Source of the DNA: Desulfuromonas sp. AOP6
GTDB taxonomy: Bacteria; Desulfobacterota; Desulfuromonadia; Desulfuromonadales; SZUA-540
Reading direction: 5' to 3'
Assembly (NCBI RefSeq): GCF_009731355.2
Contig: NZ_AP022810.1
Span: forward strand, 1,330,001 to 1,394,000
DNA: 64,000 nucleotides
Part shown: piece by piece, positions 1-64,000 of the stretch
How positions within the stretch are numbered: position 1 is the first letter of the stretch
Layout of the letters: each line of letters begins with the position of its first letter
Program-made: the position numbers and the translations under genes
Notes under the pieces: generated by a model
Database searches by the model: none
Told to the model about the DNA's origin: nothing
What the model saw: the letters and a program-made list of their open reading frames with translations, nothing else

Positions 1-314
1 ACGGCTACCTGGCCTTTTCGGCCATGCTCATGGCCGGTCTTGACGGCATCGAAAATAAAATCGATCCGGGCGATCCCCTCGACAAGGACATCTACGGTCT
101 GTCTCCTGAAGAACTCAAGGATATCCCCAATGTCGCCGGCACCCTTGAGGAAGCACTGCGCTATCTGAAAGAGGATCACGCCTTTCTGCTCAAAGGGGAT
201 GTCTTCACGGAAGATGTCATCGAAAAGTGGATCGAGTATAAAACCGAGGCGGAGGTCAACGCTGTTCGCATGCGTCCCGTGCCCCTGGAATTTGCCCTCT
301 ACTACGACTGCTGA
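1..314 (+). CDS. glnA: Glutamine synthetase, C-terminal part (5' end outside window)
   Basis: Glutamine synthetase makes glutamine from glutamate, ammonia and ATP in the cytoplasm. Only the last ~103 codons are present; the reading frame is open from base 3. The segment matches the carboxyl end of bacterial Gln[10 protein letters not shown], then DIYGLSPEE, and the terminal EFALYYD. In enterobacterial GlnA the tyrosine in the equivalent of DIYGLSPEE is the adenylylated residue; here it is encoded at 93-95, so adenylylation control is plausible. This fits with glnD, the PII-modifying enzyme, at 17455 in the same window. A strong terminator follows at 338-377. Confidence 0.95.
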
Positions 315-337
315 TTTTGAAGGGTTAAATCTCGAAG

Positions 338-377
338 CAGAAACGCCCCTGGTCCATCGTGACCAGGGGCGTTTCTG
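338..377. terminator. Bidirectional hairpin terminator between glnA and thrC
   Basis: A perfect 17-bp inverted repeat (338-354 with 361-377) encloses a 6-nt loop. It sits between the convergent ends of glnA (stop at 314) and thrC (stop at 412), so it can serve both transcripts. The stem begins and ends with A/T-rich bases that provide short U runs. Confidence 0.8.
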
Positions 378-411
378 TGTTCAGGCTTGGCGAGAAAAAG
401 ATCCGTACCCT

Positions 412-1809
412 TTAAATGGCGTGTTTCTGCAGGAAATCCTTGACCGCTTTGACGTCGGCATCAATAACGACACAGCGTTTTTCACGGGATTCAATCCCTT
501 CGAGGGGGCCCGGCCGTTCGGGATCACTGCCGATGCTTTTTTGTACCGCATCACCGAACTTGGCCGGGTGGGCGGTGGCCAGGCAGACGACAGGGTAGTC
601 TCCTCCGGCCAATTCGCGTCCTGCCTTCACCCCAACGGCGGTGTGCGGGTCGAGGGTATAACCCGTGGCCTGATGAAAGTCCCGAATCGTGCCCAGGGTG
701 TCGTTGCTGTCTACCGTCAAAGCCAGAAAGTCGTTGGAGACCTGCTCTCTCTCTTTGTCACTGAAGGCAAGGCGCCCGGTTGTGCGCAATGTTTCCATGG
801 CCTCGGTCACACGGGTGCTGTCTTGTCCATAGAGATAGAAGAGGTAGCGCTCGAAATTGCTGGCCAGCTGAATATCCATGGAGGGTGAGTAGGTCTGGGC
901 AACAGGCCCGACGCTGTAGTCGCCGTCGCGAACGAAACGGCAAAGGATGTTATTTTCGTTGGTGGCTAGAATCAGGCGCCGGATGGGAAGTCCCATGCGG
1001 CGGGCGATGTAGCCGGCAAAAATATCCCCGAAATTGCCGGTGGGCACGCTGAAATAGATTTCCTTGCACCCTGTCTCTGCGGAGACACGGCCCCAGGCGT
1101 AGAAATAGTAGACGACCTGCGCCAGCACGCGCGCCCAGTTGATCGAGTTTACCGCCCCCAGGGCATGCTTTTCCTTGAAAGCCAGGTCACCAAAGGCTTC
1201 CTTGACGATGCCCTGGCCATCGTCAAAGGTTCCCCGAATGGCCAGGTTGAACACATTGGGATCGACCACGGTGGTCATCTGCAGTTCCTGGATCGGGGAG
1301 ACCTTGCCGTGGGGGTGCAGGATGAAGATGTTGATGTTCTCCTTGCCACGCACGCCATAAATGGCGGCGCTGCCGGTGTCGCCGGAGGTCGCTCCCAGGA
1401 TGTTCATCTTTTGGCCGCTCTCTTTAAGCAGGTACTCGAACAGATTGCCGAGAAACTGCAGGGCGACATCCTTGAAGGCCAGGGTGGGGCCATGAAAGAG
1501 TTCGAGGATGTAGACGCCGTCTTTGTGAACAACGGGCGTCACGTCCGGATGGGTGAAACTCTGGTAGGAGCGGTCGATGAGATCCTTCAGGTCAGCCGCA
1601 GGGATGTCGCCAACGAATCGGGATAAAATCTGGAAGGCGAGTTCGGGATAGGCCAGTTTGGACAACGCGGCGATATCCCCCGGGGTCAGAGCGGGGATCG
1701 ATTCAGGGAGCAAAAGACCGCCATCATCGGCCAGCCCCATCATGACGGCCTCTTTAAAGGTCAGGTTGCGGACTTTGCCGCGAGTGCTCAGGTAGCGCAT
1801 GTTTTTCAT
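412..1809 (-). CDS. thrC: Threonine synthase
   Basis: Threonine synthase converts O-phosphohomoserine to threonine and phosphate using pyridoxal phosphate, the last step of threonine synthesis. At 465 residues it is of the long E. coli/yeast class. The PLP-binding stretch HGPTLAFKD is present with the Schiff-base lysine at K113, and the phosphate-binding GATSGDTGSAA follows. The N-terminal MRYLSTRG is typical; the ATG at 1809 is used here, but an in-frame ATG three codons later (1800) would equally give that N-terminus. It is convergent with glnA and lies downstream of maeB, which has its own terminator. The likely supplier of its substrate is the apgM-like gene at 21136, because no classical homoserine kinase is seen in the window. 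Confidence 0.96.
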   Translation of the reverse strand: MKNMRYLSTRGKVRNLTFKEAVMMGLADDGGLLLPESIPALTPGDIAALSKLAYPELAFQILSRFVGDIPAADLKDLIDRSYQSFTHPDVTPVVHKDGVYILELFHGPTLAFKDVALQFLGNLFEYLLKESGQKMNILGATSGDTGSAAIYGVRGKENINIFILHPHGKVSPIQELQMTTVVDPNVFNLAIRGTFDDGQGIVKEAFGDLAFKEKHALGAVNSINWARVLAQVVYYFYAWGRVSAETGCKEIYFSVPTGNFGDIFAGYIARRMGLPIRRLILATNENNILCRFVRDGDYSVGPVAQTYSPSMDIQLASNFERYLFYLYGQDSTRVTEAMETLRTTGRLAFSDKEREQVSNDFLALTVDSNDTLGTIRDFHQATGYTLDPHTAVGVKAGRELAGGDYPVVCLATAHPAKFGDAVQKSIGSDPERPGPLEGIESREKRCVVIDADVKAVKDFLQKHAI

Positions 1810-1874
1810 CTCTCCGTTTAAAAAAGTCGGGATATCTTAACAGGAACGATGGTCGGAGGGAAGAAAAGAAGAAA

Positions 1875-1900
1875 AAGGAGGGGCAAAAGTGCCCCTCCTT
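1875..1900 (-). terminator. Rho-independent terminator of maeB
   Basis: An 11-bp perfect stem (1875-1885 with 1890-1900) with a 4-nt loop. Read on the minus strand it is followed by TTTTTCTTCTTTTC. It lies 29 bp past the maeB stop and ahead of thrC, so it separates the two minus-strand genes. Confidence 0.9.
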
Positions 1901-1928
1901 CGGTGTTTGACAGATGGTCCGACTAGTG

Positions 1929-4190
1929 TCAGGAGCCCGAGGCTTCCTGGGCGTCGACCACGGCGACGGCGGCCATGTTGACGATGTCGGCGACATCATC
2001 ACCTCGCTGCAGAACGTGCACGGGCTTTTTCATGCCCATGAGGATGGGACCGACCGCTTCCGCTCCGCCGAGTTTGGCCAGCAATTTGTAGGCAATATTG
2101 CCGGACTGCAGATCGGGAAAGATCATGACATTGGCATTGCCCTTGAGCCGGGAGAAGGGATACTGGCGGGCGACCAGATCGGGATCAAGAGCGACATTGG
2201 CCTGGATTTCCCCGTCAATAACCAGGTCCGGGGCCCATTCCTGTACCAGGGCGGTGGCCCGTTTTACTTTCAGGGAGAGAGGATGCTCGGTGCTGCCAAA
2301 GTTGGAAAAGGAGAGCATGGCGATGCGCGGCTCTACTTCAAAGTAGCGGGCCTTGTGTGCTGTCAGGATGGCCGTTTCCGCCAGCTCTTCCGCGGTCGGT
2401 TCGATGGTGACCGTGGTGTCGGCGCAGAAGACGACCTCTTTTTTGAAGACCATCATGTACAGACCGTGAACTTTCGACAGGCCCTCCTGCTTGCCAATGA
2501 CTTCAAGAGCGGGTCGGATAACGTCGGGATAGTGATGGCTGACGCCGGAGAGGAGGGCGTCAGCATCGCCATTCTTCACCATCATGGAGCCATAGTAGTT
2601 GCGGTTTTTCTTGATCAGGCGAGATGCCTCGGCCAAGGTCACCCCTTTGCGCTGACGATCCTGGAAGAGCTTTTCGGTGTAGGCATCCGTCTTGTCCGAG
2701 CGCATGGTGTTGATGATCTCGATGTTGCCAAGATCGAGACCGAGTTCCTTGATTTTGGCATCAATCTCATCCTTGAAACCGAGCAGGATGGGAATGGCAA
2801 TGCGCTCATCGAGAAGAATCTGGGCGGCACGCAGCACTTTTTCGTCTTCGCCTTCGGGAAAGACAATGCGCTTCGGGTTGGCTTTGGCCTTGTTGATAAG
2901 AACGCGCATGATCTCCTTGGAACGTCCCTGCAGGGCCTCAAGGGATTCGCGATAGCGCTCCATGTTGTCAATCGGACGGCGGGCGACGCCGCTGTCCACG
3001 GCCGCTTGGGCGACGGCGGGAGCGACATGCAGAAGCACACGGGGGTCGAAGGGCTTGGGGATGAGGTACTCGCGGCCGAATTTGATTTCGACATTGCCGT
3101 AGGCTTTGCGTACCGAATCAGGAACATCCTGTTTGGCCAGACCGGCCAGCGCCTTGACCGCCGCCATTTTCATTTCGGCGTTGATGGCGCTGGCATGGGT
3201 GTCGAGTGCCCCACGGAAGAGGAAGGGGAAGCAGAGGACGTTATTGACCTGGTTGTTGTAGTCGCTGCGGCCGGTGCCGATGATGACGTCATCACGCACG
3301 GCCTTGGCTTCATCGGGGGTAATCTCGGGATCCGGGTTGGCCATGGCGAAAATGATGGGGTCCTTGGCCATGGAGGCGACCATTTCGGGGGTGACGGCCC
3401 CTTTGACGGAAACACCGAAAAAGACATCGGCGCCATTCATGGCTTCGTCCAGGGTGCGCATCTCCGTATCGTTGGCGAGGCGCTCCTTGTATTCGTTCAT
3501 GCCACTGGTGCGTCCCTTGTAGATGACACCTTTACTGTCGCAAAGGTACATGTTTTCTATTTTGGCGCCCAGGGTGAGGGCCATGTTGGCGCAAGCGATG
3601 CCGGCGGCGCCGGCGCCGTTGACCACGATGCGCACATCCTCGATTTTTTTCCCGATAACCTCCAGGGCATTGAGCAGGCCCGCGTTGGCAATGATGGCGG
3701 TGCCGTGCTGGTCATCGTGAAAGACCGGGATATTCATGATCTTCTGAAGTTCTTCTTCAATGTAGAAGCATTCAGGGCCCTTGATGTCCTCCAGGTTGAT
3801 GCCCCCGAAGGTCGGCTCCAGCAGCTTGACGGTGCGGATGATTTCGTCGGGGTCTTTGGTGTCGAGTTCGATGTCGAAGACGTCGACATCGGCAAAACGC
3901 TTGAAGAGAACGCCTTTCCCCTCCATGACGGGTTTGCCGGCCAGGGCGCCGATATCCCCCAGACCAAGAACAGCCGTCCCGTTGGAGACGACAGCGACCA
4001 GGTTCCCTTTCGCCGTATACTTGTAGGCATCATTGGGGTTTTTTTCAATCTCAAGGCAGGGTTCCGCCACCCCGGGACTGTAGGCAAGGGAAAGGTCGCG
4101 ACTGGTGGCGCAGGGTTTGGTAGTGATGACTTCGATTTTGCCTTTGCGCCCGGTGCTATGATAATCCAGCGCGTCTTGCCGTTTGGACAT
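1929..4190 (-). CDS. maeB: NADP-dependent malic enzyme with phosphotransacetylase-like C-terminal domain
   Basis: Oxidatively decarboxylates malate to pyruvate with NADP+, supplying pyruvate and NADPH. The 753-residue length agrees with the two-domain MaeB family (~760). Residues 1 to ~425 form the malic enzyme: [10 protein letters not shown] with the catalytic tyrosine region, the AKGN lysine segment, [10 protein letters not shown] for metal binding, and the nucleotide-binding NGAGAAGIA. From ~430 ([16 protein letters not shown]) the protein is phosphotransacetylase-like; in MaeB proteins this domain is regulatory, responding to acetyl-CoA, rather than catalytic. The start is preceded by a purine-rich CAGGAAGGAA site. 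The long open frame on the opposite strand is a shadow. An A/T-rich inverted repeat lies in its leader at 4215-4235. Confidence 0.95.
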
Positions 4191-4214
4191 GGTTTTTTCC
4201 TTCCTGTAAAATAG

Positions 4215-4634
4215 TTTTTTAGTTTTGCTAAAAAATACCTTTTTTGGAACAGCTTCTCTTATCTTATTTGTCCGAAATTGCTATGAAAAAGAAGCAAATT
4301 GCGGGGTGAGTGCCTTTAGCTAGATTAAAATGAACCATAGCCAGCCCCCGGTGTCTTGTCAAGCGCAAACTGTCTCTTGGTGGCGGGAACATAACCGTGT
4401 TTAAATTAGATGCGCGGTCAGATAGCAATGGCAGTGCCAAGTCTTTTTTTGAGCCTCTCCACAAAAATACACCCCGAATCAACATGGTCAAGGATTGGCG
4501 TCATTCTGTCATCTCTTTTTGGTCCAGGCAGACACGTCAAATAACAACCTGACTGGCTGTTTTTGGCCAGTCCAGCCTGTCCCCAACGAAAATCCTGCGC
4601 TATTATTGACATGGGTCTTTCTGCAGGAGTAAGA
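4215..4634. other. 420-bp intergenic region with two inverted repeats; no gene seen
   Basis: The space between divergent maeB and the phosphoesterase gene. At 4215-4235 there is an 8-bp inverted repeat (TTTTTTAG / CTAAAAAA, 5-nt loop) 25-45 bp upstream of the maeB start, in its probable leader. At 4551-4572 a 7-bp inverted repeat GACTGGC / GCCAGTC encloses an 8-nt loop, without a following T run. The short open frames here lack coding character. Promoters for both flanking genes must lie here, but I cannot place them with confidence. Confidence 0.5.
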
Positions 4635-5207
4635 ATGTCAAATCAGTTCATTCAAGGTCTCTACCCTGGAAATGTTAACCCCGTTCAGACTTCTTTCTAT
4701 TTGAGAAAAAATCTTATGCTTAGAATAGGCGTTTTGTCTGATACTCATTTTTTGAGTCCCGAAGACGGCTCTGTTTTTCTGGAAAAACTGCTGCAAAGGG
4801 AATTTAAAGATGTCGACCTGATTCTTCACGCAGGCGATGTGGTTCACCCCGATTCGCTGATTGCCTTTGAAGAGATACCCTTGTATCTTGTTCAGGGGAA
4901 TATGGATCCTTCTCAAGCCGGAGTTCCCATCAGGCGGATTGTTGAAGCAGGAGGCTTTCGCATCGGCCTTATTCACGGCTGGGGAGCGGTCCTCGGTCTG
5001 GAAGAGCGGGTCATGGCCGAATTCGCCGACGAAGACCTCGATTGCCTGGTTTACGGACACAGCCACCATTGGGTCAACCACCATCAAAACGGCCTGCTCC
5101 TTTTTAACCCCGGAAGTCCGACCGATCGTCGTGGAGCCCCGTTTCATTCGGTCGGTATTCTAGAGCTCGATGAGGACATCCGCGGTCACATTTTGTCTGT
5201 CGACTGA
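4635..5207 (+). CDS. Calcineurin-like phosphodiesterase, YfcE/MJ0936 family
   Basis: A small cytoplasmic metallophosphoesterase of the YfcE/MJ0936 type; family members hydrolyse phosphodiesters in vitro and their natural substrate is generally unknown. The metal ligands are all visible: SDTH near the N-terminus of the domain, HAGDVV, GNMD, IHG and YGHSHH. The end of the domain reads NPGSP, also typical. I chose the ATG at 4635 because AGGAG sits five bases before it. The domain itself begins at a later ATG (4716, MLRIGVLSDTH) with only a weak ribosome binding site, so the first 27 residues may not be part of the protein. It precedes the HIT gene by 19 bp and may be cotranscribed. Confidence 0.85.
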   Translation: MSNQFIQGLYPGNVNPVQTSFYLRKNLMLRIGVLSDTHFLSPEDGSVFLEKLLQREFKDVDLILHAGDVVHPDSLIAFEEIPLYLVQGNMDPSQAGVPIRRIVEAGGFRIGLIHGWGAVLGLEERVMAEFADEDLDCLVYGHSHHWVNHHQNGLLLFNPGSPTDRRGAPFHSVGILELDEDIRGHILSVD

Positions 5208-5226
5208 CGCTCGAAGGGAGGAAACC

Positions 5227-5715
5227 ATGGAAAAACTATGGGCACCCTGGCGCATGGAATATATTTATGGCGAGGTATCTCCGGGGTGCGTTCTTTGCCT
5301 CGATGAAGACCGCACCCACGATCGCCAGCGCTTGGTTCTGCACCGGGGTGAACACTGCTTTATCATCATGAACAAGTTCCCTTACACCAACGGGCACCTG
5401 ATGGTCTCGCCCTATCGGCACACCTGTTGTCTCGAGAGCCTCAGCGATGCCGAGGCTCTCGAAATGCATCAGTTGATCGTGCTGGCTCGCAGTGTATTGG
5501 TCGACAGTTTCTGTCCGCAGGGGTTCAATGTGGGCATGAATATCGGCCAGGTTGCCGGTGCCGGTATCGCTGACCACCTTCATATGCATATCGTGCCACG
5601 CTGGAGCGGCGATACCAATTTTATGCCCGTATTCGCTGATGTCCGCGTCATTCCCCAGCACATTCAGGCGACCTATGAAAAGCTGGCTGTTCATTTTGAA
5701 AGGAGGACGTCATGA
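5227..5715 (+). CDS. HIT family nucleotide phosphorylase/hydrolase (Ap4A phosphorylase-like)
   Basis: A histidine-triad protein of 162 residues. HIT enzymes cleave or phosphorolyse nucleotide phosphoanhydrides such as diadenosine tetraphosphate. The triad signature HLHMHIVPRW is near residue 118, and an N-terminal CVLC pair may bind zinc. The opening MEKLWAPWRMEYI is typical of the longer branch related to the mycobacterial Ap4A phosphorylase. The ATG at 5227 has a GGGAGG site and fits the family start; an upstream in-frame ATG at 5170 would add 19 unrelated residues. It overlaps the next gene by four bases (ATGA), indicating translational coupling. Confidence 0.9.
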   Translation: MEKLWAPWRMEYIYGEVSPGCVLCLDEDRTHDRQRLVLHRGEHCFIIMNKFPYTNGHLMVSPYRHTCCLESLSDAEALEMHQLIVLARSVLVDSFCPQGFNVGMNIGQVAGAGIADHLHMHIVPRWSGDTNFMPVFADVRVIPQHIQATYEKLAVHFERRTS

Positions 5716-6017
5716 AGTCTTTCAAGATCTTTCTTCTGATTGTCGTGCTGGTCGCGCTTTTTGTCTTCAGCCTGAACAATACGCAAATGGTCCAGGTGGC
5801 CTTTATTGGCTTCGAAACGCCCGAAATCCCCTTGTTCCTCATTGTGCTGTTCATTTTCGCTTTGGGTTTCCTTTTGGGATTGCTGCTGGCGTCCCTGGAG
5901 ATGATCCGTCTGCGCCGGGAAGCGACTCAGGCTCGCAAAGAACTGGCAGCGCTGCAGGCGGATTCGAAAACATCTGCGGACGGGGCTTATTCTGTTCCTC
6001 CATCGGAGGTAAATTGA
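5712..6017 (+). CDS. LapA-family small inner-membrane protein
   Basis: A 101-residue protein with two hydrophobic segments (about residues 5-24 and 37-60) and a charged, probably cytoplasmic tail containing a short coiled-coil-like stretch (RLRREATQARKEL). The hairpin membrane topology with the intervening NNTQMVQVAFIGFE matches the LapA/DUF1049 family. In E. coli, LapA works with LapB in controlling lipopolysaccharide assembly; no LapB is adjacent here. It is translationally coupled to the HIT gene. Confidence 0.85.
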   Translation: MKSFKIFLLIVVLVALFVFSLNNTQMVQVAFIGFETPEIPLFLIVLFIFALGFLLGLLLASLEMIRLRREATQARKELAALQADSKTSADGAYSVPPSEVN

Positions 6018-6107
6018 TTTTTGGCTTGGAATCACCCATAATGCGCCCTGCGCGCGGTATCGCCGCCTGGTTGAAGACATGCTGATCAAGAAAGGATTGT
6101 AGGATTC

Positions 6108-6707
6108 ATGCTGGAAATATTTCAAAAGGGTGGGCCGTTGATGTATCCCATTCTGCTGGGCTCGGTGCTGGCACTCGCTATTTTCCTGATGAAACTCTGG
6201 TATTTTCTTCAGGTACATCGTGATACTGATACCCTGGTGCGGGATGTCCAAGACCTGGCTCGCAACAATCGTATCGACGAAGCCCTGGTGGTCTGCCAGC
6301 AAGCAGGTACGCCGCTGTCCCGTATCTTTATCGCCGCTTTGCGGGCGGCTGGCCGGCCGCGCGAACACATAAAAACCGTGGTGGTGGAGGTCGGCGCCCG
6401 TGAAACCGCTCCTTTCGAACGCTATCTGGGTCTGCTGGGCACTATCGCCACCATTTCGCCGCTGCTTGGTCTGTTGGGGACGGTTTTAGGAATGATCCGC
6501 GCCTTTACGGTTATTGCCGTGCAGGGTGTCGGAACCCCGGCGACGCTTGGTGGGGGCATTTCAGAAGCGTTGATAACCACTGCGGCCGGTTTGACCGTGG
6601 CCATTCCCGTCATCCTCTTTCACAAATATTTGACAGGAAAGGCAGATCGGCTGGCGCTGGAAATGGAGATGCATTCACTGCACCTTGTCGACCTTCTGGG
6701 AGAATAA
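6108..6707 (+). CDS. exbB: MotA/TolQ/ExbB proton channel family protein
   Basis: An inner-membrane subunit of an ExbB/TolQ-type proton-driven motor. The 199 residues include an N-terminal membrane helix (about 13-32), a cytoplasmic loop, and two C-terminal helices including the GLLGTIATISPLLGLLGTVLG segment and ITTAAGLTVAIPVILF, both typical of the family. It is followed after four bases by an ExbD/TolR gene, forming the usual pair. No TonB, TolA, TolB or Pal gene follows, so whether it energises outer-membrane transport or envelope constriction cannot be settled from this window. Confidence 0.9.
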   Translation: MLEIFQKGGPLMYPILLGSVLALAIFLMKLWYFLQVHRDTDTLVRDVQDLARNNRIDEALVVCQQAGTPLSRIFIAALRAAGRPREHIKTVVVEVGARETAPFERYLGLLGTIATISPLLGLLGTVLGMIRAFTVIAVQGVGTPATLGGGISEALITTAAGLTVAIPVILFHKYLTGKADRLALEMEMHSLHLVDLLGE

Positions 6708-6711
6708 CCAG

Positions 6712-7119
6712 ATGGCTTTTTTGCGTAAAAAGAAGGAAGACCCCCGGGTGGATCTGACGCCGATGGTGGACGTGGTCTTTCTGCTTCTTATCTTCTTCAT
6801 GATTTCAACCACCTTCGTTGAGACACCGGGTTTAACCGTCGACCTCCCCGAGTCCTCGTCGCAGGCTGAGATGAAGGAGCCGGAAGAGATCAAGGTCTAT
6901 GTCGCGCGAGATGGAGCCATTGCCATTGGCGACCAGAAGGTAAGCATGGTTCAGTTCCGGCAGCGTCTGCAGGCTTTTGGTGAGGAAGCTGCCGAAACAA
7001 CCTTTGTGCTGCTGGCGGATAAGGAAGCTTTTCATGGCCGCGTCGTCGAACTGATGGACGAGGCACGCAAGGCGGGCTTTAAAAAGCTGGCCATTGCGAC
7101 AGAAAGCCCCAAATCATGA
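6712..7119 (+). CDS. exbD: ExbD/TolR family biopolymer transport protein
   Basis: Partner of the preceding ExbB-like protein. It has 135 residues with one membrane helix (about 20-40) preceded by DLTPMVDVVFLLLIFFM, where the aspartate of MVDVVF is the conserved proton-pathway residue. A periplasmic domain follows. The ATG at 6712 is chosen over an upstream ATG at 6685 because it has a GGAGAA site and gives the standard N-terminus. Its stop overlaps the start of the sugar kinase gene (ATGA at 7116-7119). Confidence 0.9.
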   Translation: MAFLRKKKEDPRVDLTPMVDVVFLLLIFFMISTTFVETPGLTVDLPESSSQAEMKEPEEIKVYVARDGAIAIGDQKVSMVQFRQRLQAFGEEAAETTFVLLADKEAFHGRVVELMDEARKAGFKKLAIATESPKS

Positions 7120-8102
7120 TGGGGGCCCCACCGCTTCTCCTTGGCGTCGACCTCGGTGGTACCAATTGCCGTATGGCACTGGTGGAACCTGAAGGGCAGA
7201 CCTTTCAGGAAGAGCGTATGCCGACGGAGGCTTCTTCGGGTCGGACCGTTTTTCTGCAACGAGTCGAAGGGCTCTGTCATGAAATGATTCGTCGGGCGGG
7301 GGAGATGGACAGAGCTGTCGTCGCCATAGGTGTTGGCGCTCCTGGCGTCATTTCGGCCGATGGCGTGATCGAAATCTCTCCCAATCTTCCTCAGCTCAAC
7401 GGTTTGTCCTTTGCCGAACACCTGCAGGCTGTCCTGAACCTCCCCGCACTTGTCATGAATGACGCCAATGCCATTGCCGTGGGAGAAGCCCAGCTGGGGG
7501 CCGGACGTCAGTTTTCTTCCAGTCTTACGATGACTCTCGGAACCGGGGTAGGGGGAGGGCTTGTTCTGAACGGCCGTCTCTGGGAAGGGGCAGATGGCGC
7601 CGCCGGCGAGGTTGGCCATATTATGGTGGAACCAGAAGGACGCCCCTGCGGCTGTGGCAGCCGAGGGTGTCTTGAACAGTACAGCTCGGCAACGGGCCTG
7701 GTTCTAAACGCTCTCGAAGCTATCGATAGAGGGGTTCCGAGTCGGTTTTCCTCTGCTGAAATCTCCCAACTGACCAGTCAGAACGTAGCCGCTGCCGCCC
7801 GTCAGGGAGATGCCGCCGCCCTCGCCGCGTTCGCGGAAGGAGGGCGCCGCCTCGGGCAGGCTTTGGCGGCTGTCGCCAATCTTCTCAACATCGACGGGGT
7901 GATCATCACTGGAGGTGCCAGCGCCAGTCTCGACTTGATGCGACCCTCCCTTGACGCCGAATTGAAAATACGCGGCTTTGCTATTCCCGTCCGACGCCTG
8001 ACGATCGTCCAGGGCATTCTGCAAGACCAGGCGGGGATGATCGGTGCGGCACGTATGGCCTGGGACCGTCTGTTGCATTCCGGTAATGCCGGAGGAATCT
8101 GA
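7116..8102 (+). CDS. ROK family sugar kinase (probable glucokinase)
   Basis: A cytoplasmic sugar kinase of the ROK family, most likely phosphorylating glucose with ATP. The phosphate-binding DLGGTN is at residues 12-17, the catalytic aspartate is D116 in MNDANA, and the ROK zinc site is complete: H168 with C178, C180 and C185 in CGCGSRGC. Length (328) fits bacterial ROK glucokinases. It sits directly before phosphofructokinase, suggesting a small glycolytic pair, and is translationally coupled to exbD. The exact sugar cannot be read from the sequence. Confidence 0.9.
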   Translation: MMGAPPLLLGVDLGGTNCRMALVEPEGQTFQEERMPTEASSGRTVFLQRVEGLCHEMIRRAGEMDRAVVAIGVGAPGVISADGVIEISPNLPQLNGLSFAEHLQAVLNLPALVMNDANAIAVGEAQLGAGRQFSSSLTMTLGTGVGGGLVLNGRLWEGADGAAGEVGHIMVEPEGRPCGCGSRGCLEQYSSATGLVLNALEAIDRGVPSRFSSAEISQLTSQNVAAAARQGDAAALAAFAEGGRRLGQALAAVANLLNIDGVIITGGASASLDLMRPSLDAELKIRGFAIPVRRLTIVQGILQDQAGMIGAARMAWDRLLHSGNAGGI

Positions 8103-8149
8103 ATCTCTTGGGAGCTTGTTCTTCCTGACCTCATGCATGGAGAGCCTTT

Positions 8150-9238
8150 ATGAGTAAAACTATTGCTATCCTGACCGGTGGCGGCGATTGCCCGGGTCTC
8201 AATGCCGTCATTCGCGGCGTTGTGCGCTCAGCGATTCTCAAGCATGGCTGGAAAGTTTTGGGTATTGAAGATGGATTTGATGGCTTGGTGGGGGAGCCAT
8301 GTTTTCGGACCCTCGATCTTGCTTCCGTGCGCGGCATTCTACCCCGGGGAGGAACCATTCTCGGCACGAGCAACCGGGGCAATCCTTTTCAGTACCCTCG
8401 CGAGATAGACGGCAAGACGACCCTGGTCGATGTGTCCGATGAAGTTATCCAGAATTTCAAGGCCATAGGCGCTGACGCTCTCATCGCTGTCGGTGGGGAC
8501 GGTACCCTTAAAATCGCCCGAGCCCTTAATGAAAGAGGGATTCCTGTGGTCGGCGTTCCCAAGACCATCGATAACGATCTGCGTGGTACGGATGTCACCT
8601 TCGGCTACAACACGGCGGTGGGCATCGTGACGGAGGCCCTCGACCGTCTGCATACAACGGCGGAGAGTCACAGCCGTGTCATGGTAGTCGAAGTCATGGG
8701 ACGCGATGCCGGCTGGATAGCGCTCGAATCAGGGCTTGCCGGCAGCGCTGACGTGATTCTCATTCCGGAAATCCCTTTTGATATGGACAGGGTATGTCGG
8801 GCCATTCAGCAGCGCAGCGATGCCGGTAGTCGTTTTTCCATTGTCGTTGTGGCTGAAGGAGCCTTCCCCGCCGGGGGAGACAAGGTCACGCAACTCAGTG
8901 CCGAACAGAATCTCGGCGTCGAACGTCTCGGCGGGGTCGGGCACTATGTGAGCCAGCGCATTCGCGAATGCCTGGAGATGGAAGTCCGCGTGGTTGTGCT
9001 CGGCCACGTTCAGCGAGGCGGCACCCCCTCCTCCTTCGATCGGATCCTGAGTTCACGTTTTGGCGTCAAAGCCGTGGAGCTTATTGAACAGGGCGGTTTT
9101 GGCAAGATGGTGGCCCTGAAGGGACGGTCGGTTGTCGCCGTGAATATCGAGGAGGCGGTCGGGGCCCTGAATCTTGTCGACCCCGCGGGCGATCTGGTCA
9201 GGGCTGCCGAAGACCTTGGCGTCATGATGGGTCGATAG
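8150..9238 (+). CDS. pfkA: 6-phosphofructokinase, mixed-substrate (group III) type
   Basis: Phosphorylates fructose 6-phosphate to fructose 1,6-bisphosphate. The N-terminal TGGGDCPGLNAVIRG, GGDGT (115-119) and PKTIDND (137-143) are clear. Donor choice in this family follows two positions: the glycine in GGDG (G118 here) goes with ATP, while lysine in PKTIDND (K138 here) replaces the glycine of classical E. coli PfkA. The Gly/Lys combination defines the mixed-substrate group known from actinobacteria, where characterised members use ATP. MGRDAGWIA also fits that group. At 362 residues it is somewhat longer than E. coli PfkA (320). It follows the ROK kinase by 47 bp. Confidence 0.93.
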   Translation: MSKTIAILTGGGDCPGLNAVIRGVVRSAILKHGWKVLGIEDGFDGLVGEPCFRTLDLASVRGILPRGGTILGTSNRGNPFQYPREIDGKTTLVDVSDEVIQNFKAIGADALIAVGGDGTLKIARALNERGIPVVGVPKTIDNDLRGTDVTFGYNTAVGIVTEALDRLHTTAESHSRVMVVEVMGRDAGWIALESGLAGSADVILIPEIPFDMDRVCRAIQQRSDAGSRFSIVVVAEGAFPAGGDKVTQLSAEQNLGVERLGGVGHYVSQRIRECLEMEVRVVVLGHVQRGGTPSSFDRILSSRFGVKAVELIEQGGFGKMVALKGRSVVAVNIEEAVGALNLVDPAGDLVRAAEDLGVMMGR

Positions 9239-9245
9239 ATAATTC

Positions 9246-9275
9246 TTGACCGCAGCCGTTTAAAATCGCTACTTT
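9246..9275 (+). promoter_or_regulatory. Possible sigma-70-type promoter of the GAF/MCP-type sensor
   Basis: TTGACC (9246-9251) and TACTTT (9270-9275) are separated by 18 bp, just after the pfkA stop and 50 bp before the next start codon. Confidence 0.45.
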
Positions 9276-9324
9276 ATGACACTATGATGGTACGGCGACA
9301 CATTAGGGAACAAAGGGGGCCGCT

Positions 9325-11337
9325 TTGGCAACGACGGCAGTACCGGCAGAAAAAGAGCTCAATCGCAGCAGGGTTTACGCCACCGGGGGATTTGCCCTCG
9401 GAATTCTGGCGCCTCTGGGCTGGATACTTCTGCGACTTATTCTATTCTGGAACCCGGAACAGACTTTATGGCAACAGATTGTCGGGCCCTTTCTCGGCTC
9501 GGAAGAGGGACGGCTGCTGTATGCCTACATGGGGCTCGGTACGGCTTTAGTGCTCGGTGTCTTCGGCTTTTACCTGGGGAAGACCTCGCAGAGGATTCAC
9601 GAAAGGGCTCTTCACCTCGATGAGCTCAACACGGTGATTGCCCGACAGAAAGCAGAGTTCGAGCGAAAATTCCGCGAGTTGGACAACAGCATCAAAAACT
9701 TTCATTCCATCAGCAACCACATTCAGAAATCCCTCGATGTCCGCGAGGTTCTGAAGCTGGCCGCCGATGGCCTGCACGACATCCTTGGCTATGACCGGGT
9801 CAACATTCTCATGGTTAATCGTGATCGCCAGGTCCTCGAATTTATTGCCAGCCGCGGCTGCGGGGGGGATGATGTTTCCGGTATCACGCTCCCTCTGGAC
9901 GTGCGGGCAGGCGCCCTCTACAAGGTGGTCAGTGAAAACAGGCTTTTTCTGATCGACGATATCACCCGGCTGGGCGCTGACTACCATCTGCAATCTCCTT
10001 ACGATAAGATCGCGCAACTTCGTTCGCGTCGGTTTATCCTTTGTCCCATTGTCGTGCGTGACCAGGTGGTTGGACTCTTTGGCGTTGACAACAAAATAAA
10101 TCGCAAACATATCGACGATACGGATGTCGACACGGTGAAGCTGTTTGCCGATCAGGTGGCGTCCACCATCACCAAGATCGACCTGCTTGAGGCGGTTGAC
10201 ACTCTGACCGGTGAACTGGAGACCACCTTTCAGGAGTTGCTCAAATATCGGCAGGAATACGGTCGCCTCGATTTCGCCCTGCGAAGGGCGGCGGAGTCCA
10301 ATGCGGAAGCGACAGTTGAAATTTCCCATGGTGCCGATGTGGTTCAGGGCGCGGTGACGACAACCCGCTCGGCGGCCAATGAGATTGCCGTCTCCATTGA
10401 CGAGGTTGTCCAGAACATCTCGCAGCTCACCGATTTTATGGATAAATCCATATCAACCATGACAGAGATCTCATCTACCATTCGCTCGGTGCAGGAAAAC
10501 GGTGTCCGCTCCCATGAAATGTCCCAGACAGTCAAGGAACAGGCAGAAAAAGGTGCCGAGGCCGTAGCCAACGCCCAGTACGGACTGCACGGTATTTCCG
10601 AAGCGGTAGAAGGCACCGTCGAAAGTATACGGCGCCTCTGTCAGAAAGGGGAGGAGGTCGGCAGTATCAACGAGGTCATCACGGAAATATCCCAGAAGAC
10701 CAATCTCCTTGCGCTGAACGCTTCGATTATTGCCGCCCAGGCCGGCGAGCATGGCCATTCCTTTGCCGTTGTCGCCGAAGAGGTGCGCAAGCTCTCCCAG
10801 GAAACGGCCCAATCGACAGGTGTCATTTCCTATATCATTGAGGAAATTCAGAAGTATTCGCAGGAAACGGGACGGCAGGCCGAGACCACGCGTCAACTGG
10901 TGCAGGATGGCATCGCCCAGGGCGAACATGTTGAAGAGGCGCTCAACCAGATTCTCGACAGCGCCTCGCTGGCCATGGACATGAGCCGGGAGATCCGCAA
11001 GGCCACGGAGGAGGTCTCCAAAAGTGCCGATTTCGTGACCGGATCCATCGAGCGTCTCGGTGAGATGGCGGCCCATATATCCCAGGCTTCCAAAGAGCAG
11101 TCACAGGGAACGCGCAGCATCGCCCAGTCCATTGAAGAAATCAAGACCATGGCCGACGAAATGGCCGAGGCCACCGACCGCCAGAAAACGCACACCAAGG
11201 ATATTGAAACAGCCGTCGGTTCCGTTAGTAATATTGCCGGCCGCATTTTTTCCGCCATCGAGGAGCGCCAGAAAGGAAGTCGCGAGGTTATCGAAAGCCT
11301 TGAACGGCTCCGCCGCATCGGCAGTAAGGGCACTTAA
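9325..11337 (+). CDS. Membrane-bound GAF-domain chemotaxis-type transducer
   Basis: A 670-residue signal transducer. It has two membrane segments (about residues 18-40 and 67-85), a short coiled coil, a GAF domain (about 125-290) and a methyl-accepting-type signalling domain (about 340-670). The conserved hairpin tip reads QKTNLLALNASIIAAQAGEHG with AVVAEEVRKLSQ after it (458 onward), as in proteins that contact CheW/CheA. There is no HAMP domain and no periplasmic sensor domain, so the input is probably cytoplasmic, via GAF. The start is TTG at 9325 behind AAAGGGGGC. No other chemotaxis genes are adjacent, so it might act in a non-motility pathway. Confidence 0.88.
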   Translation: MATTAVPAEKELNRSRVYATGGFALGILAPLGWILLRLILFWNPEQTLWQQIVGPFLGSEEGRLLYAYMGLGTALVLGVFGFYLGKTSQRIHERALHLDELNTVIARQKAEFERKFRELDNSIKNFHSISNHIQKSLDVREVLKLAADGLHDILGYDRVNILMVNRDRQVLEFIASRGCGGDDVSGITLPLDVRAGALYKVVSENRLFLIDDITRLGADYHLQSPYDKIAQLRSRRFILCPIVVRDQVVGLFGVDNKINRKHIDDTDVDTVKLFADQVASTITKIDLLEAVDTLTGELETTFQELLKYRQEYGRLDFALRRAAESNAEATVEISHGADVVQGAVTTTRSAANEIAVSIDEVVQNISQLTDFMDKSISTMTEISSTIRSVQENGVRSHEMSQTVKEQAEKGAEAVANAQYGLHGISEAVEGTVESIRRLCQKGEEVGSINEVITEISQKTNLLALNASIIAAQAGEHGHSFAVVAEEVRKLSQETAQSTGVISYIIEEIQKYSQETGRQAETTRQLVQDGIAQGEHVEEALNQILDSASLAMDMSREIRKATEEVSKSADFVTGSIERLGEMAAHISQASKEQSQGTRSIAQSIEEIKTMADEMAEATDRQKTHTKDIETAVGSVSNIAGRIFSAIEERQKGSREVIESLERLRRIGSKGT

Positions 11338-11367
11338 CGTCTGGCTTATTAAATTCTTTAAAACACG

Positions 11368-11398
11368 AAAAAGAGGCCTCTTCAGGGGGTCTCTTTTT
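11368..11398. terminator. Hairpin terminator between convergent genes
   Basis: An 11-bp stem (11368-11378 with 11388-11398, one G-T pair) flanked by A5 on one side and T5 on the other. It can end the sensor gene from the left. The stop of the minus-strand transporter gene (11382) lies inside its loop. Confidence 0.7.
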
Positions 11399-12356
11399 GT
11401 TTGTGGGTCTCTTCGAGGATATGGTCTTCCAGACGGGTTTTGTCGGCGGGGCAGGCTTCCATCCCCGGGCAGTTTTCCTGCTGGCAGGGATCGATGTGAA
11501 TGGTAACGTCCGCTCCAGGAATGTCTTCCTGGATGCGCTTCTCCAGGTGGTCGGCAATGGCATGGGCTTCTTCCACGGAGAGGTGCTTGCAGACCGTCAG
11601 GTGAAAATCGATGATTTTCTGCGAACCGGCCCGACGCGTACGCAGATTGTGATAGTCGAGCAGAATTTTTCGGTGGGCGTCAATGAGGTCGGTAATTTCC
11701 CTGCGGATGGGCTCAGGCAATTCTTCATCGAGGACGTCGCGCAGACCATGACGAACGAGACGCACCGCTTCAAAGAGGATATACAGGGCCACCAGGATGG
11801 ACAGTGCCGGGTCAAGCCAGGTGATATTCACGAAGGAAATCACCACCAGCCCCACGATCAGGGCACTGTTTGTGTAGACGTCCATGCTGAAGTGCAGCGA
11901 ATCAGCCTCAAGAGCCGAAGAGTCCGTCTTCTTGGCCACCCGCCGCAGATAACGGCTGACCCACCAGGAGGCGATGGCACTGATGACCAGTACGATGATC
12001 CCCTGGTTCAAGTGGACCAGCTCAGGCCCCTCCATGAGACGGTGGACCGATTCATAGATGATCCAGCCCCCACTTGCAGCTATGACCATGGACTGGATGA
12101 TCGTAGCCAGGGTCTCATATTTGCCATGGCCGAAGGGATGACACTTGTCCGCCGGTTGGACAGCGCGGCTGATGGCGAACAGGTTGACGCCGGACATCAG
12201 AATATCGAGAAGTGAATCGATGGCCGAGGAAAGTACGGCCATCGATCCCGTGGCCAGGCCGGTGGCCAACTTCAAGGCAGCCAGACCGCTGGCCATGGCG
12301 ATCGAGATACGGGCTGCGGTAACTTTGGCACGGGCAGAAGACATGGTTGGACTCAC
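11382..12356 (-). CDS. Cation diffusion facilitator (CDF) family metal transporter
   Basis: An inner-membrane divalent-metal/proton antiporter of the CDF family (324 residues). Transport-site motifs are seen in helix 2 (SSAIDSLLD) and helix 5 (HFSMDVYTN), with HPFGHGKYE after helix 2, followed by a cytoplasmic dimerisation domain rich in His/Asp. The C-terminus adds a short cysteine cluster (CQQENCPGMEACP) that may bind metal and is not standard. The metal (Zn, Fe, Mn or Co) cannot be deduced. Translation may start at GTG 12356, four bases after the upstream gene stops, or at ATG 12344; the two genes are probably cotranscribed. Confidence 0.88.
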   Translation of the reverse strand: MSPTMSSARAKVTAARISIAMASGLAALKLATGLATGSMAVLSSAIDSLLDILMSGVNLFAISRAVQPADKCHPFGHGKYETLATIIQSMVIAASGGWIIYESVHRLMEGPELVHLNQGIIVLVISAIASWWVSRYLRRVAKKTDSSALEADSLHFSMDVYTNSALIVGLVVISFVNITWLDPALSILVALYILFEAVRLVRHGLRDVLDEELPEPIRREITDLIDAHRKILLDYHNLRTRRAGSQKIIDFHLTVCKHLSVEEAHAIADHLEKRIQEDIPGADVTIHIDPCQQENCPGMEACPADKTRLEDHILEETHKQKETP

Positions 12357-12360
12357 GGGG

Positions 12361-12882
12361 TCAGGGGTTGTCTTTCAGAGGGCAGGCCGCCTCCCAGGAG
12401 AAAAAGCCGTCTTTCTCAATGGCCCAGAAGCTTTCGATACGCTCACGGTAGTAGTCCAGGTTTTCGCAGTCTTTGTCGATGGCAGCCGCCAGTTCGGCAC
12501 TGATTTGGCCCGCAGTGGCCAGGTAGCGGTAAAAGGCCTGTATCCCCTGCAGAAGAGACGCAAGCTCCACCATGTTGGGCTCCAGGTTGCGGACGATGTA
12601 CCAGTTGCCGGCAAATTGCCGCACGCGGTTCAGACGCAGGTGGAAAATATTCTCGCGGCAATGGTCGATGACGAAGTCCTTCAGGAAGTAGGAGGCTGCG
12701 TAGGCTTTTTCACTGGCCTCTTCAGGGCTCTGGGACTGCTGCTCGATCAAATCGAGGTAAAAAAGTTTCAATAACCGGTCGATGAGGTCGTTAAGGCGTA
12801 TTTCATCCTGCAGGCTGTTGACGTTGAAATTTTCGGGGGTGAAAAGGTGATCGGCCGCAGCCGTGTGGTCTGTTTGCGTCAT
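12361..12882 (-). CDS. Conserved hypothetical protein
   Basis: A 173-residue soluble protein that I do not recognise as a characterised family. It is predicted to be largely alpha-helical, rich in acidic residues, aromatics and leucine (for example FYLDLIEQQ and YYRERIESFWAIE), and has no signal peptide or membrane segment. The ATG at 12882 is preceded by AAGGAG at the right distance; an upstream in-frame ATG at 12915 lacks this. It ends four bases before the CDF transporter start, so a joint transcript is likely. No function is assigned. Confidence 0.7.
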   Translation of the reverse strand: MTQTDHTAAADHLFTPENFNVNSLQDEIRLNDLIDRLLKLFYLDLIEQQSQSPEEASEKAYAASYFLKDFVIDHCRENIFHLRLNRVRQFAGNWYIVRNLEPNMVELASLLQGIQAFYRYLATAGQISAELAAAIDKDCENLDYYRERIESFWAIEKDGFFSWEAACPLKDNP

Positions 12883-12975
12883 AATAATCTCCTTGGCTGC
12901 CGGTTTATCTATCACTGGGACTGGCAGAGGTCAAGGTTTTTGCGGTTTTGTCCCGGAGATTCAACGGGATTGCTA

Positions 12976-13004
12976 TTTACATGAAAAGAGGGGTTTGTTA
13001 ACAT
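12976..13004 (+). promoter_or_regulatory. Probable sigma-70 promoter of mutS
   Basis: TTTACA (12976-12981), a 17-bp spacer and TAACAT (12999-13004) lie 100 bp before the mutS start, in the divergent gap from the hypothetical gene. Confidence 0.6.
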
Positions 13005-13104
13005 AACTCCCGTTTTGTCCGGCGCTTTCCGAGATGTCCTACCGCCGGCCCAAGTGGCTTTACATTTCCAGATCATTCTATCCTACTTGAGGTTTTTGTC
13101 GTTC

Positions 13105-15723
13105 ATGTCCAGTAATACTCCCATGATGCGCCAGTATCTGGAGATCAAATCCCAGTATCCCGACGCCATCCTTTTTTTTCGTCTGGGTGACTTTTACGAA
13201 ATGTTCATGGAAGATGCCGTTACGGCATCCCGCGTTCTGGACATCACCCTGACCTCCCGTAACAAAGGGGCAGCCGAAGAGGTGCCTCTGTGTGGCATTC
13301 CCTATCATAGCAGCCAGCCCTACATCGCCCGTCTGGTGGAGAACGGCTACAAAGTCGCGGTCTGCGAACAGGTGGAAGATCCGCGCGCAGCCAAGGGTAT
13401 TGTCAAGCGTGAAGTCGTGCGGGTGGTCACGCCGGGATTGATTGTTGACACCGACACCCTGCAGCCGAAGGAAAACAACTACCTGATGGCGCTGGTGTCC
13501 GAAGAGGATGATCGCTGGGGAATCGGTATTATCGACATCACGACGGGAGAGTTCCGGGTCACGGAAGTCGACTCCCTTGAAAGTGTGCGCAGCGAGCTTG
13601 CTTCCGTCAATCCGCGTGAAGTGCTGCTGCCCGAAGGAACCGCCGGAGAAGGGCTCCGCCATTTGCTGGCCGCCTCCCTGCAGGACCGCATGGTCAATGT
13701 CCTGCCTGAGTGGACTCTGGCCGGAGATCGAGCCGAGGGGCTCATTCTGCAGTTCTTTGCCAGCGGATCCCTTGACTCCTTCGGCTGTGCCGATCTGCCC
13801 GGTGCCATCAGGGCCGCCGGCGCCATTCTCACTTATCTGGAAGAGACTCAAAGGGGGGCGCTTGATCATATTCGGGCCCTGTCCACCTATCATACCCGCG
13901 ACTATATGGTTCTCGATGACACCACCCGTCGCAACCTAGAGCTTACCGCCACTCTGCAGGGCGGCAAAAAGGGCTCCCTTCTCGGCGTCCTCGATCGCAC
14001 GATGACGGCCATGGGGGGCAGGCTGTTGCGTCAATGGATTCATCATCCCCTGGTGGATGTGGAGCGGATTCGTCGACGGCAGCAGGCGGTGGCCGAACTC
14101 GTTGAACAGAGTCTGCAGCGTCACGATTTTCGGGTGGCGCTTGATGGTGTTTATGACCTGGAACGCCTGAACGGCAAGATAGCCATGGGCAACGCCAATG
14201 CCAAGGATCTGGTGGCGCTTTCCGTCTCTCTGGCCCGCTTGCCCGTCCTGATCGACGGATTGACCGGGCTGGAGAGTTCGTTTCTGCAGGATCTTCGCAA
14301 AAACATGGACCCTCTGGACGATGTCAGAGAGGTCATCGGCCGCGCCATTGCCGAGGATCCACCTTTTGTGTTGCGCGAAGGCGGCCTCATTCGGGATGGA
14401 TTTAACGAACCCCTGGATGAATTGCGCCGTATCAGCAAAGAAGGCAAGGGCTGGATCGCTCGTCTGGAGGCGGAAGAGAAAGAGCGCACGGGTATCTCCA
14501 CCCTCAAGGTGCGTTTCAACAAGGTCTTCGGCTACTATATCGAGGTCTCCAAAGGGCAGGTCAGCCGGGTGCCCGAGGACTATCAGCGCAAACAGACCCT
14601 GGCTAACGCCGAGCGCTACATCACGCCGGCTCTGAAGGAATATGAGGACAAAGTCCTTGGCGCCGAGGACAGGATTGTGGAGCTGGAATACGATCTTTTC
14701 CAGCAGGTCCGCCAGCAGGTCGCTTCACAGGGGCGTCGCATCCAGCAGACAGCGGATGCCCTGGCGACCCTGGATGTTCTCTGCTCACTCGCCGATCTGG
14801 CCCACGACCGCCGCTATGTGGTCCCCCAGATCGAGGAGAGCCTGGAGCTGACGATCATCGAAGGGCGTCATCCCGTTATCGAGGCCATGAATCTCAACGA
14901 GGGCTTCGTCCCCAATGACGTCGAGATGCATGGTGACGACAACCAGTTGCTCATTATCACTGGCCCCAACATGGCCGGCAAGTCAACCTTCATGCGCCAG
15001 GTCGCTCTGATCACCCTGCTGGCCCAGATGGGCAGCCTGGTGCCGGCCAGTTCCGCCCGCATCGGGGTGGCCGATCGTATCTTCACCCGGGTTGGCGCCA
15101 GCGACAATCTGGCGCGTGGGCAATCGACCTTCATGGTCGAAATGACGGAGACAGCCAATATTCTCAACCATGCCAGCCGCCGCAGCCTGATTATCCTCGA
15201 TGAAATCGGTCGGGGCACCTCCACCTTCGATGGTGTCAGCATCGCCTGGGCCGTGGCCGAATACCTGCATGACAACCCTCAGGTGGCCGCCCGCACGCTT
15301 TTTGCCACCCATTATCATGAACTGACCGATCTGGCCCTGACCCGGGAGCGGGTGAGAAACTACAATATTGCCGTGCGGGAATGGAATGACCAGATCATCT
15401 TTTTGCGCAAGATCGTCGCCGGCGGCGCCAGTCACTCCTACGGCATTCAGGTCGCCCGGCTCGCCGGCCTGCCGGCAGCTGTTATCTCTCGCGCCAGAGA
15501 GGTCCTTAAAAACCTTGAGTCGGGAGAATTCGAACAGGAGGGCGTCCCCCGCCTGGCCCGGGGAAAGCAGGGTGCTCGCCAAAAAAACAGCCCCGATCAG
15601 CTGTCTCTGTTCAGCCCAGGCACAGACGAAATCCGCCAGTGCCTGGAGGGTCTCGATATCTCCACGCTGACGCCGCTGGAAGCTTTGAATATTCTGGCCG
15701 ACTTGAAACAGAAGGTGGTGTGA
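13105..15723 (+). CDS. mutS: DNA mismatch repair protein MutS
   Basis: Recognises base mismatches and small loops and recruits MutL for repair. At 872 residues it matches the MutS1 family. The mismatch-reading [11 protein letters not shown] is near residue 25-35, the Walker [10 protein letters not shown] at 620-628, then [12 protein letters not shown] and the ATHYHEL segment. The first family residues ([14 protein letters not shown]) follow the ATG at 13105, which has a GAGGT site; the open frame extends 30 codons further upstream without similarity. The amidase gene begins one base after its stop, so they are probably cotranscribed. MutL is not in the window. Confidence 0.97.
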
Positions 15724-15724
15724 C

Positions 15725-17443
15725 ATGGTCCTTTTCCGAAAAATTCTTATAGTCTGCTTCTGCCTGTTGACCGTTCATCCCGCTCTGGCCCAGGACGCTG
15801 AAAACGACTACCACCAAGCCAAAGCCAACTATCAGAAGCTGCTCGATTCCCGCCAGAAACAGCTTTATCGTGATAGCTGGGTTCGGGTCCGTGATCAGTT
15901 TGTGGCGGTTAAAGAGAAATACCCGCGTCATTCCCGCGCCGCCGACAGTCTCTACATGGCCGGCAAGACCACGGAGGGACTCTATCGTGTATCCCTGGTG
16001 GCCGCCGATGCCAGGGAGGCCGTCGCCTTTTACGATGATCTGGCGACCCTCTACCCTGAAAGCTCCCTCGCCGACGATGGTCTGTATCTGTCCGGAAGTA
16101 TTCTGGCCGAGGTGCTGGCGGAAAGCGCTCAAGCCTATCTTCGGTTCGCCCGGCTCATCGAGCGTTATCCCCAGGGCGATATGGTTGACAAAGCCCGTCC
16201 CAGGGTCAGGGAACTGGCTCGCTATGCGACAAGTACCCCACAGGCACCCGCGGCCGCGCCACCGCCGTCAGAAGATGGCCTCCGCCAATTGACAGGCATC
16301 CGCTTCTGGTCCAGCCCCGATACGACCCGAATCGTCATCGATCTGGAGGCATCGGCCAATTACGTGGTCAACCAGTTGCGCGGCGACCCCAAAAAGCAGA
16401 CGTCGCCGCGCATCTATATTGATATTCTGGGCGCCAGTCCCTCGCTGGCTCTTGGCGACACCCTGAACGTCAATGACGGCCTGCTGCGGCAGATCCGTAC
16501 CGGTGTCCCTGCCCAGGGCACGGTTCGTGTCGTTCTCGATCTCACCAGCCTTAAAGATTACAAGGTTTTCTCCCTGGACGATCCTTTCCGGATCGTGATC
16601 GATGTCGAGGCCGACCGCCAGACCGAAATCACGGCCACCAAGCCGGTGGTCTCCGCGCTGCCGTCTTCTGCCCAGGACGGCATCGCCGGCATCCTTGAGC
16701 GGACACCAGAGGACAAGCCTCTTCAGCTTCATATTCCCCAGGCCTCCTCCGGCCATGCGATGCGGCGCATCGTAATTGATCCAGGACATGGCGGCAAGGA
16801 CCCTGGGGCCATCGGTCCCTCCGGCGTTCTTGAAAAAGATATTGTCCTTAAGCTGGCCAAGGCTCTCAAAGCCCGCCTCGAAAACGATCTCGGCGTCGAA
16901 GTGCTTTTGACCCGCGACCGGGATATTTTCATACCCCTCGAAGAACGAACGGCTTTTGCGAACAAGGTGGGCGCCGATCTGTTCATCTCTCTGCACGCCA
17001 ATGCCAGTCCCAGTCGACAGGCGTATGGCATCGAGACGTACTATCTTAACTTTTCCAAAAACGATAAAGCAGCTGCTCTGGCTGCCCGGGAAAATGGCAC
17101 CTCATTGAAAGAGGTCGGAGATCTGGAACTGATCCTTTTCGACCTGATGGCCAATGCCAAAATCAATGAATCGAGTCGCCTGGCTGCGGAGATCCAGAAT
17201 TCCCTTGTGAACGTGCTCTCCAAAAACTACAGCAAAGTCAAGGATCTTGGCGTCAGACAGGGGCCATTTTATGTTCTGTTGGGGGCCACCATGCCCTCCG
17301 TTCTGGTGGAGACCGCCTTTATCAGCAACAAGATGGAAGAGACCCGCCTTCTCAGTGACAAATACCGGGATCGCGCCGTGGCCGCCATCTCCCAGGGTGT
17401 GCTCAACTATACCCGTTCCCTTAAAATTATGGCCTCGAACTGA
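15725..17443 (+). CDS. amiC: N-acetylmuramoyl-L-alanine amidase with AMIN and TPR-like regions
   Basis: A periplasmic zinc amidase that cuts the bond between N-acetylmuramic acid and the peptide stem of peptidoglycan, typically in daughter-cell separation. An N-terminal signal peptide (about 1-22, ending HPALAQ) is followed by TPR-like helices (about 30-165), a proline-rich linker, an AMIN localisation domain (about 190-300) and an Amidase_3 domain (about 345-565). The zinc and catalytic residues are visible in VIDPGHGGKDPGA, LEKDIVLKLA, SLHANA and VLVETAFISN. The TPR region is an addition to the E. coli AmiC layout. It starts one base after mutS. Confidence 0.92.
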   Translation: MVLFRKILIVCFCLLTVHPALAQDAENDYHQAKANYQKLLDSRQKQLYRDSWVRVRDQFVAVKEKYPRHSRAADSLYMAGKTTEGLYRVSLVAADAREAVAFYDDLATLYPESSLADDGLYLSGSILAEVLAESAQAYLRFARLIERYPQGDMVDKARPRVRELARYATSTPQAPAAAPPPSEDGLRQLTGIRFWSSPDTTRIVIDLEASANYVVNQLRGDPKKQTSPRIYIDILGASPSLALGDTLNVNDGLLRQIRTGVPAQGTVRVVLDLTSLKDYKVFSLDDPFRIVIDVEADRQTEITATKPVVSALPSSAQDGIAGILERTPEDKPLQLHIPQASSGHAMRRIVIDPGHGGKDPGAIGPSGVLEKDIVLKLAKALKARLENDLGVEVLLTRDRDIFIPLEERTAFANKVGADLFISLHANASPSRQAYGIETYYLNFSKNDKAAALAARENGTSLKEVGDLELILFDLMANAKINESSRLAAEIQNSLVNVLSKNYSKVKDLGVRQGPFYVLLGATMPSVLVETAFISNKMEETRLLSDKYRDRAVAAISQGVLNYTRSLKIMASN

Positions 17444-17454
17444 CAGGGCGTCCC

Positions 17455-20163
17455 GTGAAAACAGAGCATTTTTTTACTCCTGAACTGCTGACCAACTCCT
17501 CCATCCCCTATGAAAAGAGGCGGACTCTTCTTCTGGAGGCGTCCCGTCGCTATCTCGATTATCATCAAGCCAGGATTCAGGCCAAGCACTACGCGGGAGC
17601 TTCCGGCACCTCGGTGGTCGGGAGTCTGACCTCCATGATCGACACCCTCATTCGCAATCTTTATCGCAGTGTCTCAGCGGACGTCCCGGAGAGCCAATTC
17701 GGAGCCTGCACCCTGGTGGCCTTGGGTGGCTATGGTCGAGCCGAGCTCAACCCCCGCTCGGATATTGACCTGATGTTCTTTTACACGGGCAAAGACAAGG
17801 ATTTTGCCGAAAAGATTTCCGAAAGAATGCTCTATCTGCTCTGGGATCTGGGCCTGGACGTCGGTTACAGCGTTCGGACCGATGCCGACTGCCTGCAGAT
17901 GGCTGACAAGGATATCACCGCCCGCACGGCCTTGCTTGACTCTCGCTACATCGTCGGGGACGAGGATCTTTACCAGGATTACACGCGAAAGGTGCTTGCC
18001 GTCGTTGTCGCCCGCAATACGGGAGAATTCATCCGGCAGAAGCTGGAAGAGAACGACCGCAGGCTTAAAAAGTATGGTTCTTCCGTTTATCTCCTGGAGC
18101 CGAATGTCAAGGAGGGGGAGGGAGGCCTGCGGGATCTCCATGCCTCCCTGTGGATCGCGCGTGTCAAGTTCAAGGCCCGCAATCTGCGGGAGCTCATCAT
18201 CAAGGGCGTTCTGACCGAGCGGGAAGGGGAGGAGTATGAAGCCGCCCTCGACTATCTGTGGCGCCTGCGTAATCACCTGCATTACCTCTCCAGCCGTAAA
18301 AACGAGCAGATGCAGTTCGACAAACAGGAAAAACTGGCCCAGTTCTTCGGGTATCGTGACAGTCGGCAGGGGCTGGCCGTCGAGCAGTTCATGCAGGACT
18401 ATTATTCTCATGCCACCCGCATTGAGCACATCGCCTCCTCCCTTATCGCCAAGGCGACGCAACAGGATGATCCCGGTTCCCGCATCCTGGGCTATCTGAC
18501 CCGCCGTGTGGTCGATGAGGGCTTCTATATTCTGCGCGGCGAATTGCGGCTGAGCGATGATAGCCTTTTCGAGCGTGACCCTGCCGCCATGATGAAGGCT
18601 TTTTTGCTGTCGCAACGGCATGGTGTTCCTCTCAACATCTCCCTCAAGGGGATGATCCGCGACAACCTGCGCCGGCTCAACGACAAGGTGCGGCGTTCCC
18701 GTGCCATTAATGAGATGTTTCTGGAAATACTCCGCAGTCCCAAGGGGGTGGCGGAAACGCTGCGGGATATGCACCACCTGCAGTTTCTCAACCGCTTTAT
18801 TCCCGAGTTCGGTCGCATCTACTGCAAGGTTCAGCACGATGCCTATCACATCTATACAGTTGATATCCATACGCTTTTTGCCGTCGAAGAGGTGACCAAG
18901 GTCTGGCAGGGGGTGTACCGGGAGAAGAAACCGGTTCTCACCCAGGTGGCCAACGAAATAGAGAAGCGAGAGCTTCTGCTGCTGGCCGTGCTCTTTCACG
19001 ACATTGGCAAAGGGGAAGGGAAAGATCACTGCAACAAGGGCGCCGATATGATCCCGACCATTGCCCGGCGCCTGGGGCTGAACCGCGAGGACAGCCGCCG
19101 TCTTGAATTCCTGGTGCGCAACCATTTGAAAATGGCTCACATTTCCCAGCGCCGGGATTTACACGACGACCGTCTTATCGTCGACTTCGCCCGCAGCATG
19201 GGGATGAGCGAAAATCTGCGCATGCTCTACCTGTTGACCTTTGCCGATATCAAGGCCGTCGGCCCGGATGTCTGGTCCGAATGGAAGGGATTTCTGCTGC
19301 AGGAGCTCTACGAAAAAGCGTACATGGTTTTGGAAAGAGGGGACTTTCAGCTGGAAAAACGCTCGGAAAAGGTGCGTAACCGCAAACGCAAAATACTGGC
19401 CCTGCTCCAGGACGACTATGACCCCAAGGCCATAAGAGATGCTCTGAAAACCATGAGTACCCGCTATCTGCTGTCTTACCGCTCCGCGGACATCGCGGCG
19501 CATCTGCGCCTCTCCTTCAGCCGTCGGGACAGAGCGCTGGCCATGCAGGTGGAGCATGTTCCCGAGCAGGAACACAGTCAGGTGACAATCGCCACCCTCG
19601 ACGTTCCCGGCCTTTTTTCCAAGATTACCGGAGTTATGGCCGCCAATAACATCAACATTCTCGGCGCCCAGATCAACACCCGCAGCAACGGTATCGTCCT
19701 CGACGTTCTGCAGGTGCGCAGTTCGGCAGGCACAATCATCGCCGATGAAGCCAAATGGCGTCATGTGGAGGAAGATCTGGCGGCGGTGCTCGAAGGGCGG
19801 GTGAAGGTCGATACCCTGGTGAGCAAGATGCAGCGTCCCAGCTTTTTGACGGAAAAAGCCCGCCCCCGCATTCCGACCCGGGTAGAAATTGATAACCAGG
19901 CCGCGCAGGAATACACGGTCATCGACATCTATACCCATGATAAGGTCGGTCTGCTGTATGATATCACCAAGACTCTGAAAGAACTGGGATTGTATATCGG
20001 CGTCGCCAAGATTTCCACCAAGGTCGATCAGGCCGGAGACACCTTTTACGTGCAGGATATCTTCAGCCAGAAAATTCTGCAGGAAGACAAGGTCGCCGAA
20101 ATCCGGGAAAAACTTCTTCTAAGTCTTGACGGTGAGTATCCGCCGGAAACGGCTCGACAATGA
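17455..20163 (+). CDS. glnD: [Protein-PII] uridylyltransferase/uridylyl-removing enzyme
   Basis: The cell's glutamine sensor: it adds UMP to PII when glutamine is low and removes it when glutamine is high. The 902 residues show all four parts: nucleotidyltransferase GGYGRAELNPRSDIDL (91-106), an HD hydrolase domain with LFHDIGKGEGKDH (about 513-525), and two ACT domains (about 705-780 and 815-885) that bind glutamine. The start is GTG at 17455, 11 bases after the amidase stop. It would control, through PII, the glutamine synthetase whose end opens this window. Confidence 0.96.
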   Translation: MKTEHFFTPELLTNSSIPYEKRRTLLLEASRRYLDYHQARIQAKHYAGASGTSVVGSLTSMIDTLIRNLYRSVSADVPESQFGACTLVALGGYGRAELNPRSDIDLMFFYTGKDKDFAEKISERMLYLLWDLGLDVGYSVRTDADCLQMADKDITARTALLDSRYIVGDEDLYQDYTRKVLAVVVARNTGEFIRQKLEENDRRLKKYGSSVYLLEPNVKEGEGGLRDLHASLWIARVKFKARNLRELIIKGVLTEREGEEYEAALDYLWRLRNHLHYLSSRKNEQMQFDKQEKLAQFFGYRDSRQGLAVEQFMQDYYSHATRIEHIASSLIAKATQQDDPGSRILGYLTRRVVDEGFYILRGELRLSDDSLFERDPAAMMKAFLLSQRHGVPLNISLKGMIRDNLRRLNDKVRRSRAINEMFLEILRSPKGVAETLRDMHHLQFLNRFIPEFGRIYCKVQHDAYHIYTVDIHTLFAVEEVTKVWQGVYREKKPVLTQVANEIEKRELLLLAVLFHDIGKGEGKDHCNKGADMIPTIARRLGLNREDSRRLEFLVRNHLKMAHISQRRDLHDDRLIVDFARSMGMSENLRMLYLLTFADIKAVGPDVWSEWKGFLLQELYEKAYMVLERGDFQLEKRSEKVRNRKRKILALLQDDYDPKAIRDALKTMSTRYLLSYRSADIAAHLRLSFSRRDRALAMQVEHVPEQEHSQVTIATLDVPGLFSKITGVMAANNINILGAQINTRSNGIVLDVLQVRSSAGTIIADEAKWRHVEEDLAAVLEGRVKVDTLVSKMQRPSFLTEKARPRIPTRVEIDNQAAQEYTVIDIYTHDKVGLLYDITKTLKELGLYIGVAKISTKVDQAGDTFYVQDIFSQKILQEDKVAEIREKLLLSLDGEYPPETARQ

Positions 20164-20193
20164 GGCGCCTGGCAACGGGCAGGCAGTGAATCC

Positions 20194-21081
20194 ATGGAAC
20201 AAAGCGTCGATCTTTTTCTCAGTTACCTGTCGGTAGAACGTGGTCTGGCCGCCAACACGCTGGAGGCCTACGGCCGGGACCTGGCCCGCTATGTCGATTT
20301 TCTCGAAAGGGAAGGGGTCCGCGAGGCAGACGGCGTGTCGCCGCCTATGGTTCTGCGGTTTCTGGCCCGTCTTAAGGAAGAAGGGCTTTCTGCGCGCAGT
20401 CGGGCCCGCGGCCTGGTTTCGGTCCGCATGTTCCATAAGTTTTTGCTGTCCGAAGGTCTGGCCAGCCTTAACCCGACATCCCAGGTGGAAGCTCCCCGCA
20501 GCTTGCAGTCTCTTCCCCACACCCTCAGCCCCCGCGAAGTTGAAAGACTACTGGCGGCGCCCCTTGGGGAAGAACCACTGGCCCTGCGCGATAGGGCCAT
20601 GCTTGAAATCCTCTACGCCACCGGTCTGCGGGTGTCTGAGCTGGTCGGCTTGACCCTGGCCGATCTCCAGCTGCAAGTGGGTTATCTGATGACGCTCGGC
20701 AAGCGCAGCAAACAGCGCATTGTCCCCCTGGGAGAAACCGCCATCGCTGAACTGCGACGCTATCTCAGCCTGGGGCGCCCCTTTCTGGACAAGGACGAAA
20801 AAAGCCCCTTTGTTTTCCTCAACCGGTTCGGGAAGGGGTTGACACGTCAGGGCTTCTGGAAGATTATAAAGCGCCGTGCGCGGGAGGCGGGAATTACCAA
20901 AAATATCATGCCTCACACGCTCAGACATTCTTTTGCCACCCATCTGCTGGAAAATGGAGCGGATCTGCGCTCGGTTCAGACCATGCTTGGTCATGCCGAC
21001 ATTTCAACTACCCAGATCTATACCCATGTCACGAGGGAGCGTATCAAAAAGATCCACGAACAGTTCCATCCCCGGGGATGA
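20194..21081 (+). CDS. xerD: Tyrosine recombinase XerD
   Basis: A site-specific recombinase that resolves chromosome dimers at dif together with XerC. It has 295 residues, an N-terminal SAM-like core-binding domain and a C-terminal catalytic domain. The catalytic set is complete: R146 (ATGLRVSEL), K170, H241 and R244 (PHTLRHSFATH), H267 (GHADIS) and Y276 (QIYTHV). The ending TTQIYTHVTRERIKKIHEQ resembles XerD more than XerC. It lies 30 bp after glnD with no adjacent mobile element, so it is the housekeeping enzyme rather than an integrase. Confidence 0.92.
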   Translation: MEQSVDLFLSYLSVERGLAANTLEAYGRDLARYVDFLEREGVREADGVSPPMVLRFLARLKEEGLSARSRARGLVSVRMFHKFLLSEGLASLNPTSQVEAPRSLQSLPHTLSPREVERLLAAPLGEEPLALRDRAMLEILYATGLRVSELVGLTLADLQLQVGYLMTLGKRSKQRIVPLGETAIAELRRYLSLGRPFLDKDEKSPFVFLNRFGKGLTRQGFWKIIKRRAREAGITKNIMPHTLRHSFATHLLENGADLRSVQTMLGHADISTTQIYTHVTRERIKKIHEQFHPRG

Positions 21082-21135
21082 ACCTCGCTGTGGAGCTTTT
21101 CCCTGTTTATCCATAAAAATGATTGAGAGGAGACC

Positions 21136-22350
21136 ATGAAGTACGTCGTATTGCTCGGCGACGGTATGGCCGACGAGCCCCTGGAGGAGCTCGGCGGTAA
21201 AACCCCGCTGGAACATGCCCAGACCCCCCGAATGGATGCCCTGGCCAGGGCTGGCCAACTCGGCATGGTAGAGACGATTCCGCCGGGATTCCACCCCGGC
21301 AGCGATGTCGCTAATCTTTCCGTGTTCGGTTACGACCCGTCCCGCTGCTACAGTGGCCGTTCGCCTCTGGAAGCTGCCAGCATGGGCGTCGAGTTGGGTC
21401 CGAAGGATGTCTCCTTCCGTTGTAACCTGGTTACCCTGACTCCTCATGCCGGCCGCATCTACATGAGTGATTTTTCCGCCGGCCATGTCACCACGCCTGA
21501 GGCCTCCGAACTGATCAGCACCCTGCAGGAAGAGCTGGGCGACGAGGAGTTTCAATTCTATCCCGGTGTCTCTTACCGGCACCTCATGGTGTGGCGCGGC
21601 GGCAAGGATAAACTGAAATTCACGCCGCCCCATGATATCAGCGGCCAGAGCATTGAAAACTACCTGCCCGAAGGGGAAGGTGCCGACAAACTCATTTATC
21701 TGATGAATGCGGCCCAGCTCCTGCTCAAAAACCACCCGGTAAACCGGCAACGGGGCCTCAACGGCCAGGACCTGGCCAACTCCATCTGGCTGTGGGGACA
21801 TGGCCGAGCTCCCTCTTTGCCGACCATGGCGGAAAAGTACGGCATCAACGGCGCCGTTATCTCGGCGGTGGATCTCATCAAGGGGATCGGCCTCTATGCC
21901 GGGCTTGATATCATCAACGTGCCCGGCGCCACCGGTTATATCGATACCAATTACCGGGGAAAAGCCGAATACGCTCTGGATGCCCTCAAGACGCGCGACT
22001 TCGTCTATCTGCACGTGGAAGCTCCCGATGAAGCGGCTCATGCGGGCAATCTCAAGGACAAGATTCAGGCTATCGAGGACTTTGACCGCGAGATTGTCGG
22101 CCGCGTCCTCGACGGATTACCGGCCCTGGGCGACTTCCGTGTCCTCGTGCTGCCCGACCATCCCACGCCCGTGGCCAGAATGACCCACACGGCCGATGCC
22201 GTCCCTTTTATTCTCTATTCGTCCCGGGGCGATTGTCCCGCCTCCAGTCAGGCTGAAGGGTACAGTGAAAAAGCCGCCAAGGGCAGCGGTCTGGTCGTTC
22301 GCCAGGGACACAAGCTCATGGATCATCTTATTCTGGAGCGGAAATTCTGA
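21136..22350 (+). CDS. apgM: Archaeal-type cofactor-independent phosphoglycerate mutase or homoserine kinase-like protein
   Basis: A 404-residue alkaline-phosphatase-superfamily phosphomutase of the ApgM group. Metal and phosphate residues are visible in LLGDGMAD at the N-terminus, GSDVANLSVFGYDP and the C-terminal LPDHPTP. The group contains true 2,3-bisphosphoglycerate-independent phosphoglycerate mutases and a subset proposed to act as homoserine kinases in bacteria without ThrB, many of them Deltaproteobacteria. Thus it may serve glycolysis or may make the O-phosphohomoserine used by the ThrC of this window. Sequence reading alone does not decide. It has a GAGAGGAG site before ATG 21136. 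Confidence 0.85.
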   Translation: MKYVVLLGDGMADEPLEELGGKTPLEHAQTPRMDALARAGQLGMVETIPPGFHPGSDVANLSVFGYDPSRCYSGRSPLEAASMGVELGPKDVSFRCNLVTLTPHAGRIYMSDFSAGHVTTPEASELISTLQEELGDEEFQFYPGVSYRHLMVWRGGKDKLKFTPPHDISGQSIENYLPEGEGADKLIYLMNAAQLLLKNHPVNRQRGLNGQDLANSIWLWGHGRAPSLPTMAEKYGINGAVISAVDLIKGIGLYAGLDIINVPGATGYIDTNYRGKAEYALDALKTRDFVYLHVEAPDEAAHAGNLKDKIQAIEDFDREIVGRVLDGLPALGDFRVLVLPDHPTPVARMTHTADAVPFILYSSRGDCPASSQAEGYSEKAAKGSGLVVRQGHKLMDHLILERKF

Positions 22351-22443
22351 ATCAGAGGAACTGTCGGCTATTAATCCTGGTTGTATATTCTGTAAATAAA
22401 TGTGGTATCAAGGTGTTATCTTCAGAGTACCCGGTGTTTGCGG

Positions 22444-22485
22444 GTCAATTTTCGATTGACGGAAGAAGTGGGCTTTTGGTAAGTT
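22444..22485 (+). promoter_or_regulatory. Possible kor promoter with overlapping dyad
   Basis: TTGACG (22456-22461), an 18-bp spacer and a weak TAAGTT (22480-22485) precede the kor operon by 36 bp. A perfect 6-bp inverted repeat GTCAAT / ATTGAC (22444-22449 with 22455-22460) overlaps the -35 box, as an operator would. Confidence 0.4.
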
Positions 22486-22520
22486 CGCCCCCTTTATAAA
22501 CGTATAGAAGGAATGGTATC

Positions 22521-22763
22521 GTGCCCAAAGTCGTTATAGATGAATCGCGCTGCAAAGGCTGCGGCCTCTGCACCATCGCCTGCGCCAGGGGGCTCATTAC
22601 CCTGAGTGAAAAGTTGAACAAGATGGGTTTTCAACCGGCTGTCATGACTCCCGAAGCCTTGGAAGCCTGCACCTCCTGCGCCTTGTGTGCGCAGATGTGT
22701 CCCGATGTCGCCATCACCATCTACCGGCAAGTAAAAACGGATGGTCCTGCCCACAAAGCTTAG
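22521..22763 (+). CDS. korD: 2-oxoacid:ferredoxin oxidoreductase, ferredoxin-like delta subunit
   Basis: An 80-residue two-cluster ferredoxin. The two four-cysteine sets are CKGCGLCTIAC and CTSCALCAQMCPD, each suited to a [4Fe-4S] cluster. It probably passes electrons between the thiamine-diphosphate centre of the KorAB subunits and free ferredoxin. The start is GTG at 22521 behind AGAAGGAA. It leads a korD-A-B-C operon, as in other Deltaproteobacterial 2-oxoglutarate:ferredoxin oxidoreductases. Confidence 0.93.
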   Translation: MPKVVIDESRCKGCGLCTIACARGLITLSEKLNKMGFQPAVMTPEALEACTSCALCAQMCPDVAITIYRQVKTDGPAHKA

Positions 22764-22836
22764 AATGACTTTTAAGAAGGCTCGTGTGTCCTGACAGGCA
22801 TTGTCCCGGGACCAGCCTATTCTGGAGGAACAGATT

Positions 22837-23904
22837 TTGTCTAACCGGCTTTTTGTCAAAGGAAACGAGGCAGTCGCCATGGGTGCTCTGGAAGCTGGCT
22901 GCCGCTACTATTTCGGCTATCCCATCACGCCCCAGAGCGACATCCCTGAATATATGTCCCGTGAGCTGCCTAAACTGGGTGGCGAGTTCATCCAGGCCGA
23001 AAGCGAGGTCGCTTCCATCAACATGCTCCTGGGCGCCAGCGCCTGCGGCGCCCGTGCCATGACCTCCTCTTCGAGCCCGGGGATTTCTCTCAAGCAGGAA
23101 GGAATCTCCTACATGGCCGGTAGCGAGCTTCCCGGCCTCATCGTCAACATTTGTCGCTCCGGACCCGGTCTTGGCGGCATTGATGCCTCGCAGGCCGACT
23201 ATTTTCAGGCGGTCAAGGGGGGTGGGCACGGTGGCTATCATATCATCGTCCTGGCACCCGATTCGGTACAGGAGATGTACGACCTCAGCATGCTGGCCTT
23301 CGACCTGTCCGACCGTTATCGCATTCCGGCCATGCTGCTGGGTGATTCGGTGATCGGCCAGATGAAAGAAGCTCTGATCCCCCATCGTTACCAGCCTGCC
23401 GACCTGCCCGCCAAGGACTGGGCTGTCGCCGGCAAGGGCAATCGCGGCAAGCAGACCATCGTCAAGTCGCTCTATCTCGGCGACGGGGAACTCGAAGCCC
23501 ATAACTGGCGCCTGCACAAGCGCTATGATCTGCTCAAGCAGCACGAGGTGCGCTACGAAAGTTTCGAGTGCGAGGACGCCCAGCTGCTCGTCACCGCCTT
23601 CGGCTCCGCCGCACGCATTGCCAAGACGGCCATCCGCATGGCCCGGGCCGAAGGGCTCAAGGTCGGCCTGCTGCGGCCCATCACCCTGTTTCCCTTCCCT
23701 GAAAAGGCCTTTTTGCAGGCGACCTCCACCAGCAAGCGCGTGCTCTGTGTCGAACTCAACGCCGGGCAGATGGTCGAGGATGTGCGGCTGTCCGTGGCCC
23801 GCGATGCCGATGTCTTCTTCTACGGCCGTCCGCCCGGGGCGGGATCGCTGCCGACGCCGGAAGAGTTGCTCGCGCAGATTCGCAAATACTACGAGGGAAA
23901 ATAA
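22837..23904 (+). CDS. korA: 2-oxoglutarate:ferredoxin oxidoreductase, alpha subunit
   Basis: The alpha subunit of a 2-oxoacid:ferredoxin oxidoreductase, which interconverts 2-oxoglutarate and succinyl-CoA using ferredoxin in the TCA cycle of anaerobes. The domain I signature YFGYPITPQSDIPEY, AESEVASINMLLGAS and the SSSPGISLKQEGISY substrate loop are clear. The start is most likely TTG at 22837, seven bases after a perfect GGAGGA, giving MSNRLFVKGNEA; the frame is open from another TTG at 22801. Other 2-oxoacids remain possible substrates. Its stop overlaps the korB start by one base. Confidence 0.93.
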   Translation: MSNRLFVKGNEAVAMGALEAGCRYYFGYPITPQSDIPEYMSRELPKLGGEFIQAESEVASINMLLGASACGARAMTSSSSPGISLKQEGISYMAGSELPGLIVNICRSGPGLGGIDASQADYFQAVKGGGHGGYHIIVLAPDSVQEMYDLSMLAFDLSDRYRIPAMLLGDSVIGQMKEALIPHRYQPADLPAKDWAVAGKGNRGKQTIVKSLYLGDGELEAHNWRLHKRYDLLKQHEVRYESFECEDAQLLVTAFGSAARIAKTAIRMARAEGLKVGLLRPITLFPFPEKAFLQATSTSKRVLCVELNAGQMVEDVRLSVARDADVFFYGRPPGAGSLPTPEELLAQIRKYYEGK

Positions 23905-24656
23905 TGACCACCGCACTGAAAAAGGTTTTTGATCGCCCTGTTTCGCTCAAGGATGTGCAGACCCATTTCTGTCCTGGCTGTCATCATGGCACCATCCATC
24001 GCCTGGTGGCCGAAGCCATGGATCATTTCGATGTGCAGAATCGCACTATCGGGGTGGCGTCTGTCGGCTGCAGCGTCTTTTTGTATGGGTACTTCGATAT
24101 CGACGTGGTCGAAGCGCCCCACGGGCGCGCTCCGGCCGTGGCGACCGGCGTCAAACGGGTTCACAAGGACAAGATTGTCTTCACCTATCAGGGGGACGGC
24201 GACCTGGCCGCTATCGGCACCAGCGAGATCATTCACGCGGCTAACCGTGGTGAAGGCCTGACGGTCATTTTCGTCAACAACACGACCTACGGCATGACCG
24301 GCGGCCAGATGGCTCCCACGACCCTGCCCGGTCAGAAGACCGTCACCTCGCCTTATGGACGTGACGTCGGCAGCGACGGCTATCCGATTCGCATGGCCGA
24401 ACTGCTCGCCAACCTGGAAGGAACAGCCTATTCGGTGCGGGTGTCGGTCAACTCGCCCAAGAACATCCTGGAAGCCGGCCGGGCCATCAAGAAGGCTTTC
24501 GGCTATCAGGTGGAGAACCGCGGCTTTTCCTTTGTGGAAGTGCTTTCCGCCTGTCCCACCAACTGGGGGATGGATGCCCTCAAGGCGAACGAGAGGGTGG
24601 GGGCCGAGATGATCCCTTATTTCCCTCTGGCTGTTTTCAAGGAATCTGACCGCTAA
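23904..24656 (+). CDS. korB: 2-oxoglutarate:ferredoxin oxidoreductase, beta subunit (TPP-binding)
   Basis: The thiamine-diphosphate subunit. It has 250 residues with CPGCHHG (C23 and C26, likely iron-sulfur ligands with a further cysteine), the TPP/Mg motif GDGDLAAIG followed about 30 residues on by VNNTTYGMTGGQ. This matches KorB. Translation is coupled to korA through the TAATG overlap. The complex is cytoplasmic. Confidence 0.95.
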   Translation: MTTALKKVFDRPVSLKDVQTHFCPGCHHGTIHRLVAEAMDHFDVQNRTIGVASVGCSVFLYGYFDIDVVEAPHGRAPAVATGVKRVHKDKIVFTYQGDGDLAAIGTSEIIHAANRGEGLTVIFVNNTTYGMTGGQMAPTTLPGQKTVTSPYGRDVGSDGYPIRMAELLANLEGTAYSVRVSVNSPKNILEAGRAIKKAFGYQVENRGFSFVEVLSACPTNWGMDALKANERVGAEMIPYFPLAVFKESDR

Positions 24657-24704
24657 TTATCCTGTCCGCCCGTAGCGGACGGACGCCTATTTTCAGGGTT
24701 ATTT

Positions 24705-25253
24705 ATGACATACGATGTGTTTATGGCCGGCTTTGGAGGGCAGGGAATTCTCCTGGTCGGCAATCTGCTCGCTTATGCCGGCATGATCGAAGAGAAAAAT
24801 GTCTGTTTTTTTCCTGCCTATGGGGTCGAGAAACGCGGCGGCGCCGCCACCTGCACCGTTGTGGTTTCCGACGAGGAGGTCGGCTCCCCGGTTATCGGTC
24901 ATCCCGCCTCGCTGCTGGTCTTCAATCCATTGGCCATGGAAAAATATTTTCACAAAGTCGCCCCGGGCGGCTTCTGTCTGATCAATTCCTCCCTGGTCGA
25001 AGAGGGGGGGGGTGCCCGCAGTGATCTCGACATCCTTCGCATTCCCGCCAACGAGATAGCCGTCGAGGTTGGCGATCAACGTCTGGTCAACATGGTTATG
25101 GTCGGTGCCTATGCGCGGAAAATGGGAGTTGTATCCCTGGACAGCCTCAAAGAAGCCCTGAAGTCCGTGCTGCCTGAGCGCAATCATCGTTTCATCCCCA
25201 TGAATGTCCAGGCCATTGACGCCGGAGCAGCCTATGTTGACGCCCACCGTTAA
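24705..25253 (+). CDS. korC: 2-oxoglutarate:ferredoxin oxidoreductase, gamma subunit
   Basis: The 182-residue gamma subunit, whose family opens with GFGGQGILLVGNLLAYAG as here, then FPAYGVEKRGG and the CTVVVSDEEVGSP region. It completes the four-subunit enzyme with KorD, KorA and KorB. A run of nine G residues (25004-25012) lies inside the gene, encoding an EEGGGA loop. A 48-bp spacer with a small hairpin separates it from korB. Confidence 0.94.
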   Translation: MTYDVFMAGFGGQGILLVGNLLAYAGMIEEKNVCFFPAYGVEKRGGAATCTVVVSDEEVGSPVIGHPASLLVFNPLAMEKYFHKVAPGGFCLINSSLVEEGGGARSDLDILRIPANEIAVEVGDQRLVNMVMVGAYARKMGVVSLDSLKEALKSVLPERNHRFIPMNVQAIDAGAAYVDAHR

Positions 25254-25296
25254 GCAGGTATTATTTCTTCGCAATACATGACCTTTTTCGTGCCAG

Positions 25297-25316
25297 GCCG
25301 GGTATATCCCGGCTTT
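25297..25316 (+). terminator. Weak hairpin after the kor operon
   Basis: A 6-bp GC-only stem GCCGGG / CCCGGC (25297-25302 with 25308-25313), 5-nt loop, followed by only TTT. It could end or attenuate transcription from korC into holC. Confidence 0.4.
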
Positions 25317-25344
25317 GTGCGTTCAGGAGCAGGAGGTTGGCGCC

Positions 25345-25761
25345 ATGCCCGCAGTCGAGTTTGTCCAGCTCAGAAAACCTGAAAAAGCCAAACATCTCTG
25401 CGAACTGGCCGAAGCCTTTTTTGACCAGGGGTACAGGGTCCTGATCACGGTGGTCGATGAAAACCAGGGAGTCACACTGGACCGCTTCATGTGGACCTGG
25501 AAAAAGGGTTCCTTTATTCCCCATGCCTATGACAATGGCGCGGTGGATTGTCTCGACGAACCGGTGGTGATCGGGCAATGCGAGCGCAACCCCAACGGTG
25601 CCCAGGTGCTGATCATGGGAAAACCCTGCGGCATGGACTTTGTCCGACAATTCGAGCACGTTATCGATTTTGCGGAAGTGTACGATGACCACCTGCGCGA
25701 GGCCTCAAGGGAGCGTTTTCGCCTGTTCAGGGAGGCTGGATTTGCACCACGAATGCGTTAA
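25345..25761 (+). CDS. holC: DNA polymerase III chi subunit
   Basis: A 138-residue protein with the HolC layout: the N-terminal EKAKHLCELAEAFFDQGYRV helix-strand region, then DRFMWTWKKGSFIPH and the EPVVIG strand, which are typical. Chi links the clamp loader to single-stranded-DNA-binding protein at the replication fork. The ATG at 25345 follows AGGAGG and is preferred over an upstream in-frame start at 25315. It overlaps the rsmE start by 20 bases. Confidence 0.85.
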   Translation: MPAVEFVQLRKPEKAKHLCELAEAFFDQGYRVLITVVDENQGVTLDRFMWTWKKGSFIPHAYDNGAVDCLDEPVVIGQCERNPNGAQVLIMGKPCGMDFVRQFEHVIDFAEVYDDHLREASRERFRLFREAGFAPRMR

Positions 25762-26509
25762 CGGGGGCGGTTCGGACAGCCTGTTTTATCTTGATGAGGT
25801 GCCTGCCCTTGAGCAGCCTCTTCCTCTGGCCGGCTCTGTCGTGACAGCCCTTGAGGCCTGGCAGGCGCGACCGGGGGAAATCATCACCGTCGTCGATCCC
25901 CAGCAGACCTTTTACCGGGCCCGTCTTGTTTCTGTTGAGGGAGAAAAGGCCACCGTCATTCCCTTTCAACAGATGCCCCGCGCCATGGAAAGTCCTGTCG
26001 ATATTGAGGTCTATCAGGCCTTGCCTGAAAAGGAGCGGTTCGAGCTCGTTCTGCAGAAATTGACCGAGATTGGTGTTTCCCGCATCGTCCCCTATACCAG
26101 TGCCCGCTCTATCACCCTGCCCGAGAGGGATGCCGGGCAGAGAAAGTCCCATCGCTGGCCCGAGGTTGTCCTCCGTGCGGCCAAGCAGTGTCGACGGGCA
26201 CGCCTGCCTGAACTCTTTTCCGTCCTGTCCTGGGACCAGGCAACCTATTACGCGCGGCAGGCCGAACTCAAACTGCTGCTTTATGAAGGGGAGGCGCCCT
26301 GGAGTCTTCAGGAAATTCTGAGCGAGAGTCGGCCGGCGAGCATTTCACTTCTGGTCGGGCCCGAAGGAGGGTTTATTCCGGAAGAGGTGGCGGAGGTTCG
26401 TGAGTTCGGTTTTCTTCCTGTTTCCATCGGGCCGCGTATTCTGCGTACTGAAACGGCCGCCATTCTGGGGGCGGCTTTGGTGCAATATGCCGTAGGGGAC
26501 TATCGCTGA
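25742..26509 (+). CDS. rsmE: 16S rRNA (uracil-1498-N3)-methyltransferase
   Basis: Methylates N3 of U1498 of 16S rRNA with S-adenosylmethionine. The SPOUT-knot signature LLVGPEGGFIPEE is followed by GPRILRTETAAI, both strongly diagnostic. I place the start at TTG 25742, six bases after GGAGG and inside the end of holC; this gives 255 residues (E. coli RsmE 243). Longer open reading (from 25640) would run through holC in another frame and is unlikely. Confidence 0.9.
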   Translation: MHHECVNGGGSDSLFYLDEVPALEQPLPLAGSVVTALEAWQARPGEIITVVDPQQTFYRARLVSVEGEKATVIPFQQMPRAMESPVDIEVYQALPEKERFELVLQKLTEIGVSRIVPYTSARSITLPERDAGQRKSHRWPEVVLRAAKQCRRARLPELFSVLSWDQATYYARQAELKLLLYEGEAPWSLQEILSESRPASISLLVGPEGGFIPEEVAEVREFGFLPVSIGPRILRTETAAILGAALVQYAVGDYR

Positions 26510-26536
26510 GGGACTGAAGACGCCGGGGCCGAAATA

Positions 26537-26553
26537 TGTCGAGAATTTTTACA
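26537..26553 (+). promoter_or_regulatory. Putative enhancer (activator) site, copy 1
   Basis: A 17-bp imperfect dyad TGTCGAGAATTTTTACA (26537-26553). It matches 16 of 17 bases of the site at 29868-29884 read in the direction of transcription, and its distance to the -24 box is identical (49 bp). Confidence 0.65.
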
Positions 26554-26602
26554 GTCCTTCAAGTAATCTGGCAAAACGGAGATATCCCAAAGGATTGATC
26601 CA

Positions 26603-26618
26603 TGGTATGTATCTTGCT
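26603..26618 (+). promoter_or_regulatory. Sigma-54 promoter of the GAF/HD-type gene
   Basis: TGGTATG, four bases, TTGCT (26603-26618): GG and GC are exactly ten bases apart as required for the -24/-12 promoter. The expected transcript start near 26630 leaves a leader of about 43 bases before ATG 26673. Confidence 0.75.
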
Positions 26619-26672
26619 CTATATCGCTCAAAGGTGTTTCCGTCCTTTCCATGACAGGAAGGAATACTCTCG

Positions 26673-28988
26673 ATGCGAACCCTGCCCGATGACATGCCCC
26701 ACGGATTTGGCCTAGCCAGAGAGGATTTCTCCTGCGTGGACGATAAGCTTCTGTGTGACAGAAAACTGTCGATTCTCAAAGAAATTTCCAGCGCCATCCT
26801 GGTTACGGACAACATCAATACCATCGGCCATCTCATCCTGGACCTGGTCATGGACCATCTGCAGGCCGAGAAGAGCTCGCTGATGATGGCCAACAGTCAT
26901 CAGGAGCTCTACATCCTCTGTTCCCGAGGGATCGACGAAACCCTCGCCCACGAATATCGGGTCAAATTCGGCGAAGGAATAGCCGGGTTCGTCGCCCAAC
27001 AGGGAGAGCCGGTTCTGGTTGCCGACATTGGGGCAGATGAAAGGTTTTCCGGGATTCCGCGAGACCGTTATCGAACCCGGTCCTTTATCTCCTGTCCCAT
27101 TATGGGCAAGGGTGGCATACTCGGGGTTCTCAACGTCAACGATAAAAGGGATGGCACCCCCTTTGACGAGACCGAATTTGCGCTGGTCAGGATACTGGCC
27201 GGCCATGCCTCAATCGCCCTGAAAAACGCTTTTCTTGTCAATCAGTACAAAAGCAAGGCCGTTGAGCTCGAAGATGTCAACCGCAAGCTTATCAACGCCG
27301 ATGTCTCCCGTACCGAATTTCTCACCCGCATGTCCCACGAACTGCGCACCCCGCTGAACTCGATCACAGGAGCGGTCTATCTACTGAAAAGCGCTCCGCA
27401 CCTCGAAGCTGCCCAAAGAAGCGAATTCTATGAGATCATTCACAGCGAAACATCCAAGCTGATCTCTTTTGTCGAAAAACAACTTGATTTTCTCCGCCTG
27501 CAGGATGAAAGTCGGGTGCTTAAAAAATCGGTCATCAGCCTGCAGGATATTATTCGGGAAACTTTCAACTCCCGCACGCTGCAGGCAGTCTTCGGCAGAC
27601 GCAGCCTGAAATTCGATCTGGTACTGGATCAGAATATCCCCGAGATTGTCGGCGACAAAATTCTCGTCAGCCAGATGTTCATCAATCTGTTTGAAGGGAT
27701 CGTTTCCCATCTCCATATGGGCAGCACAATTCGCATCGCGGTCCATGAAAACGATGTCGTGCAACTCGTCATCCAGACCACCAATCCTCTTCCCGATTAC
27801 ATTGTCCGCAACTTTTTTCACGCCAAGAATTTTTATTTCGCCGAGAAAGCCGAAGAGTACACCAAGCTGTATCTTGCCTTGAAAGCAGCGGAGATTCATG
27901 GCTGGAGTATGAAGGGGAATAATGTCGACGGTTTCTTCGAGATGATTCTTGAGATCCCACGAGGATCGTCCCAGAAGGCGTCAGCGACCATTGCCAACAG
28001 CCTCGACCTCGTCCTTGAGTTTGCCGCCGAACTGCTGGGCGTCAATACCGGTTCCTTAATGCTCAACGACGCCTTGACTGGTGATCTGATTATCTCCAGC
28101 GCCCTCGGGCTGGATGATGAGATCATCAAAAAGACACGGATCAAACTGGGCGAGCAGATTGCGGGTTGGGTGGCCAGTGAAGGGGAGCCTTTACTGATCG
28201 GAGACATCGAGTCGGACCCGCGCTTCAAAAGGAAGAATATCGATAATCAGTACAGCTCCAAATCCCTTCTCTCCGTCCCCCTGAAGATGGATGATCAGAT
28301 TCTGGGTGTTCTTAATTTAAGTAACAAAAAATCAGGCCACAGTTTTGAACTGTCCGATCTGAAAGTCGCTTCCCTCATGGCTGCCCGCATATCCCGCCTG
28401 ATAGCCCGGCTTCATGCCGAAAACGCCACGGAAGAAGACCAGTTGCGTATCCTTGGTTCTTTGGACACCCTGCTTCAGGCTGAACGCCATTACGACAAAA
28501 AAGGCAGTCGACTGCCTCGACTGGTCCAGAGGCTGATGGAGAAGCTTGTGGCCAGCGAGGAGGAATGCGCCCTGGCTCTTTACGTCGCCCGGATCTTTGA
28601 CCTGGGGCTGGCCCTGATCGACAAGGACGTCCTCGACAAGACAGTTCCCCTCTCTCCCCTGGAAAAAACCACAGTCAAGGGACATCCCTATACGGCTGTC
28701 AACCTGATCGAAGAGCTCGAGCCGGATCCGGCAATCCGTCAGATTATCCTTCATCATCACGAATATTTTGACGGTTCCGGCTATCCGGACCAGTTGGAAG
28801 GGCGGAATATCCCCTTGTTGTCGCGAGTGCTCGCCGTTGCCGATTCGTTCTGCGCATTGACGGAAAATCGGGCTTATCGCAAGGCTGTGTCGGAGGCCGA
28901 AGCTTTGGATGAGATCAGAAGGCAATCCGGTACCCGTTATGATCCAAGGATAGTCGAAGCTCTCGAAGCCCTGGTCGGCTCATCCTGA
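26673..28988 (+). CDS. Multidomain signalling protein: GAF, histidine-kinase-like, GAF, degenerate HD-GYP
   Basis: A 771-residue cytoplasmic protein with no membrane segment. Order: GAF 1 (about 30-190), a dimerisation/phosphoacceptor segment MSHELRTPLNSI (H222), a region where an ATPase domain should be (about 290-430) but in which I cannot see the usual N and G boxes, GAF 2 (about 440-590), and an HD-GYP-like end (about 600-765). The latter keeps HHEYFDGSGYP and the AVADSFCALTENRAYR helix, but the leading HDIGK is replaced by FDLGL, so cyclic-di-GMP hydrolysis is doubtful. It may work as a sensory scaffold. It is preceded by a sigma-54 promoter and faces the PEP-CTERM gene across a shared terminator. 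Confidence 0.8.
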   Translation: MRTLPDDMPHGFGLAREDFSCVDDKLLCDRKLSILKEISSAILVTDNINTIGHLILDLVMDHLQAEKSSLMMANSHQELYILCSRGIDETLAHEYRVKFGEGIAGFVAQQGEPVLVADIGADERFSGIPRDRYRTRSFISCPIMGKGGILGVLNVNDKRDGTPFDETEFALVRILAGHASIALKNAFLVNQYKSKAVELEDVNRKLINADVSRTEFLTRMSHELRTPLNSITGAVYLLKSAPHLEAAQRSEFYEIIHSETSKLISFVEKQLDFLRLQDESRVLKKSVISLQDIIRETFNSRTLQAVFGRRSLKFDLVLDQNIPEIVGDKILVSQMFINLFEGIVSHLHMGSTIRIAVHENDVVQLVIQTTNPLPDYIVRNFFHAKNFYFAEKAEEYTKLYLALKAAEIHGWSMKGNNVDGFFEMILEIPRGSSQKASATIANSLDLVLEFAAELLGVNTGSLMLNDALTGDLIISSALGLDDEIIKKTRIKLGEQIAGWVASEGEPLLIGDIESDPRFKRKNIDNQYSSKSLLSVPLKMDDQILGVLNLSNKKSGHSFELSDLKVASLMAARISRLIARLHAENATEEDQLRILGSLDTLLQAERHYDKKGSRLPRLVQRLMEKLVASEEECALALYVARIFDLGLALIDKDVLDKTVPLSPLEKTTVKGHPYTAVNLIEELEPDPAIRQIILHHHEYFDGSGYPDQLEGRNIPLLSRVLAVADSFCALTENRAYRKAVSEAEALDEIRRQSGTRYDPRIVEALEALVGSS

Positions 28989-28999
28989 GTTATGTTTTC

Positions 29000-29043
29000 A
29001 GCAGAAAAAAGGCAGTGCCAGGATGCACTGCCTTTTTTCTGCT
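29000..29043. terminator. Bidirectional terminator between convergent genes
   Basis: A perfect 19-bp inverted repeat (29000-29018 with 29025-29043), 6-nt loop, with A6 and T6 tracts within the arms. It ends the GAF/HD-type gene (stop 28988) and the minus-strand PEP-CTERM gene (stop 29060). Confidence 0.9.
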
Positions 29044-29059
29044 GTCTGACCCTTTCCGG

Positions 29060-29740
29060 TTAGCGTCTTACCCGGCGATAGAGGCCCAGCCCCACCAGGC
29101 CTGCACCCAGAAGAAGCAGAGTGCCCGGCTCGGGGACGGGAGCCGGCGCGACATCCGTCATGCCGACGATCATATCGTTGTAGTCGGCATCGCCATTGTT
29201 CCACATATCTTCCATGGCCGCGTAGAGGGTGGCTCCAAATAGGTCTCCCGCCCCAGGGGCGGTGTCAAAAATGAGAAAGTGGTCGCGGCCGTCTTCATTG
29301 AGCAGTGACTGGGAATAGTAAGTGATGTTGTTGGCAGTGAGGAAAAGACCAAAGGTTCCGTCGATAGAAGCCGTTTCATTGGAAGTCGTGTTTGTAACCG
29401 TTCCCGCCCCCAGGTCGAAAGCCAGCGTGGTAGCCGTTGTGGGGCTGTCAGAACCGGTAAAAACAATCAGTTTGTCCAGAACACTGATTATTCCTTCGGT
29501 GTTCACCTGATACTCATAGATGCCAAATATATTGCTTGAAGCCCAGCCGGCATCTTCTATGCGCAAAAAGGCCGTTGAGCTATCCGCTGTGCCGTCCGTA
29601 TCGGTCAGGACAACGGTTTCCGCTCCCGTATCGTAGTAGTCGATCCCGTTGGCGGTCAGGACCTGATTGCTGAAACTCAGAGCCAGGGCGCCAGCGGGGA
29701 AAAGAAGGACGAGCAACAGAGTGAGCAGTTGTTTTTTCAT
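29060..29740 (-). CDS. PEP-CTERM sorting-domain surface protein (DUF4114-like)
   Basis: A 226-residue exported protein. Residues 1-20 are a signal peptide (MKKQLLTLLLVLLFPAGALA). The C-terminus is a full exosortase sorting signal: VPEPGT (from about 202), a hydrophobic segment and the basic tail YRRVRR. Exosortases are held to cleave or process such tails during export. The body is rich in Asp, Thr and Gly and includes DADYNDMIVG, which resembles DUF4114 domains. It is the only PEP-CTERM protein I see in the window. It has an AGGAGG ribosome site and its own sigma-54 promoter with an upstream dyad. The likely processing enzyme is encoded at 55173. Confidence 0.92.
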   Translation of the reverse strand: MKKQLLTLLLVLLFPAGALALSFSNQVLTANGIDYYDTGAETVVLTDTDGTADSSTAFLRIEDAGWASSNIFGIYEYQVNTEGIISVLDKLIVFTGSDSPTTATTLAFDLGAGTVTNTTSNETASIDGTFGLFLTANNITYYSQSLLNEDGRDHFLIFDTAPGAGDLFGATLYAAMEDMWNNGDADYNDMIVGMTDVAPAPVPEPGTLLLLGAGLVGLGLYRRVRR

Positions 29741-29802
29741 TTATTCCTCCTGAGGGCTTGGGGGCTACTCTACGCCAAATATTTTTAGATGTTTTAGACC
29801 AA

Positions 29803-29818
29803 AGCAAATTGCTTGCCA
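29803..29818 (-). promoter_or_regulatory. Sigma-54 promoter of the PEP-CTERM gene
   Basis: Read on the minus strand: TGGCAAG, four bases, TTGCT (29818 down to 29803). It differs from the consensus TGGCACG-N4-TTGCW at one position. The expected transcript start is near 29791, about 50 bases before the ATG at 29740. Confidence 0.85.
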
Positions 29819-29867
29819 ATGGGTAAGTGTCCGAAACTATAAGGATAAAAGGCTGGATTTTACTGGG

Positions 29868-29884
29868 TGTAAAGATTCTCGACA
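29868..29884 (-). promoter_or_regulatory. Putative enhancer (activator) site, copy 2
   Basis: On the minus strand the 17 bases read TGTCGAGAATCTTTACA, one mismatch from the site at 26537-26553, in the same orientation relative to transcription. The gap to the first base of the -24 box is 49 bp in both cases. Confidence 0.65.
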
Positions 29885-29913
29885 GGTCCTGGGTGCCGGT
29901 GGCCGGATCAGGC

Positions 29914-29941
29914 TTGAAGCTTTTAATATTAATGATAGAAT
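29914..29941 (+). promoter_or_regulatory. Probable sigma-70 promoter of the kinase/activator pair
   Basis: TTGAAG (29914-29919), 16 bp, TAGAAT (29936-29941), 69 bp before the kinase start codon. It points away from the sigma-54 promoter of the PEP-CTERM gene, so the regulators appear to have their own, non-sigma-54 transcription. Confidence 0.55.
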
Positions 29942-30009
29942 TTTTTTCGAGGTTTCCTCGGCAACATTTTTGGGGGAAAAATGGCGACACTCCCCTGGCG
30001 AGATAGACT

Positions 30010-31029
30010 ATGGCTCTCTACCAATATGTGGTTGGCCCCGATCTCCGCATCCTTTCCAGCCGGATCCTGCAGGGCACAGAATCTGCGGATCGGGTACGTC
30101 CAGGTGCTGGCCTATTTTATTATCATCACATTCCTCGACTCCTTGTGGATGGCGATGATGCGGTATCCCGGGTTCTTGCTACCGGTGAAAGTCTTACCCT
30201 CCAGGCCTTTCCTTTCAGTTGCCCCCATACAACGCTGCCGATGGATGCTCAACTCGACCCTCTCCTGGATGCCGAAGGAGGGGTCGCCGGCGTGACCATA
30301 TCCCTTCACCTGCACCATGAATGTCCGTATTTTCATCAGAGCGTTGAATGTCAGCATCTGATCGATCTGGGTAAAACAGCCTCGACCCTATCTCATGGCG
30401 TGCGCAACCCTCTCAACGCCATCAAGGGAGCGGTAGTCTATCTCAAAGACAAATACGGAAATGAAAAGAACCTGGTCGAATTTACCGAAATCATGGAAGA
30501 AGAGATTCTGCGCCTTGAGAAGTTTATCAGCGGTTTTCTCAGCACCACCTTCGATGACCTGGAGAAACGCCAGGTTGAGCTCAATCGGATCCTGAAAAAG
30601 ATCGAAACCTACACCTCGCTACAAATCATGTCTCTCCCCGTGTCGCTTTCCTTCCGCTACGGAAACGTCGGATCCCTGCGGCTGAATCCTTTTCAGGTCG
30701 AGCACGCGATTCTCAATGTCATCAATAACGCGATCTCTATTCTTAAAAATGGTGGCCATGTCTCCGTGGAGACTCGACTTGAAAGCAAAAATGGGGAAAA
30801 TTTTGCCGTGGTAGAGGTTGTTGATGATGGCCCCGGCATGCCCGATGACATTATCAGCTCCCTTTCTCAGCCCCAGATATGCACTGCCAGTAAGTCAGGC
30901 AAGGGCTTTGGCCTGTTTCTGACACGCGAAGCGATGGAGTGTCACGGCGGCTTTCTTCATATCGAGCGACTTACTCCAAGAGGCACCTCCGTTAAAATGG
31001 GTTTTCCCAGTGAAACCGGAGACTGCTAA
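30010..31029 (+). CDS. NtrB-like sensor histidine kinase
   Basis: A soluble 339-residue histidine kinase with no membrane segment. The N-terminal ~110 residues resemble a PAS-like sensory domain only loosely. The phosphoacceptor box is STLSHGVRNPLNAI (H129), as in NtrB-type kinases; the ATP-binding boxes are NVINNAI, VDDGPGM and SGKGFGLFLTREAM. It probably phosphorylates the activator encoded immediately downstream (one-base gap). Its position corresponds to PrsK in PEP-CTERM loci, but it lacks the long membrane region and GAF domain of PrsK, so it is a different type of kinase in that slot. The ribosome site before ATG 30010 is weak. Confidence 0.88.
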   Translation: MALYQYVVGPDLRILSSRILQGTESADRVRPGAGLFYYHHIPRLLVDGDDAVSRVLATGESLTLQAFPFSCPHTTLPMDAQLDPLLDAEGGVAGVTISLHLHHECPYFHQSVECQHLIDLGKTASTLSHGVRNPLNAIKGAVVYLKDKYGNEKNLVEFTEIMEEEILRLEKFISGFLSTTFDDLEKRQVELNRILKKIETYTSLQIMSLPVSLSFRYGNVGSLRLNPFQVEHAILNVINNAISILKNGGHVSVETRLESKNGENFAVVEVVDDGPGMPDDIISSLSQPQICTASKSGKGFGLFLTREAMECHGGFLHIERLTPRGTSVKMGFPSETGDC

Positions 31030-31030
31030 G

Positions 31031-32386
31031 ATGACCAATGAGGTTAGTGGACATATTTTGGTGGTCGACGACGAGGCTAATGCCCGCAGGGTCCTTTCCG
31101 CCATTCTTGGTGAGGCCGGATATGGGGTGGTGGAGGCGGAAAGCGCCCGCGACGCGCGCAAGGTTTTGGGCTCCCAGGACGTGGATGTGGTCATCAGCGA
31201 TGTCAGAATGCCCGAGGAAGATGGCATAGAACTCCAAGACCATATTGCCGAACACTACCCGGATATTCCTGTCATCTTTCTCACGGCCTACGGCGACGTC
31301 GAGTCCGCTGTCAGTGCCATGACCAAAGGGGCCTTCTATTATTTCGTAAAACCCCCCAATTATGCTGATCTCAAGGGTATCCTGTCCCGTGCCGTGGATC
31401 AGCGCCAACTCAAGCGCGAACTCCAGCTGCTGCGCGAAAAACTTGGTGAAGAAAACCGGAAATACCGGATTATCGGGCGGCACCCCGAAATCCGGCGGAT
31501 TTTCGAAACCATCGAATCGATCAAGGATTCGGAAAGCAGTGTTCTGATCACCGGCGAAACCGGGACAGGCAAGGAACTGGTGGCCCGAGCCCTTCATTTT
31601 GAAGGGATTAGGGGGGCAAAACCTTTTGTCGCCGTTAACTGTGCGGCCATTCCCAAGGATCTGATCGAATCCGAACTTTTCGGTCATGAAAAAGGCGCCT
31701 TTACCGGGGCGGCCACTCGACGCATCGGTCGCGTTGAACAGGCTTCCGGGGGAACTCTGTTCCTTGATGAAATCGGCGAACTCGATCTGTCCATACAGGC
31801 CAAACTTCTGCGCGTCCTGCAGGAAAAGGAAGTGGACATGCTCGGCAGCAATAAGAGAGTTTCCGTCGATTTCCGCTTGATCTCCTCCACCAACCGCAAC
31901 CTCGAAGCGGAAGTCAAAAAAGGACAGTTTCGTGAAGATCTTTTCTACCGCATCAATGTTGTTCAACTGAGAGTCCCTTCCCTTCGTCAGCGAAGGTCGG
32001 ACATCCCTCTTCTGGCTGCCGAATTCGTCAAAGAGTTCTGTCGACGGGAGAACAAGTTGCTCACTCTTTCCGCCCGTGTTCTCGAAGTGTTCCAGGATTA
32101 CAGCTGGCCAGGAAATATCCGCCAACTTCGTAATGTCCTGGAGCGTGCTGTCGTGCTGGCACGGGGGCGGGAAATTTCTGTGCGTGAATTGCCGGATGAT
32201 CTTTTTGCCCTTCACCCTTCTGCCGAAAAAGGCGAACCCGGCAAAACGATCAAAGAGATGGAGGCCCAGGCTATTGTCGAGGCTCTCGACGCCTGTGGTG
32301 GCAACAAATCAAAGGCCTCTAAAATGTTGGGCCTTTCCCGTAAAGCCCTGTATAAACGCCTTCACGATTACCGGATTCTCGGCTGA
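31031..32386 (+). CDS. NtrC-family sigma-54-dependent response regulator
   Basis: A 451-residue transcriptional activator: receiver (1-120, phosphoacceptor D57 in VVISDVRMPEEDG, K in FVKPP), AAA+ domain (about 140-370) with Walker A GETGTGKE, the sigma-54-contacting GAFTGA at 222-227, GGTLFLDEIGEL, and a C-terminal Fis-type helix-turn-helix (GNKSKASKMLGLSRKALYKRL). It should bind enhancer sites and open sigma-54 promoters. Three such promoters lie within 5 kb, making it the obvious candidate regulator of the PEP-CTERM gene and the exopolysaccharide operon, as PrsR is elsewhere. ATG 31031 is chosen; a GTG at 31010 lies inside the kinase gene. Confidence 0.93.
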   Translation: MTNEVSGHILVVDDEANARRVLSAILGEAGYGVVEAESARDARKVLGSQDVDVVISDVRMPEEDGIELQDHIAEHYPDIPVIFLTAYGDVESAVSAMTKGAFYYFVKPPNYADLKGILSRAVDQRQLKRELQLLREKLGEENRKYRIIGRHPEIRRIFETIESIKDSESSVLITGETGTGKELVARALHFEGIRGAKPFVAVNCAAIPKDLIESELFGHEKGAFTGAATRRIGRVEQASGGTLFLDEIGELDLSIQAKLLRVLQEKEVDMLGSNKRVSVDFRLISSTNRNLEAEVKKGQFREDLFYRINVVQLRVPSLRQRRSDIPLLAAEFVKEFCRRENKLLTLSARVLEVFQDYSWPGNIRQLRNVLERAVVLARGREISVRELPDDLFALHPSAEKGEPGKTIKEMEAQAIVEALDACGGNKSKASKMLGLSRKALYKRLHDYRILG

Positions 32387-32476
32387 ATCCCGGTTCCTGT
32401 AGAGTGATCCTTCCAAAATTCTTCATCAGTTCATCTTATCTTCCCTCCGGCTTTTGAGCCCATTCCACCGCCTGGC

Positions 32477-32493
32477 TGTATCCTTTCGAAACA
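32477..32493. promoter_or_regulatory. Putative activator site, distal
   Basis: TGTATCCTTTCGAAACA: outer TGT...ACA with the same 11-bp interior length as the sites at 26537 and 29868, and inner TC/GA symmetry. It agrees with the proximal dyad at 13 of 17 positions. Confidence 0.45.
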
Positions 32494-32527
32494 CATGAGT
32501 AACGTAAAAACAGCAAGTTAGGCGAGT

Positions 32528-32544
32528 TGTTTCGATTCGACACA
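32528..32544. promoter_or_regulatory. Putative activator site, proximal
   Basis: TGTTTCGATTCGACACA: seven of eight base pairs of a perfect dyad around the central T. It shares TGT-N5-ATTC-N3-ACA with the sites at 26537 (reverse strand) and 29868. It lies 93 bp upstream of the -24 box at 32638. Confidence 0.5.
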
Positions 32545-32637
32545 GGGAGCGGAGACTCTTTGTCCCCTCAGGGCGCACTCGGCGCCTCTATGTCTACTTG
32601 TCGATAAAAACATACGTTAAAACAAAGGCTTATGTGG

Positions 32638-32653
32638 CGGCATGGTGTTTGCT
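32638..32653 (+). promoter_or_regulatory. Sigma-54 promoter of the exopolysaccharide/exosortase operon
   Basis: CGGCATG, four bases, TTGCT, with GG and GC ten bases apart. Two differences from the -24 consensus. No other promoter or terminator is evident for the following 31 kb of co-directional genes. Confidence 0.7.
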
Positions 32654-32728
32654 GTAAATCTAAGCGGGCGGCTCTGCCACCTGTTTTCGGATGATGGATA
32701 CACCTCGGACAGGGATGGAACCTTGCTG

Positions 32729-33103
32729 ATGGGGGCTTCTGTGGACGGAAAAAAAATCATGATTGTTGATGAAGAGGGCTTTGGGCGGGTTTGTTGCGCT
32801 CTGCTCGAAATGTATGGCTATTCAACAGATTATCTTCCCCAGTGCCAGGACTTCAAGCATCGCTGCAATCCGGATCAACACGGCCTGGTCATCCTGAGTT
32901 ACCCCTACGGGTCCGAAATCCTGTCGGAGCTGCCGAACTACCAGCGGCTCAAGACCATCATTCTCTCCGACTATATCAGTTCAGATCTGCTGGCTCGCAT
33001 CAAGGGCCTCCAACAGGTTATCTGCCTCACCAAGCCCCTCGATTTCGGTAATTTCAGGGATACCATATCTCGTATGTTGCCCTGTCAGGGCTCTGGCAGC
33101 TAG
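32729..33103 (+). CDS. Receiver-like protein lacking the phosphoacceptor
   Basis: A 124-residue stand-alone receiver fold. The acidic start is present (KKIMIVDEEGFGR) and the conserved lysine is in CLTKPLDF, but where the phosphorylated aspartate should be (LVILD) the sequence is GLVILSYPYG, with serine. It is therefore probably not phosphorylated and may act by protein contact. I choose ATG 32729: the upstream in-frame ATG at 32642 falls inside the sigma-54 promoter and would not be in the transcript. It is the first gene of the operon, nine bases before prsT. Confidence 0.7.
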   Translation: MGASVDGKKIMIVDEEGFGRVCCALLEMYGYSTDYLPQCQDFKHRCNPDQHGLVILSYPYGSEILSELPNYQRLKTIILSDYISSDLLARIKGLQQVICLTKPLDFGNFRDTISRMLPCQGSGS

Positions 33104-33112
33104 GAGGGTGAT

Positions 33113-35761
33113 TTGAAGAAAGCGTTGACAGGCCTGCTCGTGATGTGCTGCCTGCTGGTGGCATGTAACAGACAGACCAAAGAAAGTCTTTACCAGGAAG
33201 GCCTCAGCCTGAGTGCTCAGGGGAACTACCGTGGCGCCGTCGTTCTATTCAAAAACGCCCTGGAGAAGGACCCCAATTATTTTGAGGCCCGATTCCAGTT
33301 GGGCAACGCTTACCTTGAAACAGGCAAATACGAGAGAGCTTTCAACGAGTTTGAAAAAGTGCGTCTTCAGAACCCGTCATTTCCCGGCCTGCAACACAAA
33401 TTGGCCCAATGGCATGTTCGCACCAAAAATCCCGATGAAGCCCTCCGCCTGATGGCGGTTTATCTTCAGGGTAATGAGGCGGATACCGAAACCCTGGAGA
33501 TCATTGGACAGGCCCGTTACCAGAAGAAGGAATGGGATGCGGCTGAAAAAGCGCTGCGTGAAGCGGTTGCCCTGGACGATAAAAACATCAGCGCCAAATT
33601 GCTCTTGGCTCAGGTTCTCATCAGGCAGCAGAAAGACGATAAGGCGCGTGACCTCCTTTCCCTGCTGGTCGAGCGGAAAGTTCACGTTCGCGCCGCCTAT
33701 TACATGCTGGCCGATCTGGAAGCTGCCCTGGGAAATTCCGCGCGTAGCCGTGAAATCTATCAGGACTGGAGCCTCATTGACCCTGAAGATGCAGACGCTC
33801 TGTTCAAAATAGGGCTTTATGATCTGGATGCCGGGCGTTTCACCCTGGGCGAAGAAGTGGCCGCCCGCCTGATCGAAGTTTTTCCTGCCAACGAAAAGGG
33901 GCTGTTGCTTAAAGGGATGGCTAGCTATCTACAGGGCCAGAGCGAACAGGCCTCCCGCGAATTGCAACTGTCCATCAAAAAGGGCAGTGACCCTCTCGCC
34001 TATTATTTTCTCGGACTTGCTTTCCTTCAACTGGAACAGTACGAGCTGGCTCTGAATCAATTCCACAAAGTTCTGGATTTTAACCCTGATTCGGTACAGG
34101 CCCGTTGCATGGTAGCGATGACCCTGCTGAAGCAGAAGCGCCTGGAAGATGCCATCAGCCAGGTTCAGATCGCGCTGGCCAAATATCCGGAAAATGGGTT
34201 GGCCTGGAACATTCTGGGCAGTGCCCATATGGCCCTGGGGCAGTACGACAAGGCCATGGCTGAATTCAACCGGGCCATCACGCTGGACCCGAAGCTGGCC
34301 GATGTTCACCTGAAAAAAGGGTTGTTCAACCTTTCCCGGGGCGAGATGGCGCAGGCTGAAGAGGAAATGGTCAAGGCCGTCCGTATCGCCCCCGACGTCC
34401 TTGATACTCGTCTGATTCTTGCCAATCATTACATCCGGCAGCAGAACTATCAGAAAGCCTTGGAGGTTCTGGACGAAGGTGTGAAGGGGGCTCCGCAGGA
34501 CGCCCTGATTTACAATTACCAGGCCGGGGTGCTGCTGGCCCAGAAAAAGATTCCCGACGCGATCAGCAGGCTCAAGGCCGCCAAAGAGGCTTCTCCCCTG
34601 TATTTCACCCCGTACTTCAATCTGGCGAATCTCTATCTCTCACAGGAAAAGTACGATGAGGCTTTGGCCGAACTGAGCGCTGTTCTCTCGCTGGAACCAA
34701 AACAGGTTAACGCTCATTTGGCCAGCGGCATGATCAGGGAGCTGCAAGGGAATGAGGTGGCCGCACTCGAGTCTTACCGCCGGGCCAAAGACACGGGAAC
34801 GGTCGAAGGTGCTGTCGGACTCGCGAATTACCACCTTAAAAAAGGAGCTCAGTCGGAGGCATTGGCCGTCCTTGATCAGGCTCAGGAAGAGTTTGCCGAT
34901 CATTCAGGACTTCTTGAGCTCAAAAGCCGTCTCCTGCTTAAGTCAGGTCGCGTGGATGAAGCAAGGGAACTGTTGTCGCGGATCGAAGAACTGGCCCCGG
35001 GCCGAGGATATCCCATTCTGGTCCAGGTTTTGATGCATTATGGAAAAACGGAAGATGCAATCCGGCTCGCCGAAAAAGTGATTTATGCCCAGCCCCAATC
35101 CGCCTACGGGTATCTGCTTCTGGCCAGTGTCCACGAACACGGTCTTCACTCGGAAAAGGCTTTGCAGACTTTGCAGCGCATTCCTGGGGAGGCCGCCTCC
35201 TCTCCCCAAGTACAGGTCAGGATCGCTCAGATCTTTGAAAAGAAGCAAGACTATGACCAAGCCATGAAGACCTACCAGGGCATTCTCGATAAAACGCCCC
35301 ATTTTTTTCCGGCCCGTTTTGCTCTAGGCGCTCTGGCGGATCGGCAGGGAAACAAAGGGGCGGCCCTCGACCATTACCGGCAGGTTCTGCGTGAAGAGCC
35401 GGGCTATACGCCGGCCCTGAATAATCTTGCTTATCTTTATGCTGACAATTACGCCGACAAGGCTGAAGCTCTTGAATTGGCGCTCAAGGCGTTTCGTAAT
35501 GCTCCGGAAGATCCTGGCATTCTCGATACGCTCGGTTACGTCCTCATCAAAAACAGCCGTTTCGAGGAAGCGATCCTGCATTTGGAAAAAGCCGCCGCCT
35601 TGTTACCTGAGAATCCGACAGTCTGCTATCACCTGGGGTTGGCCTACAGCGCCGCCGGCAAAACCGGGCAAGCGGTGGCAATACTCAGAAAAGCTAAAGA
35701 ATTGGGCTCCTTCCCCGAAGCGGACAAGACGGATGAATTGCTGAAACGACTTGCAGGTTGA
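33113..35761 (+). CDS. prsT: PEP-CTERM system TPR-repeat lipoprotein PrsT
   Basis: An 882-residue lipoprotein made almost entirely of tetratricopeptide repeats. Its N-terminus has a signal peptide with lipobox LLVAC, the lipidated cysteine at residue 18. At least twenty TPR-like helical pairs follow (for example GNYRGAVVLFKNALEKDPN and GQYDKAMAEFNRAITLDP). It matches the large TPR lipoprotein of XrtA/EpsH loci, which is thought to organise export or assembly at the periplasmic face. The start is TTG 33113 with a strong TAGGAGGG site. Confidence 0.92.
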   Translation: MKKALTGLLVMCCLLVACNRQTKESLYQEGLSLSAQGNYRGAVVLFKNALEKDPNYFEARFQLGNAYLETGKYERAFNEFEKVRLQNPSFPGLQHKLAQWHVRTKNPDEALRLMAVYLQGNEADTETLEIIGQARYQKKEWDAAEKALREAVALDDKNISAKLLLAQVLIRQQKDDKARDLLSLLVERKVHVRAAYYMLADLEAALGNSARSREIYQDWSLIDPEDADALFKIGLYDLDAGRFTLGEEVAARLIEVFPANEKGLLLKGMASYLQGQSEQASRELQLSIKKGSDPLAYYFLGLAFLQLEQYELALNQFHKVLDFNPDSVQARCMVAMTLLKQKRLEDAISQVQIALAKYPENGLAWNILGSAHMALGQYDKAMAEFNRAITLDPKLADVHLKKGLFNLSRGEMAQAEEEMVKAVRIAPDVLDTRLILANHYIRQQNYQKALEVLDEGVKGAPQDALIYNYQAGVLLAQKKIPDAISRLKAAKEASPLYFTPYFNLANLYLSQEKYDEALAELSAVLSLEPKQVNAHLASGMIRELQGNEVAALESYRRAKDTGTVEGAVGLANYHLKKGAQSEALAVLDQAQEEFADHSGLLELKSRLLLKSGRVDEARELLSRIEELAPGRGYPILVQVLMHYGKTEDAIRLAEKVIYAQPQSAYGYLLLASVHEHGLHSEKALQTLQRIPGEAASSPQVQVRIAQIFEKKQDYDQAMKTYQGILDKTPHFFPARFALGALADRQGNKGAALDHYRQVLREEPGYTPALNNLAYLYADNYADKAEALELALKAFRNAPEDPGILDTLGYVLIKNSRFEEAILHLEKAAALLPENPTVCYHLGLAYSAAGKTGQAVAILRKAKELGSFPEADKTDELLKRLAG

Positions 35762-35774
35762 TGGAGTTGGGAAT

Positions 35775-37136
35775 ATGGGAAAGACACTGATGATCCTGGT
35801 AGGCGGCGATCTGCTGATTGCATTCATGGCGCACCACTGTGGACTCATGGTGCGTTCGGGTACCCTGTCTTTTTTAGATGGCAACTACCAGCAGGACATC
35901 CTGAGGGTTCTGATATTCGCCCTCGTCCTTCTCTTCACTACCTATTTTTCCGAAATGTACAGCCGTGAAAAACGGTTTGGCCTCAGTGAAACCCTCGGTC
36001 GTGTCCTTGCTTCGCTGGTGCTGGCTTTTGTCGTTCTGTCTGCAACGTATTACTTTCAGCCCTCTATCGCCATCCGCGCAGATATCCTGATTCTTTCCTT
36101 AATCCTTTTCGGCATCATCCAGTTTCTCTGGCACAACCGCTATCCTCTGCTGCTGAGGGTGCCGGGGATATCCAAAAAAGTCCTTGTTTTCGGTGTCGGC
36201 CCCCTGGCCCAGCAGATGGAGATGCTCATCTCCATGTCCAATACCGGCTATGTCTTTGAAGGATTTGTGTCACCCGGCCGGGAGTACGATCCGGACTCCA
36301 AAGATCCCCTCATTGCGTCTGTCGACACTCTGCTGGCCGCGGCTGAAGATCGCAAGGTCAATAAAATCGTCATTTCTCTGTCCGAACGGCGAGGTGTTTT
36401 TCCGGTGCGTGAAATTCTGCGCTGCAAACTCAAAGGGATTGAGATCGTCGATGCTGTAACCTTTTACGAAGATGTCACCGGCAAGCTTATGGTCGAAAAC
36501 ATCAATCCAAGCTGGTTTATTTTTTCCGGCGGTTTCAAGCTGACCCAGTTTATGCGGGGCATGAAACGGGTGCTCGATGTAATCCTCTCCCTGACGGGAA
36601 TTATTCTGTTTCTGCCCTTTGCCCCGATAATCGCCGTGATGATCAAGCTGGATTCGCCCGGGCCAGTCCTCTTTAAGCAGTTGAGAGTCGGAGTCGGCGA
36701 AAAAACCTTTCATCTGTATAAATTTCGCACGATGAGGGAGGACGCTGAAAAAAACTCCGGTGCAGTCTGGGCGACTGAAGACGATCCCCGCATTACTCGG
36801 GTTGGTCGTTTCTTACGCAAGAGCAGACTGGATGAGGTTCCCCAATTGTTCAACGTGCTGCGCGGCGACATGAGCTTTGTCGGTCCTCGTCCCGAACGTC
36901 CGGAGTTTGTGAACAAGCTCAATGAACGTGTCCCCTATTATGCCACGCGTCATACCGTCAAACCGGGAGTCACCGGCTGGGCCCAGGTGAAATATCCTTA
37001 CGGCGCCTCCGAGGAAGATGCCCTGGAAAAATTGCGCTACGACCTGTTTTACATCAAAAATTATTCACTGCTGCTCGATCTGGTGATCATACTTGAAACC
37101 GTTAAGGTCGTGCTTTTTGGCCGAGGAGGAAGGTAG
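35775..37136 (+). CDS. Exopolysaccharide initiating sugar transferase (EpsB-type, XrtA locus)
   Basis: A polyprenyl-phosphate sugar-1-phosphate transferase that starts the repeat unit on the lipid carrier at the inner membrane. Of 453 residues, the first ~120 contain several membrane helices, then a nucleotide-binding-like central part (VLVFGVGPLAQQMEML), a further membrane helix near 270-290, and the C-terminal catalytic domain with KFRTM, RLDEVPQLFNVLRGDMS, VGPRPERPE and KPGVTGWAQV. This layout is that of the PEP-CTERM-associated sugar transferase family. ATG 35775 is used, preceded by GGAG; the frame opens slightly earlier. Confidence 0.93.
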   Translation: MGKTLMILVGGDLLIAFMAHHCGLMVRSGTLSFLDGNYQQDILRVLIFALVLLFTTYFSEMYSREKRFGLSETLGRVLASLVLAFVVLSATYYFQPSIAIRADILILSLILFGIIQFLWHNRYPLLLRVPGISKKVLVFGVGPLAQQMEMLISMSNTGYVFEGFVSPGREYDPDSKDPLIASVDTLLAAAEDRKVNKIVISLSERRGVFPVREILRCKLKGIEIVDAVTFYEDVTGKLMVENINPSWFIFSGGFKLTQFMRGMKRVLDVILSLTGIILFLPFAPIIAVMIKLDSPGPVLFKQLRVGVGEKTFHLYKFRTMREDAEKNSGAVWATEDDPRITRVGRFLRKSRLDEVPQLFNVLRGDMSFVGPRPERPEFVNKLNERVPYYATRHTVKPGVTGWAQVKYPYGASEEDALEKLRYDLFYIKNYSLLLDLVIILETVKVVLFGRGGR

Positions 37137-37141
37137 TCGGG

Positions 37142-37945
37142 ATGAAATTTTCACTCTGTCTTGGCGTACTGTTTATGGCCCTGTCGCTGATGTTGTCATC
37201 AGCCGTCATGGCGGGGGACTACGTAATCGGGGATGGCGATGTGCTTCAGGTGTCCGTCTGGGGTGTGCCCGACCTCAGCGTGCAGGTAACGGTCAGGCCT
37301 GACGGCAAGATCACCCTTCCTGCCGCTGGCGATATTGAAGCATCCGGCCTGACGCCGTCGGCCCTCGCTGAAAATCTGCGCAAGTCCATAAGGCGGCTGG
37401 TAAAAGAGCCGATCGTAACCCTCACCGTCGCCGAAATCACCAATAACCGGATTTATGTCTCCGGCGGCGGGGTTCCAGCCGAGGTGGTCAACCTGACAGG
37501 CCGCACAAGTCTGTTCAAGTTTCTCTGTCGTTTCGGAACACTGGAAAACGCCGATCTACGTCATGCTTATCTGCTGCGCCAAGGGCAGAAGGTCAAAACC
37601 GACTTCTACAAACTTTTCTGGGAAGGGGATTTTTCCCAGGATCTTGAGCTCAAGGCGGAAGATATCCTTTTTATCCCCAACAATGAGCTGAACAAAGTCT
37701 ATGTGGTCGGGGCGGTAGCGCAGCCGATGTTCATCGTCTATCGAGCGGAGATGAAGGTTCTTGACGCCATTCTCGAATCCGGTGGATTCAATGAATACGC
37801 CAACCGTAGCAACATCACGGTCTTGCGCAACACCGGCGATAAAATCCGCGTGAGTGTCAAGGATCTTCTGAAAGGTAAGGACCTAAGTCAGAACGTATTT
37901 CTCCAACCGGGAGATTACGTCATTGTCGACGAGGGGCTTTTCTGA
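37142..37945 (+). CDS. Polysaccharide export protein, XrtA-locus type (Wza-related)
   Basis: A periplasmic/outer-membrane export component of 267 residues: signal peptide (1-24, ending SAVMA), then a polysaccharide-export domain (GDYVIGDGDVLQVSVWGVPDL, VRPDGKITLPAAGDI) and SLBB-like repeats (NKVYVVGAVAQP). Unlike E. coli Wza it has no lipobox cysteine near the signal cleavage point, so it is probably not lipidated. It has a strong GAGGAGG site and follows the sugar transferase by five bases. Confidence 0.92.
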   Translation: MKFSLCLGVLFMALSLMLSSAVMAGDYVIGDGDVLQVSVWGVPDLSVQVTVRPDGKITLPAAGDIEASGLTPSALAENLRKSIRRLVKEPIVTLTVAEITNNRIYVSGGGVPAEVVNLTGRTSLFKFLCRFGTLENADLRHAYLLRQGQKVKTDFYKLFWEGDFSQDLELKAEDILFIPNNELNKVYVVGAVAQPMFIVYRAEMKVLDAILESGGFNEYANRSNITVLRNTGDKIRVSVKDLLKGKDLSQNVFLQPGDYVIVDEGLF

Positions 37946-38011
37946 TCCGTCAAGCCATCCAACTCAGGTTGAAGACTGGTCAATAACTGGCCTGCTTTGA
38001 GAGGGAACCCC

Positions 38012-39514
38012 ATGGAAAGATCGTCATCTGAACTCATGCGCAACCTGCGCATCCTCTACAAAAAACGCTACCTGGGTATTTCCACGGCTCTGGTGGTGAT
38101 GTCCCTGGTGATCGTCTACAGCTACTTCATGCCGAAACAATACAAGGCAGACAGCACGGTTTTTATTGAAAGCAATGTCATCAACAGCCTGGTCGAGGGG
38201 ATCGCCATCACGCCGAGCATGGACGACCGTATCCGCGTTCTACGCTACGCCATGCTCAGCCGCGACCTGATCAGCAAAGTGCTCAAGGATATGGACCTCG
38301 ATGCCGAACTCGGCAGCGAGTCCAGACTGCAGGATTACGTGGCGGGCCTGCAGGCGAGGACGAAGATCGATTTCAGAAACCGTGAAGGTCTTTTTACTGT
38401 TTCCATCGTTGATGGAGATCCGGTTTTCGCCAGGGATTACGTCAACACGCTGGTGCGGACCTATGTCGAAGAAAATATATCGGAAAAACGTGAAGAGACC
38501 TACGGCGCCAACCGCTTTCTTGATGAACAGCTTGTTCATTTCAAAAAGAAGCTGGACGAAGCAGAAGACGCCATCATCGACTTTCGTCGCCAGCAGGGCG
38601 TTTTCCTGGCTGTGGGTGAACAGTCCATTTTGCAGGACATCCAGGCCTATCAAAGAGAGGTCGAGGATATCACTCTGACTATGGAGACCCTTGAAGCCAG
38701 AAAAGGACAACTGGCGCAGCAATTGAAAAACGTCAAACAGTCAGTCCCTATCTTCAACGAGCAGCAGGGCACAGATCGCATCGTGGGACTTGAGCAACGG
38801 ATCGCCCAGCTTTTGCTGACTTACACGGAAAATTATCCGGAAGTCATTCGCCTGAAAGCCGAAGTCGAAGGTCTTAAGCGCCACTTGCAGAGCGGACAGG
38901 AAGGTCAGCCCCTGACGGGTGAAATGACCACTATCAATCCGGTTCATCAGGAAGTACAGCAGAACATCTTCAACGTCGAGGCGGAGCTGAGTTCTCTCAA
39001 GGCCAGAAAAGAAAGTCTCCTGCGGATGATGGAGGGACGCAAGGCCCAGTTGCAGGACGTTCCTGAAAACCGCAAGGTCCTCGCCGCGCTGGAGCAGGAA
39101 CGCGATTCCTATCGCCAGACCTACGACCAGCTGCTGACGCGCATGGGCCAGTCGGAAGTGTCCAAGCAGATGGAAATCAGCAATAAAGCCTCGACCTTCC
39201 GTATCGTTGACCCGGCCCAGCTGCCGAAGGCACCTGAGTCGCCCAATATGGTCCGCATGATTCTCCTGGCTATTGCTGCTGGTTTGGGCAGCGGGGTAGG
39301 GCTCATTCTGCTGCTCGATCGCTTGAATCCCACGGTCGTGGAAGTGGCGCAGATCCGCGAGTTGGGGGTGGAAGTGCTGGCCGTTATCCCGACCATAGTC
39401 GATACGGAACAACTGCGTGAGGCGAAGCGCCGTGACGCCCTGATTTATTCACTGTCCGGAGTCTATTTTTCGGCGGTTCTGGGATTGCTCGCGTTTGAAG
39501 CTCTGCTGCGCTAA
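38012..39514 (+). CDS. Polysaccharide chain-length determinant (Wzz-type), XrtA locus
   Basis: An inner-membrane co-polymerase of 500 residues controlling polymer length. It has a membrane helix near 20-40, a long periplasmic portion with coiled coils (about 150-390), a second helix near 405-425 and a third hydrophobic stretch at the extreme C-terminus. It lacks its own ATP-binding domain; the kinase is the next gene, as in split Wzc systems. ATG 38012 is chosen, with a GAGAGGGAA site; the frame opens at TTG 37997. Confidence 0.92.
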   Translation: MERSSSELMRNLRILYKKRYLGISTALVVMSLVIVYSYFMPKQYKADSTVFIESNVINSLVEGIAITPSMDDRIRVLRYAMLSRDLISKVLKDMDLDAELGSESRLQDYVAGLQARTKIDFRNREGLFTVSIVDGDPVFARDYVNTLVRTYVEENISEKREETYGANRFLDEQLVHFKKKLDEAEDAIIDFRRQQGVFLAVGEQSILQDIQAYQREVEDITLTMETLEARKGQLAQQLKNVKQSVPIFNEQQGTDRIVGLEQRIAQLLLTYTENYPEVIRLKAEVEGLKRHLQSGQEGQPLTGEMTTINPVHQEVQQNIFNVEAELSSLKARKESLLRMMEGRKAQLQDVPENRKVLAALEQERDSYRQTYDQLLTRMGQSEVSKQMEISNKASTFRIVDPAQLPKAPESPNMVRMILLAIAAGLGSGVGLILLLDRLNPTVVEVAQIRELGVEVLAVIPTIVDTEQLREAKRRDALIYSLSGVYFSAVLGLLAFEALLR

Positions 39515-39574
39515 GCGACATTTTCTACGGCATCCCTGGCACGAAGCCGTAATCCCCAAAGGGAGGCAGGAAAT

Positions 39575-40411
39575 ATGAGCCGAATTGAAAAGGCGATCGA
39601 AAAAGCGACCCGTTTGAGGCAGGGAGCAGACAGTAAGAGTCCCTCCTCAGCTGAGTCTCCCCTGCCAGCTGCCGCATTTATGAATGATCGGCAAGGCAGG
39701 CCTTCCTCGGTGGCTCTGCAGGACGTTGAACCGCTGCAGGTCAATTGTCCTTTTCTGCCCATGGCGCAGCGCAACAACGATCCTGTCTCGGAAGAATATA
39801 AAAAACTTCGTTCACTGGTGCGTAAACTCACGAAGAAGGGATCTTTTCTCAATACGCTGCTGATCACCAGCACCGTTGGCAGTGAAGGGAAAAGCATTAC
39901 AACCCTTAATTTGGCCTTGGCACTGGCCCAGGAGTACGACCACACGGTCCTCCTGGTTGACGCCGATCTGCGCCGACCCTCTATTCACCGTTACCTTGGC
40001 CTTCAACCCGAAGTCGGCCTGGTCAACTGTCTGCAGGATGGCCTCCCTGTCGAACAGGCCCTGATTAAGACCGGCCTGGGCAAGCTGGTCGTTTTACCTG
40101 CGGGTTCCCCCGTCGAAAACCATCTGGAACTTCTATCCTCCGAGCGCATGAAGAACCTGATCCGCGAATTGAAATCACGCTATCCCGAACGGTACGTGAT
40201 TTTTGACACGCCACCGGCGCTGCCCTTTGCCGATGCCCAGATCCTCGGCTCCGAAATCGATGGGGTGATTTATGTCATCCGCGAAGGCTTTGCCAAAACC
40301 GAACAGATCCGGGAAGCGATGGAAAGCCTTAAAGGCAGCAATCTGCTGGGAGCCGTCTATAACGACTCAAGTATCATGCCGTCCTCTGGCCGGTATTCGT
40401 ACTACTATTAA
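39575..40411 (+). CDS. Bacterial tyrosine autokinase, XrtA-associated
   Basis: A cytoplasmic BY-kinase (278 residues) expected to pair with the chain-length protein and cycle phosphorylation to drive polymer synthesis. Walker A is TVGSEGKSITT, Walker A' is LLVDADLRRPS and Walker B is VIFDTPPAL. The C-terminus ends in a tyrosine cluster (YSYYY), the usual autophosphorylation site. The N-terminus MSRIEKAIEKA is characteristic of this subfamily. Confidence 0.94.
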   Translation: MSRIEKAIEKATRLRQGADSKSPSSAESPLPAAAFMNDRQGRPSSVALQDVEPLQVNCPFLPMAQRNNDPVSEEYKKLRSLVRKLTKKGSFLNTLLITSTVGSEGKSITTLNLALALAQEYDHTVLLVDADLRRPSIHRYLGLQPEVGLVNCLQDGLPVEQALIKTGLGKLVVLPAGSPVENHLELLSSERMKNLIRELKSRYPERYVIFDTPPALPFADAQILGSEIDGVIYVIREGFAKTEQIREAMESLKGSNLLGAVYNDSSIMPSSGRYSYYY

Positions 40412-40421
40412 GGAGGGAGCT

Positions 40422-41660
40422 TTGAATAAACGGTTGTTTATTTGCCCTGGTGTCCTAGGGTGCCTGCTCACTCTCTTGTTTGCCAGCACTGCCTGGGGAC
40501 GTGTCGAGATCACTCCCTATTTTACTTTGCGGGAAGAATATAACGACAATATCTATCTGTCGGCCAGCAACGAGCAGAGCGATTTCATTACCAGGTCTGT
40601 TCCTGGTATTTCCCTTGAACTGGACAGCAACTATCTCGACCTCAGCCTCGACTACAGCCTCCACTATATTTTTTATGCCGACATTACTGAAGAGAACGAA
40701 ACCCGTCTTAAGGATGTACAGCGTGCCATGGGTACTGCACAGATCCTGCCGGATCGCGATTTCACCGTTACCCTTGAAGATCATTACAGCCGGGTCACCA
40801 TTGACGAGCGTGACCCCGTTGTCGAAGAAAGCCTGTTCGTCAACCGGACCAACCTGAACCGCTTTCTGGCGAATCCTCGTTACCAGTACCGGGCGCTGTC
40901 GGGTCTGTTGGCGGTTATCGGCTACCGGTTTGAAAAACTGTCCTACCAGGCAGTCGAAGCTGATGATTCCGAAGCCCATGCCGGTTACGCGGATATCAGA
41001 AAAGATCTCTCTTCACGCTTCACACTCCTTCTTTATTATGAATATCGCGACCACAAAGCGAGGATCACCGAAGATTTCTCTCGGCAGGATGGTTGGGCCG
41101 GCCTGGAATATCGCCTGTCTCCCCGCCTGACTTTGCGTGGTCACGGCGGGCAGTCGCGGATCGACTATGACGATAGGGAGGAAGAGAAAACAAATATCTG
41201 GGAAGCCAGCATCGATTATACGATCTCCTCTTTTTGGGGGATCGGCGCCAGTTACTCCCGAGAAGTCATCGTTTCAGTCACCGAAGGCCTCTATGACCGC
41301 AAGGGCGCCAAAATTTACGCCTCGCGAAAAGGGGCGGTTCTGTTGGACCTTGAAGGACGCGTTGCCCGGGACAGCTACAAGACAATCGATCGTCAGGACG
41401 ATGTCGTTGGTGGAAGTGTCATCCTCGGGCTACCGCTGGTGCGCAATACAATTTTACTGTTGAAGGGAGATTACGACTATCTGGAATTCGCACCTGAACA
41501 GGAGCGTGTTCATCGCTATGGTTTCGGGCCGGTCATTGAATATGCGACAAGGCGGTTTTCGACAAGCCTTGGCTATCGCTATCGTGAGGAAAACTCCAAC
41601 TTTGATTTCAGTGATTATGTCAATCAGATCGTCTTTGTAGAAGGGTCGTTCAAATTCTAA
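40422..41660 (+). CDS. PEP-CTERM system outer-membrane beta-barrel protein
   Basis: A 412-residue protein with a signal peptide (about 1-26, ending STAWG) and a body of alternating short amphipathic strands, ending in phenylalanine (EGSFKF), as outer-membrane barrels do. Its opening VEITPYFTLREEYNDNIYL is typical of the uncharacterised outer-membrane protein in XrtA loci, which may serve as the export pore or its partner. The start is TTG 40422 directly after AGGAGGG. Confidence 0.85.
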   Translation: MNKRLFICPGVLGCLLTLLFASTAWGRVEITPYFTLREEYNDNIYLSASNEQSDFITRSVPGISLELDSNYLDLSLDYSLHYIFYADITEENETRLKDVQRAMGTAQILPDRDFTVTLEDHYSRVTIDERDPVVEESLFVNRTNLNRFLANPRYQYRALSGLLAVIGYRFEKLSYQAVEADDSEAHAGYADIRKDLSSRFTLLLYYEYRDHKARITEDFSRQDGWAGLEYRLSPRLTLRGHGGQSRIDYDDREEEKTNIWEASIDYTISSFWGIGASYSREVIVSVTEGLYDRKGAKIYASRKGAVLLDLEGRVARDSYKTIDRQDDVVGGSVILGLPLVRNTILLLKGDYDYLEFAPEQERVHRYGFGPVIEYATRRFSTSLGYRYREENSNFDFSDYVNQIVFVEGSFKF

Positions 41661-41684
41661 CCCGCTTGAACGAAGGGGTTCTCA

Positions 41685-42776
41685 ATGTATAACGAGTTTT
41701 TCGGCTTTACCCTTAAACCTTTTGAAATTGTGCCCAATCCGCAATTTCTCTATCCCAGCGACCCTCATCGCAAGGCCTTGAGCTATCTCGAGTACGGCCT
41801 TAAAGAAGGGGCCGGTTTCATTCTGCTGACAGGCGAAGTGGGCTCGGGCAAAACGACCATTCTTAAAGACATCATCAGCCGGTTCTCAGGCCACACATCC
41901 CTGGCCATGGTTTTCAACACCCGCGTCGACTCTCTGCAGTTGATCGCCATGGTCAACGAAGAATTCGGTCTCAATCCCGAAGGCAAGGACAAGGTCGCCC
42001 TGCTGAGGGAGCTTAACAGCTATCTCATTGAGGAATACGCGAACCACGGCAAGCCGATTCTCATCATCGACGAAGCCCAGAATCTGTCCCTGGATACACT
42101 GGAAGAAATCCGTCTGCTCTCCAACCTGGAGGCGGAAAACACCAAGCTCCTGCAGATTGTCCTGGCCGGTCAGCCCGAATTGAAAACTCTCATCGCCAGA
42201 CCCGAACTGCGACAGCTCAAGCAGCGCATCAATATTGGCTGTCATCTGCGGCCGCTGCGGCGCGAAGAAACCGAAGATTACATGTTGTATCGGATGGAAA
42301 AGGCCGGCAATCGTGAGGCCGTTACTTTCGAAGCCGGTGCCATGGACCTGATCTACCGGTTCAGCAACGGAATTCCCCGTCTGATCAATGTCCTCTGTGA
42401 TTTTATTTTGTTGGCTGCCTTCGCCGACCAGGTTCGCGACGTTACTCTGGATATGGTTCGGGAAGTAGTCGATGACCTGGACATTTTGGGAGAATCCGAA
42501 GCGCTCGAAGAGGTTGAGGTCGTCGATGAAGACTCATTGCTCTATCAGAAAGAGAATCTCCATGAACGTATCAGCATGCACGAAAATATTCTGAAGGTCC
42601 TGATGGCCAAGCAAAGGGAAGAGTTCACCCGGCTTTCGAGCCAACTGGAGGCACTTTCCGCCCAGATGGCCGATGTCAAAACCATTGCTGAAACGCTGAG
42701 CCTCACAGCGTCCCATGACGAAGAGCTGCGTTCAGGTAAAAAAAAACTTTTTAACCGCTCACTTGGCTGGAGCTAG
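41685..42776 (+). CDS. XrtA-associated AAA ATPase (ExeA/GspA-like)
   Basis: A 363-residue ATPase opening with MYNEFFGFTLKPFEIVPNPQFLY, the hallmark of the ExeA-like family. Walker A GEVGSGKTT and Walker B ILIIDEAQNLS are intact, with the sensor segment QLKQRINIGCHL. The last ~90 residues form a predicted coiled coil without membrane helix or peptidoglycan-binding domain. Such ATPases are constant members of XrtA loci; the precise role is not known. Confidence 0.92.
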   Translation: MYNEFFGFTLKPFEIVPNPQFLYPSDPHRKALSYLEYGLKEGAGFILLTGEVGSGKTTILKDIISRFSGHTSLAMVFNTRVDSLQLIAMVNEEFGLNPEGKDKVALLRELNSYLIEEYANHGKPILIIDEAQNLSLDTLEEIRLLSNLEAENTKLLQIVLAGQPELKTLIARPELRQLKQRINIGCHLRPLRREETEDYMLYRMEKAGNREAVTFEAGAMDLIYRFSNGIPRLINVLCDFILLAAFADQVRDVTLDMVREVVDDLDILGESEALEEVEVVDEDSLLYQKENLHERISMHENILKVLMAKQREEFTRLSSQLEALSAQMADVKTIAETLSLTASHDEELRSGKKKLFNRSLGWS

Positions 42777-42784
42777 ATAGGTCA

Positions 42785-43666
42785 ATGCCCAATACCGGAA
42801 GGGAATACATCCTGTTCACCGTCGATGTCGAAGACTGGTTTCAGGTGGAAAATTTCAAGGGGGCCATCCCCTCGACCTGTTGGCCCGACTGCGAGCTGCG
42901 TGTTGAGCGAAACACCCACCAGTTGCTTGATCTGCTTGATGCTCTTGATGCCGGCCACGATTCGACGGTGCGTGCCACCTTTTTTGTCTTGGGATGGATT
43001 GCCGAGCGCCTTCCTGCCCTGGTTCGCGAGATTCAACAGAGGGGGCATGAAGTCGCCTCCCATGGTTACGGACATGCGCTGTGTCATGGACAGGAAAAAT
43101 GTGATCTGGCCGAAGACCTCTGCATGAGCAAGAAGATACTGGAAGATATTATCGGTACACCGGTCTTCGGCTACCGGGCTCCGAGTTTTTCTATCAGCCC
43201 CCAGGTTCTTGAGACCATACGGGAATGCGGCTATCTCTACGATTCGAGCTTCAATTCTTTTCAGTTCAACAGTCGCTACGGGCATATCCCACTGACGCAC
43301 AGCTCCCGAGAAGGACTGGCATACCGCATGACCGACGATTTTTACGAGATTCCTATCAGCAACCTTGAGCTGTGGGGACGTCAGATTCCCCTCGGTGGGG
43401 GCGGTTATTTCCGGCTGGTGCCTTTTCCCCTGTTTCATCTCGGCATCCGCTCTCTTCTGCAACGGGATAAGGGGTATATGTTCTATCTGCACCCCTGGGA
43501 ACTCGATCCGGGACAGCCACGGGTGAAGGATGTCTCTGCCCTGTTTCGTTTCCGCCATTATGTCAACCTGAGCAGGACGAAGGCCAAGGTGCAGGCCTTT
43601 TTAAATACATGCAAAAGCCAGCAGTTTGTTACCTGCAGTGAATATCTCGGGCGTCATGACTGTTAA
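42785..43666 (+). CDS. Polysaccharide deacetylase family protein (XrtA locus)
   Basis: A 293-residue NodB-type carbohydrate esterase, expected to remove acetyl groups from the nascent or exported polymer. Catalytic motifs are DVEDWFQ at the N-terminus, SHGYGH (metal histidines), GYRAPSFS and YLHPWELD. There is no signal peptide, as is usual in the PEP-CTERM-associated subfamily. It starts eight bases after the ATPase gene. Confidence 0.93.
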   Translation: MPNTGREYILFTVDVEDWFQVENFKGAIPSTCWPDCELRVERNTHQLLDLLDALDAGHDSTVRATFFVLGWIAERLPALVREIQQRGHEVASHGYGHALCHGQEKCDLAEDLCMSKKILEDIIGTPVFGYRAPSFSISPQVLETIRECGYLYDSSFNSFQFNSRYGHIPLTHSSREGLAYRMTDDFYEIPISNLELWGRQIPLGGGGYFRLVPFPLFHLGIRSLLQRDKGYMFYLHPWELDPGQPRVKDVSALFRFRHYVNLSRTKAKVQAFLNTCKSQQFVTCSEYLGRHDC

Positions 43667-43740
43667 CAGTTCAATCCTGCGTTTCGCATGACATGGCCGC
43701 TGTCTTCTATTTTCAGGCTAAAGCGAGGGAGTGAAAGGGT

Positions 43741-44793
43741 ATGCGTATTTTAATTACAGGCAATATGGGCTATGTCGGACCAGCCGTGGTAGGTCATTTG
43801 CGCAGGGTTTTCCCCTCTGCCTGTTTGCTTGGCGTGGATTTGGGCTTTTTCGCCAACTGCACTATGGGGTGCGATCTTTTGCCCGAATGTCGATTGGATC
43901 GCCAGATCTTTGCCGACGTCCGTTCTTTGCCTTCAGAGCTACTTCAAAGCGTGGATACAATCGTTCATTTGGCCGCGATTTCCAATGACCCGATGAGCAA
44001 CAAGTTTGAGGACGTTACATATGCCATAAACCATCAGGCCAGCGTCGCCCTTGCCAGACAAGCGAAGGCGATGGGGGTGAAAAGGTTCATTTTCGCTTCA
44101 AGTTGTAGCATGTATGGAGCCGGGCACGATAACCCGCGCAAGGAAAGTGACGCTTTAAACCCTCTGACGCCTTATGCGCGCTCGAAGGTCATGACGGAGC
44201 GGGATTTAGAGCCACTGGCCGACGAGGATTTCATCGTGACCAGTTTGCGGTTTTCCACGGCCTGCGGAATGAGCGACCGTCTACGGCTGGATCTGGTTCT
44301 CAACGATTTTGTTGCCTGTGCCGTCACCAGCAAAAAAATCAGTATTCTCAGCGACGGCACACCCTGGCGTCCCCTGATCAATACCAAGGACATGGCTCGG
44401 GCCATCGAGTGGGCCGTGACCAGACCCTCGACTCTGGGCGGACCCTTCCTCGCCGTCAACGTGGGTAGCGAGGATCGGAATTACCAGGTTCGGGAGGTCG
44501 CTGACCTGGTGGCCAATCTAATCCCGGGCGTAAGTGTTGAGGTCAACCCGGCCGCGCCTCCTGACAAACGATCCTATCGGGTCAACTTCGATCTCTTCAG
44601 GCAACTCGCTCCTGAACATCAGCCAGTCTACACCCTGGCCGATTCCATCCAGGAAGTGCAGCAATCACTTCAGTCTTGCAGGTTCAATGATCTGGATTTT
44701 CGCAGTTCACGCATGATGCGCCTCAACCACCTCAACTATTTGTTGGAAAAAGGGTACCTGAACGAAGATCTGCGCTGGGTGGCTTATGCCTGA
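43741..44793 (+). CDS. NAD-dependent epimerase/dehydratase (nucleotide-sugar SDR)
   Basis: A 350-residue extended short-chain dehydrogenase. The NAD site is GNMGYVG at residues 7-13, the catalytic YARSK follows with SSCSMYG upstream. Its neighbours, zinc-finger C-methyltransferase-like proteins and a cytidylyltransferase, suggest it works on a nucleotide-activated deoxy- or branched-chain sugar, but whether it is an epimerase, reductase or dehydratase cannot be read. It overlaps the next gene by eight bases. Confidence 0.88.
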   Translation: MRILITGNMGYVGPAVVGHLRRVFPSACLLGVDLGFFANCTMGCDLLPECRLDRQIFADVRSLPSELLQSVDTIVHLAAISNDPMSNKFEDVTYAINHQASVALARQAKAMGVKRFIFASSCSMYGAGHDNPRKESDALNPLTPYARSKVMTERDLEPLADEDFIVTSLRFSTACGMSDRLRLDLVLNDFVACAVTSKKISILSDGTPWRPLINTKDMARAIEWAVTRPSTLGGPFLAVNVGSEDRNYQVREVADLVANLIPGVSVEVNPAAPPDKRSYRVNFDLFRQLAPEHQPVYTLADSIQEVQQSLQSCRFNDLDFRSSRMMRLNHLNYLLEKGYLNEDLRWVAYA

Positions 44794-45988
44794 GAACCAG
44801 AAAACAAAGACAGTCGATCCACCCTGTCCCCTGTGCCAAGGCACGGCTAGCCGGGTATTTTTCAACCTGGAACAACAACCCATGCTGATCGGCGTCCTTT
44901 GGGAGAATCGCGAGGAGGCGTTGGCCTGCCCAAAAGGGGATTTGAAGTTGGCTTTCTGTCCCGATTGCGGCTTCATCTGCAATAACCGTTTTGAACCGGA
45001 TCGTTTGCAATATAGCCAGGCTTATGACAATTCGCTGCACTTCTCCCCTGTTTACCAGGAGTATGCTGAAGCAACAGTCCTGAACCTGGTGGAGCGTTAC
45101 GGAATCCGCAATAAAACCGTGATCGAAATCGGTTGTGGAAAAGGGGATTTTCTGATGCTGCTCTGTCGACTTGGGCAAAACCGTGGGATCGGATTTGATC
45201 AGAGCTACGAGGAGCGCACCCTGCCAGCGGAGATTCACAGTCAAATCAGTTTTGTAAAGGATTTCTATGGCCCCGACTATGCCAGCTATCAGGCTGACCT
45301 GATATGCAGTCGCTATGTACTCGAACATATCCCCAACCCCCTGGGGTTCTTGGGAATGCTGCGGCAGATTATTGCCGATCCTGGTCAAACGCTGCTTTAT
45401 TGCGAGGTTCCCAACGTAGGTCTGATTCTGAACCAGCATTCGGTGTGGGACATCATCTATGAACATTATGCCTATTTCAGCCTCGGATCTTTGGCGAGAT
45501 TGTTCGAGCAGGCCGGCTTTCAGGTGATTCAGGGAAGGGAATCTTTTTCGGGCCAATTTGCCAGCCTTGAAGCCCGAGTGGGGCAGGGGCAACCCCGCTG
45601 GAATTTCGATCATGCAAGCGAAATCGCAGAGCTTGCCAGTGCTGTGGACAGCTTTGAGAACCATTTCAAAAGCATGGTCGCTCGCTGGCGAGAGGTTTTG
45701 CAGGCGGCTGCATCCAATAACCAACGGGTTGTCCTTTGGGGGGGGGGTGCAAAAGGCGTCAGTTTTCTGAATATGTTGGGCGTTGGGTCAGAAATTGACT
45801 ACGTGGTCGATATCAACCCCGGCAAGCAGGGGCGCTATATCGCCGGCACGGGCCAGCAGATTGCCTCGCCTCAATTTCTCAAAAAATATGCACCGCAGAC
45901 CGTTATTGTCCTTAATCCGGCCTACAGGGGCGAAATTCAGGCCATGTTAGTCGACCTGGGTCTAACTCCCGAGGTTCTCTGTGTTTAA
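44786..45988 (+). CDS. SAM-dependent methyltransferase with N-terminal zinc site (sugar C-methyltransferase-like)
   Basis: A 400-residue protein with the three-part layout of sugar C-methyltransferases: an N-terminal zinc site (CPLC and CPDC), a SAM-binding core (IEIGCGKGDFL, near 113-123) and a C-terminal partner domain (VDINPGKQGRYI). Sugar methylation is inferred from context. It is paralogous to the gene at 53963. A run of ten G residues (45738-45747) encodes the WGGGA loop of the C-terminal domain and may be prone to slippage. Confidence 0.85.
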   Translation: MPENQKTKTVDPPCPLCQGTASRVFFNLEQQPMLIGVLWENREEALACPKGDLKLAFCPDCGFICNNRFEPDRLQYSQAYDNSLHFSPVYQEYAEATVLNLVERYGIRNKTVIEIGCGKGDFLMLLCRLGQNRGIGFDQSYEERTLPAEIHSQISFVKDFYGPDYASYQADLICSRYVLEHIPNPLGFLGMLRQIIADPGQTLLYCEVPNVGLILNQHSVWDIIYEHYAYFSLGSLARLFEQAGFQVIQGRESFSGQFASLEARVGQGQPRWNFDHASEIAELASAVDSFENHFKSMVARWREVLQAAASNNQRVVLWGGGAKGVSFLNMLGVGSEIDYVVDINPGKQGRYIAGTGQQIASPQFLKKYAPQTVIVLNPAYRGEIQAMLVDLGLTPEVLCV

Positions 45989-46018
45989 CCGCTGCCAGGC
46001 GGACCATAAGGAGATGTC

Positions 46019-47257
46019 ATGTTGAACGCAGCCACTCATTGCAGGTTTTGCCAGGAACCCCTCGAACACACCTTCGTCGATCTGGGGATGTCGCCTCTGT
46101 GCGAAAGCTACATTGCCCCCGAACAGCGCAACAGAATGGAGCCTTTTTATCCGCTGCACGTGTACGTCTGTTCAAACTGTTTTCTGGTGCAGCTCGAACA
46201 ATATGTCAGCGCCGAGGATATTTTTACTGAATACGCCTACTTCTCCTCCTACGCGACGGATTGGCTCAAACACGCCGAAGCCTATGTCGAGATGGTCCTT
46301 CAGCGTTTTGCGCTGGGATCTTCCTCGCAAGTGGTCGAAGTGGCCAGCAACGACGGCTATCTTCTGCAATATTTCCTGCCTCATGGGGTGCCGGTTCTTG
46401 GTGTCGAACCGGCCAGAAATGTTGCGGCGGTCGCTCTTGAAAAAGGGATTCCCACCCGCACCCTGTTTTTTGGTGAGGCAACCGCCCGCGATCTGGCGGC
46501 CGAAGGCCAAAAAGCCGACCTGCTGATAGGGAACAACGTGCTGGCCCAGGTGCCGGACCTCAATGACTTTGTCCGTGGGCTCAAAACGCTTTTAAAACCC
46601 GGCGGGGTAATAACACTTGAGTTTCCCCATCTGGTGAGGTTGATCGAGGAGAGTCAGTTCGACACCATCTACCATGAACACTTTTCCTATTTTTCCCTGA
46701 TAACCGTCGAAAAAATCCTGGCAGCCCACGGTCTGACCCTCTTCGACGTCGAGGAACTCACTACCCATGGCGGGTCCTTGCGCATCTTTGCCCGTCACGC
46801 CGAAGACCACAGTCGGCCGGTTTCCCAGGCTGTTGATGACCTGCGTAAGCGTGAAACTGATTTTGGCATCCCGCAGATAGCCACCTATCAGGCTTTTTCC
46901 GAAAAGGTGAAGGAAACCAAGCGAAAGCTCCTGGATTTTCTCATTACAGCCAAACGTGACGGAAAAGTCGTAGTAGGTTACGGGGCGCCGGGCAAAGGCA
47001 ACACGCTGCTCAATTACTGCGGCATCCGTACCGATTTTCTGGATTATACAGTGGATCGTAACCCGTACAAACAGGGGAAGTTTCTGCCGGGAACGCACAT
47101 CCCTATTTTTACTCCCGAAAAAATATGGGAAACCAAGCCAGATTACGTGCTGATTCTCCCCTGGAATTTCAAGGATGAGATTGTGCAGCAAATGGCAGGC
47201 ATTAGAAGCTGGGGCGGACGTTTTGTCATACCCATTCCCGAGGCGACTTTAATCTGA
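46019..47257 (+). CDS. NovU/TylC3-type sugar C-methyltransferase
   Basis: A 412-residue protein of the group that adds a methyl carbon to C3 of 4-keto-deoxysugars. The N-terminal zinc domain has CRFC and CSNC with the typical DLGMSPLCESY; the SAM site is VEVASNDGYLL; the C-terminal domain contains GYGAPGKGNTLLNYCGI and TVDRNPYKQGKFLPG. This match is much closer to the characterised group than its two neighbours in the locus. It implies that the polymer, or another surface glycan, carries a branched sugar. Confidence 0.9.
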   Translation: MLNAATHCRFCQEPLEHTFVDLGMSPLCESYIAPEQRNRMEPFYPLHVYVCSNCFLVQLEQYVSAEDIFTEYAYFSSYATDWLKHAEAYVEMVLQRFALGSSSQVVEVASNDGYLLQYFLPHGVPVLGVEPARNVAAVALEKGIPTRTLFFGEATARDLAAEGQKADLLIGNNVLAQVPDLNDFVRGLKTLLKPGGVITLEFPHLVRLIEESQFDTIYHEHFSYFSLITVEKILAAHGLTLFDVEELTTHGGSLRIFARHAEDHSRPVSQAVDDLRKRETDFGIPQIATYQAFSEKVKETKRKLLDFLITAKRDGKVVVGYGAPGKGNTLLNYCGIRTDFLDYTVDRNPYKQGKFLPGTHIPIFTPEKIWETKPDYVLILPWNFKDEIVQQMAGIRSWGGRFVIPIPEATLI

Positions 47258-47290
47258 TCCGGGAAAAATGAGCCAACAGGAGAGACTCTC

Positions 47291-48085
47291 ATGAAGGTGG
47301 TTTTGTTCTGCGGGGGGTTGGGGACTCGGCTAAGGGACTATTCGGAAGCGATTCCCAAGCCGTTGGTTCCCATAGGGTACAGGCCGATCATCTGGCACCT
47401 GATGAAATATTACGCCCATTTCGGGCATCGGGACTTCATTCTTTGTCTCGGACACGGTGCTGACGCCATCAAAAACTATTTTCTTAACTATAACGAAGCC
47501 ATTTCAAACGATTTTGTGCTGAGCGAAGGGTGCAAGACCGTTGAACTGTTTAACAGCGACCTGCGTGACTGGCGCATTACCTTTGTCGATACCGGCTTGC
47601 ATTCTAATATCGGCCAGCGCCTGAAAGCAGTGGAAAAACACCTCGCGGGCGAAGAGATGTTCTTTGCCAATTACAGCGATGGACTGACCGACGTCCATCT
47701 TCCCGACTTCATTGAACATTTTATTCAGAACGACAAAATCGGCTCCTTCCTTTCCGTACTGCCAACCTACAGTTTTCACTTGGTCAATCTGGGCAGCGAT
47801 CAGACCGTGGAGCGTATTTATTCGATTCGTGACAGTGGCTTTATGATGAACGGAGGGTTCTTCATTTTTAAACAGGATATTTTCCGTTATCTCCATGAGG
47901 GAGAGGAGCTTGTGCTTGAGCCTTTCGAGCGATTGATCCAGGAAAAGCAGCTGATTTCTTATGTCCACAGAGGGTTTTGGGCCTGCATGGATACCTTCAA
48001 GGAAAAACAGAATCTGGATGAAATATATGCCAGAGGGGAGGCACCCTGGCAGGTGTGGTGCAATGGTGGGAGTCGTGGCTGTTAA
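47291..48085 (+). CDS. rfbF: Glucose-1-phosphate cytidylyltransferase-like nucleotidyltransferase
   Basis: A sugar-1-phosphate nucleotidyltransferase of 264 residues: GGLGTRLRDYSEAIPKPLVPIG at the N-terminus contains the nucleotide and metal loop, and the ending RGEAPWQVW closely follows RfbF. RfbF makes CDP-glucose from CTP and glucose 1-phosphate, the entry to CDP-3,6-dideoxy and branched sugars. A CDP-glucose 4,6-dehydratase (RfbG) is not clearly present in the window; the epimerase at 43741 may take part, or RfbG may lie elsewhere. Confidence 0.85.
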   Translation: MKVVLFCGGLGTRLRDYSEAIPKPLVPIGYRPIIWHLMKYYAHFGHRDFILCLGHGADAIKNYFLNYNEAISNDFVLSEGCKTVELFNSDLRDWRITFVDTGLHSNIGQRLKAVEKHLAGEEMFFANYSDGLTDVHLPDFIEHFIQNDKIGSFLSVLPTYSFHLVNLGSDQTVERIYSIRDSGFMMNGGFFIFKQDIFRYLHEGEELVLEPFERLIQEKQLISYVHRGFWACMDTFKEKQNLDEIYARGEAPWQVWCNGGSRGC

Positions 48086-48108
48086 GCGCTGAAACCTCAG
48101 GTAGGGAT

Positions 48109-48762
48109 ATGCTCACTGTAACGTTGAATAAAAAAGAAAACGAGCCGCTGAAAATACTGTGTCTCGGAGCCCACTGCGATGATATCGAAATCGGCTGCGG
48201 TGGAACACTGCTGCGAATGCTTCAGGAACATAGCGGCTGTCAGGTCTACTGGCTGGTGTTCAGTGGTAGCGCTGAGAGGGCTGTCGAGGGCCGTGAAAGT
48301 GCCCGTCGCTTTCTGCGGAAGGCAGCTTCCAGTCACATTGAGATCAAAGATTTCAGGGACGGTTTCTTCCCTTATGTCGGCGACCGGATCAAGGAGTGTT
48401 TCGAATACCTGAAACAGGAGTTTTCGCCCGATATTATTTTCACGCACAGTCGACGGGATTTACACCAGGATCATCGAAGTATTGCGGAGCTTACCTGGAA
48501 CACCTTTCGGAACCACCTCATTCTTGAATATGAAATTCCCAAATATGACGCTGACCTGGGGGCGCCAAATGTTTTTGTTCCGCTGGACGACGCTGTTTGT
48601 CAGCAAAAGATAGAGTTTCTACTGGAATCTTTTCCTTCACAGAGAAATCGCTCCTGGTTTGAGGAAAAGACCTTCTGGTCCCTATTGCGGTTGCGCGGTC
48701 TTGAATCCAATGCCCCCTCCTGTTACGCGGAAGGGTTCTACGGTCGCAAGGTGATTCTTTAG
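48109..48762 (+). CDS. PIG-L family deacetylase
   Basis: A 217-residue zinc-dependent N-deacetylase-like protein. The family motif appears as GAHCDDIEIGCGGTL (metal ligands H, D, D) and the third ligand as DLHQDH. PIG-L enzymes act on N-acetylglucosaminyl or related amide substrates, often in glycan synthesis. No signal peptide, so a nucleotide-sugar or lipid-linked precursor is likely. ATG 48109 follows AGGTAGGGA; the frame is open from 48055 inside the previous gene. Confidence 0.88.
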   Translation: MLTVTLNKKENEPLKILCLGAHCDDIEIGCGGTLLRMLQEHSGCQVYWLVFSGSAERAVEGRESARRFLRKAASSHIEIKDFRDGFFPYVGDRIKECFEYLKQEFSPDIIFTHSRRDLHQDHRSIAELTWNTFRNHLILEYEIPKYDADLGAPNVFVPLDDAVCQQKIEFLLESFPSQRNRSWFEEKTFWSLLRLRGLESNAPSCYAEGFYGRKVIL

Positions 48763-48788
48763 CAAGTGCTTCAGAAAGAGGTGCGTAT

Positions 48789-51700
48789 ATGAAAAAGAGA
48801 CACGTGACTCAATTGGGACAAAGATTTGCTGTCACCCTGTCGGCATTTTGGCGGCGCCCGGTGTTTCTGCTTATCCTCTTTCTGGTTTTGGTTCAGTCCG
48901 CGCCAGCCTGGTCCTTGGTTTCCGACGACTTTAACGCCAGTTCCCTCAATGGCAATTTATGGCAACTTGTCGACCCGATAGGAGATGCGACTGTCAGTCT
49001 GAGCGGGGCCGGCACAACCGATGCGCGATTGCAGTTCAGTGTCCCGGCCGGCCTGTCCCACGATGCCTGGACCGCCAACAGCGCTCCTCATTTGCTGCAG
49101 ACCGTCGCCAATACCGATTTTGTCATCGAGGTCAAATTCGACTCTCCGGTAGCGAAAAAATATCAGGGGCAAGGGGTGTTGGTAAAGCAGGATACGAATA
49201 GCTGGTTGCGGTTTGATTTTTACAGCAATGGTTCGGGAACACGTATTTTTGCTGCAGCCAAAACAATTTCGGGCATGAGTGTCAAAGTCGACAAGGCCAT
49301 AACTTCTGGGGCCCCCCTTTACATGCGGGTAGCCCGCAATCTCAATACCTGGACACAATCCTATTCCTACGATGGCATCAATTGGACCACGGCCATCACC
49401 TTCAGCCACACCTTGACTGTGGCTGCGGTTGGGCCTTTTGTTGGCAATTTTGCGACCTCTGGCGATGCCCCTGCCCATACGGCCCTGGTGGACTATGTTT
49501 TCAACGTCGCCAGCCCGATTGTACCTGAAGATGGTGGTGCTGAACCGACATTGTACTTCCTCGACGTTATGGTTATCGGTGGTGGCCAGGTGAGTCTCGA
49601 TCCTCCCGACGGCAACTATGCTTCCGGTACTCAGGTGGAACTTATGGCCAGTGCCGATGCCGGCTGGTATTTCAGCGGATGGAGCGGGGATCTCACCGGT
49701 TTGGTGAATCCGGCTTCCCTGGTCATGGATAATAATCTCTTCGTTCAGGCCAACTTCCTCGCGGATACTTCGCCGCCGATTATCGGACCTGTCAGTGTCG
49801 TTGCAGGAAGCAATAACGCTGTGCTGTCCTGGGAGACAAGTGAACCCACAACCTGCCGGATTGACTACGGCCATACAGCCGATTACGGCCTGACTCAGGA
49901 TTTGGCCCAGTCTGATACGACCCATCAGCTTACTCTTAGCGGGCTCAGCTCTTCCAGTACTTATCATTACAAGGTAACCGCCGTTGACGGGGCCGGTCTT
50001 TCGGCCAACAGCGGTGACCAGGTTTTTACTACCAGTGAAATCGTCGAAGACCCATTGGGACTGGTCTCAGATGATTTCAGCCAACCGCTTCTTAACGCCC
50101 TTTGGCGTCTGTACGATCCCTTGGGGGACGCCACTGTGGCTCTGGTCGGCAGTGGCAGCGCCGATGCCCGGCTTAGCTTTTCCGTGCCAGCGGGCCCCAG
50201 CCATGATCCCTGGGTGGTGGATACTGCGCCACGCCTGCTTCAGGACGTCAATAATACCGATTTCATAGTCGAACTTAAATTTGACTCGCCGGTGACCAGT
50301 AAGTATCAGGGCCAGGGTCTCATGGTTCAACAGGATGACAACACTTGGCTGCGCTTTGATTTCTTTAGTGATGGCAGCAAAACCTTGATTTTTGCCGCCA
50401 GCAAGACCAATGGGAAGATGAGTACCAAGATTAACAAGGGCATTACGCTGACCGACGCCCCCATGTATTTGCGGGTGACACGCAGTGGCGATCTGTGGAC
50501 GGAAGACTATTCGCAGGATGGCATCAATTGGGTAACGGCCGGCAGTTTCAGCCATAGCCTGACCGTGACCTCTATGGGGCCTTTCGCCGGCAATTTTGCG
50601 ACATCTGGCGATGCGCCGGCGCATACGGCCCTGGTCGACTATGTTTTCAGCGCCGCCAGCCCGATTGTGCCTGAAGACGGTGATGCCGAACCGACATTGT
50701 ATCCCCTTGACATTAAAGTTGTCGGCGGTGGACAGGTGAGTCTGAATCCGCCAGACGGCAGCTATGTTTCTGGCACCCAGGTGGAACTTACGGCTAGTGC
50801 CGATTCCGGCTGGTATTTTTACGGCTGGGGCGGCGCCCTTACAGGTAATGCCAACCCGACGACCCTGGTCATGGATGGCGCCAAAGCAGTTGATGCCATT
50901 TTTCAAGCGCAGACGCAGCCACCCCAGATAAGCGCCATTGAGGTCAACCCGGGTGAGACCGAGGCGACGATCAGCTGGGTGACCGATTCCCCTGCCAGCA
51001 GCACCCTCGAGTACGGCGAAACAAGCGAACTCGGTGCCAGCGTCAGCGATCTATCCCTGGTCACCAACCATAGTCTGCACCTAACCGGCCTGACAAGCGG
51101 GATGCAATACTTCTATCGAGTGATCTCGGCCAATATGGCCGGTGAAACGCAGTCCAGTGTCCAGACATTCACCACTTTGCTGCCGGGAGCAGACCCGTCT
51201 GGAATCATTTCCGATGACTTCAATCAGCCGAACCTCAACCCGTCCCTCTGGATCCTTGTCGATCCTCTCCAGGATGCCACCGTGGCTATCGAAGGTTCTG
51301 GAAGCGGAAGTGCTCAACTGTTGTTTTCCATACCAGCCGGCGCGTCTCACGATCCTTGGACCGTCAATACAGCCCCGCGTCTGCTGCAAACGGCCAACGA
51401 CACCGATTTCGAACTGGAAGCGAAGTTTGAAAGCCAGCCCCAACTACGTTACCAGGGGCAGGGACTGTTTATCGAACAGGACACCGACAACTGGCTGAGA
51501 TTCGATATTTACCACGACGGCACCGCCACCCGCATCTTCGCCGCCAGTTGCTCAGCTGGGACCATGAGCACTCGCATCAACAAGGTTATAGCAGCCGGGT
51601 CTCCTCTGTACCTGCGAGTGACCCGAGCCGGTTCACAGTGGACGGAATCTTATTCCTACGACGGCATCACCTGGCTGACGGCGGGAAGTTTCAGCCACGT

Positions 51701-53063
51701 CTTGACTGTTCAGGCCGTCGGTCCTTTCGTCAACAACTACAGCACCACCAACAGCGCTCCGGCCTATACCGCCATCATCGATTATTTCTTCAATCGGGCC
51801 GCGCCGGTGGTGCCTGAAGACGGGGACACCATAGTTGACTCCCTGCCGCCTCTGATTCAGCAACTCGGCTACACGGTCAGCCCCAATGGGTTCGAGGTTT
51901 CCTGGTTTACGGATGAGCCGGCCACGGGGCAGGTGGAATATGGGCTCACCAGCTCTCTGGAAATGGACAGCCTGGGCCACTTCGACCTGACCACGGCACA
52001 TAGCGTTCAGGTATCTGGTCTGCAAGCGGAAACCAATTACTATTTCCGAGCCAGCTCCAGCGATGGCAGCGGAAATCAGAGTTCTTCTGCCATCCAGAGC
52101 CTTCAAACGCCCGCTTCGAGTGGTTGGGCGCCCGTGATAGACGTCTGGTACGGTGATGAGCAGACTTTCGGCCAGGTCGGTACGCCGCAACCGATGGTCA
52201 ATATACTGGGAAGCGTCACCGGCACTACCGATATCGTTTCGCTGACCTATTCCCTCAACGGTGGCGCGGAACTGCCCCTTACCGTCGGGCCTGACGGCTT
52301 GCGCCTGGTCGGCGAGGGGGACTTCAATATTGAGCTGGCCATCTCTTCGCTGCAACTTGGCGCCAATACCGTGCAAATCCGGGCGGTCGATTCCGCCGGC
52401 TATCAAAGCCAGCGCCAGGTTCAGGTCAATCTGGTGGGAGCAAACGAGTGGCCCTTGCCCTATGCCATCGATTGGACACAAGTATCTGATATCGAAAACG
52501 TGGCGCAGGTAGTTGACGGGCGTTGGATGGTTCAGGCCGATGGCGTGCGTACCACCCAGGTCGGTTACGACCGTCTGATCGCCATCGGCGATCTGGCCTG
52601 GCAGAACTATGAGGTGACCGTGCCCATTACCGTCCATTCGACCCAGTATGTGGGCTCCAACCCTCCGGCCGTTGGTCTTATTGTGCGTTGGATTGGCCAC
52701 ACGCCGGACGGCAAACAACCTGCGGAGCGCTGGTGGCCTCTCGGGGTGTTCGGCATGTATCGCTGGTATCTGACTAACCCGGGTTTGCGACTTTATGATT
52801 TTTCCTACCAGATTGTCGATCCCACGGGCCTGCAACTCCCTTTGGGGGTTCCCCACGTCTTCAAGTTGCGAGCCCGGACTCTGCCCGGCCCAGTCACCGA
52901 GTACAAGTTTAAGGTCTGGCCAGCCTCTCAGTCTGAACCCGAGGACTGGACTCTGGTGTATCAGGAAGGGTCGGGGGACACGCAAGCCGGTTCTTTCCTG
53001 CTGGTAGCCCATTTTGTTGATGTCACCTTTGGCAACGTGACGGTAGTGCCCGTATTCGATTGA
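48789..53063 (+). CDS. Large secreted three-repeat protein (DUF1349/ConA-like, InlB-like and FN3-like modules)
   Basis: A 1424-residue exported protein with a long signal peptide (1-42). Three homologous units start near residues 43, 425 and 806 (period about 381). Each has a ~200-residue concanavalin-like domain (VSDDFN..., YQGQGL, YSYDGI-type segments). Units 1 and 2 then have a divergent InlB B-repeat-like segment (GGGQVSLDPPDG, GWYFSGWSG) and all three an FN3-like module. The tail (about 1115-1424) has a Big-like and a second lectin-like domain and ends NVTVVPVFD. There is no PEP-CTERM, LPXTG or beta-barrel ending. It probably binds carbohydrate at the surface or in the matrix. Encoded in the middle of the exopolysaccharide operon. 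Confidence 0.85.
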   Translation: MKKRHVTQLGQRFAVTLSAFWRRPVFLLILFLVLVQSAPAWSLVSDDFNASSLNGNLWQLVDPIGDATVSLSGAGTTDARLQFSVPAGLSHDAWTANSAPHLLQTVANTDFVIEVKFDSPVAKKYQGQGVLVKQDTNSWLRFDFYSNGSGTRIFAAAKTISGMSVKVDKAITSGAPLYMRVARNLNTWTQSYSYDGINWTTAITFSHTLTVAAVGPFVGNFATSGDAPAHTALVDYVFNVASPIVPEDGGAEPTLYFLDVMVIGGGQVSLDPPDGNYASGTQVELMASADAGWYFSGWSGDLTGLVNPASLVMDNNLFVQANFLADTSPPIIGPVSVVAGSNNAVLSWETSEPTTCRIDYGHTADYGLTQDLAQSDTTHQLTLSGLSSSSTYHYKVTAVDGAGLSANSGDQVFTTSEIVEDPLGLVSDDFSQPLLNALWRLYDPLGDATVALVGSGSADARLSFSVPAGPSHDPWVVDTAPRLLQDVNNTDFIVELKFDSPVTSKYQGQGLMVQQDDNTWLRFDFFSDGSKTLIFAASKTNGKMSTKINKGITLTDAPMYLRVTRSGDLWTEDYSQDGINWVTAGSFSHSLTVTSMGPFAGNFATSGDAPAHTALVDYVFSAASPIVPEDGDAEPTLYPLDIKVVGGGQVSLNPPDGSYVSGTQVELTASADSGWYFYGWGGALTGNANPTTLVMDGAKAVDAIFQAQTQPPQISAIEVNPGETEATISWVTDSPASSTLEYGETSELGASVSDLSLVTNHSLHLTGLTSGMQYFYRVISANMAGETQSSVQTFTTLLPGADPSGIISDDFNQPNLNPSLWILVDPLQDATVAIEGSGSGSAQLLFSIPAGASHDPWTVNTAPRLLQTANDTDFELEAKFESQPQLRYQGQGLFIEQDTDNWLRFDIYHDGTATRIFAASCSAGTMSTRINKVIAAGSPLYLRVTRAGSQWTESYSYDGITWLTAGSFSHVLTVQAVGPFVNNYSTTNSAPAYTAIIDYFFNRAAPVVPEDGDTIVDSLPPLIQQLGYTVSPNGFEVSWFTDEPATGQVEYGLTSSLEMDSLGHFDLTTAHSVQVSGLQAETNYYFRASSSDGSGNQSSSAIQSLQTPASSGWAPVIDVWYGDEQTFGQVGTPQPMVNILGSVTGTTDIVSLTYSLNGGAELPLTVGPDGLRLVGEGDFNIELAISSLQLGANTVQIRAVDSAGYQSQRQVQVNLVGANEWPLPYAIDWTQVSDIENVAQVVDGRWMVQADGVRTTQVGYDRLIAIGDLAWQNYEVTVPITVHSTQYVGSNPPAVGLIVRWIGHTPDGKQPAERWWPLGVFGMYRWYLTNPGLRLYDFSYQIVDPTGLQLPLGVPHVFKLRARTLPGPVTEYKFKVWPASQSEPEDWTLVYQEGSGDTQAGSFLLVAHFVDVTFGNVTVVPVFD

Positions 53064-53090
53064 CAATCCTGTAACGGAGAAGGACGCGAT

Positions 53091-53966
53091 ATGCCACGAA
53101 TCAGCATCGGCATGCCGGTATTCAACGGCGAAAAATACATCGCGGAAGCGATCGATTCGATTCTGGCGCAGACTTTCGCCGATTTCGAGCTGATCATCTC
53201 CGACAACGGTTCGAAGGACGGCACCCTGGATATCTGCAAGCGCTATGCTGCCAGAGATGCCCGCATCCGTTTAGAGCAACAGAAGGAAAATCGGGGTGCT
53301 GCGTGGAACTACAATCGGGTTTTCGCCCTGTCGGAAGGGGATTATTTCAAATGGTGCGCTCATGACGATGCCATCGCTCCATCATATCTTCAGCGTTGTC
53401 TGGATGTGCTGGATCAATATACGGAAGTTGTACTGTGCTACCCCCAAACTCAATTGATGAACGAACATGGTGGCGTCATCAATGTCTATCCCGATGGGCT
53501 GCACCTGAATAACGCCAATCCTGTGGAACGCCTGGCGCGTTATCTGTTTCGACAGGCGAAAAAGTGCAATCCGCTGCTGGGGCTTATACGCAGAAAAGCC
53601 TTGGCCCGCACCAGTCTGATCGGTAGCTACAATGCCTCCGACCAGGTTCTGCTCGCCCACCTTGCCCTTCTGGGAGAATTTCACGAAATCCCCGAACCGC
53701 TTATGTTCCGCCGTGACCATCCTGGTGCCTCTTTGCGAGCCAACCGTACGGCGGGGGCTGTGGCGGCCTGGTTCAATCCTAAGCAGAAAGGCCGGTTTTT
53801 GGTGCCGACCCTGCGCCATGGCTGGGAGTATCTGCGCTGCATTCGACAGGCGGATCTGCCTTTGACGCAGCAGATACAATGCGCACGACTGGTGAGCAAG
53901 CGACTGTGGTGGGATCGCCATCAGGTGGTGACCGAATTCAAGACCACCCTGGGAGGGGTTCGATGA
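53091..53966 (+). CDS. Family 2 glycosyltransferase
   Basis: A 291-residue GT-A glycosyltransferase. The N-terminal ISIGMPVFNGEKYIAEAIDSIL and ELIISDNGSKDGT are the nucleotide-sugar binding signature, with metal-binding aspartates in WCAHDDAI. No membrane segment. It adds one sugar of the repeat unit, presumably at the inner face of the membrane. It overlaps the following methyltransferase by four bases (ATGA). Confidence 0.9.
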   Translation: MPRISIGMPVFNGEKYIAEAIDSILAQTFADFELIISDNGSKDGTLDICKRYAARDARIRLEQQKENRGAAWNYNRVFALSEGDYFKWCAHDDAIAPSYLQRCLDVLDQYTEVVLCYPQTQLMNEHGGVINVYPDGLHLNNANPVERLARYLFRQAKKCNPLLGLIRRKALARTSLIGSYNASDQVLLAHLALLGEFHEIPEPLMFRRDHPGASLRANRTAGAVAAWFNPKQKGRFLVPTLRHGWEYLRCIRQADLPLTQQIQCARLVSKRLWWDRHQVVTEFKTTLGGVR

Positions 53967-55168
53967 ACATTTCTGCCTGCCCCTGTTGCCATGGAAAAAA
54001 CGGTCAGGTGTTTTACCAGGTTGGTAGTACGCCGGCCAACAGCTGTCTGCTGATTCCCAGCCGCCAGGAGGCCCTTGAATTCCCCTGTGGCATTCTGGAT
54101 TTGGCCTGCTGTCCTTCCTGCGGGTTCGTGTGGAATGCCAGCTTCGATTCAGGTCTGATCGAATATTCAGAACGCTATGAAGAAACCCAGGGATATTCCC
54201 CCACCTTTGGCCGATTCCACCGCCAACTTGCCCTGGATCTGATCGAACGCTACGACCTGCGGCACAAACAGATCCTGGAAATCGGCTGTGGCAAGGGTGA
54301 GTTTCTGGCTCTGCTCTGTGAACTGGGAGGCAACCAGGGTATTGGCTTTGATCCGGCTTTTCGCCCCGGCCGGGTTGATATGCCGGCCGACGGAACGCTG
54401 CAATTCATTGCAGACCTGTATTCGGAAAAATATGCCTCCGTGCCGGCCGATTTTATCTGTTGCAAGATGACCCTGGAGCATATTTCCAACCCCAGGGACT
54501 TTGTTCACATGCTGCGCCAAGCCATCGGCGAGCGCAACGAGACGGTCGTGTTCATTCTGGTACCGGATGCCGGAAAGATTATCGCTGAAGGAGCCTTTGA
54601 AGATTTCTACTATGAGCATTGTTCCTATTTCTGTTCGGTCAGCCTCTGTCAGCTCTTTGCGGAGGCCGGCTTTTCGGTTTCTGCCGTCAAGTCCGTTTAC
54701 GATGGACAATATTTGGCCCTTAGCGCCTTGCCTGACCCTTTGCCGGGCACGGTCCAAAAAACCGAGACAGACCAGCTCACTTTGCATCTGGCCGCTGTAA
54801 AAAATTTAGCCGACCACTGTTTCGACCAGCGCGAGAGATGGAAGGCTCGTTTGATGGACTGGCGGCAGAGTCATGAAAAAGTCGTACTTTGGGGCTCCGG
54901 TTCCAAAGCCGTGGGCTTTCTCACGGCGGTAGAAGTGCCTGGAGCCATCGCCGCCGTAGTCGACATCAATCCTCACAAGTCAGGCACGTTTATGCCGGCA
55001 AGCGGGTTGCCGATTGTGTCACCTGCGTCGTTGCGTGACGATCCACCAAAGCACGTTATTGTCATGAATCCCATTTACTGCCGGGAAATTGCTTTGCAAC
55101 TGCAAGGATATGGCTTGAACCCTCAGATATTTACCTTGAGGAACGGTCAATGGAACTGGGAGGAATAA
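53963..55168 (+). CDS. SAM-dependent methyltransferase, paralogue of the 44786 gene
   Basis: A 401-residue protein with zinc-site CPCC and CPSC, SAM site LEIGCGKGEFLALL and C-terminal VVDINPHKSGTFMP. It is colinear with the protein at 44786: the strings ERYxxRxKxxxEIGCGKGxFLxLLCxLGxNxGIGFD recur in both, and EHISNP matches EHIPNP. A sugar C-methyltransferase-like role is inferred. Here the loop corresponding to the G tract of its paralogue is written WGSGS with a mixed sequence. ATG 53963 has GGAGGGG before it and overlaps the glycosyltransferase. Confidence 0.85.
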   Translation: MNISACPCCHGKNGQVFYQVGSTPANSCLLIPSRQEALEFPCGILDLACCPSCGFVWNASFDSGLIEYSERYEETQGYSPTFGRFHRQLALDLIERYDLRHKQILEIGCGKGEFLALLCELGGNQGIGFDPAFRPGRVDMPADGTLQFIADLYSEKYASVPADFICCKMTLEHISNPRDFVHMLRQAIGERNETVVFILVPDAGKIIAEGAFEDFYYEHCSYFCSVSLCQLFAEAGFSVSAVKSVYDGQYLALSALPDPLPGTVQKTETDQLTLHLAAVKNLADHCFDQRERWKARLMDWRQSHEKVVLWGSGSKAVGFLTAVEVPGAIAAVVDINPHKSGTFMPASGLPIVSPASLRDDPPKHVIVMNPIYCREIALQLQGYGLNPQIFTLRNGQWNWEE

Positions 55169-55172
55169 CCTG

Positions 55173-56030
55173 TTGAAGCAAGGGCCGCAGTGGAAAATCT
55201 TCATTTTATTGTTTGCCTGGACCCTGGTCTTCTGGCCCGTGCTGCCCCCTATGGTCGAAGCCTGGCTCAGCCACTCGGATAATTCCCATGCCCTTCTGGT
55301 TCCCTTCATCTCCCTTTATTTCGCCTGGGGCATGAGGGAGGAATTGACCAGGATACCTCTCACTCCTTCAGTGACCGGTGGTGTTGTCCTGCTGATCAGC
55401 CTGCTGCTCTACCTGGTCAGTCTGGTCGGGGGGATCGTTGTCACCGCCCGCATCATGCTGGTTGCCTCCCTGATCGGGCTCATCTGGTGCTGTCTTGGCG
55501 GCGCCATGGTCAGGCGTCTGGCCTTTCCTCTCGGGTTTCTCTTTTTCATGATTCCTGTTCCAGTCACTTTGCTGGGAATGATCTCTTTTCCCTTGCAGAT
55601 GATCGCGACCAAGATCTCAGCCGGCGTCATCTCTTTCTGCTCCATCCCCGTCTACCGGGAGGGCAACATGCTCTATTTTGTGAATACGCAGCTTGAAGTG
55701 GCCGAAGCCTGCAGCGGCATTCGCTCGATCATGTCGATGGTCATGCTCAGTGTCATCTTTGCTTATATGGCAACTCCCGGTTGGTGGCGAAAGTTCGCGT
55801 TGGTTCTTTCCGCAATTCCCATTGCCATGCTGGCCAACATTGTGCGGGTCAGTGGAACCGGTGTCCTGGCCCATTTCTGGGGGGATCAGGTGGCGCGGGG
55901 ATTCATGCACGATTTTTCCGGGATGGCGGTGTTCGCCTTTGGTCTGATCGTTCTATTCATTGAATTTTCACTGATTAATCGGATCAAGGCGGCTGCCCCC
56001 GCGGAGCGATCCGACAACAAGGCGAGATAG
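55173..56030 (+). CDS. xrtA: Exosortase (XrtA/EpsH type)
   Basis: An inner-membrane transpeptidase-like enzyme that processes PEP-CTERM tails. It has 285 residues and about eight hydrophobic segments. The proposed catalytic triad is present: C180 in VAEACSGIRS, R225 in NIVRVSGTG and H246 in FMHDFSGM. Together with the flanking EpsI, PrsT and export genes this is the XrtA subtype. The start is TTG 55173, with GGGAGGAA before it. Its expected substrate in the window is the protein at 29060, encoded 25 kb away. Confidence 0.95.
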   Translation: MKQGPQWKIFILLFAWTLVFWPVLPPMVEAWLSHSDNSHALLVPFISLYFAWGMREELTRIPLTPSVTGGVVLLISLLLYLVSLVGGIVVTARIMLVASLIGLIWCCLGGAMVRRLAFPLGFLFFMIPVPVTLLGMISFPLQMIATKISAGVISFCSIPVYREGNMLYFVNTQLEVAEACSGIRSIMSMVMLSVIFAYMATPGWWRKFALVLSAIPIAMLANIVRVSGTGVLAHFWGDQVARGFMHDFSGMAVFAFGLIVLFIEFSLINRIKAAAPAERSDNKAR

Positions 56031-56031
56031 A

Positions 56032-56682
56032 ATGATAAACAATAAGGCCTTCTTTTTTGCTCTGTTTCTCTTGCTGCTTACCCTTGGCCTCACTATATGG
56101 CAGGGGCAGCGCGGCAAGCCGGCCGTATTGCAGACCCGTCTGGAGACTTTGCCCAAAGACCTGGCCGGGTATCTGGGGAGAGATAACCGCTTTCCCGACT
56201 CGGTCTATCGTGAGTTGAATGCTGACCTGCATGTCTACCGGCACTATCTGGGTACGAACGGCCAGGTCGACCTGTATATCGGTTATTACGGCACCGCCAA
56301 AGGGGGACGCACCGGGCACAACCCCTATGCCTGTCTGCCTGGTGCCGGTTGGGCGATTGTCGAGAGTAGTGCCATCCAGGTGCCGACGAGTTATCGGCCC
56401 GAGGGCGTCACCCTGAATTACGTCGTGGCCCACAAGGATGGAGTGAACAATGTCCTGCTGCACTGGTACCAGTCCGACGGAACCAAAGTCCTGGCCAACG
56501 GGTTTCAGCAGAACATCCAGCGTTTTGTCGGGCGCATTCTGCACAATCGCAACGATGGCGCCTACGTGCAGGTATCGGCCTTCACCACAGGCGATGAGGT
56601 GGCCTCAACTCGGCTGAAGCTGGAAAATTTTGCCCGAGAAGTTCTCAACCTCCTGCCGGAGTACTGGCCGGTAGAAGGGTAG
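56032..56682 (+). CDS. epsI: EpsI family exosortase-associated protein
   Basis: A 216-residue protein with a single N-terminal membrane anchor (about 6-24) and a periplasmic domain carrying the family signature GHNPYACLPGAGW. EpsI accompanies exosortases, either fused to them or as the next gene, and is required for exopolysaccharide production in characterised loci; its biochemical activity is unknown. Here it is separate, starting one base after the exosortase stop. Confidence 0.94.
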   Translation: MINNKAFFFALFLLLLTLGLTIWQGQRGKPAVLQTRLETLPKDLAGYLGRDNRFPDSVYRELNADLHVYRHYLGTNGQVDLYIGYYGTAKGGRTGHNPYACLPGAGWAIVESSAIQVPTSYRPEGVTLNYVVAHKDGVNNVLLHWYQSDGTKVLANGFQQNIQRFVGRILHNRNDGAYVQVSAFTTGDEVASTRLKLENFAREVLNLLPEYWPVEG

Positions 56683-56710
56683 AAAGCTGGTTTCATTTTG
56701 TGGAGGGAAG

Positions 56711-57853
56711 ATGACAGCGTTGATTTTCTGGATTTCCCTGATGGTCGTCTTTTATGTCTACGTCGGTTATCCACTGACGGCGTGGCTGCTTGGGCTGTTC
56801 TGGCTTCGCCCTGTCCTGCGGCAGCCAATTCGACCCAAAGTTTCCATCCTGATTGCCGCTTTCAACGAAGAAGAAGCCATCGCCGCGACGATTGAAAACA
56901 AGCTCGCCCTCGATTACCCCCAAGAGTTGCTGGAGATAGTTGTCGTTTCGGATGAATCGACCGATGCGACGGATTCCATCGTGCAAACATATGCCGACAG
57001 AGGCGTACGGCTGTTGCGACAAACACCCCGGGCCGGGAAAACCGCCGCGCTCAACCTTGCCGTGCCGCAGGCTGCCGGCGACATCCTCGTTTTTTCCGAT
57101 GCCAACTCCCTCTATGCGCCCGACGCTCTCGGCTTCCTTGTCCAAAATTTTGCTGATCCCGAGGTCGGCTACGTAACCGGGAAGATGATCTACGTCAGCC
57201 CTGACGGGTCCACCGTGGGGGACGGTTGCTCGTCTTATATGAGGTACGAGAACCGCCTGCGTGAGCTGGAGACGCGGCTCGGCTCGGTGGTCGGTGTCGA
57301 TGGTGGCATCGACGCCATGCGCAAGGACTTGTACCGGTCACTGAACCCGGATCAGCTGCCTGACTTCGTGCAGCCCCTCAAGGTCGTTGAGCAAGGCTTC
57401 CGGGTGGTCTACGACTCCCGGGCTCTGTTGCGAGAATCTACCCTCAAGGCGACGGCTGACGAATACCGGATGCGGGTGCGGGTCTCACTGCGGGCCTTTT
57501 GGGCGCTGTACGACATGCGAACCCTGCTCGGTTTTTCAGTAAATCCACTCTTTGCCTGGCAGCTCTGGTCCCACAAGGTACTGCGCTATCTCTGCTTTGT
57601 CTTTCTTGCCGCCGCCTGGCTCAGCAACCTGTTACTGCTAGAGGACGGCCTGTTTTATCAGGTGTTCTTCTTTTTTCAGTCTGCCGGGTATGCCGGCGCC
57701 GCGGCCATTCCTTACTTGGGCAATTACAGTAAGTGGTACAGACTGTTGGCCTTTGGGCGATACTTTGTGCTCCTGAACCTTGCTGCCGCGCACGCCTTCG
57801 GCAAGTTCCTGCTCGGCAAGAAACAGATAGTCTGGACACCGAGGAAAGGGTAG
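56711..57853 (+). CDS. Membrane family 2 glycosyltransferase
   Basis: A 380-residue processive-type GT2 enzyme. It has one N-terminal membrane helix (about 5-30), the catalytic domain with KVSILIAAFNEEE, VVSDESTD, FSDANS and VDGGIDAMRK, then three or more C-terminal membrane helices (about 290-365). Such enzymes may extend a chain while moving it across the membrane, or add single sugars. It may thus partly replace a polymerase, none of which is seen in the window. Confidence 0.88.
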   Translation: MTALIFWISLMVVFYVYVGYPLTAWLLGLFWLRPVLRQPIRPKVSILIAAFNEEEAIAATIENKLALDYPQELLEIVVVSDESTDATDSIVQTYADRGVRLLRQTPRAGKTAALNLAVPQAAGDILVFSDANSLYAPDALGFLVQNFADPEVGYVTGKMIYVSPDGSTVGDGCSSYMRYENRLRELETRLGSVVGVDGGIDAMRKDLYRSLNPDQLPDFVQPLKVVEQGFRVVYDSRALLRESTLKATADEYRMRVRVSLRAFWALYDMRTLLGFSVNPLFAWQLWSHKVLRYLCFVFLAAAWLSNLLLLEDGLFYQVFFFFQSAGYAGAAAIPYLGNYSKWYRLLAFGRYFVLLNLAAAHAFGKFLLGKKQIVWTPRKG

Positions 57854-57855
57854 GG

Positions 57856-58968
57856 GTGAAAATACTTCACGTCATAGATTCCGGCGGTCTTTACGGTGCC
57901 GAGATCATGCTTCTGGGGCTGATGGCCGAACAGGTTCGGCAAGGGCTTGCGCCGGTGCTGGCAAGTATTGGTGAGCCGACCGTAGAGGAAAAACCTCTGG
58001 AGGTTGAAGCCCGCAAGCGGGGTCTGCCGATGGAGATATTCAGGATGCGCCCGGGCCCCAACCTTTTGGGAGCGATGCAGATTATGCGGTTTGCCCGCGA
58101 AAAGAGGTTTAACGTGCTGCATTCCCACGGCTACAAGGGAAACATTCTGTTTGGACTGCTGCCACGACAGCTGCGCCGGTTGCCGATGGTGACCACCGTC
58201 CACGGCTGGACGAGTACAGGGCGCTGGCAAAGCCGCATGGCGTTATACGAAGCGCTCGATGGGTTAAGCCTCCGTTGCATCGATCGCGTCGTTGTAGTCA
58301 ACGAAGGGATGCTCGCGCATCCCCGCTTGCAGGGCCGACGGGCAGGCAAGGTGCAGATCATCAATAACGGGCTGTCAGAGGCGCCGGTTGCAGCACCTGC
58401 TCTGGATCCCGAGATCGTTCGGTTTTGCCAGCGGGGACCGACCTTGGGCGCTATCGGGCGACTCTCGCCAGAAAAAGGTTTTGACGTTCTGCTGCAGGCC
58501 TTTGCCCTCTGCCGTTCGAAACAGCCTCAGGTCCGTTTGCTGATACTGGGCGAAGGCGGCGAGCGGCTGCGACTTGAAGCCCTGGTCAAGGAATTGGGGT
58601 TGAGCGACTACGTGGCCATGCCAGGGTATCGTCCTGGTGCCAGCGCTTACCTGCCGCTGCTGCGCGGACTGGTTCTATCTTCCCATACCGAAGGGCTGCC
58701 GATGGTTCTGCTCGAAGCCATGCAGGCCGGGATTCCCATCGCCGCCACCGCCGTCGGCGGCATTCCGTCGGTTCTGGATAACGGAAACTGTGGACTGCTG
58801 GTTCCTGCGGCCGAGCCTGACCTGTTAGCCGAGGCCATGCTTGAACTGGTCGCGCAGGATGAAGATTGTTGCCTTCGGTTGCAAAGAGCGAAAAAACGTG
58901 TTTGTGAAAAATATTCCAGTCAGGCTATGGCCAATGCCTACCTGGGTGTTTACCGATCATTAGCGTGA
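57856..58968 (+). CDS. Family 4 glycosyltransferase
   Basis: A 370-residue GT-B retaining glycosyltransferase. The N-terminal GGLYGAEIMLLGL, central GAIGRLSPEKGFDVLLQAF and E-x7-E motif EGLPMVLLEAMQAGIP are all typical. It begins at GTG 57856, two bases after the preceding gene, behind GAAAGGG. The added sugar cannot be predicted. Confidence 0.92.
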   Translation: MKILHVIDSGGLYGAEIMLLGLMAEQVRQGLAPVLASIGEPTVEEKPLEVEARKRGLPMEIFRMRPGPNLLGAMQIMRFAREKRFNVLHSHGYKGNILFGLLPRQLRRLPMVTTVHGWTSTGRWQSRMALYEALDGLSLRCIDRVVVVNEGMLAHPRLQGRRAGKVQIINNGLSEAPVAAPALDPEIVRFCQRGPTLGAIGRLSPEKGFDVLLQAFALCRSKQPQVRLLILGEGGERLRLEALVKELGLSDYVAMPGYRPGASAYLPLLRGLVLSSHTEGLPMVLLEAMQAGIPIAATAVGGIPSVLDNGNCGLLVPAAEPDLLAEAMLELVAQDEDCCLRLQRAKKRVCEKYSSQAMANAYLGVYRSLA

Positions 58969-58978
58969 AGGGCCGGTC

Positions 58979-60574
58979 ATGACAGCAGCGGTTTCTCACA
59001 TTCAGCATACGTTCAGACACGCTGTGGTCTACAGTGGGGCCAGCATTCTGTCCCGCATTGTCGGCTTCCTCATGCTTCCGGTCTACTCTCACTATCTCAG
59101 GGGGGAGGGGTACGGCATCATCGGTATGATCGACGTGGTTCTGTCGATGATGACACTGGTGGTGGGGTACGGCATTGCCGGCGCCATGGGGCGCTTCTAT
59201 TTCGAGCAAAAAACCGAGCAGGAGCGCAAGACCCTGGTATCGACCACCATGGCCCTTATGCTGGCCATGGTGCTACTGGTGTCCTCTCCGGTGCTGATAT
59301 TTCATGAATCCGTCGCCTGGCTTGCCCTGGGCAGTCGGGAATACGGTTACTACCTGGTTATCGCCGCGCTGGCTTTCATTTGCGAGATGAGTGCCAAAGC
59401 ACCGGAAGCCTATATCCTGCTGCGGCAGAAACCCTTCCTGATCTCTTTTCTGTCACTAGGGCGCCTAGTACTTGGATTGTCTCTCAATATCTACCTGATC
59501 GTCTCTCTTGAAATGGGAGTGTTGGGATATCTGTATGCCTCCCTGCTTACCGGCATAGCAACCACCGTGGTTATGCATGGTTATGCCCTGTATCACGTCG
59601 GTTTCGGTTTCGACAGAAAGGTCATCCATAAGATTCTCCGATTCAGCCTGCCGCTGTTGCCTGGGTACGTTGCCATGTTCGTCAGGGGCAATGCCGACCG
59701 CGTGATTCTAAGAACCTACCTTGGCCTGGCACAGCTTGGCGCCTTCGAGATGCTGTTCAAGTTCGCGACTCTGCTGGGGGTGTTGATCGTCGAACCCTTT
59801 TCCAAAATATGGAACGTCAAACGCTACGAGATCTGCGACGCCCCTGAGGGGCCCGAGACCATGGCCCGAATGTTCAGCCTTCAGTTGGCCCTACTGCTTT
59901 TTTTCGGCCTTATTCTTTCACTCGAAATCCCTTTGCTGTTGAGAGTAATGACTCCACCGGAATTCTGGGTGGGTGGCGGCATCGTGTCGTTGGCTGTCGT
60001 TTCGCGGATACTCAACGCCGCCTACCAGCAGGTCAGTTTCGGTCTGATCTATGCCAAGAAGACCTTTAATATTTCCGTGATTCAGGGAGTGACGGCAACT
60101 CTTAGCATAGCGTTCAATTTTTTACTGATACCCCGGTACGGCATTTTGGGCGCTGTGTTGGCTTCATGCCTGGTGGCTTTGTGTCAATGTGTCATGGCCC
60201 ATTATATGTCTGTCGGCTATTACCCGATCCCTTTCCAGTGGGGCAAAATTGCCCAGATGACGCTGGCGGCAGCCACTATTTACATTCTAGTTGGGCCCGT
60301 CTCCGTCGATTCCTTCGGTTTAGCTCCATGGCTGAACCAAACCCTCAAACCCAGTGTCGCTAGCATGATGACTGCCATGCACCTCGACGCTATCAAGGAT
60401 GGCAAGCTTTTGCTGTATGTGACCGACAATATCCCACTCGTGGTCGAAGGGACGATTAAACTGTTCCTGGCTTTTTCTTTTCTGCCGATTCTGATTTTCA
60501 TGGGGATTGTTCCGCGTCGACTTTTCAGATGGCAGGTGTTGTGTCACCCGCTTCGAGCGTTTGCAGGAGGGTGA
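58979..60574 (+). CDS. Wzx-type polysaccharide flippase
   Basis: A 531-residue membrane protein with about 12-14 helices of the MOP superfamily. The opening HAVVYSGASILSRIVGFLMLPVYSHYL is typical of RfbX/Wzx flippases, which move lipid-linked oligosaccharides across the inner membrane. There is an unusual extra hydrophobic segment near the C-terminus (about 490-515). No Wzy-type polymerase gene follows in the window. Confidence 0.9.
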   Translation: MTAAVSHIQHTFRHAVVYSGASILSRIVGFLMLPVYSHYLRGEGYGIIGMIDVVLSMMTLVVGYGIAGAMGRFYFEQKTEQERKTLVSTTMALMLAMVLLVSSPVLIFHESVAWLALGSREYGYYLVIAALAFICEMSAKAPEAYILLRQKPFLISFLSLGRLVLGLSLNIYLIVSLEMGVLGYLYASLLTGIATTVVMHGYALYHVGFGFDRKVIHKILRFSLPLLPGYVAMFVRGNADRVILRTYLGLAQLGAFEMLFKFATLLGVLIVEPFSKIWNVKRYEICDAPEGPETMARMFSLQLALLLFFGLILSLEIPLLLRVMTPPEFWVGGGIVSLAVVSRILNAAYQQVSFGLIYAKKTFNISVIQGVTATLSIAFNFLLIPRYGILGAVLASCLVALCQCVMAHYMSVGYYPIPFQWGKIAQMTLAAATIYILVGPVSVDSFGLAPWLNQTLKPSVASMMTAMHLDAIKDGKLLLYVTDNIPLVVEGTIKLFLAFSFLPILIFMGIVPRRLFRWQVLCHPLRAFAGG

Positions 60575-60612
60575 GGCCTGTCCATTAGCTTCCATAAAAT
60601 AAGGTGTGTTTG

Positions 60613-61692
60613 ATGGCCGGTATCCTATATCTAATTGATAGTTTGCATGTTGGTGGCACAGAAAAGCAGTTAGTGAAGCTAATTGCTGGGCTCGATCGCC
60701 GACGGTTTCAACCTCATTTATGTACTTTAAAGGGAACCGGAGGGCTTCTGGCTGATGTCGACGTACCTCAAATGTTCTTGCCATTTGAAAGCTTCACTAA
60801 GCCAACTCTGTTTCCGGCTTTGAAGGGACTAGCGAATTATGTCCGCAACCATGACATCCGCATCATACAGACATTTTTTCAAGATCCTTTTCTAATCGCA
60901 GCTTTGACCAGACCTTTTTTTGATGCCCGACTGATAGGTTCATTCCGTGACATGGGGTTCTGGCGTACCCCGGCCGAAAGCCGCAAGATGCGACTTGCGT
61001 ATCACTTTTTTACGGGGTTTATCGCCAACTCTCAGGCAGTGAAAGACCACTTTGTTCAAATTGATGGTCTTAATGCTGAAAAAATAAGGGTTATTTATAA
61101 CGGCATCGAAAAAGATGAGGGCGAAAACAGCCTTAAGGGCAAAGATCCCGTTGTTGGCATCGTTGCCAATTGTAATCGTACAGTCAAACGTGTGGATGAT
61201 TTCGTTCGAGTTGCTGCGATAGTCCATCAGCGATTGCCCAAGGTTAGGTTTGTAGTAGTCGGTGACGGTAATCAGCGTGCCCAGCTTGAACAGATGAGTC
61301 AGGCCATGGGGCTTGCTGAAGTTATGACCTTTGCAGGAAGCGTCGCTTGCCCTATGGATTATGTCAGAGGTTTTGATGTGGGAGTTAATGTCTCGGAAAC
61401 TGAAGGTTTCTGCAACGCCATTCTAGAGTATATGGCTTGTGGAGTGCCAGTAGTGGCCACTGCGGCTGGGGGAAATCCCGAGCTGGTTGATGATGGCGAA
61501 AATGGTTATCTGGTACCAGTGGGGGATATAGCATGTATCGCGGAACGAATTGTTCAGCTGGTTGAAAATACAGAAATACGGGCCAAATTCGGTTCAAAGA
61601 ATGCAGAAAAAGTGTCCGATGTTTTTTCGATGCAGCGAATGATTGATCAACACCAAGATTATTACAATGAGATTTGGCATACAAATAGATAA
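60613..61692 (+). CDS. Family 4 glycosyltransferase
   Basis: A 359-residue GT-B enzyme: the N-terminal LHVGGTEKQLVKLIAGL, GIVANCNRTVKRVDDFV and E-x7-E signature ETEGFCNAILEYMACGVPVV. ATG 60613 is preceded by AAGGTG; the frame opens at GTG 60604. From this gene on, base composition is visibly richer in A+T than in the preceding operon, suggesting later acquisition or exchange of this end of the locus. Confidence 0.9.
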   Translation: MAGILYLIDSLHVGGTEKQLVKLIAGLDRRRFQPHLCTLKGTGGLLADVDVPQMFLPFESFTKPTLFPALKGLANYVRNHDIRIIQTFFQDPFLIAALTRPFFDARLIGSFRDMGFWRTPAESRKMRLAYHFFTGFIANSQAVKDHFVQIDGLNAEKIRVIYNGIEKDEGENSLKGKDPVVGIVANCNRTVKRVDDFVRVAAIVHQRLPKVRFVVVGDGNQRAQLEQMSQAMGLAEVMTFAGSVACPMDYVRGFDVGVNVSETEGFCNAILEYMACGVPVVATAAGGNPELVDDGENGYLVPVGDIACIAERIVQLVENTEIRAKFGSKNAEKVSDVFSMQRMIDQHQDYYNEIWHTNR

Positions 61693-61718
61693 GAGCCGGC
61701 ACTATTAAAGGGATCAAA

Positions 61719-62897
61719 TTGAATAAATACAGCCTGATAAACTTTGGATATAATCCGTGGAGTGATTTCTGGAAGAGGAATCAGACAATTTTTTATTTCC
61801 TGACCAAGGAAAACATCATCGGTCAATCTTACTTTATCAATACGCCCGTTTGGCCGATGGACCTTATAACAAACCCCAAAGCTGAGTTAGCGCAACCCAA
61901 GGTCAACAACTGGAAGGCGATGACCGGTAGAAAGTCAAATTACTTTAAAGGAAAAATCATCACCCCTGTTGTTTTGCCAATGGCCGCAAGAAATTCATGT
62001 TTCAAAAAGGTCGGTGATTATATTCTGGAAAGGAACCTGATCGACATTTCGAGTAAAAACACAATTCTGCTGGTTAACAGGCCTGATAGTTGGACCCGCT
62101 CGCTGGTAGAAAGACGTTTTTCGGATGTAGCGATAAAAATTTTTGATTGGTCCGATGACTTTGAACAATTTACCGACGATGAAGCCACCCGAAAAACCAT
62201 ACGCGATAATGTTCAATACCATATCTCCTCATCCGACATCGTCTTGTGTGTGAATGATAAATTGGGAGAGTTTGCGAAAAAGATCAATCCCAATTCCCAA
62301 GTGGTGAAGAACGCGACGAATTATTTTACTTTCGAATGGGCGTACCCAGTTCGAGTTAGGGCGTTCAGGACCGGTCGACCTCTGATCGGCTATATGGGGT
62401 GGATAAATGAATTACGCCTTGATGAGCAGTTGATCGAATATCTGGCGAAAAGTAGACCCGAATGGGATTTTGTTTTTGTCGGGCCCAAGAGCCATGAAGA
62501 TGCCCTTGCTCGGTTATCTGCCCGTTGTCAGAACGTCCACTTGCGCGACCCGGTTCCCTATTCCAATATCCCATGGGTCCTGAGCCAGTTCGATGTCTGT
62601 ATACTACCCAATCTGCTGAATAAGCACACTGCTGGAAATGACCCCATCAAGTACTTTGACTACCTCGCCAGTGGCAAGCCTATCGTTTCTACTGATACCG
62701 CCGGCGCGGAGTATCTCGCTGGGTATATCGAAATAGCCCACGACAAACAACAGTTTCTAGACAAGATATCAGATTGCCTGAGTCACCCGAAAGAGGAACG
62801 TGAGCGGGTCGCTTTCGGGCGGCTCAACTCCTGGTCGAATCGATTTAACGAGGTAAGAGAACTTATATACGAGGCATTGGCTAGAAATGAAAGATAA
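61719..62897 (+). CDS. Glycosyltransferase-like protein (GT-B fold)
   Basis: A 392-residue protein with a distant glycosyltransferase family 4 pattern: the second half contains RPLIGYMGWINELRLD, WDFVFVGPKSHED, VPYSNIPWVLSQFDVCILP and YFDYLASGKPIVST. The first half has no conserved motif that I recognise. It resembles the putative glycosyltransferases found in teichuronic-acid and capsule loci. Start is TTG 61719 after AAAGGG. A/T-rich like its neighbours. Confidence 0.8.
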   Translation: MNKYSLINFGYNPWSDFWKRNQTIFYFLTKENIIGQSYFINTPVWPMDLITNPKAELAQPKVNNWKAMTGRKSNYFKGKIITPVVLPMAARNSCFKKVGDYILERNLIDISSKNTILLVNRPDSWTRSLVERRFSDVAIKIFDWSDDFEQFTDDEATRKTIRDNVQYHISSSDIVLCVNDKLGEFAKKINPNSQVVKNATNYFTFEWAYPVRVRAFRTGRPLIGYMGWINELRLDEQLIEYLAKSRPEWDFVFVGPKSHEDALARLSARCQNVHLRDPVPYSNIPWVLSQFDVCILPNLLNKHTAGNDPIKYFDYLASGKPIVSTDTAGAEYLAGYIEIAHDKQQFLDKISDCLSHPKEERERVAFGRLNSWSNRFNEVRELIYEALARNER

Positions 62898-64000
62898 GAT
62901 CACTGTCCTTCATTGTATCTTCGACTATTATCCTTCCTTCAGCGGCCATGGGATATACCTGGACAATCTTTTTCCGTTTATCGATCAGACCCGCTACCAA
63001 AACAAGGTCTTGTCATGCAGCTATGGAAAATACGGCCCTCGAGACGAATTTCGCGGCATTCCAATCTATCGCTTCGATTTTACGCCTGGTGGCCGATTCT
63101 CAGAGTTGCGTCATGGCTATCAGATTCTGCAATTCCTGTTTCGCCACAGGGATATGTTCGACATCCTTCACTTGCATGGGCACATTGACATCTATGGTCT
63201 GCTTGCCCTGTTTTGTCGAATTTTTAAAAAAAAGCTGGTTATGCAGATGGTTCTTTTGGGGACAGACGATCCTCTGACTATCAAGCGCAATTACAAGCTG
63301 ATGGCGTTACGCTTTCACCTTTTTTTGCTGATCGACAAATTTCTATGTATTTCGAGGCAGATTGTAAATTCCTGCATAGAGGCTGGAATCCCCTCTGAAC
63401 AGGTGGCGTATGTCCCCCAAGGTGTCGACAGCGATCGCTTTCATCCCGTCACCCATGTAGAAAAAGAGCGGATCAGAACAACACTCAGTCTGGAACCTGG
63501 AACGAAGGTGGTCACTTTTGTCGGTGCAATTATCAAACGAAAAGGAATCGATTGGCTTATCGACGCGTGGAAGAATATTCAGAGAGATCATGCGAATGCG
63601 CTGCTGCTATTAGTTGGGCCTTACCAATTTTCAGATGAGGATACAAATCAGCAAATGCTGGATGCTTTTGTCCAGGGAATCAAGAATGAGATCACCAAAA
63701 ATCAGTTGAACGTCCGAATGGTTGGGCGTCGAGATGATGTGGATCTTTTTCTTAAAATGTCTGACGTTTTTGTATTGCCTTCTCGGAAAGAAGGTTTTGG
63801 CAACGTAATCATCGAAGCAATGGCGTGTGGTGTACCGCCGGTTGTGACCTTTATGGATGGCGTGGCCCTCGATACCGTTCAACACGGGTACAATGGATTC
63901 ATTGCCAATGATCCGTCCGAGCTATCGAACTATGTGAGTCAGTTGCTGAAAGATGAGCAGATGAGCCTGAAAATAGCTCAGAATGCTCGGCAAACGGTCG
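62887..64000 (+). CDS. Family 4 glycosyltransferase, 3' end outside window
   Basis: An open frame from ATG 62887 to the end of the window (about 371 codons), overlapping the previous gene by 11 bases. It carries HCIFDYYPSFSGHGIYLDNL at the N-terminus, VTFVGAIIKRKGIDWLIDAW in the middle and the E-x7-E motif RKEGFGNVIIEAMACGVPPVV, all GT4 features. The C-terminal stretch ends at AQNARQTV, so only a few residues to a few dozen should be missing. Confidence 0.88.
   Translation, partial: MKDKITVLHCIFDYYPSFSGHGIYLDNLFPFIDQTRYQNKVLSCSYGKYGPRDEFRGIPIYRFDFTPGGRFSELRHGYQILQFLFRHRDMFDILHLHGHIDIYGLLALFCRIFKKKLVMQMVLLGTDDPLTIKRNYKLMALRFHLFLLIDKFLCISRQIVNSCIEAGIPSEQVAYVPQGVDSDRFHPVTHVEKERIRTTLSLEPGTKVVTFVGAIIKRKGIDWLIDAWKNIQRDHANALLLLVGPYQFSDEDTNQQMLDAFVQGIKNEITKNQLNVRMVGRRDDVDLFLKMSDVFVLPSRKEGFGNVIIEAMACGVPPVVTFMDGVALDTVQHGYNGFIANDPSELSNYVSQLLKDEQMSLKIAQNARQTV

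Follow-up and report, generated by a model that had tools for sequence, protein, structure and literature searches.

Motif 1 sites ahead of a PEP-CTERM gene and a conserved signalling gene in Desulfuromonas sp. AOP6, with PrsR as their predicted activator

Two 17-mers with sigma-54 promoters

The window, i.e., the whole 64,000-nucleotide stretch of Desulfuromonas sp. AOP6 DNA analysed here, contains two 17-mers that are each followed by a −24/−12 (sigma-54) promoter. The first 17-mer, TGTCGAGAATTTTTACA (26537..26553, plus strand), is kept upstream of orthologs and is paired with the promoter TGGTATGTATCTTGCT, which starts 49 bp after it (26603..26618, plus strand). Both lie ahead of the gene at 26673..28988 (plus strand), which encodes a protein of 771 aa with a GAF-HisKA-(degenerate ATPase)-GAF-HD-GYP-like architecture according to Pfam and an ortholog alignment (termed the GAF/HD gene below). 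The second 17-mer, TGTCGAGAATCTTTACA (29868..29884, minus strand, read from 29884 to 29868), is likewise followed after 49 bp by a promoter, TGGCAAGCAATTTGCT (29803..29818, minus strand, read from 29818 to 29803), which belongs to the gene at 29060..29740 (minus strand) for a PEP-CTERM protein (DUF4114) of 226 aa (VPEPGTLLLLGAGLVGLGLYRRVRR). Further along, the plus strand encodes a soluble histidine kinase, HK30 (30010..31029), an NtrC-type response regulator, NtrC31 (31010..32386), a stand-alone receiver-like protein (REC; 32642..33103), the TPR lipoprotein PrsT (33113..35761), and exosortase A (XrtA; 55173..56030), which is followed by EpsI at 56032–56682.

A sequence-only reading of this DNA had given the coordinates, orientation, spacing, and promoters of the two 17-mers exactly, together with their identity at 16 of 17 bases. 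Its description of the 49-bp spacers as dissimilar is also correct: they agree at 13 of 49 positions, compared with a mean of 12.6 in shuffles, and are therefore unrelated. With up to three mismatches allowed, the 17-mer occurs in the window only at these two places (0.20 expected by chance). The genome-wide tests were pattern searches, and the combined pattern TGT-N8-YTTACA-N38..68-TGG-N8-TTGC, which joins the site to a −24/−12 promoter and is specific relative to a backward control, matches exactly twice in the 3.27-Mb genome, with no match in the control. RpoN is encoded in the genome.

Both 17-mers are instances of the motif 1 described by Haft et al (2006; PMC1569441), that is, sites predicted to serve the response regulator PrsR as enhancers. 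The site had been presented as unreported, but it was predicted in 2006 and is already known. In that study, 99 of 167 proteobacterial PEP-CTERM genes had an upstream motif 1 of 17 nt ending in TTTACA, which is sometimes repeated and is followed, after a spacer of 32–92 nt (mean 62.8), by a 17-nt motif 2 that fits a sigma-54 promoter with −24/−12 elements; motif 1 was proposed as the site of PrsR (PMC1569441). The window sites share with this element the length of 17 nt, the TTTACA ending, and the −24(GG)/−12(GC) motif within 32–92 nt downstream, and the site of the PEP-CTERM gene starting at 29740 also shares the intergenic position upstream of such a gene. The genome furthermore encodes XrtA, PrsK (TIGR02916, 493.8 bits, cut-off 300), PrsR (TIGR02915, 662 bits, cut-off 502.6), and PrsT (TIGR02917, 550.7 bits, over cut-off). 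Unlike the published element, the site ahead of 26673 serves a conserved signalling gene that does not encode a PEP-CTERM protein, and the spacer is 49 bp rather than close to the mean of 62.8, with spacers falling into two classes, near 50 and near 61 bp.

The site had also been described as a dyad. In the consensus of 78 PEP-CTERM promoters of relatives, TGTCG-R-W4-N-TTTACA, the TGT and ACA are indeed symmetric, whereas the CG and TT are not, which makes the site directional. At positions 4 and 5, both left free in the search pattern, C and G, respectively, each occur in 96% of these promoters.

The motif 1 element in the genome and in relatives

Motif 1 is found upstream of all three PEP-CTERM genes of the genome. 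The second gene has two copies, at C1:2586926 and 2587024, the second of which lies 60 bp before CGGCACTTTTTTTGC. At the third gene, motif 1 (TGTCGAAAAATCTTACA) is followed at the normal distance by a decayed promoter-like stretch; reading by eye revealed no clean promoter at normal spacing there and a clean −24/−12 promoter about 180 bp from the site, which counts against PrsR as the activator.

The combined pattern was searched for in 195 relatives, again with a backward control. The two-part element is present in 83 of these genomes, and the control gave few hits in total. Downstream DNA was read for 110 elements, and 78 of these stand ahead of an open reading frame ending in a PEP-CTERM signal; several of the others are interrupted by contig ends. 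The expectation that a genome-wide search would lead to other PEP-CTERM genes was thus confirmed with the two-part element; the loose pattern that had been suggested for it, TGT-N3-GAA-N5-ACA, is not specific, with 17 matches in the genome versus 10 in the control. The presence of the element tracks that of PrsR, which is encoded in 67 of the 83 element genomes (Fisher 3e-13; 195 genomes). The remaining 16 have no PrsR match, which counts against a role of PrsR, and several of them are drafts or contain single chance-like intragenic hits. In Betaproteobacteria (Azonexus, Rhodocyclaceae, and Rhodoferax), the same site precedes PEP-CTERM genes as TGTCG-N6-YTTACA, with the form TGTCA-N6-TTTACA in Azonexus, and is located 63–64 bp ahead of their −24/−12 promoters.

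Spacer lengths are bimodal: about 40 of 150 spacers measure 46–52 bp and 100 measure 59–65 bp, with 7 between. As a helical-period test was not sharp, we claim only two classes about 12 bp apart, of about 50 and 61 bp. The 49-bp spacer of the window belongs to the shorter class and is about one helical turn less than the longer one. The text of the 2006 study gives a mean and a standard deviation, and no such classes were found there (PMC1569441).

These data bear on the possibility that the match at 16 of 17 bases and the equal spacing arose by chance. Loose-form 17-mers do occur at random, but matches with up to three mismatches are hardly expected in the window, and conservation of the element in orthologs and throughout the class already refutes coincidence, which can be set aside with near certainty. 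Conservation at both levels instead supports the earlier proposal of a selected sigma-54 enhancer site, with binding as a prediction.

The GAF/HD gene as a predicted PrsR target

Full-length orthologs of the gene at 26673–28988 were found in 14 other relatives, and partial ones in three more. Motif 1 is located upstream of all 15 full-length genes, the window gene included. Scored at the motif's 11 fixed positions, nine genes match throughout (one through an inverted site), four differ at one position, and two differ at two. Accordingly, 13 of the 15 (among them the inverted one) have at most one mismatch, a level found in 0.7% of dinucleotide-shuffled upstream regions. Since 12% of the shuffles contain the motif with at most two mismatches, the two weakest orthologs are supported mainly by position; in one of them (G001), the gap is the same 49 bp and the promoter is TGGTATGTATTTTGC. 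Two families of orthologs deviate in ways that count against PrsR: spacers in family f15 are long (119–138 bp), and the −12 element in family f6 is TTGA. The GAF/HD gene is a conserved predicted PrsR target that does not encode a PEP-CTERM protein.

The encoded protein retains some catalytic features and lacks others. Its HisKA phospho-acceptor histidine, H222, is invariant in the alignment of 15 orthologs. The ATPase region gave no HATPase_c hit in Pfam, and no N and G boxes were seen by eye, so that of the features of an active histidine kinase (the histidine and the HATPase N and G boxes) only the histidine is present. In the HD-GYP part, 15 of 15 orthologs have (Y/F)DLGL in place of HDIGK, while HHE and GYP are retained; of the hallmarks of an active phosphodiesterase (the HD dyad in HDxGK, and HHE..GYP), the dyad is lost. 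We infer that the product may act as a signalling adaptor rather than as an ordinary kinase or phosphodiesterase. A search of genome contigs with the GAF/HD protein retrieved distant HD-GYP and GAF proteins, with no named ortholog among them.

Candidate activators and a second enhancer array

The sequence-only reading regarded the activator at 31031, here NtrC31, as the natural candidate to bind both 17-mers. The gene does encode a sigma-54 activator, situated, as that reading had it, between the genes of the island, and it co-occurs with the GAF/HD gene, the two being found together in 18 of 18 genomes with the GAF/HD gene and 18 of 19 with NtrC31. However, 69 of the 83 element genomes lack an ortholog of NtrC31, and PrsR is encoded in 55 of these 69. 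NtrC31 also falls short as a PrsR protein itself, as it scores 377 bits with TIGR02915, below the equivalog cut-off of 502.6, and ranks 11th in the genome; similarly, HK30 is not PrsK (48.8 bits with TIGR02916, cut-off 300). The recognition helices differ, with SRPTxYDLxKKH in PrsR and SRKALYKRL in NtrC31. In family f15, NtrC31 is encoded either on another contig or at a distance of tens of kilobases, beside its own dyad array, whereas motif 1 is retained at the GAF/HD gene, which adjoins PrsR. Together with a conserved array of another type downstream of NtrC31 in the window, these features make it improbable that NtrC31 binds the 17-mers. The canonical PrsR (about C1:1405260–1406654), whose TIGR02915 match at C1:1405284–1406633 is the best of the genome, is directly preceded by PrsK; the pair is located about 9–13 kb past the end of the window (window coordinates near 73166–76654) and belongs to the same EPS island, at its distal end.

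The second array lies between the NtrC31 gene and the REC/PrsT/EPS operon and consists of dyads of the form TGTNTC-N5-GANACA, to which no strand is assigned: site A, TGTATCCTTTCGAAACA (32477..32493), site B, TGTTTCGATTCGACACA (32528..32544; 51 bp after A), and site C, TGTCCCCTCAGGGCGCA (32561..32577; 33 bp after B), which is degenerate here. A −24/−12 (sigma-54) promoter of the operon, CGGCATGGTGTTTGCT (32638..32653, plus strand), follows 60 bp after site C; as it and the first ATG of the open reading frame listed there overlap, REC probably starts at 32729. REC has a serine at the phospho-Asp position in 6 of 6 orthologs read. The promoter is present in all seven genomes compared side by side, in which the sites are spaced by 49–52 bp (A–B) and 33–34 bp (B–C), except in G013, which yielded only two sites. 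Of the 19 genomes with an NtrC31 ortholog, 16 have dyads after its gene; two of the three exceptions are truncated or limited by their contigs. The exact dyad occurs in the genome only at two places, both here, with no control match.

A further alternative is that both activators use motif 1 or that PrsR and NtrC31 compete for it. It draws on Desulfovibrio, where, in the available portions of the reports, in vitro DAP-chip showed enrichment of the five PEP-CTERM targets predicted for the PrsR-type regulator DVUA0057 of D. vulgaris (Rajeev, 2011; PMC3333781), and this regulator was assigned a motif common to DVU0110 (Kazakov, 2015; PMC4641369). As far as that text goes, the motif is not assignable to DVUA0057 alone (PMC4641369), which counts against PrsR as sole activator here. 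Nevertheless, nothing resembling motif 1 is repeated within the NtrC31 array, and the two proteins have different recognition helices; we consider shared or competitive binding unlikely. From the same portions, the DVUA0057 regulon resembles the present case in its PrsR-type regulator, predicted PEP-CTERM targets, and sigma-54 promoters; the organism is a different one, and no site sequence is printed in the available text. An HD-GYP gene appears among the figure abbreviations of this work, not tied to a regulator (PMC3333781, PMC4641369).

The island thus appears to hold two sigma-54 circuits. In the natural reading of the sequences, PrsK/PrsR would control the motif 1 genes and HK30/NtrC31 the PrsT/EPS operon, both assignments following from position and conservation. 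It is very probable that PrsR acts at both 17-mers and that HK30/NtrC31 forms a separate circuit on the array at 32477–32653. A phosphorylated PrsR oligomer on each 17-mer would reach sigma-54 RNA polymerase by looping over the 49 bp and would activate it, and the PEP-CTERM surface protein and the GAF-HisKA-GAF-HD-GYP-like signalling protein would be co-expressed with the other members of the PrsR regulon. HK30/NtrC31 (30010, 31010) would act on its own dyads and promoter and drive the REC/PrsT/EPS operon. Site identity, conservation, co-occurrence, and gene family assignments are established; we infer binding, phosphorylation, and activation in Desulfuromonas sp. AOP6 from the sequence. A two-tier sigma-54 cascade is conceivable but rather doubtful: PrsR would drive the PEP-CTERM proteins and the degenerate adaptor, which co-occurs with HK30/NtrC31 and would tune this pair; the pair would then act through the three-site enhancer to drive PrsT/EPS. 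If so, surface-protein and polysaccharide synthesis would be coupled.

In environmental bacteria, PEP-CTERM proteins and their polysaccharide build flocs and biofilms; their regulation is covered in the open-access literature by one bioinformatic paper, the DAP-chip and regulon work in D. vulgaris, and one promoter study. The window sites provide exact targets for testing PrsR, and the conserved non-PEP-CTERM target and the second array suggest that two sigma-54 systems jointly control one export island. We found neither that target nor the second array nor the division of spacers into two classes in the text of the open-access papers searched, and priority on them is not certain. In the promoter study, pepA of Aquincola tertiaricarbonis was RpoN1-dependent, with a mapped −24/−12 promoter and a predicted enhancer upstream (PMC9850573), and the PEP-CTERM gene of the window shares with it a −24/−12 promoter and a predicted upstream enhancer. 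In contrast to A. tertiaricarbonis, in which prsT is not RpoN-dependent (PMC9850573), the REC/PrsT operon here has a conserved sigma-54 promoter and an enhancer array of another kind.

Dyad array and first gene of the REC/PrsT/EPS operon

Upstream of the REC/PrsT/EPS operon lies a three-site dyad array with a -24/-12 promoter (32477-32653), in which the spacing in the window is 51 bp from site A to site B and 33 bp from B to C. Dyads 3' of the NtrC-type response regulator gene (NtrC31) are kept in 16 of 19 genomes. In G025, the genome of a relative, a 14-bp, CACGTTTGTCCACC-like unit is repeated in tandem, nearly perfectly, about two dozen times between this gene and the associated array (L153:14300-14620).

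The operon begins with a gene for a stand-alone receiver-like protein (32642-33103), whose phospho-Asp position is occupied by serine in all six orthologs read. Because the annotated start of this gene overlaps the -24/-12 promoter, its true start is probably 32729.

GAF/HD protein and its upstream region

The GAF/HD protein (26673-28988) contains an HD-GYP-like domain that lacks the HD dyad and a HisKA domain without a recognisable ATPase domain, both features being conserved in 15 orthologs. Upstream of orthologs from family f6 (L090-L092, three genomes), we found a promoter-like TGGCA(T/C)GA(G/T)AATTGA sequence, in which GA replaces GC in the -12 element.

Further occurrences of motif 1

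Full copies of motif 1, the 17-nt predicted PrsR enhancer, together with a -24/-12 promoter precede genes for small proteins at L049, L237, and L238, which look PilZ-like by eye. A motif 1 element is also found upstream of a Crp-type regulator gene near prsR (L278, genome G161). At L083, L085, L091, and L092, the first copy is preceded at a distance of a few bp by a second, inverted motif-1-like copy, in the arrangement CGACA-N5/6-TGTCG.
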